35,860 bases of DNA from Myxococcaceae bacterium. GTDB taxonomy: Bacteria; Myxococcota; Myxococcia; Myxococcales; Myxococcaceae. The notes below the pieces were generated by a model. It was not told the origin of the DNA. It made no database searches and worked only from the letters and a program-made list of their open reading frames with translations. This document shows, piece by piece, positions 1 through 35,860 of the stretch (within the stretch, counting starts at the first letter, position 1; each line of letters begins with the position of its first letter). The translations under genes were made by a program, and so were the position numbers. The stretch covers positions 1 to 35,860 of the forward strand of contig JALHOS010000026.1 of the NCBI GenBank assembly GCA_022842905.1. Direction: 5' to 3'.

Positions 1-477
1 CACGGGGCGGTGCAGCTGGGGCCCAGTCGACGGCGCCGCGCTCGCCGGCCGCGGCGCGGACGGGGGCGGGCGATCGAGGCCCAGCGCGTCTCGGGTGACG
101 ACTTGAGTTGTTTCGCCGTCACGAGTGGGCGGAGGCTGGAGCCCGAGGATCGCAGCGCGGTTGATCAGCTGCGTCGGCTCGGCGGGTGGCTCGTCCTCCG
201 GCGGCACCCAGGGCTGCGGACTGCCTTCCCAGCGCAGCACCGCGCCCGGTGCGCTGCCCGTCGCGCTGTGGCCGACCACCACCGCTTCCACGTGAAATGC
301 GGGCGAAGGCCCACCCGCGTCGACGGCGACGCGGACGGTGCTGCCAATGGGCGGCGGCCGCGGCGTGGCGGCGAGCACCGGCGTGCGCGCGAGCCGCTGC
401 GCTTCGAGGTGGGCGACGAGCGCCGCGGCGTCGCCGATGGCGTAGCGGACCGAGAGCTCTGAGCGGGGGCGAGGCAC
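1..477 (-). CDS. Partial protein with PilZ-like N-terminal domain (runs off left edge)
   Basis: The minus-strand frame is open from the window edge to a GTG at 477, giving 159 codons with no stop, so the C-terminus is missing. Residues about 5-85 alternate hydrophobic strands (SVRYA, VLAATP, GSTVRVAVD, FHVEAVVVG, AVLRWEG) in the order seen in the PilZ-like beta-barrels at the N-terminus of many myxobacterial proteins. A Pro/Ala-rich, probably disordered linker follows from about residue 90. It lies about 100 bp downstream of selO on the same strand and may be co-transcribed with it. An in-frame GTG at 513 would add 12 residues (ALPLSAQSPPR); I prefer 477 because the PRPRSELSVRYA start suits a domain edge. 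The c-di-GMP-binding RxxxR motif is not seen, so ligand binding is unproven. The missing C-terminus could change the call completely. Confidence 0.6.
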   Translation of the reverse strand, partial: MPRPRSELSVRYAIGDAAALVAHLEAQRLARTPVLAATPRPPPIGSTVRVAVDAGGPSPAFHVEAVVVGHSATGSAPGAVLRWEGSPQPWVPPEDEPPAEPTQLINRAAILGLQPPPTRDGETTQVVTRDALGLDRPPPSAPRPASAAPSTGPQLHRPV

Positions 478-573
478 GCGGGGTGGACTTTGAGCAGACA
501 AAGGCAGCGCCACGGTAGCGCAGTCCCGAGGCGAAAGTGCCTTCGTCCACGCGCCTCGAGCAGCGCGCTCCCG

Positions 574-2136
574 CTACGAGCTGCACGACAGGGCGCTACA
601 CCCCGGCTTGTCCTTGGCCCAGTCCGGCCGCGGCCGCGCGAACCGCTCCTTGCCGGGCTGCTCCACGTACGGGCGCTGCAGCACTTCGAACAGCTCGTGC
701 AACAGGGACAGCTCACCCTGCTCGGCCGCGTCGATGGCCTCCTGCGCGAGGTAGTTCCGCAGTACGTACTTGGGGTTCGCGGCGTGAAGTCGCGCCGTCA
801 GCTCGTCGACGGTGCCTTCGCGCCGAGCTCGCGTCCGCCAGCGCTCGAGCCACGCGGTCAGCGCCGCGCGGTGGTCGGCGGGCACGGCCGCAGGTTCGTA
901 GAACGCCTGCTCGAGCGGCGCGGCGTCCTCGGTCCGCAGCGCCGCGCTCAGCGCGCGGAAGAAGTTCGTCATGTCCGTCTCGACGCTCGCCAACAGCCGC
1001 AGCACGTCCTGCGCGAGGGTGCGGTCGTCCTGGTCTTCGAGCTGCGTGAGCCCCAGCTTGCCCGCCAGCGCACGCGTGTACTCGAGCTCGAACGTGCGCT
1101 CGAACGTCTGGAGCCCGTCGACCAGCGGCTGCTCCGTCGGCAGCAGCGGGGCCAGCGCGACCGCCAGGCGTTCGAGGTTCCACAGCGCGACGGCCGGTTG
1201 GTTGCGGTAACGGTAGCGTCGGCTCTGCGCGTCGGTCGTGTTCGGCGTCCAGTCGGGGTCGAAGTCGTCGAGCCAGCCGTACGGCCCGTAGTCGATGGTG
1301 AGGCCCAGCACCGACATGTTGTCGGTGTTCATCACGCCGTGGACGAAGCCGACCCGCATCCAGTGGGCCATGAGGACGGCGGTGCGGCGGCAGACCTCGG
1401 CGAAGAAGGCAGCGGTGGCGTCGGGCCCGGGGGCGCCGAGCTCCGGGAAGTGGGTGCTGACGGTGTCGTCGACGAGCTGCCGGAGCAGGGTGTGGTCCTC
1501 GCGCGCGGCGAGCAGCTCGAAGTTGCCGAAGCGCAGGAAGGTGGGCGCGACGCGGCAGACGATGGCGCCGGGCTCTGGGCGCGGGTTGCCGTCGTAGAGC
1601 AGGTCGCGCACGACGTCTTCGCCGGTCGCCACGAGCGACAGCGCGCGGGTGGTGGGTACGCCGAGCGCGTGCATCGCCTCGCTGCAGACGAACTCGCGCA
1701 ACGACGAGCGCAGCACCGCTCGTCCGTCTCCGCGGCGCGAGTACGGGGTGGGACCGGCCCCCTTGAGCTGGAGCTCCTGCCGGCCGTGCTCGCGGGTGAG
1801 CAGCTCTCCGAGGACGATGGCGCGGCCGTCGCCGAGCTGCCCGGCCCAGCTGCCGAACTGGTGCCCGCCGTAACAGGCCGCGTACGGCTTCATGCCCGGC
1901 CACAGCCCGTTGCCGCCGAACACGCGCGCGAAGTCGTCGGAGCGAACCACCGCGTCGTCCAGGCCCAAGAGCGCGGCGACGGACGGCGAGTGCGCGAGGA
2001 GCCTGGGCGCCTTCACCGCCGTCGGCTCGACGAAGGAGTACGCGGCGCCGGTCACCTGGCGGGAACGGTTCTCGGTCGACGGGTCCGCGGGCAGGGCACG
2101 CACGAAGCGCGCGTCGAAGACGGGGAGGGAGCTCAC
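574..2136 (-). CDS. selO: Protein adenylyltransferase SelO (YdiU/UPF0061)
   Basis: This 520-residue protein matches the SelO pseudokinase family, which transfers AMP from ATP to Ser/Thr/Tyr of target proteins, mainly in redox homeostasis. Visible signatures are the N-terminal [22 protein letters not shown] block, the nucleotide-binding lysine K125 (LQLKGAG), E148 (SLREF), the active-site loop HGVMNTDN with D272 and N273, and D282 (TIDYG). The K-to-E spacing of 23 and D-to-D spacing of 10 equal those of the characterised Pseudomonas SelO. The C-terminus ends CSALSCSS, the family's redox-active tail, with Cys where eukaryotic homologues carry selenocysteine. The start is GTG at 2136; the next residues ([18 protein letters not shown]) match the usual N-terminus. 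It is divergent from the Coa1-like gene. Confidence 0.96.
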
Positions 2137-2255
2137 GCAGCACTGCGTATGTCCACGAGTCGGCCGGGGTGCAAGCCAACGTACGCGCGCTCTCTGCCAG
2201 ACCAGCGGGCGGTGCTTTGCGGCGGAGCCCAGGCCGTGGTCTCTTGCCGCTCCAG

Positions 2256-2738
2256 ATGAGCCGTCGCCCTCCCGTCACGTTCGCCCGAACGCGCACCACG
2301 ACGGACAACCAGAGCTTCCTCGACGTGCGCAACACGCGGCTCTTGCCGCGGCACTGGGGCTGGTGGCTGGCGCTGGCCCTGGCGGCGCTCTCCTCGGTCG
2401 CCGTCGTCGCCCTCTACCTGCGCGCGGGCTACGTGGCGGGCACGCTGGAAGAGCACCCCGTCTACGTCGGCAGCCTGAAGCGTGCGAACGACCACCCCGA
2501 CGCACGGGCCGAGCTGGGCAGCCCCATCGTCGGCAGCCGCGTGCAGCGCGTGGAAGAGTCGTGGCTGAGCGGCGAGACGCACCTGCAGTTCGACGTCGAA
2601 GGGCCGCGGGGGGCCGGCCGCATCGACGTCGTCGCGCAGGGGAACGAGCCCGACTCGCTGCTCATTCTGCGGATGAAGCTGACGGTGTCCGGGCCGAGCC
2701 GTCGTGTCATCGCGTTGGACGGGCCGATCAAGCGCTGA
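2256..2738 (+). CDS. Coa1-like membrane protein (cytochrome oxidase assembly factor family)
   Basis: The 160-residue protein has a cytoplasmic basic N-terminus ([15 protein letters not shown]), one transmembrane helix at about residues 29-50 ([20 protein letters not shown]) and a soluble C-terminal domain. The soluble part carries the Coa1 family pattern: an ELGSPI core, a central strand region, then [12 protein letters not shown] with conserved glycines. Eukaryotic Coa1 helps assemble cytochrome c oxidase; the role of bacterial members is unknown. The frame is open back to an ATG/GTG at 2169, but that adds 29 low-complexity residues ([14 protein letters not shown]), so I chose ATG 2256. No clear Shine-Dalgarno site is seen. 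No cytochrome oxidase genes are nearby, so the context does not test the assembly role. Confidence 0.72.
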
Positions 2739-2881
2739 CACTTCGTTGGCCGCTCCAGCCGCAAGGCGATCGAACTGCGCTCCGGTCGCGCCTCCATGAG
2801 CTGAGTGCATTTTCTGCGTGCCGGTCGCGACGGCTCTCGTCAGCAGCGAACGTGGCCCTGCCGTTGCACCCGCGCACGGCC

Positions 2882-5800
2882 ATGCCGCAACAGACGGTGA
2901 CGGTCGACGCGAACGAGGCGGTCGCGGCCATTGCGCATCGCCTCAGTGAAGTCATTGCCATCTACCCCATCACGCCGAGCAGCAGCATGGGTGAGCTCGC
3001 CGACGAATGGAGCGCGCAGGGGCGCACCAACGTCTTCGGCCAGGTGCCGAAGGTGGTGGAGCTCCAGAGTGAGGGCGGGGCCGCTGGCACGCTCCACGGC
3101 GCGTTGCAGGGCGGGGCGCTGGCGACGACCTTCACCGCGTCGCAGGGCCTGCTGCTCATGCTGCCGGACATGCTGAAGATTGGCGGCGAGCTGACGCCGC
3201 TGGCCATGCACGTCGCCGCGCGCAGCTTAGCCACGCACGCGCTGTCCATCTTCGGGGACCATTCGGACGTGATGATGGCGCGGGGCACCGGCTTCGCGCT
3301 GTTGTGCAGCAGCTCGGTGCAAGAAGCGCCGGACTTCGCCGCGGTGGCCCACGCTGTCACGCTGCGCGCGCGCATTCCGTTCCTGCACTTCTTCGACGGC
3401 TTCCGCACCAGCCACGAGGTCAGCCGCATCGACGCGCTGGACGACCAGGCGCTGCGCTCGCTGCTCGACGCCAAGGCGCTGTCCGACTTCCGCCGCCGCG
3501 CGCTCACGCCGGACGCGCCGGTGCTGCGAGGCACCGCGCAGAACCCCGACACCTTCTTTCAAGCCCGCGAGGCCGGGAACCGCTTCTACGCCGCGACGCC
3601 AGGCCTCGTGCAGGCCGCCTTCGACGAGCTGGCCGCGCTCACCGGGCGCCAGTACCGGCTGTTCGACTACGTGGGCCACCCGCAGGCCGAGCGCGTCGTG
3701 GTGCTGATGGGGTCCGGCGCCGAGGCCGTGCGCGAGACGGTGGACTGGCTGGTCGCGCGTGGAGAGAAGGTGGGCGCCGTCATCGTCCGGCTGTTCCGCC
3801 CCTTCGACGGCGCCGCGCTGCTGTCGGCGCTGCCGGCGAGCGTGAAGACGATCGCCGCGCTCGATCGCACCAAGGAGCCCGGCGCGCTGGGCGAGCCGCT
3901 GTACCAAGACGTCATCACCGCGCTGGCCGAAGGCGACCGCGGTGTGCGCGTCGTGGGCGGGCGCTACGGCCTGTCGTCCAAGGAGTTCACCCCGGCGATG
4001 ATCCGCGCCGTCTTCGACAACCTGGCGCTGCCGAGGCCGAAGAACCACTTCACCGTCGGCATCACCGACGACGTGACGCACACCTCGCTGCCCTACGACG
4101 CCGAGTTCGACCTGGAGCCCAACGACGTCGTGCGCGCGGTGCTGTTCGGGCTGGGCAGCGACGGCACGGTGTCGAGCAACAAGCAGACGATCAAGATCAT
4201 CGGCGAGTACACGCCCAACTACGCCCAGGGCTACTTCGTCTACGACTCGAAGAAGTCGGGGGCGATGACGGTCTCTCACCTGCGCTTCGGGCCCCGGCCG
4301 ATCCGCTCGTCGTACCTCATCAAGCACGCCAGCTTCGTCGCCTGTCACTACGCGCCGCTGCTCGAGCGGCACAACGTGCTCGACGCCGCCGCGCCGGGCG
4401 CCACGTTTCTGCTCAACACCCACCACGACAAGGCCACCGCGTTCGCCGCGCTGCCGCTCGAAGTGCAGCAGACGATCCTCGACAAGAAGCTCAAGTTCTT
4501 CGTCATCGACGCTTTCGCCGTCGCGAAGGACGTGGGCCTGGACCGCTACATCAGCGCGGTCATGCAGGTGTGCTTCTTCAAGCTCTCCCACGTGCTGCCC
4601 ATGGACGAAGCGCTGACGCACCTGCGCGCGAGCGTGGAGAAGGCGTACGGCAAGCGCGGCACGGAGGTCGTGCGGCGCAACCTGCTCGCGCTGGAGCAGA
4701 GCCTGGGGCGGCTGCAGGAAGTGACGGTGCCCAAGGTCGCCACGGGTACGCCCAGGCCCCCGCCGGTGCCCAAGGCCGCGCCGGACTTCGTGCAGCGGGT
4801 GACGGCCGCCATGCTCGCTGGCCACGGTGACGCGCTGCCGGTGAGCGCCTTCCCCATCGACGGCACGTGGCCCACCGCCACGACCCAGTGGGAAAAGCGC
4901 GCCGTCGGCTTGGAGGTGCCCGCCTGGGACGCGCCGCTGTGCATTCAGTGCAACAAGTGCTCGCTCATCTGCCCGCACGCGGCCATTCGCGCGCAGCTGG
5001 TCGACCCCTCCGACGCGACGAAGGCGCCCAGCGCGTTCAAGACGGTGCCCTTCAAGGCAAAGGAGCTGGGCCAGGCCCCGTCGGGCCAAGGCTGGCTGTA
5101 CGCACTGCAGGTCGCGCCGGACGACTGCACCGGCTGCGGGCTCTGCGTGGCGGTCTGCCCGGCCAAGGACAAGTCCAACCCGCGGCACAAGGCCATCGAC
5201 ATGAAGCCCGTCGAGCCGGTGCGCGCGCAGGAACGCGAGAACTGGGACTTCTTCTCGAAGCTGCCGCACGTCGACCGCGCCAAGGTGCCGTCGGACCTCA
5301 AGTCGTCGCAGTTCCTCGAGCCCTTGTTCGAGTTCTCCGGCGCGTGCGCGGGCTGCGGTGAGACGCCGTACCTCAAGCTGCTCAGCCAGCTCTTCGGTGA
5401 CCGGCTCCTCATCGCCAACGCCACCGGCTGCAGCAGCATCTACGGCGGCAACCTGCCGACGACGCCCTGGGCGAAGAACAAGGACGGCCGCGGGCCGGCG
5501 TGGGCCAACTCGCTGTTCGAGGACAACGCCGAGTTTGGCCTGGGCCTCAAGCTCGCGGTCGACGCGCGGCGACAGCTGGCCAGCGCGCTGCTCAAACAGC
5601 ACGGCGGGCACCTGGGCGACGAGCTGGTGACGGGCTTGCTCGAGGCGGATCAGTCCGACGAGGGAGGGCTCGCCTCGCAGCGGTCTCGCGTCGCCGCGCT
5701 CAAGGCCAAGCTCGCCGGCGTCGCCACTGACGACGCGAGGCTGCTGCACGAGCTGGCCGACGCGCTGGTGAAGAAGTCGGTGTGGCTCGTCGGCGGCGAC

Positions 5801-6439
5801 GGCTGGGCGTACGACATTGGCTACGGCGGGCTCGACCACGTGCTGGCCAGCGGCGCCGACGTCAACGTGCTGGTGATGGACACCGAGGTGTATTCGAACA
5901 CCGGCGGGCAGCAGTCCAAGGCCACGCCGCTGGGCGCCGCTGCGAAGTTCGCCGCCGCCGGCAAGTCCATGGGCAAGAAGGACCTGGGCCTGCTCGCCAT
6001 GTCCTACGGGCACGTCTACGTGGCGAGCGTGGCGATGGGCGCGAAAGACGCGCAGACGCTCAAGGCGCTCAAGGAAGCCGAGAGCTACCCCGGGCCGTCG
6101 CTCGTCATCGCCTACAGCCACTGCATCGCCCACGGCTACGACATGGAGCGCGGCGCGGAGCAGCAGAAGCTGGCGGTGGAGTCCGGCGTCTGGCCGTTGT
6201 ACCGCTTCGACCCCAGGCTGGTGGCGACCGGCGCGCCGCCGCTCCAGCTCGACTCCGGGCCGCCCAAGGTGAAGCCGCGGGACTACATGAAGAACGAAGG
6301 GCGCTTCCGCATGGTGGCGCTCAAGGACCCCAAGCGCTTCGACCGGCTCGTGGAGGCAGCCGAGCGGCTGGCCGCGCAGCGCCGCGCCATCTACGAGCAG
6401 CTCGCGCACGTGCACGTCTCGACGAAGGAGCACAGCTGA
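2882..6439 (+). CDS. nifJ: Pyruvate:ferredoxin (flavodoxin) oxidoreductase, single-chain
   Basis: This 1185-residue protein has the full single-chain PFOR layout. It would oxidise pyruvate plus CoA to acetyl-CoA and CO2 and reduce ferredoxin or flavodoxin. Domain I opens VTVDANEAVAAIAH then AIYPITPSSSMGE. Domain II follows (residues about 250-400), then the gamma domain. The ferredoxin-like insert has two 4Fe-4S motifs, CIQCNKCSLICP from C687 and CTGCGLCVAVCP from C749. The proximal cluster starts at CAGCGE (C822), followed by the ATGCSSIYGGNLPTTPW block. The thiamine-diphosphate site is GDGWAYDIGYGG (about 973) with DTEVYSNTGGQQSKATP. Length agrees with NifJ/PFOR. ATG 2882 was chosen because TVTVDANEA is the usual N-terminus; an in-frame GTG at 2852 is less likely. 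The DHOD-like gene starts one base after its stop, so the two are probably one operon. Confidence 0.97.
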   Translation: MPQQTVTVDANEAVAAIAHRLSEVIAIYPITPSSSMGELADEWSAQGRTNVFGQVPKVVELQSEGGAAGTLHGALQGGALATTFTASQGLLLMLPDMLKIGGELTPLAMHVAARSLATHALSIFGDHSDVMMARGTGFALLCSSSVQEAPDFAAVAHAVTLRARIPFLHFFDGFRTSHEVSRIDALDDQALRSLLDAKALSDFRRRALTPDAPVLRGTAQNPDTFFQAREAGNRFYAATPGLVQAAFDELAALTGRQYRLFDYVGHPQAERVVVLMGSGAEAVRETVDWLVARGEKVGAVIVRLFRPFDGAALLSALPASVKTIAALDRTKEPGALGEPLYQDVITALAEGDRGVRVVGGRYGLSSKEFTPAMIRAVFDNLALPRPKNHFTVGITDDVTHTSLPYDAEFDLEPNDVVRAVLFGLGSDGTVSSNKQTIKIIGEYTPNYAQGYFVYDSKKSGAMTVSHLRFGPRPIRSSYLIKHASFVACHYAPLLERHNVLDAAAPGATFLLNTHHDKATAFAALPLEVQQTILDKKLKFFVIDAFAVAKDVGLDRYISAVMQVCFFKLSHVLPMDEALTHLRASVEKAYGKRGTEVVRRNLLALEQSLGRLQEVTVPKVATGTPRPPPVPKAAPDFVQRVTAAMLAGHGDALPVSAFPIDGTWPTATTQWEKRAVGLEVPAWDAPLCIQCNKCSLICPHAAIRAQLVDPSDATKAPSAFKTVPFKAKELGQAPSGQGWLYALQVAPDDCTGCGLCVAVCPAKDKSNPRHKAIDMKPVEPVRAQERENWDFFSKLPHVDRAKVPSDLKSSQFLEPLFEFSGACAGCGETPYLKLLSQLFGDRLLIANATGCSSIYGGNLPTTPWAKNKDGRGPAWANSLFEDNAEFGLGLKLAVDARRQLASALLKQHGGHLGDELVTGLLEADQSDEGGLASQRSRVAALKAKLAGVATDDARLLHELADALVKKSVWLVGGDGWAYDIGYGGLDHVLASGADVNVLVMDTEVYSNTGGQQSKATPLGAAAKFAAAGKSMGKKDLGLLAMSYGHVYVASVAMGAKDAQTLKALKEAESYPGPSLVIAYSHCIAHGYDMERGAEQQKLAVESGVWPLYRFDPRLVATGAPPLQLDSGPPKVKPRDYMKNEGRFRMVALKDPKRFDRLVEAAERLAAQRRAIYEQLAHVHVSTKEHS

Positions 6440-6440
6440 C

Positions 6441-7439
6441 ATGGCGATCCTCACCACGACGTGGCTGGGCCAGACCTTGGCGCACCCGCTCATCGCCGGG
6501 GCGTCGCCGTTGGTGGACGACCTGGACACGGTGCGGCGGCTCGAAGACGCGGGCGCCGCCGCCATCACCATGCACTCGCTGTTCGAAGAGCAGCTCGTCA
6601 GCGAGCAGCTCGCCATGCACCGCCACGTCGACGGCTGGCGCGGCATGAACGCCGAAGCGGCGGACTGGCTGCCGGGCACGGCGGACTTCCTGCTGGGGCC
6701 GGACCAATACCTCGAGCAGCTGCGCAAGGTGCGCGAGGCGGTGAAGGTGCCCGTCATCGGCTCGCTCAACGGCTCCACGCCCGGCGGCTGGCTCGCGTAC
6801 GCGAAGCTCATGGAGCAGGCCGGCGCGCACGCGCTGGAGCTGAACCTCTACGCGCTGCCGTCGGACCCGGCGCGCTCGGCCGGCGAGGTGGAAGAGGAGC
6901 AGCTGTCCATCGTCCGGCAGGTGGTGGCGTCCGTGCGCGTGCCGGTGGGCGTGAAGCTGTCTCCGTTCTACTCGTCGCTGCCGCACTTCGCGGCGCGGCT
7001 GGCGGGCGCTGGCGTGAGCGGCCTGGTGCTCTTCAACCGGCTCTACCAGCCCGACGTGAACCCCGAAGCGCTCGAGGTGGACCGGGTGCTCAAGCTGTCG
7101 GACGCGAGTGAGCTGACGCTGCGGCTGCGGTGGCTGGCGATCCTCTCGGCGCACGTGCAGGTGTCCTTCGCGGTCAGCGGCGGCGTGCACGACGGCCGCG
7201 GCGCGGTGAAGGCGCTCATGGCCGGCGCCAGCGCGGTGCAGGTGGTGTCGGCGCTGCTCCAGCACGGCCCGGGGCGCCTCAAGCAGCTCAAGGACGAGCT
7301 GACGAGCTGGCTGCACGAGCACGAGTACGTGTCCGTGCAGCAGTTGGTGGGGAGCATGAACTTGGCGCGGGTGCCGGACCCGTCGGCGTACGAGCGGGCG
7401 AACTACGTGAAGCTGCTGCAGGGGTGGCACAAGCGCTGA
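6441..7439 (+). CDS. Dihydroorotate dehydrogenase-like flavoprotein
   Basis: The 332-residue TIM-barrel protein resembles the 'dihydroorotate dehydrogenase-like' group often found next to nifJ. Recognisable parts are the N-terminal substrate-side LAHPLIAGASPL, ELNLYALPSDP, the strand VPVGVKLSPFYSSL, LVLFNRLYQPDV and the phosphate-binding end of the barrel (FAVSGGVHDGRGAVKALMAGASAVQV). The class-1 DHOD motif NxSxPN is replaced by ELNLYALPSDP and no catalytic Cys is seen there, so it probably does not make orotate. FMN binding is inferred from the fold. It starts one base after the nifJ stop (TGAC then ATG), which implies co-translation and a shared role, perhaps an auxiliary redox step for the PFOR pathway. 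The substrate is unknown. Confidence 0.9.
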   Translation: MAILTTTWLGQTLAHPLIAGASPLVDDLDTVRRLEDAGAAAITMHSLFEEQLVSEQLAMHRHVDGWRGMNAEAADWLPGTADFLLGPDQYLEQLRKVREAVKVPVIGSLNGSTPGGWLAYAKLMEQAGAHALELNLYALPSDPARSAGEVEEEQLSIVRQVVASVRVPVGVKLSPFYSSLPHFAARLAGAGVSGLVLFNRLYQPDVNPEALEVDRVLKLSDASELTLRLRWLAILSAHVQVSFAVSGGVHDGRGAVKALMAGASAVQVVSALLQHGPGRLKQLKDELTSWLHEHEYVSVQQLVGSMNLARVPDPSAYERANYVKLLQGWHKR

Positions 7440-7468
7440 GCGCGGACCCGAGCGACGGACAGGTGCGC

Positions 7469-7482
7469 GCCACCGCGGTGGC
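7469..7482 (+). terminator. Perfect palindrome 30 nt after the nifJ-DHOD-like operon
   Basis: GCCACCGCGGTGGC is a perfect 14-bp palindrome shortly after the stop at 7439. As RNA it gives a 5-bp GC stem. No U-tract follows, so intrinsic termination is only a guess; an operator for the next gene is the alternative. Confidence 0.25.
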
Positions 7483-7517
7483 CAAGCCGCGCTTCGTTCG
7501 GCACACTCACCCGTCCA

Positions 7518-10500
7518 ATGGCTCGACGAACGACGCCGACTGACGCGGGCTGGCGGCTCCGCTCCCTCGAAGGCGCGTACGGCCTCTTTCGCCGTCTCCC
7601 CGCGAGCGTCCGCCGGAGGATGCAGCCCACGCCCAGCGTCGCGCTCACACCGTCGCGCCGCGCTGCCATGGCCCAGACCGACGCCCCTGGCCAGGGTGGC
7701 AGTGGCGTGGGGACGACACGTCGGCCCTTGTCTGCGTCGAACTCTGGGGGGCTTCCCGCTGACTCGAGCCATTCCGCGCTCGCACCGTCGCGCCGCGCTG
7801 TCGGTGCGCCGACCGACGCCTCGGCCGGCGACGGAGTCAGCAGGACTCGACCCCGCTCGCTCGCCTTCACCGCGCCGCTCGTGCTCCTGCTGGCCTGCCA
7901 ATTCGAGGCAGGGTTGCCGGCCGGCGCGGCGATCCGCTGCGTCGACGGTGCGTGCCCGACGGGCTACGCGTGCCGCGCCCAAGTCGGCCTCTGCGTGCCG
8001 AACGCCTCGGGGCCGAGCACGGCGCCGCGCATCGTCTCGGCGGAGGTCTCCCCGAGTCACGCGCGCGACGGCAGCACCGTCACGGTGCGGCTGGTCGTCG
8101 ACAAGCCGCTGCTCAGCCCGCCGGCGGTGATGCTGACCGACGCGCGCGGCGTCACCCGCCTCACGCGCACTGGCGGCGACGCGCTGGAGCACGAGTACAC
8201 CTCCGTGGTGGACCAACGTGAGCACGCCGAAGGGCTGGCGCGTCTCACGGCGGACCTGGTGGACGTGCAAGGCACCGAAGCCTTGGCGCAGCCGGTCGGC
8301 ACCACCGAGCTCGACTTCACGCCGCCCGCGCTGCTCGAGGCGGCCTTCAGCGCCCCGCGCCAAGGCAACGACGCCGGGGTGCTCACCGTGCGCCCGAGCG
8401 AGCCCGTCGCCGTGCGTGTGTCTCTGTCGGAGCCGCTGCGTCCAGGCGCGGCCCTGCGCCCCACCGGCACCTGCGACGGCGGCGTGGCCTTCGAAGTGCG
8501 CTCCGAGCGGTCCGGGTTGCTGGACTTCGCCTCGCGCCCCGTTGCGTCCGCTGACTGTGAGCTGCGCCTGAGCGTCGAGGGCGCGGTGGACCTCGCCGGC
8601 AACGTCGCTCCGGCGCTTGCGTTGCCGCTGCTCCTGCGGGTCGATGGCGTCCCGCCGGTCATCTCCACCTTCACCCTGCGCGGCGTGTCCGACGCGGGGA
8701 GCGTGCCCGCACGCACGTTCAGCCGACAGCCAGGCTTCGACCGGTTCGTCCTCCAGGCGGAGGTCGACGGCACCGCCGTGCACACCGAGCTGCAGCTCGA
8801 CGACGCGCCGCTCGTGGGCTGTACCTGCGCGCCGACGCGGTGTGACTGCGGCGGCCAGGTCGGCGCCGCGGCCATGGAGGGCACGCACGTCTTCAAGGTC
8901 CGCACTGAAGACCTGGCGGGCAACCCCTCGACGCAGTCCATCGAGGTCCGCTTCGACTTCACGCCGCCCGCGCTGGTCCCTTCGTCCGTGCACCTGGGCG
9001 TGCGTGCCCCTGTGGACTGCCCCCTCGCCGCGACGCCCGCGCTGGCGGCCGCCGGGGCCGTCGAGCTCGACTTCTCGGTGGACGAAGCCGCCACGGCGCA
9101 GGTCGACGCTCAGCCTGCGGCCGTCACCTGCACGCCGACGTCCAACACCGCCACACACTTTGCGTTCCGAGGCCGCGCGTTGGACGGGGGCAGCACGCCG
9201 TCCGTTCAGCTCCTCGCCCGGGTCACCGACGCGGTGGGCAACTCGGCGGCGCTGCCGCTCGGCGCGCCGTTCGCCATCGACGTCGACGCGCCGGCCGCTG
9301 CCGACGCCACCACCCCCGGAGCGCTGGCCTTCGAGCGCGTCCCCTGGGGCACCGCCGATGCGGGTCCTTCCTTCACGCTGGTGGGGCGCGCCGGCGTCGC
9401 CGAGCGAGGCACGACGCTGCAGGTCCTCGAAGGCGCCGTGCCCATCGCGCTGGCGCCGGTGTCCGACGCCGGCTTCTCGGTGCCGCTCGGCGTCGACCGG
9501 CGCAGCTTGGCGGTCCGCGTCTACGACGAGGCATGCAACGCCAGCGCACCGACTCGCGTGCGCGACGTCGAGTGGCGCGCGTCGCTCGCCGGCAAGCGAC
9601 GGGGGCGTACGTTCGAGAACCCACACACGCTCGAGCGCCGCGAGCCGTTCGCGCCCACGACGACCCAGGCGATTTGGGCGACGGAGGAGACGCTCGACCA
9701 GCCGCTGGTCCAGGAAGCGGGCCTCACCTTTCGGCCGCCGAGCCTCACCCCCCGCGGTCGCACGGACCCTGGCTTCGTCGCCGACCCCGCCCGCGGCAAG
9801 CTGCTCGTGTTCGGCGGCGTCAACATCCCCTCGGTCAACGGGTACAACGACGAGCTGTTGGAGTGGGACTTGTCGACGCGGTCCTGGACGAGCCGCACGC
9901 CGGTGCCGCGACCTCAGGCTTGGCCCACCGCCCGACAGGGCGGCGTGGTGGTGTTCGACGCCCACCGGCAGCGGCTGGTCGTCTTCAGCGGGCAGGGGCC
10001 CACCGTTTCGGACGACCTGTGGGAATGGGAGCCCGTGACGGGGCTGTGGACCAACCGCACCCCATTCCCCAGGCCCACCGTGTGGCCTTCGCGCCGCGAC
10101 TTCGCGAACGCCGTCTTCGACGACGTCCGGAAGCGGGTCGTCGTGTACGGAGGCCGACTCGCCGGCGCGACCACCTCGACGGCGGAGCTGTGGGAGTGGG
10201 ACGGCGCTGACGGCTCGTGGACCAACCGCACGCCCACGCCCCGCCCTCCCTCGTGGCCGGCGCCGCGCGACGGCGCGAAGGCCACCTTCGACAGCGCCCG
10301 TGGGCGGTTGGTGTTGTTCGGCGGCTGGACCGGCGGCACCACGCTCGACGAGCTGTGGGAATGCGACTTGGCCACCGCGACGTGGACCAACCGCACGCCC
10401 ACGCCGCGCCCCACGCAGTGGCCGCGCTTCGCGATCAGCCTCACGTTCGACTCGGTCCGTGGGCGCGTCATCTTGTACGGCGGGAGCCAGGTGAACGACG

Positions 10501-12026
10501 AGCTGTGGGAGTGGGACGGCGCGACCGGCAGCTGGACCGGCCTCACCCCGACGGTGCGCCCGCCGACGTGGCCGTCGGGCAACGTGCAAGCCATCACCCA
10601 CGACCCCGCGGGGCAGCGGGTGATGGCGCTGACCGACCTCCAGTTTTCGAACGCGTTCATCGAGTACGACCAAGACGCTGGGGTCTGGACGCCGATCGTC
10701 GCCACGCAGTCGCCCTCGTTCGCGCCAGGTATCCGCCACCACGTCTTCACCTTCGACTCGCGCCGAGGGAAGGCCGTGGCCTTTGGAGGCTTCGACTCGG
10801 TCTCTCGAAGCAGGGCCGTCTTCGAGTGGGACCGCGGAACCGGTGCGTGGGTGAACCCGGCGCCCTCGTCACTCCCGCCTTCGTGGCCGACGCCGCGCGC
10901 GCTGGCGGCTGGGGTGTTCGACCCCGTGGCGGATCGCACGCTGGTGTTTGGGGGCTCGGACAACTCCGGCTTGCGGGGTGACCTGCTCGAGTGGAACGGT
11001 GACGCCGGGACGTGGACCACCCGGAGCCCGACCGCCGGCTGGCCGACGCCTCGCTACAAGCACGCCATGGCGTATGACGCCGATCGCCGCGTGGTGGTGC
11101 TTTTCGGTGGCGTTGCGGGGAGCATCTTCACGGCGCTGTCGAGTGAGCTGTGGGAGTGGTCGTCGACGACGGCCACGTGGACGAATCGGACACCGACGCC
11201 TCGCCCGTCCGCGTGGCCCGCCGCGCGAGAAGGCCACGGCCTGACCTACGACGCGCCGCGCAGGAAGATGGTCCTCTTCGGAGGTCTGACTGGCCCGACG
11301 CCGGCGAACGACCTGTGGGAGTGGGACATCACGAGCGCCACCTGGACCAACCGCACGCCCAGCCCGCTGCCGGCGCAGTGGCCGGGTCCACGAGAGACGG
11401 CCGGCTTCACCGCGGACCCAGCGCGCGGCGTCGTCCTCTTGTTCGGTGGCGGCAGCGGCGCACCGGACGAGCTGTGGGAATGGAACGGGCAGACGGGCGT
11501 GTGGACCGAGCGTAGCAAGGTGCCCCGGCCCCCCGGCTGGCCGAGCGGCCGCCTCGCGCCGGGCTTGGCGTTCGAACCCGAACGGAAGGTGCTGCTGCTC
11601 CACGGGGGCATGGGCACGTACGGGCCGCTGCCGGAGCTCCACGTGCTCGGCGTCGACCTCGAGCGGGCGCCCGGCATCGTCGCGCGCTTCACCTTCGCCG
11701 CTTCGGGGGCGAGCCCCCAGGTCGAGCTCCAGGGCGCCACGGTCGAGGTGCGCGCCGGCGCGCGCGCAGGCCAGCAGCCGTCGGCAGGGGCAGCGCTGCT
11801 GGTCAGCCACGGCGACGTGCTGAGCCGTGAGCACACCGGCTCGTCGGCGGCCCCCGAAGCGCTGTCGTGGACCACCACCGACCCCGTCAGGCTCCGCGCG
11901 CTGTTCGAAGGCCCCGAGCGCTGGGTGAGCGTGGGCGTGACGCCGCGTGGCCGGAGCAGCCCCGAGCAGCTGGCGGCGGTTCGGCTCGACTGGGTGGAGC
12001 TGACGGTGCGCTACCGGGTGCCTTGA
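7518..12026 (+). CDS. Large surface lipoprotein with Ig-like domains and about 11 Kelch-like repeats
   Basis: The open frame gives 1502 residues. A hydrophobic segment ending LVLLLAC puts a lipobox cysteine at residue 127, followed by the Cys-rich motif RCVDGACPTGYACRAQ..GLC common after lipoboxes in myxobacterial lipoproteins. Residues about 150-700 hold Ig-like/bacterial-adhesin-type repeats with recurring DFTPPAL and DVDAPAA junctions. Residues about 750-1375 hold about 11 repeats of the form LWEWD..T..WTNRTP.PRP..WP..R....FD..R.R.V.FGG, a Kelch-type beta-propeller consensus. A beta-rich C-terminal domain of about 110 residues follows. It is probably exported and lipid-anchored, with an adhesive or ligand-binding role. 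The start is unresolved: 7518, 7620, 7668, GTG 7707 and TTG 7728 are all in frame, but each leaves a long non-hydrophobic extension before the lipobox. No good Shine-Dalgarno site decides between them. Confidence 0.88.
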   Translation: MARRTTPTDAGWRLRSLEGAYGLFRRLPASVRRRMQPTPSVALTPSRRAAMAQTDAPGQGGSGVGTTRRPLSASNSGGLPADSSHSALAPSRRAVGAPTDASAGDGVSRTRPRSLAFTAPLVLLLACQFEAGLPAGAAIRCVDGACPTGYACRAQVGLCVPNASGPSTAPRIVSAEVSPSHARDGSTVTVRLVVDKPLLSPPAVMLTDARGVTRLTRTGGDALEHEYTSVVDQREHAEGLARLTADLVDVQGTEALAQPVGTTELDFTPPALLEAAFSAPRQGNDAGVLTVRPSEPVAVRVSLSEPLRPGAALRPTGTCDGGVAFEVRSERSGLLDFASRPVASADCELRLSVEGAVDLAGNVAPALALPLLLRVDGVPPVISTFTLRGVSDAGSVPARTFSRQPGFDRFVLQAEVDGTAVHTELQLDDAPLVGCTCAPTRCDCGGQVGAAAMEGTHVFKVRTEDLAGNPSTQSIEVRFDFTPPALVPSSVHLGVRAPVDCPLAATPALAAAGAVELDFSVDEAATAQVDAQPAAVTCTPTSNTATHFAFRGRALDGGSTPSVQLLARVTDAVGNSAALPLGAPFAIDVDAPAAADATTPGALAFERVPWGTADAGPSFTLVGRAGVAERGTTLQVLEGAVPIALAPVSDAGFSVPLGVDRRSLAVRVYDEACNASAPTRVRDVEWRASLAGKRRGRTFENPHTLERREPFAPTTTQAIWATEETLDQPLVQEAGLTFRPPSLTPRGRTDPGFVADPARGKLLVFGGVNIPSVNGYNDELLEWDLSTRSWTSRTPVPRPQAWPTARQGGVVVFDAHRQRLVVFSGQGPTVSDDLWEWEPVTGLWTNRTPFPRPTVWPSRRDFANAVFDDVRKRVVVYGGRLAGATTSTAELWEWDGADGSWTNRTPTPRPPSWPAPRDGAKATFDSARGRLVLFGGWTGGTTLDELWECDLATATWTNRTPTPRPTQWPRFAISLTFDSVRGRVILYGGSQVNDELWEWDGATGSWTGLTPTVRPPTWPSGNVQAITHDPAGQRVMALTDLQFSNAFIEYDQDAGVWTPIVATQSPSFAPGIRHHVFTFDSRRGKAVAFGGFDSVSRSRAVFEWDRGTGAWVNPAPSSLPPSWPTPRALAAGVFDPVADRTLVFGGSDNSGLRGDLLEWNGDAGTWTTRSPTAGWPTPRYKHAMAYDADRRVVVLFGGVAGSIFTALSSELWEWSSTTATWTNRTPTPRPSAWPAAREGHGLTYDAPRRKMVLFGGLTGPTPANDLWEWDITSATWTNRTPSPLPAQWPGPRETAGFTADPARGVVLLFGGGSGAPDELWEWNGQTGVWTERSKVPRPPGWPSGRLAPGLAFEPERKVLLLHGGMGTYGPLPELHVLGVDLERAPGIVARFTFAASGASPQVELQGATVEVRAGARAGQQPSAGAALLVSHGDVLSREHTGSSAAPEALSWTTTDPVRLRALFEGPERWVSVGVTPRGRSSPEQLAAVRLDWVELTVRYRVP
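7641..7820 (+). repeat. 45-bp direct repeat pair 135 bp apart
   Basis: Segments 7641-7685 and 7776-7820 match at 38 of 45 positions (both begin GCGCTC.CACCGTCGCGCC and end ACCGACGCC). They are offset by exactly 135 bp, so they repeat in frame as ALxPSRRAxxxxTDA in the doubtful N-terminus of the Kelch lipoprotein. They could instead be two copies of a dispersed intergenic repeat, which would mean the real start codon lies downstream. Confidence 0.6.
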
Positions 12027-12027
12027 G

Positions 12028-12048
12028 CGACCGGCCTAGAACCGGTCG
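12028..12048. terminator. Hairpin between convergent genes
   Basis: CGACCGG (12028-12034) and CCGGTCG (12042-12048) are perfect 7-bp inverted arms around a 7-nt loop. They sit between the Kelch lipoprotein stop (12026) and the histidine kinase, and overlap the last kinase codons. The symmetry could terminate both transcripts, but no U-tract is present on either strand. Confidence 0.4.
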
Positions 12049-13523
12049 TCCACCGGCGCCTTGAGCTCGGTGACGGGTGGGGCGATCTGCACTTGGGGCT
12101 GAATCCCCGGCGAGACCGGCAGCACCACCGTGAAGCGTGCGCCGCGGCCAATCTCACTGGACACCCGCACCAGGCCGCCGTGGCCTTCGACGAAGCTCTT
12201 GACGATCGCCAGGCCCAAGCCCGCCCCGCCGTACTCGCGCGTGGACGACGAATCGACTTGGTAGAAGCTCTGGAAGATCTTGTCGAACTGATCCGCCGGA
12301 ATCCCCACGCCGGAGTCTTCGACGATGATGCGGTAGCCCGGCGCGCTCAGGTCCGGCTGCTGGCCGACGCCGGTCAACGTCACGCCGACGCGGCCGCCCT
12401 TGGGCGTGAACTTCACCGCGTTGGCCAGCAGGTTGACGATCACCTGCCGCAGGCGATCGCGGTCCCCGATGATGCCCTTGGGCACGTCCGGAGGCAGCTT
12501 CACGTCCAGCGCCACGCCCTTCTTGTGCGCCTGGGGCAGCAGGCTGGACACCGAGCCTTGCACCAGCTCCACCGCGTCCATGGGCTCGAAGGTCAGCCGC
12601 ACCTTGCCCGCTTCGATCTGGCTGATGTCGAGGATCGAGCTGATCAACTTCAGCAGCGTCTCCCCCTTGTCCATGATGGTGCGGACGTAGTCGACCTGCT
12701 CGTTGTTGAGCGCGCCGGCCAGCCCTTCGGCCAACATCTCCGAGTAGCCGATGATGCTGGTCAGCGGCGTGCGCAGCTCGTGGCTGACGGTGGCGAGGAA
12801 CGCCGACTTGAGCCGGTCCAGCTCCTTGAGCCGCGTGTTCGCGTCTTCGAGCCGCTTGTTCCGTTCCTCGAGCTCGCGGTTCTGATCCCGCGTGGCCTCG
12901 ATGTGGAGCTGCGAGGTGAGGAACATCTTCTGGCCGCTGAACAACATGGTGTTCAGCAGCTGCCAGAAGTGCAGCATGACCCGCGCGACGGTGCCTTCGG
13001 GGGCGCGGCGCACCTTGAGCACCAGGTTCCGCGCGTTGGCCACGTCGAGGCCCTGGGTGATGTCAGTCAGCGTCGACGGAGGGAACTCCTTCAAGTCCTC
13101 CGGCATGAACGGGCCGAACACGACGCGGCCCATGGTGTCGCCGTCCCAGAGGATCGGCAGGATCACGTAGCGCAGCCCCGTGAAGCACGGCACCGTCACC
13201 ATGGCCTTGGTCTGCGGGGTGCCCGGGGTCCCGGCGTCGAACTGCGGCGTGCGCGCGCCGCCGGTGCACTCCACTGGCCCGTCCTTCACGCGGCCGACCG
13301 TGGCGGTGCAGCGTCGCCGCCCTTCCGAGAAGCTGAAGACGTAGCCGCAGAAGTCCCCGTTGCCGATCTTCACGTCAGCGAGCTTGGCGCCCTTGTCGTC
13401 GAAGACCTTGATGCCGACCTTGTACAGCTCGACGAAGCCCTTCACGACGTCGGTGAAGGACTCGCTGTCGAGCATCTCCGACAGGGACACCCTGCGCTGG
13501 AGCACCGAGTCGGTCTTGCTCAC
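12036..13523 (-). CDS. PocR-domain sensor histidine kinase
   Basis: The 495-residue protein starts with a PocR-type sensory domain (about 12-165), recognisable from SLSEMLDSESF, the cysteine-bearing NGDFCGYV, GRRRC and GPVEC segments, and the VFGPFMPEDL end. The conserved cysteines suggest a metal, redox or small-ligand sensor. A coiled coil (about 205-235, rich in E, R, K, L) leads to the HisKA domain with phospho-acceptor H248 in VSHELRTPL. The HATPase domain has N-box VNLLANAVKF, G1 DSGVGIP, F-box FQSFYQ and G2 YGGAGLGLAIV. No transmembrane helix is visible, so it is cytoplasmic. No receiver domain or response regulator is nearby, making it an orphan kinase. Its GTG start overlaps the stop of the GTPase gene in a GTGA quartet, showing translational coupling. 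Upstream extensions in this frame are low-complexity shadow sequence. Confidence 0.93.
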   Translation of the reverse strand: MSKTDSVLQRRVSLSEMLDSESFTDVVKGFVELYKVGIKVFDDKGAKLADVKIGNGDFCGYVFSFSEGRRRCTATVGRVKDGPVECTGGARTPQFDAGTPGTPQTKAMVTVPCFTGLRYVILPILWDGDTMGRVVFGPFMPEDLKEFPPSTLTDITQGLDVANARNLVLKVRRAPEGTVARVMLHFWQLLNTMLFSGQKMFLTSQLHIEATRDQNRELEERNKRLEDANTRLKELDRLKSAFLATVSHELRTPLTSIIGYSEMLAEGLAGALNNEQVDYVRTIMDKGETLLKLISSILDISQIEAGKVRLTFEPMDAVELVQGSVSSLLPQAHKKGVALDVKLPPDVPKGIIGDRDRLRQVIVNLLANAVKFTPKGGRVGVTLTGVGQQPDLSAPGYRIIVEDSGVGIPADQFDKIFQSFYQVDSSSTREYGGAGLGLAIVKSFVEGHGGLVRVSSEIGRGARFTVVLPVSPGIQPQVQIAPPVTELKAPVDDRF

Positions 13524-14227
13524 GCGGCCCCCGTCGGCTTCTTCGGCGGGAACTGCTTTTCCAGCTCGGTGCCCGTCGTGTCGACGTTGACGAAGACCTG
13601 GCTGAGGAATTCCTTCTCGGTCAGGCCGATGTTCTTCGACAGGCCGGCCCGCGCGTCGAGCGTGCGGTAGGCGGACTGGAGCACCGCGTGGAGCGTCTCG
13701 AGCACCCCCACGCCGCGAATGGCGATCGCGCCGATGACGGGCTCCTTGCCCTTCTTGCGCGTCTCTTCGATCTCCGCGTCCGTCTTCGTGTCCGGCAGGT
13801 CGCGCTTGTTGAACTGAATGACGACGGGCACCTGCGCGGTGTCCAGCGCGTTCTCCCTCATGTTCTCCATGAGGTTCTTCCAGTAGCTGTTGTTCTCGGC
13901 CGCGGCGTTGCGCCGGCTGTCGGCGATGAAGGCCACCGCGTCGGCGCCCTGCAGCACGATGCGGCGCGTGGCGTTGTGGATGACTTGGCCCGGCACCGTG
14001 AAGAGCTTCACCTTCACCTTGAAGCCGTTGGCGGTGCTGAAGAAGACCGGGAGGAGGTCGAAGAAGAGCGTTCGATCGTCGTGGGTCTCCACCGTCAGCA
14101 GGCGGCCACGGACGTCGGGCTGCGTGCGCTGGTGGATCATCTGCAGGTTGGTGGTTTTCCCCGACAACCCCGGCCCGTAATAGACGATCTTGACCGTCAG
14201 CTCGCGCTGCGCGTGGTTCAGTTGCAC
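13520..14227 (-). CDS. MglA-family small Ras-like GTPase
   Basis: This 235-residue protein is a bacterial small GTPase of the MglA group, whose founder controls the polarity axis of gliding and type IV pilus motility in Myxococcus. The P-loop is GPGLSGKTTN directly after KIVYY. The TVPGQ switch-II region carries the family's PGQ instead of Ras DxxGQ. The base-specificity motif is NKRDLPD. The family adds the ADAVAFIADS strand. It is about 40 residues longer than MglA; the extra C-terminal part (KEFLSQVFVNVDTTGTELEKQF) may bind partners. I chose GTG 14227, which gives QLNHAQRELTVKIVYY, matching MglA's N-terminal spacing; GTG 14260 would add 11 residues. No MglB-type GAP gene is adjacent. The downstream gene is a coupled histidine kinase, so the GTPase and kinase probably act in one pathway. 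Whether it acts in motility is unknown. Confidence 0.92.
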   Translation of the reverse strand: MQLNHAQRELTVKIVYYGPGLSGKTTNLQMIHQRTQPDVRGRLLTVETHDDRTLFFDLLPVFFSTANGFKVKVKLFTVPGQVIHNATRRIVLQGADAVAFIADSRRNAAAENNSYWKNLMENMRENALDTAQVPVVIQFNKRDLPDTKTDAEIEETRKKGKEPVIGAIAIRGVGVLETLHAVLQSAYRTLDARAGLSKNIGLTEKEFLSQVFVNVDTTGTELEKQFPPKKPTGAA

Positions 14228-14338
14228 TCCAAAATGATGCGCTGAATCGAGCGCGCTCACCACAAAAGTCCCAAGCCCACTCGCGCAGTGTGCGGAAAGA
14301 GGCGACGGACCCGAGTCGTTCGGCGCGGGGAATCGGTG

Positions 14339-14354
14339 CAACGGCGAGCCGTTG
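14339..14354. promoter_or_regulatory. Palindrome in divergent GTPase/GNAT promoter region
   Basis: CAACGGC and GCCGTTG form perfect 7-bp inverted arms separated by GA. They lie between the divergent GTPase (start 14227) and GNAT (start 14433) genes, where an operator could control either. No regulator is identified. Confidence 0.35.
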
Positions 14355-14432
14355 GTGATTAGGATCAGGCACGAAGCAGCAGGGTCGGCGCGGCCGGCGC
14401 CAGCGCAACTTTGGCGGTCACGGGGAGAAGCA

Positions 14433-14960
14433 ATGACGGACAAACAGGTGGGTGTCTCGCAGCAGGGCCTCGCTCCACTGCCGACCGTGTTGCCCGCCGA
14501 CGTCAAAGGCAAGCTCAAGTTCGGGCAGCCGACCGACGAAGACATGAACGTCATCGCGCAGCTCCGCGCCGGTACGGACCCCTGGAAGGCGCGGGGCGAG
14601 ACGGCGGCCGAGAGCCTCGAAGCGCTCACCAAGCTGCGCCCCTTTGCCGCGGTGGGCCGGCTCGACGGCAACGTCATCGGCTACATCACCATCGAGCGGG
14701 ACGGGCCGGTGCCCGGCGCCGCGTACCTGCGCAACATCGTCGTGCGCCACGAGCTGCGCCAGAAGGGCGTCGGCCAGGCGCTGCTCGAGCACGGCCTGTC
14801 CGTCGCTCGCGACATGAACCGCAAGACGCTGGCCCTGCGCGTCGACCCGGCCAACGGACCCGCAGTCTCGTTCTACCGAAAGCACGGCTTCACCACCGTC
14901 GCCACGGTCGTCAGCAAGAAGAGCGGGAAGCTCCGGCTGCTGATGAGCCGCGAGCTCTGA
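14433..14960 (+). CDS. GNAT-family N-acetyltransferase
   Basis: The 175-residue protein has one GNAT domain that would transfer an acetyl group from acetyl-CoA to an amine. It shows the N-terminal ATDEDMNVIAQLR-like segment, strand FAAVGRLDGNVIGYITIE, strand YLRNIVVRHELRQKGVGQALL with the pyrophosphate-binding Q/RxxGxG/A signature (RQKGVGQA), and the last helix-strand NGPAVSFYRKHGFTTVA. An N-terminal extension of about 30 residues precedes it. The start at ATG 14433 is well supported: GGGGAG lies 5 nt upstream. The RimI-like FYRKHGF ending hints at a small-molecule or protein N-terminal substrate, but this cannot be decided. It diverges from the GTPase gene and ends 4 bp before the convergent methyltransferase-like gene. 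Confidence 0.93.
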   Translation: MTDKQVGVSQQGLAPLPTVLPADVKGKLKFGQPTDEDMNVIAQLRAGTDPWKARGETAAESLEALTKLRPFAAVGRLDGNVIGYITIERDGPVPGAAYLRNIVVRHELRQKGVGQALLEHGLSVARDMNRKTLALRVDPANGPAVSFYRKHGFTTVATVVSKKSGKLRLLMSREL

Positions 14961-14964
14961 ACGC

Positions 14965-15699
14965 TCAGGTCCGCACGAGAAACCCGAAGCGCGGCTTCTT
15001 GAACGGCGACAGCGCCGAGGTCACCGCGCCGAGCGCCGTCGAGTGCACGCCCAGGCCGTCGAGGAGCTGCGCCTGCAGGGCCGCTTCCTGCTCCCCTTGG
15101 TTGACGATGAGCAGCGCGCCGCCGGGCACGACGAGCCCCAGCACGTGCTCGAGCAGCGCTCGGGGTTGAAGGAGCGCGGCGGGCAGGCCCCAGGCTTCGA
15201 GCGGAACCGCGGTCAGAAACGGCAGAAACCACGTCACCAACGTGAAGCGGCCCGTGAGGGCGCGGACGTCACCCGCGACGAACGTGCTGCCGCCCAAGCC
15301 CCGAACCATGGCTTCGCCGTGCGCGCGGCGCGTGCTGCCCCACCAGTAGCGCCGGTGCGCGTCGACTTCGACGAGCGTCCACGGCACCGCTCGCGCGGCG
15401 TACAGCCCCGGCGCGTAGCAGCCGTTCTTACTGCCCACGTCGAGGGCGTGACCGTCGGGGAGCTCGGCCGGGGCGTAGCGCCGCAGCACGTCGAGTACGT
15501 ACGCGCTCTCACGCCAGGCCTGCTCGTCGCAGCGCTCGGGCCAGTGGTGGGTGTCGGCGCCCTGCTCGAGGTGCTCGAAGCGTCGGCGCCCGGCTTCGTC
15601 GAGCTGCGCGAGGAACCACGCCTTGGCGCGCGGGCGAATCCAGGCGGGCGGCGACCACGTCAGCGCCGAGCGCAGGGCGAAGCTCCACGAATGCCGCAT
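14965..15699 (-). CDS. SAM-dependent methyltransferase-like protein
   Basis: The 244-residue protein looks like a class I methyltransferase fold. Residues about 85-105 read ALDVGSKNGCYAPGLYAA, a motif I (DVGxxxG) for the SAM loop, followed by an acidic strand end LVEVDAHRR. A later strand LVVPGGALLIVNQGEQEA resembles motif post-III. The N-terminal part is helical and Arg/Trp-rich. Substrate is unknown; no known family-specific motif (N-methylation NPPY, Cys-nucleophile) is seen. It sits upstream-convergent with the GNAT gene and is 88 bp downstream of the Ser/Thr kinase on the same strand. Some families with a worn motif I are catalytically inert, so enzymatic activity is inferred. Confidence 0.75.
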   Translation of the reverse strand: MRHSWSFALRSALTWSPPAWIRPRAKAWFLAQLDEAGRRRFEHLEQGADTHHWPERCDEQAWRESAYVLDVLRRYAPAELPDGHALDVGSKNGCYAPGLYAARAVPWTLVEVDAHRRYWWGSTRRAHGEAMVRGLGGSTFVAGDVRALTGRFTLVTWFLPFLTAVPLEAWGLPAALLQPRALLEHVLGLVVPGGALLIVNQGEQEAALQAQLLDGLGVHSTALGAVTSALSPFKKPRFGFLVRT

Positions 15700-15787
15700 G
15701 GCGAAGGCAGACCTTACTGGCGCCGTGGGCCGAGGCTCGCACGAAGGCGAAGGAGAGCTCTCGGGACTCGATCAGCGCGCCCCGTCT

Positions 15788-17143
15788 TCAGCGCACGACG
15801 AGGTAGAGCACGGCGAGCAGCACCAGCAGGCCGAGCACTCCGACGACGACGTACGGCGCCTTGGAGCGAGGCACGATGATGGGCTGGCTCACGGCCGCGG
15901 GTGGGGTGCTCCGAGGCCCAGGGTTCGGTGTTGCGGCGTTCGGGACCTGGGCTTGCGTCGGGGCCGCGGCGAGGGCGTTCTCGACCACGGCCGTCGCTGG
16001 CCGCTGGGCTTCCCACGGCCGCTTCATGTCGGCGGGGGGCGCCTCACCGGGGACGAACGTCGGCTCGACGCCGTCAGCGAAGACCGTCTGCGCTCCGGCG
16101 CGCGGAGGCGCGGCCTGCGGCGGGGGCTGGGCCGGCGCCGGGTTCATCAACAGCGTCTGCTCCGCGGCGCTCGCGAGAATCGTCTTCGCTTCGCCCCACT
16201 GCCGCTTGGGCGTGGTCTGGGCTCTGGACCCCGTGGGCCGCCGGGACAGCCGCTCGCCGATGCGGCGCAGGCTTCCGCGGATCTGCTCGGCGTGCGGCGG
16301 CCGCTTGTCCGGCTCGCGGTGCAGCAGGGCCATGATCCACTCGACCAGCTCGGCGTCGAGGTTCGGGTTCCACTTCGTCGGCGGCACGGCGTCCTGCAGC
16401 ATCTTCGCGCTGAGCACCTCGACGGCGGACGGCGCCTCGTGCGGCAGCCGCTTGGTGCACATTTGGTACGCGATGCCGCCCACGGCGTAGAGGTCCGTCA
16501 TCGGCCCCACGCGCTGCCCCATGACCTGCTCCGGCGCCATGAAGGCCGGCGTGCCCAGCAACGTCCCTGGGTTCGTCGGTCGCACCGAGCCCTGCGCGCG
16601 GTCCGCCTGCCGAGCCAGCCCGAAGTCGAGCAACTTCACGCGCGGCGGGCCTTCGCGGCTCTTCTCCAAGAACACGTTGCCCGGCTTGAGATCGCGGTGA
16701 ATCACGCCGACGTCGTGCGCCGCGCCCAGCGCCGACAAGAGCGCGTCGATGAGCGGAATCCACGCGGTGGGAGACGCCGGCGCTTCGCGGTCGATCCACG
16801 CGTCCATCGGCTCGCCGATGAGCAGGTCCATCACCACGTACGGCTGGCCCGTCGGTAGGTTGCCGAACCCGAAGATGTCGACGATGCCGGGGTGGTGAAT
16901 GGCGTTGACCGTGCGCGCTTCGCGCACCAGCCGGGCCACCATGTCGGGGTCGTCGGAGATTTCAGCTTTGAGCACCTTGATGGCGACCGCTTTGCCGATC
17001 ATCTCGTGCTGGCCCTTGTAGACGATGCCCATCGCCCCGGAGCCGATGACGGACTCGACGCGGTAGTCGCCGACGAGCTGGCCGAGCAGTGGATCTCGGC
17101 TCGCCGCGCCCAGGTTTCTCAGCGTTTGGTCCCCGACTGACAC
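15788..17143 (-). CDS. Membrane-anchored Hanks-type Ser/Thr protein kinase
   Basis: The 451-residue protein has an intact eukaryotic-like kinase domain (about 27-290). Motifs are the Gly loop GSGAMGIVYKG, ATP lysine K56 in AIKVLK, HRDLKPGN with catalytic D151, DFG at 173-175 and APEQ at 203-206. A Pro/Ala-rich linker (about 310-425, with TPKRQ, QTVFADG repeats) and one C-terminal transmembrane helix (about 430-450, VVVGVLGLLVLLAVLYLV) end the protein, with no sizeable extracellular domain. It is an RD kinase, so it is probably activated by phosphorylation of its activation loop (about 180-200). An in-frame TGA two codons upstream fixes the GTG at 17143 as the first start. No Shine-Dalgarno site is clear, and a palindrome covers the start. 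Substrate unknown. Confidence 0.96.
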   Translation of the reverse strand: MSVGDQTLRNLGAASRDPLLGQLVGDYRVESVIGSGAMGIVYKGQHEMIGKAVAIKVLKAEISDDPDMVARLVREARTVNAIHHPGIVDIFGFGNLPTGQPYVVMDLLIGEPMDAWIDREAPASPTAWIPLIDALLSALGAAHDVGVIHRDLKPGNVFLEKSREGPPRVKLLDFGLARQADRAQGSVRPTNPGTLLGTPAFMAPEQVMGQRVGPMTDLYAVGGIAYQMCTKRLPHEAPSAVEVLSAKMLQDAVPPTKWNPNLDAELVEWIMALLHREPDKRPPHAEQIRGSLRRIGERLSRRPTGSRAQTTPKRQWGEAKTILASAAEQTLLMNPAPAQPPPQAAPPRAGAQTVFADGVEPTFVPGEAPPADMKRPWEAQRPATAVVENALAAAPTQAQVPNAATPNPGPRSTPPAAVSQPIIVPRSKAPYVVVGVLGLLVLLAVLYLVVR

Positions 17144-17152
17144 GGCGTGTCA
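17138..17152. promoter_or_regulatory. Palindrome centred on the Ser/Thr kinase start codon
   Basis: TGACACG and CGTGTCA are perfect 7-bp arms around a single central G. The GTG start (17141-17143) lies inside the left arm on the plus strand. It may be a repressor site or may fold to hide the start in mRNA (6-bp stem, 3-nt loop). Confidence 0.4.
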
Positions 17153-17178
17153 CGCTAGCCGCTTTCGTGCGCCCAGGG

Positions 17179-17197
17179 CGACCTCGAAAAACGGTCG
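17179..17197 (-). terminator. Weak hairpin directly after the LysR stop
   Basis: On the minus strand CGACC and GGTCG flank a 9-nt loop with five T residues, immediately after the LysR stop codon. The stem is only 5 bp and the T run is in the loop, so this is a weak terminator candidate. Confidence 0.2.
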
Positions 17198-18079
17198 TCA
17201 GCGAGCTCGTCGCGGCCGCAGCAGGGCTTCGACCAGACGCTGTCCGGCCGGACCCAACAGCGGCCGGTGGTAGAGCGCGGGCTCGAAGCGGTGGCTCGCC
17301 TGGCCGGACAGCTTGAGCGGCACCAGCGTGCCGGCCCGCAGCTCGCTCTGAATCAGCCAGTCCGGCAGCCAGCCGAAGCCCAAGCCGGCGACGAGCGCGG
17401 CCTTCTTCGCGTGGAAGTCCGGCACCCGCACCAGCGACTGCTTGTCGATCTCCGCCGTGGGCAGGTTGAGCCGCGGGTCCGACCCCTGCACCGTCACCAG
17501 CACGTGCTCCTCGAGCTGCGCTCGCGGCACCGTGCCCTTCGCGCGCGCCAGCGGGTGCCCTCGCCCGGCGACGAGGTGCGCCGTCAACGGCTTGAGCTTC
17601 ACCTTCACCACGTCGCTGCGCTCCACCGGCAGCACCGTCACCATGGCGTGGGCCTGGTCGTCGACGAAGCGCTGCTCCACGCCGCCCAGCGAGCCCGTCG
17701 TCACTTCGATGCGGGTGGGCGCCGCGTCTTCGCGCAGCGCCTTGACCACCTCCAGCACCGGCGCCAGCGGGTACACGGCGTCGAAGACGACCTTGAGCGT
17801 GGGCTCCCAGCCACTCTTGAGGGTCTGACAGGCGTCGAGCAGCTTGCGCTCTTCGGCCAGCAGCGCGCGGCAGCGGACCAGCACGGCCTCGCCCGCCGGC
17901 GTCAGCTTCGAGCGGTACTCCGAGCGGTCGAGCAGGGTGAGGTCCGTCTGCGTCTCGAGCTGCTTGATGGCGTAGAGCACCGCGGTGTGCGCCTTGTGCA
18001 GCGCCTTGGCCGCCAGCGCGAAGGTGCCGTGGCGGGCCAGCGCGTCCAGCGCACGGGCTTGGTCCAGGGTGACGAACAT
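17198..18079 (-). CDS. LysR-family transcriptional regulator, divergent from hmgA
   Basis: The protein is 293 residues from ATG 18079 and has a LysR winged helix-turn-helix at about 1-62 (FVTLDQARALDALARHGTFA, ALHKAHTAVLYAIKQLE, LTPAGEA). A periplasmic-binding-type effector domain follows (about 88-290). A GTG at 18121 would add 14 residues that fall in the operator region, so the shorter start is preferred. The gene is divergent from hmgA across a 94-bp gap containing a T-N11-A palindrome, the classic LysR site. It is therefore a good candidate for the tyrosine-catabolism regulator of hmgA-hppD, with a pathway intermediate such as homogentisate or 4-hydroxyphenylpyruvate as effector. The effector is inferred from context only. 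Confidence 0.92.
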   Translation of the reverse strand: MFVTLDQARALDALARHGTFALAAKALHKAHTAVLYAIKQLETQTDLTLLDRSEYRSKLTPAGEAVLVRCRALLAEERKLLDACQTLKSGWEPTLKVVFDAVYPLAPVLEVVKALREDAAPTRIEVTTGSLGGVEQRFVDDQAHAMVTVLPVERSDVVKVKLKPLTAHLVAGRGHPLARAKGTVPRAQLEEHVLVTVQGSDPRLNLPTAEIDKQSLVRVPDFHAKKAALVAGLGFGWLPDWLIQSELRAGTLVPLKLSGQASHRFEPALYHRPLLGPAGQRLVEALLRPRRAR

Positions 18080-18102
18080 GCAGCGCGCTCCTCGGTTAGG
18101 AC

Positions 18103-18119
18103 GGTGCAGCCACTGCACC
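18103..18119. promoter_or_regulatory. T-N11-A LysR operator between regulator and hmgA
   Basis: GGTGCAGCCACTGCACC is a perfect 7-3-7 inverted repeat and contains TGCAGCCACTGCA, which is T-N11-A. It sits 24 bp from the LysR start and about 55 bp upstream of hmgA, as expected for autoregulation plus activation. A second imperfect symmetric stretch (GAAGAAGT..ACTTTCTTC, about 18127-18148) lies next to it and could be the activation half-site. Confidence 0.65.
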
Positions 18120-18173
18120 ATCTTTGGAAGAAGTTAGTCACTTTCTTCGCGTCAAGGGGGACTGCTACTCCGC

Positions 18174-19289
18174 GTGTCCACCATGGACATTCCCTACATT
18201 CGAGGCAAGGTCGCCAGCCAGGCGCACGTCGCGCTCCCCGAGGGCACGGTCGAAGAGGAGTACGCCCGCAACGGCTTCTTCGGACGCTACGCGCACCTGT
18301 ACCGTACCCACGCGCCGGTGGGCTGGAAGCGCATCGAAGGGCCGCTCAAGCCGCGCGCGTACGACCTGCGCAAGCTCGAGGTCGCTTCCCACGACGACTG
18401 GCTGGAGGCTCGCCGGGCGCTGCTCGCCAACGAAGACGTGCGGCTGTGCCTGGCCGAGCTGAAGAAGCCCATGAGCTACTTCTTCCGGAACGCCGACGCG
18501 GACGAAGTGCTGTTCGTGCACACGGGGGCCGGTCGCATCGAGACCGACTTCGGGCCGCTCGCGTACGAGGCGGGAGACTACCTGTCGATTCCCCGGGGCA
18601 CGGCGTACCGGCTGTTGCCGACGAGCCCCACGTCCTCCCTGGTGGTCGAAGCGTTCAGCGAGGTGAACTTCCCGGACCGCGGCATGTTGGGTCAGCACGC
18701 GCTGTTCGACCCGGCGGTGATTCAAGTGCCGACGCCGGAAGCGTCGACGCTCGGCGCCAACGCCCAGGGCGAGTGGGAAGTGCGCATTCGCCGGCTGGGC
18801 TGCACCACCAACGTCTTCTACCCGTTCAACCCGCTCGACGTGGTGGGCTGGAAGGGCACGCTGACGGTGCAGAAGATCAACGTGCGCGACATTCGCCCGG
18901 TGCTGTCGGACCGGTACCACCTGCCGCCGTCGGCGCACACCACCTTCGTCATGCACAACGCGGTCATCTGCACGTTCCTGCCGCGGCCGCTCGAGAACGG
19001 GGACCCGCGCGCGCTGAAGGTGCCGTTCTACCACTCGAACATCGACTTCGACGAAGTGCTCTTCTACCACTCGGGGGAGTTCTTCAGCCGCGCCGGCATC
19101 GCGCCGGGCATGCTCACGTTCCACCCGCAGGGCATTCACCACGGGCCGCAGGCGCCGGCGTTCAAGCGGGCCGAGAGCGCGACGCGCACCGAAGAGGTGG
19201 CGGTCATGCTGGACACCAAGCGCCCGCTCTTGCCGTGTGACGAAGCGCAGGGCGTCGAAGTGTCCGACTACTGGAGGAGCTGGCAATGA
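18174..19289 (+). CDS. hmgA: Homogentisate 1,2-dioxygenase (short form)
   Basis: The 371-residue cupin protein matches the homogentisate dioxygenase family, which opens the homogentisate ring to maleylacetoacetate in tyrosine and phenylalanine degradation. The C-terminal cupin carries candidate Fe(II) ligands: H287 and E294 in FYHSNIDFDEV, and H323 in HPQGIHHGP. The N-terminal YIRGKVASQAHVALPEG segment is typical. It is about 60-70 residues shorter than the pseudomonad and human enzymes, so it belongs to the compact subgroup. ATGA overlap with HPPD, which makes homogentisate, strongly supports the function. GTG 18174 is used; ATG 18183 three codons later is equally plausible, and the GGGGG run upstream is too far to decide. 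The LysR gene is divergent. Confidence 0.9.
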   Translation: MSTMDIPYIRGKVASQAHVALPEGTVEEEYARNGFFGRYAHLYRTHAPVGWKRIEGPLKPRAYDLRKLEVASHDDWLEARRALLANEDVRLCLAELKKPMSYFFRNADADEVLFVHTGAGRIETDFGPLAYEAGDYLSIPRGTAYRLLPTSPTSSLVVEAFSEVNFPDRGMLGQHALFDPAVIQVPTPEASTLGANAQGEWEVRIRRLGCTTNVFYPFNPLDVVGWKGTLTVQKINVRDIRPVLSDRYHLPPSAHTTFVMHNAVICTFLPRPLENGDPRALKVPFYHSNIDFDEVLFYHSGEFFSRAGIAPGMLTFHPQGIHHGPQAPAFKRAESATRTEEVAVMLDTKRPLLPCDEAQGVEVSDYWRSWQ

Positions 19290-20350
19290 AGCGGAGCGCA
19301 CCGCAGTTCGTGGTTTCGAAGAACAACCCGTGTGGCCTGGACGGGCTCGACTTCGTCGAGTTCGTGTCCGACAAGCCGGAGCAGCTCGACGCGCTGTTCA
19401 AGGCGTTCGGCTTCTCGAAGACCATGCGCCACCAGGCCAGGCCGGTGGACCTGTACCAGCAGCACGACATCACCTTCGTGGTGAACCGGGCTCCGACGAG
19501 CTTCGCGGCGAAGTTCGGCGCGCTGCACGGCCCGAGCATTTGCTCCATGGGGTGGCGCACGCAGGACGCGAAGGCCGGCCACGCGGCGGCGGTGCAGCGC
19601 GGCGCGAAGGACTTCCGTGAAGGGGACTACGCGGCGCCGGCGATCCTGGGCATCGGCGACTCGCTGATCTACTTCGTCGACACGTACGCGCGGGCCGACC
19701 ACTGGCAGCGTCTGGGCTTCGTGCCGCTGGAGAAGCCGGAGCTGGTCAAGGACAAGGGCTTCACCGCGCTGGACCACCTGACCAACAACGTCGCCAAGGG
19801 CACGATGCAGACGTGGGCCGGCTTCTACAAGTCGGTCTTCGGCTTCGAAGAGGTGCGCTACTTCGACATTCGCGGCGCGAAGACGGGGCTGACGAGCTAC
19901 GCGCTGCGCTCACCGTGCGGGCGCTTCTGCATTCCCATCAACGAGGCGGACGAGAAGAAGTCGCAGATCAACGAGTACCTCGAGGAGTACAAGGGCCCGG
20001 GCATTCAGCACCTCGCGTTCATGACCGACGACATCCTCCGCTCGCTCGAGGGGCTCGAAGGTTCGCCGATCTCCATGCTCGACATCGACGCGGACTACTA
20101 CGCCGACGTGTTCAAGCGGATCCCCAACGTCACCGAGAGCCACGAGGAGATTCAGCGGCGCAACGTGCTGGTGGATGGCGATGACCAGGGGTACCTGTTG
20201 CAGATTTTCACCAAGAACTTGGTGGGGCCGATCTTCATCGAGATCATTCAGCGGAAGAACCACTCGAGCTTCGGCGAAGGGAACTTCGGCGCGCTGTTCC
20301 GCAGCATCGAGCGAGACCAGGCCAAGCGCGGCGTGTTCGACCAGCCGTAG
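19286..20350 (+). CDS. hppD: 4-hydroxyphenylpyruvate dioxygenase
   Basis: The 354-residue enzyme converts 4-hydroxyphenylpyruvate and O2 to homogentisate and CO2. It has two vicinal-oxygen-chelate (glyoxalase-fold) domains: the N-terminal one at about 15-145 (LDFVEFVSDKPEQL) and the catalytic C-terminal one at about 155-340. Fe(II) ligands are H164 (ALDHLTNNV), H242 (GIQHLAF) and E319 (FIEIIQRKN), with spacing close to the Pseudomonas enzyme. The C-terminal helix FGEGNFGALFRSIERDQ is the typical lid. Its ATG overlaps the hmgA stop (ATGA), so the two are translationally coupled and give consecutive steps of tyrosine catabolism. Fumarylacetoacetate hydrolase and maleylacetoacetate isomerase are not in the window. 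Confidence 0.97.
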   Translation: MKRSAPQFVVSKNNPCGLDGLDFVEFVSDKPEQLDALFKAFGFSKTMRHQARPVDLYQQHDITFVVNRAPTSFAAKFGALHGPSICSMGWRTQDAKAGHAAAVQRGAKDFREGDYAAPAILGIGDSLIYFVDTYARADHWQRLGFVPLEKPELVKDKGFTALDHLTNNVAKGTMQTWAGFYKSVFGFEEVRYFDIRGAKTGLTSYALRSPCGRFCIPINEADEKKSQINEYLEEYKGPGIQHLAFMTDDILRSLEGLEGSPISMLDIDADYYADVFKRIPNVTESHEEIQRRNVLVDGDDQGYLLQIFTKNLVGPIFIEIIQRKNHSSFGEGNFGALFRSIERDQAKRGVFDQP

Positions 20351-20374
20351 CGGTCCAGCGGAGTGGTGGTTTTG

Positions 20375-20761
20375 TCAGCGCCGGGCCCGGGGAGCGCGCG
20401 GGCGCGGAGGCAGCGCGGCGGCTTCGCGGATTAGGGCGGTGACACCCGGCCGCTTCGCGTCTGCCGCCGAGCGAATTGTCACGTGCCGCACCTGGCGGCC
20501 GTCGCCCTCGAGCAGCTCGGGGGCGGCGGTCAGCGCCACGCCCCACTCGAAGCCCAGGCGCACGTCAGCGTGCGCGGGCCGCGGGAAGACGAACGCGAAG
20601 TAGCGGGGCGCGTCGAACCCGATGAGGCCCCAGCCTGGCCGCAGCGCGACCTGCGCATCGGGCACCGCCGCGTGCACCGCCCGCATCGTCGCGCGCGTCA
20701 GCGCCCGGCTCTTCGCCGGCAGTTGCGCGAGGAACGACGCGAGGGGCTCGTCCATGGCCAT
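20375..20761 (-). CDS. Small DUF1801/YdhG-like protein
   Basis: The 128-residue protein has the DUF1801 type of fold: an N-terminal helix (LASFLAQLPAKSRALTRATMRAVHAAVP) followed by strands (VALRPGWGLIGFDAPRYFAFVFP, ADVRLGFEWG) and a C-terminal helix with a basic tail (RPRAPRARR). Members are of unknown biochemical role, some possibly ligand-binding (frataxin/YjbR-like fold). It is convergent with hppD with only 24 bp between the stops. The start is ATG 20761 (ATG 20755 is also possible); no clear ribosome-binding site is seen. Confidence 0.75.
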   Translation of the reverse strand: MAMDEPLASFLAQLPAKSRALTRATMRAVHAAVPDAQVALRPGWGLIGFDAPRYFAFVFPRPAHADVRLGFEWGVALTAAPELLEGDGRQVRHVTIRSAADAKRPGVTALIREAAALPPRPRAPRARR

Positions 20762-21047
20762 GCGCGGAGTCTACCGAGCGCGCGGCGGGCAGCTTCGCTG
20801 CGGCGTTCGTCTCGAGCGCGTCGTGAAGGCCGCAGCGTCGAAGCGGCACGGCAACGGCTCTGTCACACACGGCCGCTCGCCGACGTTCGCGCGCGAGCGC
20901 AGCGCCTCGGCGCGGGTCGCTGTGCGCTTCGAACCGTCTACTCGAGGTGGCACTTCGCCCGCCGAACCTCCCTGCGAGTCGGCACATGCGCCGACCTGAA
21001 CGCACAGCGCAGGAGCGGCGCGGCCGTTGCACAACACCTCCGGGTCC

Positions 21048-21944
21048 ATGCGACGTCTCCTGCTGGCGCTGCCCCCCGCGCTCCTGCTGTTCGCCTGCGG
21101 TCCGCAGGTCGAAGCCGACGTCGGCGCGCCTGACGACGAGGCGGTGCTGCTGGCGGAGCTGGGCCGCCCCGACGCCGGCTTCGTCACGCAGCGCTGGTTC
21201 GACGGCGGCATGCCGGAGGGCGCCCGCATCAGCCCGCACGTCGCGCTGGGCTTCCCGTCGGAGGTGGGCCTCGGCAAGCCGAAGGCGGACTGGCTGTTGG
21301 TGAAGCAGCAGTTCGTCGCCGCGTACGACACCCGCAAGAAGGTGTCGGCGTGGGTGGCGTGGGACCTGAGCAGCACCTGGCTCGGCTCGACGTCGCGTTC
21401 GGACAGCTTCCGGCAGGACCCGAGCCTGCCGTCGTCGACGCGGCAGGCCACCAGCAGCGACTACACCGGCAGCGGCTATTCCCGCGGCCACCTCTGCCCC
21501 TCGGCGGACCGCAATCGCACCACGACGGACAACCGCGCCACGTTCTTCCTCACCAACGTCGTTCCGCAGACTGAAGAGAACAACGTCGGGCCGTGGAATG
21601 ATCTCGAGCGCGACGCGCGGGCGCTCGCGCGGACCGGCAAGCAGCTCTTCGTCGTCGCGGGTCCGCTCTTCGAAGGGCCGCGTCGCACCATCGGCAACGG
21701 GGTCGAGGTGCCGTCTGCCGTGTGGAAGGTCATCGTCGTCGCCGACGGCCCGAACGGGAGCGTGTCGGCCCGCGCGAAGGCCGTCGCCGTCGTCATGCCC
21801 AACACGAGCACCACCACGGGTGACTGGCGGCCGTACCGCCTGCCGATTCGTGAGCTCGAGCGCCGCACAGGCCTGGACTTCAGCCGCGACCTGCCCGACG
21901 CCGTCGAAGACGCGCTGGAGCTGGGCGTGGGCGACTTGCGCTGA
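21048..21944 (+). CDS. Secreted DNA/RNA non-specific endonuclease (NUC1 family) lipoprotein
   Basis: The 298-residue protein begins with a lipoprotein signal peptide: MRRLLLALPPALLLFAC gives the lipobox LFAC with Cys17. The mature part has the beta-beta-alpha-Me endonuclease motif SRGHLCPSADRN with general base H148 (DRGH is the usual form, here S145-R146-G147-H148) and the metal-binding Asn in TNVVPQTEENNVGPW. These nucleases cut DNA and RNA with Mg2+; an exported one fits nutrient scavenging or predation by lysing prey nucleic acid. Substitution of the DRGH Asp by Ser is found in some active members but should be tested. A TTG at 21027 would add 7 residues; ATG 21048 puts the signal peptide at the N-terminus. 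The 286 bp upstream (20762-21047) has no gene I recognise. Confidence 0.93.
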   Translation: MRRLLLALPPALLLFACGPQVEADVGAPDDEAVLLAELGRPDAGFVTQRWFDGGMPEGARISPHVALGFPSEVGLGKPKADWLLVKQQFVAAYDTRKKVSAWVAWDLSSTWLGSTSRSDSFRQDPSLPSSTRQATSSDYTGSGYSRGHLCPSADRNRTTTDNRATFFLTNVVPQTEENNVGPWNDLERDARALARTGKQLFVVAGPLFEGPRRTIGNGVEVPSAVWKVIVVADGPNGSVSARAKAVAVVMPNTSTTTGDWRPYRLPIRELERRTGLDFSRDLPDAVEDALELGVGDLR

Positions 21945-21951
21945 CAAGCGG

Positions 21952-21972
21952 CTTGGCAGTTCGGCTGCCCAG
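21952..21972 (+). terminator. Hairpin after the endonuclease gene
   Basis: GGCAG (21955-21959) and CTGCC (21965-21969) flank a UUCGG loop, extended by CT/AG across one mismatch, 8 nt after the stop. The UUCG-type loop gives a stable RNA hairpin, but there is no U-tract. Confidence 0.35.
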
Positions 21973-22042
21973 CTTCGGGACAGTCGGGCGCGGCCGCACC
22001 ATGTAGCCCTGACAGGGCCCGCTGACGCACGTGGGAACGCCA

Positions 22043-22066
22043 GTGCACGTGTCCACTCGAGTGCAC
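22043..22066. promoter_or_regulatory. Palindrome cluster upstream of the DUF1801 gene
   Basis: CACTCGAGTG (22054-22063) is a perfect 10-bp palindrome, and GTGCAC occurs on both sides at 22043-22048 and 22061-22066. It lies about 65 bp upstream of ATG 22129. A dyad regulator site is possible but not linked to any known family. Confidence 0.3.
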
Positions 22067-22128
22067 ACCTCGTCCGAGGATTGGTAGGAGCGCGCCAGTC
22101 ACTACCGCCGCGCCCGAAGGAGCACTCC

Positions 22129-22695
22129 ATGGCCAGCAGCACCGCGTCCACGCCCGCCGCGTACCTCGCCTCGTTGCCACCCGACCGCCGCGCCACCGTC
22201 TCGGCCGTGCGCGACGTCATCATTCAGAACCTGCCCCGAGGCTTCGAGGAGCAGATGCAGTGGGGCATGTTGAGCTACGTGGTCCCGCTGTCCATCAGGG
22301 CGGACACGTACAACGGGCAGCCGCTGGCGCTGGCGGCCCTGGCTGCGCAGAAGCAGTACGTCGCCCTGTACCTGCTGGGCGTGTACGCCGACGCGAAGAC
22401 GGCGGAGTGGTTCGCCAAGGCGTGGAAGGCGACGGGGAAGAAGCTCGACATGGGCAAGAGCTGCGTGCGCTTCGGCTCGCTCGAGGACGTGCCGCTCCCC
22501 GTCGTGGCTCAGGCCATTGCTCGGCACTCGCTGGCCGACTTTCTCCGCGTACACGACGCTGGCCGGGCGGCAGCGACCAAGGGCCGCGCCAGTTCGACGC
22601 GGGCGAAGACGCGCAAGACAGGCGCCGCGCGGAAGAGGGCCACCGTCGCCGGGCCCGCCCGGCGTGCCGTACGTGCGACGAAGTCAGCGCGCTGA
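22129..22695 (+). CDS. DUF1801-domain protein with basic C-terminal tail
   Basis: The 188-residue protein has a DUF1801 domain at about 8-125: helix TPAAYLASLPPDRRATVSAV, LPRGFEEQMQWGMLSYVVPLS, strand QKQYVALYLLGVYAD and KSCVRFGSLEDVPLPVVAQAI. The last 60 residues are Lys/Arg/Ala-rich (ASSTRAKTRKTGAARKRAT), a likely disordered tail that could bind nucleic acid or acidic partners. The start at ATG 22129 has AAGGAG 7 nt upstream, one of the clearest ribosome-binding sites in the window. It ends 12 bp inside the 3' end of the convergent MocR gene. Function is unknown. Confidence 0.88.
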   Translation: MASSTASTPAAYLASLPPDRRATVSAVRDVIIQNLPRGFEEQMQWGMLSYVVPLSIRADTYNGQPLALAALAAQKQYVALYLLGVYADAKTAEWFAKAWKATGKKLDMGKSCVRFGSLEDVPLPVVAQAIARHSLADFLRVHDAGRAAATKGRASSTRAKTRKTGAARKRATVAGPARRAVRATKSAR

Positions 22696-24168
22696 GCGCC
22701 GCTGACCAGAAGGCAGGGCCCGGGCCATGCGCTGCACCGCGCGCTCGAGCTCGCCCTCGTCGTACTGCGCGAAGACGAGCCGCAGGCACCGCGGCTCGGA
22801 CCGGTCGAACGTGAAGTGACTGCCTGGCGTCAGCAGCACGCCCTCGGCGGCGCAGCGCTCGCGCCACCGGACCAGCGGGACGTCTGGCGCCACCTGGGCC
22901 CACAGCGCGATGCCCCCCCGCGGCCGCTGCGCCGAGACGGCGTTCGGGAGGTACCGAGTCAGGGCGGCGAGCAACGCGTCGCGGCGCGCGCGCAGGGCCA
23001 GCCGCGTGCGCCGGAGGTGACGATCCAGCTCGCCGTCTTCCATGAACTCGGCCACCGCCGCTTCCATGGGGTGGTCTCCCTGCCGGTCCAGCAGCGCCCG
23101 CAGCGTCACTAAGCGCTCGAGCAGCTCGGGTGGGCCCACGACGAAGCCCAGCCGCAGACCCGGCGCGAGCACCTTGGACAGCGTGCCGACGTAGACGACG
23201 TGGCCCGCGCCCGGAGCGCTCGCCAGCGGGAGCACCGGGCGTCCGTCGTAGTGGTGCTCGTGGTCGAAGTCGTCTTCGAGCAGCACGAAGCCAGCGCGGC
23301 GTGAGAGTGAGAGCAGCTGCGCGCGCCGCGGCGCGGACAAGGTCGCGGTGGTGGGGAACTGATGGTGCGGCGTGACGTACACGGCGCGTACACGCGTGCG
23401 CTGGCACAGGCGCTCCAGCGCGCCGACGTCGAGCCCGTCTTCGTCCACCGGCACCGACGCCAGGCTCGCGCCCGAAAGCTTCAGCGCGTCCCAGGCGGGG
23501 CGGTAGCCGAGCGCTTCGACGGCCACGACGTCTCCGGGGCGAAGCAGCGCGCGCGCACAGAGCGTCAGAGCCATCTGCGCGCCGCGCGTCACGAGGACGT
23601 CGTCTGCTGTCGCGGCGATGGCGCGCCGGTCGGCGACGGAGCGGGCCAGCGCCTGGCGGAGGGCGGGGACGCCGGCTGGGTGTCCATACGCGAAGAGCGC
23701 GCGGCCCTGCCTGCGCGCCACTCCGCGCCAGGCACGCGCGAGCGCTTCGACGGGAAAGAGCCGTGCGTCTGGGCTGCCAGCCGACAGCGCGAAGGTCGAG
23801 CGCGAGGCTGGCTCGAAGCGGCGGAAGTCGGTGAAGAGCGACGGCAGCGGCGGCAGCGCCGAGGGTAGCGTGCGCCGCGAGCTCGAGGCGCTCGGCCGCG
23901 TGGTGGGCAGCCCGTCGGCCACGAAGGTGCCGGAGGCGGGACGACTCACCAACAGCCCCTGCGCGACGAGTTCGTCGAGCGCTTGGACGACGGTGCCGCG
24001 GTTCACGCCGAGCACACGCGCCAAGCTCCGGCTGCCCGGCAGACGCGCCCCTCGCGCGAGTCGGCCGGTGCGCACGTCTTCCACCACCCCGTCCACGAGG
24101 CGCACGAAGAGCGGCCGGTCGTCGCCGGGCGCCAGTCGCGGGGTCCAGGTGTCGCGCACGACGCGCAC
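22684..24168 (-). CDS. MocR-type (GntR-aminotransferase) PLP-dependent regulator
   Basis: The 494-residue protein fuses a GntR-type winged helix (about 15-87: FVRLVDGVVEDVRTGRLARG, LPGSRSLARVLGVNRGTVVQ, GLLVSRPASGTFVADG) to a type I aminotransferase domain (about 125-490). The PLP lysine is K332 in VGTLSKVLAPGLRLG, and the Asp/Tyr region LEDDFDHEHHYDG precedes it. MocR proteins use PLP or an amino acid as effector and often control vitamin B6, GABA or amino-acid genes. A pyridoxamine-phosphate-oxidase-like/GNAT gene at 25925 is a likely target because half-sites lie before it. The GTG at 24168 is used; GTG 24159 (RDTW) is also possible. The metalloprotease gene is divergent. Confidence 0.93.
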   Translation of the reverse strand: MRVVRDTWTPRLAPGDDRPLFVRLVDGVVEDVRTGRLARGARLPGSRSLARVLGVNRGTVVQALDELVAQGLLVSRPASGTFVADGLPTTRPSASSSRRTLPSALPPLPSLFTDFRRFEPASRSTFALSAGSPDARLFPVEALARAWRGVARRQGRALFAYGHPAGVPALRQALARSVADRRAIAATADDVLVTRGAQMALTLCARALLRPGDVVAVEALGYRPAWDALKLSGASLASVPVDEDGLDVGALERLCQRTRVRAVYVTPHHQFPTTATLSAPRRAQLLSLSRRAGFVLLEDDFDHEHHYDGRPVLPLASAPGAGHVVYVGTLSKVLAPGLRLGFVVGPPELLERLVTLRALLDRQGDHPMEAAVAEFMEDGELDRHLRRTRLALRARRDALLAALTRYLPNAVSAQRPRGGIALWAQVAPDVPLVRWRERCAAEGVLLTPGSHFTFDRSEPRCLRLVFAQYDEGELERAVQRMARALPSGQRRSAR

Positions 24169-24249
24169 CTTGGCCGACTGTTGGCCGAAGTCGAGACGCG
24201 CCCGCGCGAGGGTTTACAAACGCGGCGCTTCGTGGGGCTCTCAGACTTC

Positions 24250-24255
24250 GATAAT
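24250..24255 (+). promoter_or_regulatory. Candidate -10 element for the metalloprotease gene
   Basis: GATAAT in an otherwise very GC-rich stretch lies 56 bp before ATG 24311. The -35 region at 16-18 bp spacing (GCTTCG/CTTCGT) is poor, so this is a weak sigma-70 candidate. GTTTACAAAC at about 24212 is a nearby palindrome. Confidence 0.3.
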
Positions 24256-24310
24256 TCGAGCAGGGCGCCGCTTTCGAGCGAACTTCTTGGCCCTTTCTTG
24301 GAGCGGCGCC

Positions 24311-25792
24311 ATGGCGATGCAGCGGCTGGGACGGCCCTCCCTTGGGCTGTCGCGTGGAGGGTTGTCGTCGGGTGCCCGGTCCGCGGCGCCCGCTCCGCCG
24401 GTCGGCGGCCTGCGCGCGGCCCCGGCTCTGGATCAGCGTCAGGCCCAGCGCGGCGCTGCGCGCGACACCTTCGAGGCGGCGCCGCACGCAGGGGGCGTCA
24501 ATTTGAACGGGCGCTCGGCGGCTTCGCTGGCGCCGCGCGATGTGGGCGCCGGCTCCTTGCGCTCGACGCAGGATTCGCTCGGCGGCGCGCCGCTGCTGGC
24601 TCCCGCCGCTCCGACGCTGGCTCGCGCCGCCCCGACGTCGTCCCCCGTCGCATCGACGCTGGCCCCCGCCGCATCAACGCTGGGTCCCGCCGCATCAACG
24701 CTGGGCCCCGCCGCATCGACGCTGGCCCCCGCCGCACCGTTGCTGTCGCCCGCCGCGCTGACGGCGTCTCCTGAGGTGCCCGAGGCGACGCAGACGCCGG
24801 AACAGCTGGCTCAGGCGCTCACCGACGAGCAGAAGCTGCAGCTCGACCAGGCCTTGGCTCCGTTGAACGACCTGCCCCGCGACGAGCAGGCGAAGCGGCT
24901 GGAGGAGCTCGTTGCCAAGCTCAAGGCCACTCACCCGGAGCTCGCGGCGTACCTCGAGGCGCTCTGGCGCAAGGCGGCGCGGGGCGAAGACATCAGCGCG
25001 GACCTCGCGGCGCTCGGTGCGGCGCCACGGACTTCAGGTGCCGCGCCATCCGGGCCGAGCCCGGAGCCGTCGAGCGCGGGCGAGCGGCCGGGGCCCCGTC
25101 GCGCCTCAGGCAGTGACGGACGTGACGGCGGTGGCGGACAAGGGCAGGGGAGTGGCCGGGCCGGGGGTCGAAAGCGCTCGGGCGGCGGCGGCGGCGCGGG
25201 TCGCTCTGGGGGCGCCGGGGGTGGTGAGGACACGGGCGGCGCCGAGGAGGCCGACAACGACGTGCAGGGGGCGAGCGTCTCTGGAGGCCACGCGCACGAC
25301 GCGGGTGACCCGCAGGCCGTGTCCAGCCTCGAAGGTGCGGTGCCGGGCACGGGGCCGACGGAAGGGCTGCAGGTGGATCCGCGCCTCCAGGGCGCGCTCG
25401 AGGCCATCGCCAAAGACCCCGAGGGCGCGAAGCTGCTCGAGGCGGCCAAGGCGGCGGGGCTCACGTCCATCACCGTGAACCCTGGGCTTCCCGAGGGCAC
25501 CGCGGGCGTCGCGCGCTTTCCTGCTGGCGGCGGCAGCTCGTCGATCGAGATCAAAGACCCAAACAGCCCCGCGCTCATTCACACCCTGGTGCACGAGCTG
25601 GGACACGCGGCGACGCCGCACGACGGCAACTCCCTGGCCGAAGAGAAGGCGGTCGACGCCATCGGCGCGCGCGTGCACGAGCGGTTGACCGGGCGGCCGT
25701 CGGGCTTTCAGCTGAACGTCGAGGCGTACCGCGGGCTGCGGCTCGAGAACGACGTGCGCCACAGCCTCCGGCGCATCGGCATCGCCGCGTGA
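24311..25792 (+). CDS. Zincin-type (HExxH) metalloprotease with long low-complexity N-terminus
   Basis: The 493-residue protein has three parts. Residues 1-95 are Gly/Ala/Ser/Arg-rich. Residues 97-152 are eight copies of a 7-residue Ala/Pro repeat (AASTLGP type). A helical segment follows (about 155-215, with EEQAKRLEELVAKL-like heptads), then a Gly-rich stretch (about 260-320). The C-terminal domain (about 350-493) contains HELGH with H428, E429 and H432, followed by SLAEEKAVD, whose E445 fits a gluzincin third zinc ligand. No signal peptide or lipobox is seen. An exported or injected effector with a disordered N-terminus is one reading; a cytoplasmic protease is the other. I do not know the family. 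ATG 24311 was chosen because upstream sequence overlaps the divergent regulator and looks non-coding; ATG 24317 is an alternative. Confidence 0.8.
   Translation: MAMQRLGRPSLGLSRGGLSSGARSAAPAPPVGGLRAAPALDQRQAQRGAARDTFEAAPHAGGVNLNGRSAASLAPRDVGAGSLRSTQDSLGGAPLLAPAAPTLARAAPTSSPVASTLAPAASTLGPAASTLGPAASTLAPAAPLLSPAALTASPEVPEATQTPEQLAQALTDEQKLQLDQALAPLNDLPRDEQAKRLEELVAKLKATHPELAAYLEALWRKAARGEDISADLAALGAAPRTSGAAPSGPSPEPSSAGERPGPRRASGSDGRDGGGGQGQGSGRAGGRKRSGGGGGAGRSGGAGGGEDTGGAEEADNDVQGASVSGGHAHDAGDPQAVSSLEGAVPGTGPTEGLQVDPRLQGALEAIAKDPEGAKLLEAAKAAGLTSITVNPGLPEGTAGVARFPAGGGSSSIEIKDPNSPALIHTLVHELGHAATPHDGNSLAEEKAVDAIGARVHERLTGRPSGFQLNVEAYRGLRLENDVRHSLRRIGIAA
24599..24766 (+). repeat. Eight-unit 21-bp tandem repeat encoding heptapeptides
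   Basis: Eight units of 21 bp (24599-24619, then every 21 bp to 24766) encode APAAPTL, ARAAPTS, SPVASTL, APAASTL, GPAASTL, GPAASTL, APAAPLL and SPAALTA. The middle four are nearly identical in DNA, pointing to recent slippage or unequal exchange. Confidence 0.85.
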
Positions 25793-25857
25793 GGTGTCGG
25801 TCGGGCCGCGCCGACGCGCACCTCCTCCACTCCGCTCTGTGTGGATGACGGCCTCGA

Positions 25858-25914
25858 ACTGGACTGGTCTAGACGTGAATACTGGACCTTTTCGGACGGT
25901 CCAGCGTGGTTCAG
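25858..25914 (+). promoter_or_regulatory. Array of ACTGGAC-type half-sites before the flavoprotein-GNAT gene
   Basis: Five related half-sites lie in 57 bp: ACTGGAC (25858), ACTGGTC (25863), ACTGGACC (25881-25888), and the inverted forms GGTCCAG (25898-25904) and GGTTCAG (25908-25914). The pair at 25882 and 25898 forms a perfect 7-bp inverted repeat around TTTTCGGAC. GTGAATACT at 25876-25883 resembles a -10. The array ends 10 bp before ATG 25925. This is the expected place for a MocR-type operator, and a MocR gene is nearby. Confidence 0.55.
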
Positions 25915-25924
25915 ACCTCGACGC

Positions 25925-26989
25925 ATGCGCCGCGCCGAGTTTGCCCAGTCCTCCGCCCACGCCGTCGAGCTGTTGTCCCACGCAGCCGTGCACCATCTCG
26001 CCGGCGTCACCGAGGCCGGTGAGCCCGTGCTCAAGACGGTGCACGGCGTCGTCGTCGACGGCTGGCTGTGCTTCCACGCCGCGCCCGCGGGCGAGAAGAC
26101 GAGCCTGCTGCGTCGCCCCGTCGTCGTCGGGGTCGAGGAGGTCGTCGCCCAGGTCCCGAGCTACTTCACCGACCCTGAGCGCGCTTGCCCGGCGACCACC
26201 CTGTATCGCGCGGCGCAAACGCACGGCGTGCTCGAGCCCATCGACGAGCCCACGCACAAAGCGCGGGTGCTCCAGGCGCTCATGGAGAAGCTCCAGCCAG
26301 AAGGGGGCCACCGGCCGCTGACCGCGGAGGACCCGCTCTATGCCCCCGCCGTGCGCGGGCTGCTCATCGCGGGCCTGCGCCTCGACCACGTCACCCGAAA
26401 GGACAAGCTCGCGCAGAACAAGCGGCCGGCGGAGGTGCTGCGGCTGGTCGAAGCGCTCTGGCGGCGAGGTGCGCCGGGCGACGCACGAGCGATCGGCTTC
26501 GTGCTCGCGGCGAACGTCCAGACGCCCACGCCGAGCTTCCTGGCGGCGCCGTCGGGCTTCGCGCTGCACCCTCACCCCGGCCACGGCTGGGCCGAGCAGG
26601 TGGTCGAGCTCTTGCGCGGCACGTACTGGAACGACGTCTTCACCGACGACGACGTGCGGCGTGCGCACGAAGGCAGCGCGGCCTGGGTCGGCGCGACGGA
26701 CCGTGAAGGCCGCCTCGTCGCGTCGGCGCGGGCGGTGAGCGACGGCGGGAAGCACGCTTGGGTGTACGACGTCGTGGTGGCTCCTGAGCTGCGTGGGCGC
26801 GGCCTTGGCCGGGCGCTCTGTGGGCTCCTGCTCGACCACCCCGCGGTGCGCCGCTGCCGGAGGGTTTGGCTCGGGACTCGGGACGCGCAGCGGCTGTACG
26901 CGAGCTTCGGCTTCGTGCCTCGCTCCGCGCTGCCGCCGCGCCCGTACGCGACGACGGAGATGGTGCTGCTGCGCGGACCGGTTGGCTGA
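25925..26989 (+). CDS. Pyridoxamine-5'-phosphate-oxidase-like / GNAT acetyltransferase fusion
   Basis: The 354-residue protein joins two domains. Residues about 1-205 are a flavin-binding, PNPOx-like split barrel (AVELLSHAAVHHLAGV, VLKTVHGVVVDGWLCFHAAP, GVEEVVAQVPSYFTD). Residues about 225-354 are a GNAT domain with acetyl-CoA signature RGRGLGRALCGLLL, strand AWVYDVVVAPELRG and the ending RLYASFGFVPRSA. Such two-domain proteins are known in bacteria; FMN or heme binding is likely, but the chemistry is not established. ATG 25925 is preferred to GTG 25841 because the earlier start would put the operator array in the coding sequence. The nearby MocR regulator supports a link to PLP or amine metabolism. 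Confidence 0.88.
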   Translation: MRRAEFAQSSAHAVELLSHAAVHHLAGVTEAGEPVLKTVHGVVVDGWLCFHAAPAGEKTSLLRRPVVVGVEEVVAQVPSYFTDPERACPATTLYRAAQTHGVLEPIDEPTHKARVLQALMEKLQPEGGHRPLTAEDPLYAPAVRGLLIAGLRLDHVTRKDKLAQNKRPAEVLRLVEALWRRGAPGDARAIGFVLAANVQTPTPSFLAAPSGFALHPHPGHGWAEQVVELLRGTYWNDVFTDDDVRRAHEGSAAWVGATDREGRLVASARAVSDGGKHAWVYDVVVAPELRGRGLGRALCGLLLDHPAVRRCRRVWLGTRDAQRLYASFGFVPRSALPPRPYATTEMVLLRGPVG

Positions 26990-27044
26990 GCGGCACCGCT
27001 TCTTTTTCCGTCGGCGCAGCGCAGGGGAGCTACAACACGAAGGC

Positions 27045-27362
27045 ATGTCCACCCGCGAGGCGCAGTTCCTCGAGCTCATCGCCCAGTACCCCGACTCCCC
27101 GATGGGGCACTTCTCGCTGGGGCGCCTCTACGTCGACGAGAAGCGCTTCGCGGACGCGGTCGGCCCGCTCAGCCAGGCCGTCAAGCTGCAGCCTGACTAC
27201 GCGGCGGCGTGGGTGGCGCTGGGCGACGCGCAGGTGGGAGCGGGGAACAAGGACGCGGCCAGAGACGCCTGGCGCCACGCGCTGGCGACGCCGCTGGGCA
27301 AACGGGACTTGAGCCTCCAGGCGGACTTGGACGCGCGGCTCAATGAGCTCGACGAGTTCTGA
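27045..27362 (+). CDS. Small tetratricopeptide-repeat protein
   Basis: The 105-residue protein has about two TPR units: MGHFSLGRLYVDEKRFADAVGPLSQAVKLQPDYAAAW and VALGDAQVGAGNKDAARDAWRHAL, with the usual W/L/G/Y/A/F/A/P positions. It probably acts as a protein-binding adaptor; the partner is unknown. No signal peptide. ATG 27045 is 56 bp after the previous gene. Its last 20 bp overlap the start of the acyltransferase gene, so the two are probably translated together and the TPR protein may serve the membrane enzyme. Confidence 0.88.
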   Translation: MSTREAQFLELIAQYPDSPMGHFSLGRLYVDEKRFADAVGPLSQAVKLQPDYAAAWVALGDAQVGAGNKDAARDAWRHALATPLGKRDLSLQADLDARLNELDEF

Positions 27363-28428
27363 GACCGCCGGCCGCTGGGTCGGCCTGGACACGCTTCGCG
27401 CGGCGCTGCTCCTGCTGGGGCTGCTCTACCACGCGAGCTATGCGTACGTGCCCGACGTGGGGCGCTGGTACTTCGTCGAGGACTCGGCCACGCACGCCGC
27501 CTTCGCGGTGCTCGCCTCGCTGCTTCACGCCTTCCGCATGCCCGCGTTCATGCTGCTCGCCGGCCTCTTCGCGCGGCTGGGCTACGAGCGGCGCGGGGCG
27601 GCGGGCTTTCTGCGGGAGCGCGCGCGGCGGCTGCTCGTCCCCTTCGCGCTGTTCGTGGGGCCGACGGTGCTCGCCGACTGGGGGCTGCGGCGGCTGACGC
27701 GTGGCGCGGGGCTCATGGACGAGCGCTTCGCGTTGCTCGAGGGGCCGGCGCCTCGGCCGCTGCACTTGTGGTTTCTCTTGGCGCTGTTCGGGTTGAGCGC
27801 CGTGGGGACGCTCGCGGCGCCGCTGCTGGCGAGCTCGGTGCTGCGCGGCGTCGCCCGCTGGCTCGCGCGCTGGCCTCAGCCGCTGGTGCTGCTGGCCGTC
27901 GGCACGGGCGCGGCGCTTCAGTGGGTGGGTGAGCCGTTGCCCGCCGGCAGCTTCCTCCCCGAGCCCGCGTCGCTGCTGCACCACGCGCCGTTCTTCCTGT
28001 TGGGCTGGCTGTGGTGGCCCGAGCGCGAGGCGCTGCAGCGCTGGCCGCTGACGCGCACGGCGTGGGTGCCGGCGGGGGTTGGGCTGGGCGCGTGGCTCTT
28101 CAGCCAGCCGCTCCAGTATCAGCCCCAAGGGAGGCTCCTCCAAGGCGCGGTGGCGTGGCTCGTGGCGTTGGGCCTGCTCGCGTGGGCGGCGAGGCACCGT
28201 GGCGGAGTGAAGGCGCCGCGCGCGGTGGCCTTCGTCGTCGACGCCGCGTACTGGGTGTACCTGGTGCACTACCCCGTGGTGCTCGCGCTTCAGCTGGCCT
28301 TGGCGCGGCTCGGGTGGCCCGCGGGGCTCAAGTACGGGCTGGTGGTGGCGGGCGCCGCGGCGCTGAGCTTCGGCACGTGGGTGCCGGTGCGAAGGAGTTT
28401 GCTGGGGGCGTTGCTGGGCGCGAAGTGA
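27343..28428 (+). CDS. Membrane acyltransferase 3 family protein (OpgC-like)
   Basis: The 361-residue protein has about ten transmembrane helices and the acyltransferase-3 pattern. The N-terminal helix GLDTLRAALLLLGLLYHASY contains the conserved His (YHASY). RMPAFMLLAGLFARLGYERRG and RARRLLVPFALF follow, then PLHLWFLLALFGL, and the last helix group AAYWVYLVHYPVVLALQLAL is typical. These enzymes O-acylate periplasmic or surface glycans and lipids (for example succinylation of osmoregulated glucans by OpgC). The acceptor here cannot be told. It overlaps the TPR gene by 20 bp. A large imperfect hairpin follows the stop. Confidence 0.92.
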   Translation: MSSTSSETAGRWVGLDTLRAALLLLGLLYHASYAYVPDVGRWYFVEDSATHAAFAVLASLLHAFRMPAFMLLAGLFARLGYERRGAAGFLRERARRLLVPFALFVGPTVLADWGLRRLTRGAGLMDERFALLEGPAPRPLHLWFLLALFGLSAVGTLAAPLLASSVLRGVARWLARWPQPLVLLAVGTGAALQWVGEPLPAGSFLPEPASLLHHAPFFLLGWLWWPEREALQRWPLTRTAWVPAGVGLGAWLFSQPLQYQPQGRLLQGAVAWLVALGLLAWAARHRGGVKAPRAVAFVVDAAYWVYLVHYPVVLALQLALARLGWPAGLKYGLVVAGAAALSFGTWVPVRRSLLGALLGAK

Positions 28429-28436
28429 CAGGCCAG

Positions 28437-28499
28437 TGCAGTCGGCGGGCTGCGTTGGAGGCGCGGCCCAGCTCCACATCTCCGAGCCGGCGGACTGCA
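28437..28499 (+). terminator. 63-nt imperfect hairpin after the acyltransferase gene
   Basis: Arms 28437-28451 and 28485-28499 pair at 13 of 15 positions (TGCAGTC.GC.GGCT type). An inner TGGAG/CTCCA stem (28456-28460, 28472-28476) closes an 11-nt loop. It begins 8 nt after the stop. No U-tract follows, so a factor-assisted terminator, RNA stabiliser or small repeat element are all possible. Confidence 0.5.
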
Positions 28500-28559
28500 T
28501 GGAAGCGATGACTCAGTGAAGGCCCCAAGCGCATTGTCACGGACGGGTAACGCGGTAGC

Positions 28560-30101
28560 GTGGCCGGCGTGACTTTTCTCGAAGCGCTGCTCGCCGAAGG
28601 CCAGAGCGCGAAGACGTTGTGGCTGCTGGGGCTCGCCGCCGTGGCCGTCCCGCTGGCGAAGACGCTTGGCCACGACAAGCCCCGCGTCCGCGCGCTGACG
28701 TTCTTCGCCGTCATGCACCTGGTCTGCCTGGTGGTGACGGCGGCGCTGGTGGTCATGGGCAGTGAGCACGCCCTGTCCGCGCGGGTGCCGGGCTGGGCCT
28801 TCGGCGCGGTGGCCTTCGTGGGCGCGGTGGCGACGCTGCTCTTCTCGGTGCTGCTGCCCCGCGTGCGGCTGGTGGTGCCCCGCATTCTCCAGGACGTGCT
28901 GGTGGCGCTGTTGTCCGTCATCGCCGCGGTGTCCGTCGCGAGCGCGGCCGGCGCCAACTTGTCCGGCCTCATCGCGACCAGCGCCGTCTTCACCGCGGTG
29001 CTGGGCTTCTCGCTGCAGGACACCATCGGCAACATCGCCGGGGGCCTCGCGCTGCAGGTGGACAACAGCATCGAGGTCGGCGACTGGATTCGGTTGGGCA
29101 CGCAGGCGACGGATCTGAACGGCCGGGTGGTGGACATCGGCTGGCGGCACACCGCCATCGAGACGCGGAACTGGGAGACGGTGCTCGTGCCCAACCGCCA
29201 GCTCATGAACACACCCGTCATGGTGCTCGGCCGACGCAACGGCCAGCCGCAGCTCTGGCGCCGCTGGGTGTGGTTCAACGTGGACTGGCGCTTTCAGCCG
29301 TCCGACGTCATCGACGTGGTGAACAGCGCCATTCGCGGCGCGAAGATTCAGCGCGTGGCCGCCGAGCCGCTGCCGCAGTGCGTGCTGATGGAGCTGGGCG
29401 AGTCCTACGGGCGCTACGCGGTGCGCTACTGGCTGACCGACATCGCCGTCGACGACCCGACGGACTCTGAAGTGCGCACCCGCATCTTCTTCGCGCTCGA
29501 GCGGGCGGGCATGCGGCTGGCGATGCCGGCGCACGCGGTCTTCCTCACCGAGGAGTCAGACCGCCAGGCGGTGAAGACGGCCAAGCAGCTCGCGCGGCGA
29601 CGGGCCCTGCTGCGCGCGGTGGGCCTGTTCGAAGCGCTGTCCGACGCAGAGGTCGACGAGCTGGGCGCTGCGCTCAAGTACGCGCCGTTCACGCGTGGCG
29701 AGGTCATCACCAAACAAGGCGCCGAAGGGCACTGGCTGTACTTGGTGGAAGACGGCAAGGCTTCGGTGCGGGTGTCCGACGGCGAGGTGGAGAAGGAAGT
29801 CGCCGCGGTGGGCGCCAACGAATTCTTCGGGGAGATGTCGCTACTCACCGGCGCGCCGCGGTCGGCCAGCGTGTACGCCGTCACCGACGTCGAGTGCTTT
29901 CGGCTCGAGAAGGCGGCGTTTCAGCGAGTGCTCGAGAAGCGGCCGGAGCTGGCCCAGCACCTGGCCGACGTGCTCAACCAGCGCCGCGCGTCGGTGTTGC
30001 AGGCCAGGGAAGGGCTCGACGCCGAGGCGGCGAAGCTGCGCGCCAAGAGCTCCGACGCGGATCTGGTCGACCGAATCCGCGCCTTCTTCGGGCTGCGGTA
30101 G
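28560..30101 (+). CDS. MscS-type mechanosensitive channel with C-terminal cyclic-nucleotide-binding domain
   Basis: The 513-residue protein has about four transmembrane helices (residues about 15-150) and the MscS pore/beta-domain. Signature segments are GFSLQDTIGNIAGGLALQ (TM3b), VDNSIEVGDWIRLG and IGWRHTAIETRNWETVLVPNRQLMNTPV. The cytosolic alpha/beta domain extends to about 335. Residues about 345-470 are a cNMP-binding domain (GLFEALSDAEVDEL, FTRGEVITKQGAEGHWLYLVEDGKA, FGEMSLLTGAPRSASVYA), with the phosphate-binding cassette GEMSLLTGAPRSA, where R matches the usual cAMP/cGMP arginine. This resembles known cyclic-nucleotide-gated MscS (bCNG) channels, which often lack mechanosensitivity. 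Start GTG 28560; GTG 28569 is possible. Confidence 0.95.
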   Translation: MAGVTFLEALLAEGQSAKTLWLLGLAAVAVPLAKTLGHDKPRVRALTFFAVMHLVCLVVTAALVVMGSEHALSARVPGWAFGAVAFVGAVATLLFSVLLPRVRLVVPRILQDVLVALLSVIAAVSVASAAGANLSGLIATSAVFTAVLGFSLQDTIGNIAGGLALQVDNSIEVGDWIRLGTQATDLNGRVVDIGWRHTAIETRNWETVLVPNRQLMNTPVMVLGRRNGQPQLWRRWVWFNVDWRFQPSDVIDVVNSAIRGAKIQRVAAEPLPQCVLMELGESYGRYAVRYWLTDIAVDDPTDSEVRTRIFFALERAGMRLAMPAHAVFLTEESDRQAVKTAKQLARRRALLRAVGLFEALSDAEVDELGAALKYAPFTRGEVITKQGAEGHWLYLVEDGKASVRVSDGEVEKEVAAVGANEFFGEMSLLTGAPRSASVYAVTDVECFRLEKAAFQRVLEKRPELAQHLADVLNQRRASVLQAREGLDAEAAKLRAKSSDADLVDRIRAFFGLR

Positions 30102-30109
30102 AAGCGCGC

Positions 30110-30949
30110 ATGCACGGACTGCGCTCCCTCATCTTCACCGTCGACGAGCTGGCCAAGGCCAAGGCCTTCTACGCCGCGTTCTTGAGCAAGCCGCCGTACT
30201 TCGACGAGCCCTTCTACGTCGGCTTCGACGTCGACGGCTTCGAGCTGGGGCTGCGGCCCGCCGACGACGTGCACCGGCCTGGGGTGGGCGGGGCGTGCAC
30301 GTACGTGCACGTGGCCGACGTGGACGCGGCGCTGGCGCGGCTCTTGGAACTGGGCGCGCGCCCACATGAGCCTGCGGCGGACTACGGCGAAGGCCTGCGC
30401 CTGGGCGCGGTGGTGGACCCGTTCGGGAACGTGCTCGGCGTCATTTCCAACCTCCACTTCACGCCGCGCCTGACCCACGTGACGACGGAGGCCAACCTGT
30501 CGCCGCGGCGGCTGCAGAAGGTCGTCACCGTCGCCGCGCCACGCGCCGAAGTCTGGCGGCGCTTCACGACGAGCGCCGGCGTGGCCACCTGGCTGTCACC
30601 GAAGACGAAGATCGAGCTGACGGTCGGCGGGCCCTGGGAAGTGTATTTCCTGGACGAGCAGCCGCTGGGGAGCCGCGGGAGCGAGCTGTGCAGGGTGTTG
30701 TCCTTTCTTCCCGAGCGAATGCTGAGCTTCACGTGGAACGCGCCGCCGCACCTGGCCACGACTCGGCACGCGCACACCTGGATCGTCGTCGAGCTGGTGG
30801 ACTCGCCGCAGGGGACCGTGGTGACGCTCACGCAGCTCGGCTGGCCGGTCGACGGGCTGGAGCGGGAGCCAGCGTGGGAAGCGACGTTCCAGTACTTCGA
30901 CCGCGCCTGGGGCAAGGCCCTCGAAGCGCTGGTCGCGGCCGTCGGGTGA
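30110..30949 (+). CDS. VOC (glyoxalase-like) / SRPBCC (AHSA1-like) fusion protein
   Basis: The 279-residue protein fuses two small domains. Residues about 1-115 are a vicinal-oxygen-chelate fold (LRSLIFTVDELAKAKAFYAAFL, FELGLRPADD, YVHVADVDAALARLLELGARP, VVDPFGNVLGVI). Residues about 130-275 are a START/AHSA1-like hydrophobic-pocket domain (KVVTVAAPRAEVWRRFTTSAGVATWL, GGPWEVYFL, RMLSFTWNAPP, GTVVTLTQLGWP). VOC proteins bind metal or small aromatic compounds; SRPBCC domains bind hydrophobic ligands. Function is unknown, perhaps antibiotic or toxin binding. It starts 8 bp after the MscS stop, probably in one operon, with ATG 30110 as start. It is convergent with the giant surface gene. Confidence 0.88.
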   Translation: MHGLRSLIFTVDELAKAKAFYAAFLSKPPYFDEPFYVGFDVDGFELGLRPADDVHRPGVGGACTYVHVADVDAALARLLELGARPHEPAADYGEGLRLGAVVDPFGNVLGVISNLHFTPRLTHVTTEANLSPRRLQKVVTVAAPRAEVWRRFTTSAGVATWLSPKTKIELTVGGPWEVYFLDEQPLGSRGSELCRVLSFLPERMLSFTWNAPPHLATTRHAHTWIVVELVDSPQGTVVTLTQLGWPVDGLEREPAWEATFQYFDRAWGKALEALVAAVG

Positions 30950-30979
30950 GTCTGCCGGCGACGCCTCCAAAGGACGTCG

Positions 30980-33900
30980 TCAGCCGCCGCGCCCGCCGTT
31001 GAGCGAATGCAGCACGAGCCCTCCGGCGCCGACGCCGAGCACGCGCGTCACCGAGCCGACGGACGCCGGGGTGCAGGACACCAGCGACGGAATGGAGCTG
31101 GCCTGGTTGGTGGGGAAGGCCGTCCACGTCGCGCCGTCGTCGGTCGACCGGTAGACCATGTCTCCGCTGGCCGCCAAGAAGGTGGTCCCGCCGAGGTGCT
31201 CGATGGTGCTGATGGTGTCGGTGATCACCCGTGTCCAGCTCGTGCCGTCGTTCGTCGACCGGTAGATGCCGTAGAGCACCAGGTTCGACTCCACCGCGGC
31301 GAGCAGCACGTTCGGCGTGCCCACCACCCGGCGAATGTTGATGTTGAGCGGCAAGCTCGGCGCCGTCGCGCTCGTGAAGTCCAGCGGCGTCGTCGTCACG
31401 AGCATGGTGCTGGTGTCCTTGTCGATTCGGTAGGCGACGCCACCGAACCCACCGACGATGGTGCGCTCCAGCGTGCCTTCGGTGAACAGCGCGACCGCGG
31501 TGAACGTGGTGGTGTCCACCGGCGAGAAGACGTGCGGCGTCCAGCTCGTGCCGTTCCAGAAGTTCGCCGTTCCGTTCGAGCCCACCGCGACGCAGCGTGA
31601 GCTCGTGGTGCAGCGAATCGACTGGAACCCGTTCACCGTGTTCGAAGTCTGCTGGGTGAACGTGGGGTTGGACACGTTCGCGTTCGTCGACCGGAAGATG
31701 CGGCCCTGGCCCCCCGACGCGCTGCCCACGACGAACAGGTCCGTCGTCGTCGGCATGGCGGCGTCGGTCATGCCGTTGAACGGAGCCGTCTGCGGCGTCC
31801 ACAGCGGGTTGAGGGTGTCCGGAGAACGGAACAGGCCGCTGGACGACAGCGCATAGGCCGCGCCGCAGGTCCGTGGCGTGGCGACGCTCGTCAAGTTCTC
31901 GAGGACGGCGGTGGCGATCGTCGCGTACGTGCCGGCGCCTGCGCTCGCGTAGAACACGTTGCCACTCGCGCCGACGACGGCGGTCTGGTTACCGGCCAAC
32001 CCCACGCCGGAGGTGAACGAGTAGAAGAGCCCGGTCTGAATCGACGGCCCGGTGGGCAGCGGGTCCGACGTGAGGGTCGTCCCCGTCAGCCGCCACAACG
32101 TCGCCGTCGAGCCGGTGCCCGCCGCGACACGCACGACGGTGCTCGACTCGCTGTTGAGCGCGGTCACCGCCGTGTTCAGCGAGGGCGAGGTCGACAAGGG
32201 CGCGAAGCTCGCGCCGGAGTCGGTGGAGATCAGCAAGGACGTGGTCCCCGTCCACGAGCCGCTGACGCCCAGCAGGAACGTCGTGGTCCCCGGCAGCGCC
32301 GTGGCTCGAGAGAAGTGCGTGCTCGAGCTCGTGTAGCCCGTCGGCGCCGTCACCGCGGCCCAGGTCGCGCCCCAGTCCGTCGACCGCAGAATCGTCCCGG
32401 CGTTGCCTCCGACGAGCAGCACGCCGTTGCAGGCAGCGGCGCCGCAGGCCGCCACCGTGTTGAGCTGCTGCGTCGTGCCAGAAGTGACCGACGTGAAGGA
32501 CAGCGGAATCAGGGAACCCGTGCCCGCGGGCCGGACCGAACGAACGATGAGCCCGCTCGCGCCCACGGCAACGCGGTAGCTGTTCGCTGCGTCGGCCCCT
32601 GCGTACGCCACGCCGTTGAGCGTGCGGCCCAGCGGGTCGTTGTACGTCGCGCGGCGGAACTCCGTGCCGTTCGTCGTGTGAGCAATGTGGGCGTTCTGGC
32701 CCACGGCGATGAGGAAGGAGGGGTCGCTCGACAGGCCGTTGATGGTGCCGTCGGTCAGCGGGTCGACTCGGATGAAGTCGAGGACCGGGGGGAGCACGCT
32801 GCGCCACATGTTGCCGTTCTCACCGCCATAGAAGAGCGAGGTGTTCGAACCCGGACCGCGGGACGCCGCGTTGAAGCGGCCGGTCGTCGGCAGACGGAAC
32901 GTCTGTTGGTACGGGTAGTGCGGTGTCCCGCTGGTCTGGGGCGCCTGGCCTTCGAGGCCCACGCCGTCCACCGACGCCAGGACGACGTAGTGGGTCAGCT
33001 CGTTCGCGAGCGTCAGCGTGTGGCTCGTGACGGTGCCGGGGAGCGGAATGAGCGGGTGGTACGGCCCGCCGGGCGTCGTCGAAGTCCACAGCCGGTATTC
33101 GGCGACGCCGGTGCCGTTGGGCCCGTCGCTCGACGGAGCCCACGAGAGCGTCAGCGTGCGGTGCCCGGCCACCACCGACGTGAGGATCGGCGCCGAAGGA
33201 GGCACCGTGTCGAACAGGATCAAGTCCGAGCCCGCAGCGCCCGACACGTTCTGCGCTCCGTCGCGCAGGTACACCAGGACGATGCGGCTGCCCTGGCTGG
33301 GAAGCGTGACGTCGAGCGGGCTCGCGAACGGCACGAAGCAGGGGTCGTTCGCGAGCGGCGGCGCGCTGACGGGATCGCCCAGGCGGGCGTGCCGCACGCA
33401 GAGCGCGGCGATGCCGGACGTGGTGGGCGTCGGCGTGACGGACTCGGCCGGGGTGATGGTGACGCTCACCACCGCGTCCGGCGTCGACGCGGCCCCACCT
33501 TCGATGAGCACCGTTGGTGCGGCGGGCGCCGTGCGGTCGAGCAGCACCTGCGCCGTCAGCGTGTTGCTCTCTCGGCCCGCCGCGTCGAAGAGCCGCGCCG
33601 TCAGGGTGCGCAGGCCGTCCGCAGCGCCAGCGAGCGGAACGCTGCCCAGCGCGGTGGCGAACGGCGTGAAGGTGGTGACGACGGCGCCGTCGTTGGTGAC
33701 GCGCGTGCCGGCCAGCCCGGAGCCCAGGTCGCTGCCTGCCACCGTACCGCCGCTGACGGCCAGCACGTTGGTGAACGGCGGCGCGGTGAAGCTGGTGAGG
33801 ATCGGATCCGCCGTGTCCACGCTGATGCCGTCGGTCTGCACCGCCGACATGTTCCCCGCGTTGTCGATGACGCGAATGAACGCGGTCTTCGTCCCGTCGG

Positions 33901-35860
33901 GGCCGGGGAAGGTGACGCTGGGGGTGGTGCTGTAGGGGCCGCAGTTGGTCGGCGGGTTCGTCGCGCCCACGCAGACCTGGGCGAGCCCGCTCAAGTCCGC
34001 CGCGACGACGTTGTCGAAGGTGACGGTGAGCGACTGGCTGTACGCCGCCCCGCTGGCCAAGGCGACGCTCGTGAACAGCGGGGCCGTGGTGTCCAGGGTG
34101 ATGTCGTCGAAGGCCGGGCTCACCGAGCGGTTGCCGACCGCGTCGCGGTACCAGACCCACACGCGCTTGAGCTGGTCGCCGTTGGGGAACAGGTGACCCG
34201 TGACGCTCAGCGGCTGGAAGCAGGGGCTGTTCGCCGACGGGGTCACGGGTTGGCCCGACGTGTTCTGCGACAGCGCGCAGGCGTGGGTGACGCCCGTGCC
34301 CGCGCCGTCGTCGTGGGTGAAGGTCAGCACCAGCTGCGGGTCGTTCGTGTAGAGGTTCGTCCCGTTGGCCTGCACCGCGCCGGTCAGCGGTGGCGTCGTG
34401 TCCAAGATGATGGTGTCGGTGACGATGAACTCGCGCATGGCGTCGTCACGGACGCGCATGGCGACGGTGCGCGTGCCGTCGGGGCCGGTCAGTGTCCACG
34501 AGCGGTTGCCGCTCCCGCCGGTCGACTGGCAGTCCTGAACCAGGAAGACGAGGGAGTTCGAGAAGCAGACCTCGGTCACCGTGGCTCCGCCGCTCGAGCT
34601 CGCCGTGTAGTCGAGCGTGACGAGCGTGTTCCCGGTCGCGTTCGCGCCGGCGTTGATGGTGAGCGTGCCGGACACCGCGCCGCCGACGACGGTGAAGGCG
34701 GTGGTGGCGCCGGCGAACGGCGCCCAGGCGCTCGGCAGGCCGGCTGCGTCCTTCGCGCGCGCCTGCCACTTGTAGGCACCGACGGCGAGCGACGGCAGGG
34801 GCACCGAGACGGCGCCTTCAGGCTGCAGCGTGCTCTGGTGCGTGGCGACGTTGGTGAAGGGCGAAGCGACGAGCTGGACTTCGACCTCGAGGCTCACCGA
34901 GGTGTTCTCCGGGTCGTCGAGGTCGGCGCGCAGCGTCGGGCTGCTCGTGAGCACGGCGCCGGCGTCGAGCGGCGAGCCGCCGGCGTTCACCATGCGCAGG
35001 CCCGAAAGCGAAGGGGCCGCGTTCGGCGGCGGCGAGACGGTGAGGAGGAAGCTGCGCGCCGCGGTGGCCATCAGCGCGTCTCGCGCGGTGACGCTCACCG
35101 TGACCGACTCGGCGATTGACGTGCCGGGGCTCAGCGTCAGCGTGCTCCCGGTGAGAGTCGCGTAGGCGGGCAGGCTCGTCCCGAGGAAGGTGATGGCGTC
35201 GCCGTCTGGGTCCGTTGCCACCAGGCTCACCTGCCGCGTCGTGCCCGCGGTCATCGTCACGTCCGAGAGCGCGTCGAAGCTCGGCGGTCGGTTCGTGTTC
35301 GAGACGATGAGCACGAAGGAAGACGGGACCGGGGCGTTGACGCCGTCCGAGACCGTCCAGGCCACCGAGTACATGCCGCTGTCGGTGAAGCCCGGGGCGA
35401 TGGTGAGCGTCGCGCCGACGCGCGTGACGAACGCCGGGGCGCTGGTCAGGGCGAAGGTCAGCATCGTGGAGTCGGGATCGGTCGCGCTCAGCGTGACGTT
35501 TGTCGTCGCGCCTTCGGCGACGGTGGTCATAGAGACTTGGTTGGGGACCGGCGGTTGATTCGCGGAGCCGCCCGCGCCGGCAGAGCCGCCCGCGCCCGCC
35601 GAGCCACCAGCACCAGCCGAGCCTCCAGCACCAGCCGAGCCTCCAGCACCAGCCGAGCCTCCAGCACCAGCCGAGCCTCCAGCACCAGCCGAGCCTCCCG
35701 CACCAGCCGAGCCTCCCGCACCAGCCGAGCCACCTGCGCCAGCCGAGCCTCCCGCACCAGCCGAGCCTCCCGCACCAGCCGAGCCACCTGCGCCGGCAGA
35801 GCCACCTGCACCGGCAGAGCCACCCGCACCGGCAGAGCCTCCAGCACCAGCCGAGCCACC
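30980..35860 (-). CDS. Giant surface protein: Gly/Ala/Ser linker, Ig-like domains, FN3, BNR/YCF48-like propeller (partial)
   Basis: The frame is open to the right edge, giving 1626 residues without the N-terminus or signal. Residues 1-98 are (AGAGGS)n. Two cadherin/Ig-like domains follow at about 111-278 (VTLSATDPDSTMLTF, TRQVSLVATDPDGDAITF), then a domain to about 390. Next are five Ig-like repeats ending in DTTPP, DTTAP, DTADP, DRTAP and DTVPP. One fibronectin type III domain lies at about 885-985 (TLTLSWAPSSDG, VLASVDG). The last 620 residues form a propeller of BNR/YCF48-like blades (RSTDWGATW, STDSGASF, RSTNDGTSW, RSTDDGATW). It ends LHSLNGGRGG. It is an extracellular or cell-surface binding protein. 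The reading start at ATG 35530 seen in isolation is internal because the frame continues upstream. Confidence 0.9.
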   Translation of the reverse strand, partial: GGSAGAGGSAGAGGSAGAGGSAGAGGSAGAGGSAGAGGSAGAGGSAGAGGSAGAGGSAGAGGSAGAGGSAGAGGSAGAGGSAGAGGSAGAGGSAGAGGSANQPPVPNQVSMTTVAEGATTNVTLSATDPDSTMLTFALTSAPAFVTRVGATLTIAPGFTDSGMYSVAWTVSDGVNAPVPSSFVLIVSNTNRPPSFDALSDVTMTAGTTRQVSLVATDPDGDAITFLGTSLPAYATLTGSTLTLSPGTSIAESVTVSVTARDALMATAARSFLLTVSPPPNAAPSLSGLRMVNAGGSPLDAGAVLTSSPTLRADLDDPENTSVSLEVEVQLVASPFTNVATHQSTLQPEGAVSVPLPSLAVGAYKWQARAKDAAGLPSAWAPFAGATTAFTVVGGAVSGTLTINAGANATGNTLVTLDYTASSSGGATVTEVCFSNSLVFLVQDCQSTGGSGNRSWTLTGPDGTRTVAMRVRDDAMREFIVTDTIILDTTPPLTGAVQANGTNLYTNDPQLVLTFTHDDGAGTGVTHACALSQNTSGQPVTPSANSPCFQPLSVTGHLFPNGDQLKRVWVWYRDAVGNRSVSPAFDDITLDTTAPLFTSVALASGAAYSQSLTVTFDNVVAADLSGLAQVCVGATNPPTNCGPYSTTPSVTFPGPDGTKTAFIRVIDNAGNMSAVQTDGISVDTADPILTSFTAPPFTNVLAVSGGTVAGSDLGSGLAGTRVTNDGAVVTTFTPFATALGSVPLAGAADGLRTLTARLFDAAGRESNTLTAQVLLDRTAPAAPTVLIEGGAASTPDAVVSVTITPAESVTPTPTTSGIAALCVRHARLGDPVSAPPLANDPCFVPFASPLDVTLPSQGSRIVLVYLRDGAQNVSGAAGSDLILFDTVPPSAPILTSVVAGHRTLTLSWAPSSDGPNGTGVAEYRLWTSTTPGGPYHPLIPLPGTVTSHTLTLANELTHYVVLASVDGVGLEGQAPQTSGTPHYPYQQTFRLPTTGRFNAASRGPGSNTSLFYGGENGNMWRSVLPPVLDFIRVDPLTDGTINGLSSDPSFLIAVGQNAHIAHTTNGTEFRRATYNDPLGRTLNGVAYAGADAANSYRVAVGASGLIVRSVRPAGTGSLIPLSFTSVTSGTTQQLNTVAACGAAACNGVLLVGGNAGTILRSTDWGATWAAVTAPTGYTSSSTHFSRATALPGTTTFLLGVSGSWTGTTSLLISTDSGASFAPLSTSPSLNTAVTALNSESSTVVRVAAGTGSTATLWRLTGTTLTSDPLPTGPSIQTGLFYSFTSGVGLAGNQTAVVGASGNVFYASAGAGTYATIATAVLENLTSVATPRTCGAAYALSSSGLFRSPDTLNPLWTPQTAPFNGMTDAAMPTTTDLFVVGSASGGQGRIFRSTNANVSNPTFTQQTSNTVNGFQSIRCTTSSRCVAVGSNGTANFWNGTSWTPHVFSPVDTTTFTAVALFTEGTLERTIVGGFGGVAYRIDKDTSTMLVTTTPLDFTSATAPSLPLNINIRRVVGTPNVLLAAVESNLVLYGIYRSTNDGTSWTRVITDTISTIEHLGGTTFLAASGDMVYRSTDDGATWTAFPTNQASSIPSLVSCTPASVGSVTRVLGVGAGGLVLHSLNGGRGG
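35565..35860 (-). repeat. 18-bp minisatellite encoding AGAGGS (16 units, continues off the edge)
   Basis: Sixteen full 18-bp units run from 35565 to 35852, plus 8 bp of the next. The plus-strand consensus is GAGCCTCCAGCACCAGCC; four consecutive units are identical, others differ at one to four positions. Every unit keeps the coding frame and encodes Ala-Gly-Ala-Gly-Gly-Ser, a flexible linker. Length may vary between strains. Confidence 0.95.

Follow-up and report, generated by a model that had tools for sequence, protein, structure and literature searches.

The DNA analysed in this work (hereafter the window) is a stretch of 35,860 nucleotides from a Myxococcaceae bacterium, corresponding to contig C26 of a draft assembly that totals 7.85 Mb over 667 contigs, and it contains a gene for a kelch/Ig-like lipoprotein downstream of a gene for a dihydroorotate dehydrogenase-like protein (Table 1). 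The kelch lipoprotein ORF is given as 7518-12026 in the ORF listing; its frame carries no stop across 7440-8000 and stays open to 12026, with 1,394 open codons from 7842 to the stop, and coding composition, assessed in 99-nt windows, begins at roughly 7800-7840. Position 7842, used here as the first coordinate of the gene body, stands for a presumed start zone with no proven start codon.

Table 1. Features of the kelch lipoprotein locus, in window coordinates.
Feature	Position	Strand	Evidence
Upstream neighbour, dihydroorotate dehydrogenase-like protein	6441..7439	+	NCBIfam NF005741
Stop-free stretch in frame with the kelch gene, probably untranslated	7518..7841	+	GC3-GC2; no Pfam or NCBIfam match
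Direct repeat copy 1	7640..7692	+	Repeat search, gapped alignment
Direct repeat copy 2	7775..7826	+	Repeat search, gapped alignment
Kelch/Ig-like lipoprotein gene body, signal-peptide n-region to stop	7842..12026	+	Coding composition, Pfam, 17-paralogue alignment
Signal peptide RTRPRSLAFTAPLVLLLA without start codon	7842..7895	+	Paralogue alignment; AGG 7842 a weak candidate for the lost-start site
Lipobox cysteine codon, LLA-C	7896..7898	+	Cysteine invariant in 18/18 aligned sequences

The encoded protein shares strong profile matches with kelch-repeat beta-propellers (PF24681, PF24981 and PF13415), its kelch repeats scoring above the Pfam gathering score (PF24681, E 7.2e-63; PF13415, E 1.2e-45), and its eight sequence matches include solved LZTR1, muskelin, KLHDC10 and KLHDC3 chains. 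Unlike those beta-propellers, it is bacterial and combines a lipoprotein signal with an Ig-like region, the latter showing a weak, sub-threshold Big_13 match in Pfam. A second very large ORF of the window (30980-35530, minus strand, 1516 aa) displays weak, sub-threshold Big_13 Ig-like and Sortilin-Vps10 matches. At its N-terminus, the kelch protein resembles Sec/signal peptidase II lipoproteins in its Arg-containing n-region, hydrophobic core and lipobox, which was read by eye as SLAFTAPLVLLLA followed by the cysteine, and this residue aligns with the cysteine of the paralogues. The lipobox LLA-C is close to L-[A/S/T]-[G/A]-C, given for Myxococcus xanthus lipoproteins in PMC3222651; compared with the lipoproteins catalogued there, the window gene differs in having no start codon and in carrying L at position -2. 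As a Sec/signal peptidase II lipoprotein, the product would be processed and lipidated at this cysteine.

According to the initial annotation, this lipoprotein has no plausible start close to its lipobox, and the distribution of start codons confirms it. From 7440 to the cysteine codon, the in-frame ATG, GTG and TTG codons are ATG 7518, ATG 7620, ATG 7668, GTG 7707, TTG 7728 and GTG 7881, situated 126, 92, 76, 63, 56 (168 nt) and 5 codons upstream of the cysteine, respectively; no usable start was found between 5 and 56 codons upstream, whereas relatives have theirs at 14-27 codons.

These relatives were obtained by searching the same genome with the 287 residues from 7839 onwards, which gave 23 matches; five of them were left out as interior, second or contig-edge pieces (L030, L032, L033, L034 and L036), leaving the window gene and 17 paralogues. 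The window protein shares with this family the lipobox cysteine, a C-x-F motif, a Cys-rich stub and the Ig-like region, with 25-43% identical positions across as many as 300 residues, and the alignment contains 12 invariant columns, with the cysteine, the C-x-F and the Cys-rich stub common to all members. In every paralogue (17/17) the cysteine is preceded, at a distance of 14-27 codons, by an ATG or GTG, whereas the window member has none: 12 paralogues have it at 14-17 codons (16 in L022), three at 18, one at 24 and one (L026) at 27. The start of each relative was picked by the analyst from the codons available. Furthermore, a profile search in 145 genomes of the order, including that of the window, gave matches at E 1e-15 in at least 5 of the 144 other genomes; from 12 rows in other genomes, three second pieces (L095, L101 and L103) were dropped, and the nine remaining relatives, from five genomes, all start with ATG or GTG 15-24 codons before the cysteine, one of them (L089) with an alternative TTG at 17 codons. 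Judged from these sequences, the missing near start of the window gene is more than chance, because all 17 paralogues and all nine further relatives (26/26) possess a near ATG or GTG. No orthologue proper appeared among the matches listed from 95 other genomes of the family at E 1e-30 or, using the long protein, from 39 other genomes at E 1e-100; the 40 closest genomes searched include none of the same genus as the window genome, and a named genome collection provided two kelch proteins with 31-34% identity and no orthologue proper, so that no intact version of the window gene was encountered. Two short DNA matches of the signal-peptide stretch (C292 and C5) were set aside, since the frames in which they fall do not encode a lipoprotein of this family further on.

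One explanation, considered in the initial annotation as an unusually long N-terminus, is translation from ATG 7518 (or from 7620, 7668, GTG 7707 or TTG 7728), which would place an Arg/Pro/Ser-rich n-region of 56-126 residues before an internal lipoprotein signal. The frame is open, as this explanation requires, and a CACACT element 10 nt before ATG 7518 resembles, by eye, elements found before some paralogue starts. The composition of the stretch was evaluated with GC3-GC2, a training-free measure, which gave 0.056 for 7518-7841, lower than all the paralogue coding segments (32/32, minimum 0.241; 32 of 34 possible segments were long enough and open), and 0.278 for the signal peptide 7842-7895. 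The upstream segments of the 16 of 17 paralogues with 324 nt of upstream DNA, which may include ends of neighbouring genes, had a mean of -0.034 and a maximum of 0.176, with 4/16 exceeding the value of 7518-7841. Codon usage agrees with GC3-GC2 less sharply and is an indecisive second test: 7518-7841 scored -0.08, which is close to the upper end of the values for upstream segments (-0.79 to 0.06) and below the 17 coding segments (0.06 to 0.40), and values down to -0.55 occur in some segments of the window that are known to be coding. Windows inside 7506-7670 reach +0.07 to +0.19 bits per codon, in favour of the long n-region, and weak or recent coding of the stretch may occur. Regarding its translation, no significant relative was found in the own genome beyond the stretch itself (next E 0.24), plasmid records gave no match, and marginal matches at E 0.001-0.008 per genome in at least 5 of 95 other family genomes were taken as chance among GC-rich translations. 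The initial annotation proposed a comparison of N-termini among orthologues as a check; of the 26 relatives compared here, none needs a long extension. Because relatives start near the cysteine and 7518-7841 lacks coding composition by GC3-GC2, a long N-terminus is disfavoured; we consider it unlikely, and the stretch is probably untranslated. Long stop-free stretches above genes occur elsewhere in this GC-rich window: the pyruvate:ferredoxin oxidoreductase-like ORF 1892-6439 is free of stops over the 330 codons preceding ATG 2882, its likely start, and a gene caller could overextend it.

The region between the distant starts and the cysteine also contains a direct repeat pair, pointed out in the initial annotation, which turned out to be real: two 46-nt copies (7640-7685 and 7775-7820), 85% identical and spaced by 135 nt, are lengthened by gapped alignment to about 53 nt, with a score reached by 0/1000 dinucleotide shuffles. 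A pair of this kind is not unique in the window, where 2/78 tiles of the same size contain an internal repeat with a higher score, and two tandem repeats were also observed in the window (24595-24768, with a 21-nt unit in 8 copies, or a 63-nt unit in 2.8 copies; and 35565-35857, with an 18-nt unit in 16.3 copies). As counted by eye, the copies of the direct repeat differ at all three codon positions, therefore giving no pointer to a conserved protein. An extension of the repeat homology into the signal peptide was discarded, the rest of the 135-nt units scoring 15 against a shuffle mean of 15.2. Four pieces of the region displayed fold z-scores of -0.01 to 0.70, not beyond shuffles, thus providing no sign of a structured leader or of structure in the repeat region, and neither an Rfam match at gathering score nor a tRNA was found in the window.

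The position of the repeat pair, just upstream of the gene, is compatible with the insertion of a mobile or spreading intergenic repeat that displaced the native start, as had been suggested. Several dispersed copies characterize a mobile intergenic repeat, but among the matches listed from the genome no copies other than the local pair have a clear score, the next ones being partial and weak both in the DNA search (E 0.005; best 40 of 94 candidates) and in the search with a two-copy profile (E 0.02; best 150 of 2190 candidates); on these results, the repeat was rejected as a genome-wide element. Moreover, copy 2 ends at 7820-7826, 15-21 nt before 7842 and ahead of the usual start zone (7842-7854), so the absence of a start is not easily accounted for by the repeat; copy 2 and the start would overlap only if the native start lay as far upstream as that of L026, which corresponds to 7815 in the window. 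The n-region beside the usual start zone is intact. Displacement by a mobile repeat is therefore unsupported, and we regard it as very unlikely.

Spacing in the paralogues would put the native start within 7815-7854, mostly within 7842-7854. In this interval, a GGAG lies five nt upstream of AGG 7842; GGAG-like 4-mers in the right interval occur at 30/415 positions of the region and in 3/17 paralogues. A register test in which the start letters were left out placed 7854 first among 17 registers and AGG 7842 fourth; the paralogue match that scored best, at a register other than 7842, was chance-like (8% of random sets do as well); the test is weak, with the true start ranked first in only 4/17 paralogues, and a lost start fixed at AGG 7842 was not borne out by it. 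An ungapped match to the start region of L028, chosen post hoc, had its best register within 7400-7900 at 7842 (12/17 letters). AGG 7842 may be retained as a weak candidate for the lost-start position, without the site being fixed. Upstream DNA common to the paralogues was sought in 34 tests, the best results (L028, 1/200 shuffles; L021, 2/200) being treated as chance, in the case of L028 because a genome search with its stretch did not recover the window. No sigma-70-like promoter or terminator was found in 7300-8000.

The same GGAG, together with the open and coding-like frame downstream, is consistent with an unusual but functional non-standard start codon near 7842-7854. To our knowledge, AGG has not been established as a natural start codon. 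Among other non-standard codons, ATA, ATT and ATC are named as starts in Listeria in PMC13068326, but these three and CTG are absent in frame from 7741 to 7880, making a functional start of this kind quite improbable. Equally improbable, in our estimation, is an indel located somewhere from 7804 to about 7850 that would have put a native start at GTG 7804 out of register. This codon lies about 30 codons before the cysteine in another frame that is stop-free in 7440-8000; however, such a distance surpasses that of any of the 26 relatives (27 at most), GTG 7804 sits within repeat copy 2, and its frame scores negative in 7680-7841 and in 7842-7895.

We infer instead that a start was lost at the usual distance from the cysteine. 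The window gene would be an ordinary member of the multi-copy kelch/Ig-like lipoprotein family of its own genome, with a native start 14-27 codons before the cysteine, most likely at 14-18 (about 7842-7854), as in the relatives compared (15/17 paralogues start within the latter range). This start would be absent either because the organism carries a small lesion there, such as a changed base or a short indel, or through a consensus error in the draft assembly. We consider this reading reasonably probable, and within it the present data fit a genuine lesion and an artefact of assembly equally. The small deletion or frameshift put forward in the initial annotation falls within this favoured class, although no frameshift is demonstrable. 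As for a pseudogene, i.e., a gene that has lost a part needed for its expression, no start was seen, and the remaining frame is open and coding-like. If the lesion is real, the gene would be silenced or very weakly translated, and the lesion would be recent, because the codons from 7842 to the stop all remain open.

The family itself amounts to about 18 copies in one genome (L015-L029, L031, L035 and the window gene) and looks like a lineage-specific expansion; several of its copies lie at contig ends (C318, C18, C236, C41 and C221). In 6/17 paralogues (L015, L016, L018, L021, L022 and L027), a TANNNT hexamer is present in the 30 nt that precede the start codon, 13-19 nt ahead of it, compared with 2/194 pieces of equal length taken farther upstream; shuffled sequences gave a mean of 0.3 (maximum 2, 500 shuffles), and a relative from another genome (L085) displays TACAGT eight nt before its GTG start. 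This motif, noticed post hoc, suggests very short or absent leaders, and hence near-leaderless transcripts, in part of the family. In the window gene no TANNNT was found in 7440-7900, an absence that says little since in 11/17 paralogues, too, the 30 nt before the start contain no such motif. That the window gene has been reversibly switched off at its start codon, as a silent copy kept in reserve for a variable surface protein, within an expanded, lineage-specific exported set in which some members have promoters ending at the start codon, seems to us very unlikely.

For annotation, these observations constitute a warning: a gene caller that follows the longest frame would extend this protein by an N-terminus of 126 residues, which is probably fictitious and could mask its lipoprotein nature. 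Such false N-terminal extensions arise easily where GC-rich genomes hold long stop-free stretches, and comparison with paralogues corrects them. The window gene represents an ordinary case in this respect, and the more interesting subject is the family of about 18 copies to which it belongs, some of them with TANNNT shortly ahead of the start.

Follow-up and report, generated by a model that had tools for sequence, protein, structure and literature searches.

Myxococcus xanthus SofG is a small GTPase of the MglA family that, together with the bactofilin BacP, is reported to recruit two ATPases of the pilus, PilB and PilT, to the cell pole (PMC4316618, PMC5703909, PMC5595344). It was published as an orphan GTPase, and a coupled kinase is unmentioned in the open literature that we searched. 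Reports on its regulation conflict: in one, the cognate GAP is unidentified and MglB gives no help in GTP hydrolysis by SofG (PMC4316618), whereas in another MglB is the GAP for SofG (PMC11016934). The homologous Ras-like GTPase MglA is tied to two-component and chemosensory proteins in the MglA/MglB/RomR/Frz module. In the conservons (Cvn) of actinobacteria a histidine kinase (CvnA), a roadblock protein (CvnB), CvnC and a GTPase (CvnD) are encoded together without a response regulator, and the GTPase has been proposed as the output of the kinase (PMC4316618). PocR sensors that feed histidine kinases are likewise known, for example from propanediol-utilisation loci (PMC4207490). The Dif system of M. 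xanthus, which controls exopolysaccharide, comprises the MCP DifA, the CheW DifC, the CheY DifD, the CheA DifE and the CheC DifG (PMC4671073, PMC4319316). DifD is phosphorylated by DifE, orphan receivers such as EpsW serve the pathway (PMC4671073), and PilB lies upstream of Dif in the control of exopolysaccharide (PMC5544727). Neither SofG nor the kinase described below is counted among the Dif proteins in these papers.

Here we analysed a stretch of 35,860 nt (the window) from Myxococcaceae bacterium GCA_022842905.1 (contig JALHOS010000026.1, positions 1-35,860, forward strand), in which the gene for a GTPase very probably orthologous to SofG overlaps that for a soluble PocR histidine kinase (Table 1). 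The first-pass annotation, made from the letters alone, had described this pair as an MglA-like GTPase translationally coupled to the kinase through a GTGA overlap. The overlap was borne out, with bases 13523-13520 common to both frames. Divergent from the pair lies a GNAT acetyltransferase gene. A large Kelch-repeat protein (7518-12026, + strand) converges on the kinase and occupies the place held by ThiL and Dif genes in relatives. Further away (15788-17143, - strand) a Ser/Thr protein kinase is encoded whose linker is rich in proline and which has a hydrophobic segment at its C-terminus.

Table 1. Features of the GTPase-kinase locus in window coordinates.
Feature	Position	Strand	Details
Putative sofG orthologue, MglA-family (Group 1) small GTPase	13520..14227	-	235 aa, GTG start, TGA stop
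G1 P-loop GPGLSGKTT	14150..14176	-	(nearly) invariant in the SofG alignment and in 66 divergent SofG
G2 Arg-Thr, intrinsic arginine finger of Group 1 MglA proteins	14069..14074	-	R52 and T53 invariant in alignment; meaning from PMC4316618
G3 TVPGQ, followed by SofG-typical VIHNATR	13985..13999	-	SofG alignments
G4 NKRD	13799..13810	-	SofG alignments
SofG C-terminal extension, residues ~195-235	13523..13645	-	two short helices (196-200, 204-212), then tail; predicted by AlphaFold2
GTGA overlap of SofG stop and kinase start (translational coupling)	13520..13523	-	read from sequence
Soluble histidine kinase, PocR - signalling helix - HisKA - HATPase_c	12036..13523	-	495 aa, GTG start
PocR sensory domain, kinase residues 16-197	12933..13478	-	PF10114, E 6e-18; conserved Cys59, Cys72, Cys113
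HisKA dimerisation/phosphoacceptor domain, H248 in SHELRTPLTS	12606..12809	-	H248, E249 and T252 invariant
HATPase_c catalytic domain	12111..12467	-	Pfam and alignment
GNAT acetyltransferase, divergent neighbour of the pair	14433..14960	+	kept only in the window genome's family

The TVPGQ and NKRDLPD motifs claimed for the GTPase were both found in its product. TVPGQ in G3 and an Arg beside the Thr in G2 are the motifs of Group 1 MglA-family proteins by the criteria of PMC4316618, while Pfam returned only a weak Arf-type match. The AlphaFold2 model (mean pLDDT 86.7) had a confident G domain and a C-terminal extension forming a block above 90 up to residue 230, and Foldseek placed MglA first among its matches (TM 0.84 by target length). 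The extension had been described as absent from MglA, and this difference is real: MglA of the same genome stops near residue 195. That genome encodes three MglA-type GTPases. MglA shares contig C339 with the only roadblock (MglB-type) gene of the genome, none being found in the window, and the remaining member is a paralogue of greater length that carries an additional domain at its C-terminus. Proteins of this third myxobacterial type, of ~350-370 aa with the extra domain, were also seen in loci L003 and L175; in L003 the core of a histidine kinase is encoded close by on the other strand.

In M. xanthus the closest protein is 74-76% identical to the window GTPase and has 239 residues (L114, 8031-8747), which is the published length of SofG (PMC4316618). 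Only two other MglA-type proteins, of 195 and ~370 aa, were found in that organism. In a phylogenetic tree 34 GTPases of such pairs, that of M. xanthus included, fell on one side of a branch with 100/100 support, whereas MglA (including that of Thermus) and the third paralogue fell outside it. The two groups also differ after G3, where the SofG group reads VPGQVIHNxTR and M. xanthus MglA reads VPGQVFYDASR. Because of the length match, the presence of only two other family members in M. xanthus and the separate clade, we identify the window GTPase, with high confidence at the level of sequence, as the orthologue of SofG. The M. xanthus protein further shares the TVPGQ and Arg-Thr motifs, the C-terminal extension and the neighbouring kinase and GNAT genes. 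MglA proper was rejected as an identity, since the GTPase lies outside the MglA clade and has no adjacent mglB. An identity to MglA of only 43-46% would also suit a GTPase distinct from both MglA and SofG and with a new function, but the 239-residue M. xanthus orthologue, the single SofG clade and the shared synteny largely refute this, and we regard it as very improbable. The first-pass description of an uncharacterised MglA-like protein thus gives way to a GTPase whose function is published. Its suggestion of a polarity or GTPase switch was right in kind because the protein is a SofG orthologue, although it had not been recognised as such. The window genome encodes PilT-family ATPases and four bactofilins. 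Since 184 of 195 genomes contain PilT-family ATPases, several of them without SofG, the presence or absence of SofG is uninformative on a link with type IV pili.

The kinase fits the class of PocR-domain histidine kinases, which would be expected to bind a small ligand of hydrocarbon type, with a PF10114 match followed by HisKA and HATPase_c. The phosphoacceptor histidine, the E-x-x-T after it and the ATP-binding boxes are all retained; the invariance of H248, E249 and T252 was scored over 42 kinases. HisKA and HATPase_c were matched in all of 42 sampled kinases and PocR in 39. Judged by their motifs, the active sites of both window proteins look intact. The cysteine-bearing PocR domain noted at first reading was confirmed by the Pfam match and by three conserved cysteines: Cys59, Cys72 and Cys113 are kept in 56, 55 and 58 of 66 divergent kinases, respectively. 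We take the canonical PocR of Salmonella to have cysteines at matching places, and the three are therefore likely to be a feature of PocR; possibly they form a metal or redox site. The N-terminus is different or shorter in four loci (L161, L169, L171 and L045). By sequence, then, some lineages have a replaced or reduced sensor and retain the kinase core and SofG.

Hydrophobicity analysis found no strong membrane segment in either SofG or the kinase. Over 19 residues, hydrophobicity in the kinase peaks at a mean of 1.64, and the model shows this stretch largely as beta strand within PocR, so no membrane helix is predicted, in agreement with the initial annotation. The AlphaFold2 model of the kinase (per-residue pLDDT 87.0; domain arrangement not confident, pTM 0.58) contains a single long signalling helix spanning residues 176-265. 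Searches of the PDB and with Foldseek matched the catalytic core, and gave no informative structural match to PocR, among the matches listed. A C-terminal LPxR is absent, the kinase tail reading ...VLPVSPGIQPQVQIAPPVTELKAPVDDRF.

To follow the pair across Myxococcota we used two samples with overlapping organisms, one of 70 loci from about thirty families and one of 79 named loci whose contigs continue past SofG. A kinase core lay directly 3' of SofG on the same strand in 70/70 and 79/79 loci, and thus in 149/149 loci of the overlapping samples whose DNA continues. When 195 genomes were searched with a kinase profile, the best matches adjoined SofG wherever both lists were compared. The pair is a deeply conserved module, kept across almost the whole phylum. 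A search for conserved neighbourhoods had been proposed together with the pair, and the lack of conservation that was to count against it was not seen; the proposal of a conserved signalling pair is strongly supported. In a single contig scan with short exact peptides no best match lay clearly beyond Myxococcota, and the one locus labelled 'Bdellovibrio sp.' (L143) resembles a Myxococcota genome.

The overlap itself is conserved. Of 121 distinct pairs across Myxococcota, 98 join SofG and kinase by an exact -4 overlap (ATGA, GTGA or TTGA), and another 4 overlap by -1. This frequency is far above chance, and the conservation at -4 excludes a frameshift or chance origin. Comparison with 70 relatives supports the GTPase start assigned in the window: their GTPases begin at the same codon (GTG, TTG or ATG) or, for most of the remainder, at an ATG that precedes it by one codon. 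Five loci (L005, L007, L010, L016 and L017) lack a Shine-Dalgarno site before sofG, and a TTGGCG-like box, ~17 nt, a CACAAT-like box and ~7 nt precede the GTG, an arrangement that might yield a leaderless mRNA.

Several genomes appeared to hold a kinase without SofG. A shortened SofG lies next door in G024, a contig-cut SofG lies next door in G030, and in G186 the contig begins within the kinase; in G187, SofG is present beside a contig-cut kinase. G142 is different (L186, reverse complement of 609-3681): no SofG lies between the GNAT gene and the kinase, whose N-terminus is reduced, and ThiL and the start of an MCP gene (DifA) follow. This looks like a true loss of SofG, the sole such case among the apparent kinase-without-SofG genomes that we followed up. 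Since SofG is gone there while the kinase remains, the kinase does not need SofG in G142. A second kind of exception was found in family f23, in which the kinase still comes after a SofG-like protein, but one that has lost GTPase motifs. In G181 (L188, 560-1237) the P-loop is kept and TVPGQ and NKRD are lost, and in G180 (L189, about 340-1129) all three motifs are lost. In profile comparisons both proteins nevertheless aligned to SofG almost from end to end, C-terminal extension included, with 99% and 92% probability. Pairing can therefore persist without GTP switching, and nucleotide switching cannot be its purpose in every lineage.

In many families the pair heads a longer same-strand run of genes for ThiL, an MCP with no evident ligand domain, CheW, CheY, CheA, CheC and then LarC. 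MCP-CheW-CheY-CheA-CheC is the gene set of the M. xanthus Dif system, and the CheY of the run has 12/12 of the specificity residues that PMC4671073 gives for DifD. In L078, a close relative of M. xanthus with a SofG 98% identical to its SofG, the ThiL-dif genes begin ~7 kb beyond SofG in the downstream direction; the contig sampled from M. xanthus ends within ThiL. We take sofG to be MXAN_6703 and difA to be MXAN_6696, a numbering that fits this spacing. Dif genes do not adjoin the pair in the window genome, where the top DifE match lies on a separate contig (C457) and an unrelated convergent Kelch gene is found downstream of the kinase. Neither were ThiL or Dif genes found downstream of the pair in further loci, for example L036-L038, L048 and L049. 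The first reading is well supported in seeing a signalling pair, and it missed both the position at the head of the Dif operon in many relatives and the variability of the PocR sensor.

The best explanation, to which we assign a probability of roughly 55%, is that SofG and a dedicated, co-translated cytosolic histidine kinase act together, with the kinase probably acting on SofG. In this mechanism the PocR domain would bind a small cytosolic signal, the kinase would autophosphorylate on H248, and kinase and SofG would act as a complex in which the phosphorylation state of the kinase most likely sets the nucleotide state or the cellular place of SofG. SofG would stand in the usual position of a response regulator, and placement of the pilus motors would thereby be tied to the Dif/exopolysaccharide response. 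We consider it quite probable that the two proteins are functional partners; that SofG is the output of the kinase is more tentative, at slightly under even odds. A ligand that alters the state of SofG is plausible, and we infer both this ligand and the direction of action between the proteins. Because sofG and the kinase gene stay joined in nearly all of the phylum, the kinase is the best candidate for the missing regulator of SofG. A wider version, which we hold to be rather doubtful, would make SofG, the PocR kinase and Dif one ancient circuit, in which a GTPase output replaces the response regulator and sets pilus-motor placement and exopolysaccharide together, and in which the GTPase has decayed in some lineages to a nucleotide-free adaptor of the kinase.

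The main rival reverses the order of action, so that SofG brings the kinase to the pole or tethers it there, and the kinase signals to a receiver not linked to the pair, such as an orphan single-domain regulator of Dif/EPS or polarity. The exceptions described above lean towards this account: in G142 the kinase outlives SofG beside ThiL-DifA, and in f23 a decayed SofG without GTPase motifs keeps its place before the kinase. A variable sensor joined to a constant kinase core is also consistent with it, and EpsW-like orphan receivers do serve the Dif pathway (PMC4671073). However, no receiver is consistently encoded within the pair, DifD is already supplied with phosphate by DifE (PMC4671073), and direct partnership fits the strict coupling of SofG and kinase at least equally well. 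We therefore regard placement of the kinase by SofG as possible and, on balance, unlikely. Still less probable is co-expression alone, in which an old operon secures stable expression of SofG, kinase, ThiL and Dif, with no action of the SofG protein on the kinase protein or the reverse. The conserved run does include a thiamine enzyme (ThiL) and a nickel-insertion enzyme (LarC) with no obvious link to polarity. Against this, SofG and kinase stay adjacent where ThiL and Dif are not downstream, as in the window and the five loci named above, and the exact 4-nt overlap is kept far deeper than the remainder of the run.

Joint action of SofG and its kinase has its nearest precedent, by analogy, in the conservon model, which may serve as a guide to SofG as a kinase output. 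As in conservons, a histidine kinase and an MglA-family GTPase are encoded together without a response regulator. In contrast, the conservon kinase has transmembrane helices, HAMP and a C-terminal LPxR whereas the kinase of the pair is soluble with PocR and lacks LPxR, and the conservon GTPase belongs to Group 2 whereas SofG belongs to Group 1 (TVPGQ, Arg). Membership of the conservons was ruled out, the window having no roadblock gene and no conserved neighbour that fits CvnC. SofG also differs from MglA, which forms a separate clade and has a roadblock gene on its contig. PocR two-component kinases are found in metabolic loci, whereas the kinase of the window is paired with a small GTPase and has no regulator encoded next to it. 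No receiver protein adjoins the pair in the window, as the first-pass annotation had stated, and a classical two-component pair with an adjacent cognate response regulator is thereby excluded.

SofG, and kinase-GTPase gene pairs in actinobacteria, were already known; the phylum-wide coupling of SofG to a kinase, the Dif linkage and the pseudo-GTPase versions were not found described in the searchable open literature. Queries there for PocR with MglA, or for the locus numbers that we take to be those of the pair (MXAN_6702/MXAN_6703), returned nothing, and the earlier statement that the pairing has no described function stands as far as that literature could be searched. With the regulation of SofG in question and the GAP reports in conflict, the kinase gene joined to sofG by an overlap is a specific, deletable candidate regulator. 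The pseudo-GTPase lineages provide a natural test of what the kinase requires in SofG, and the Dif linkage offers a genetic reason for communication between the pilus motor proteins and exopolysaccharide control.
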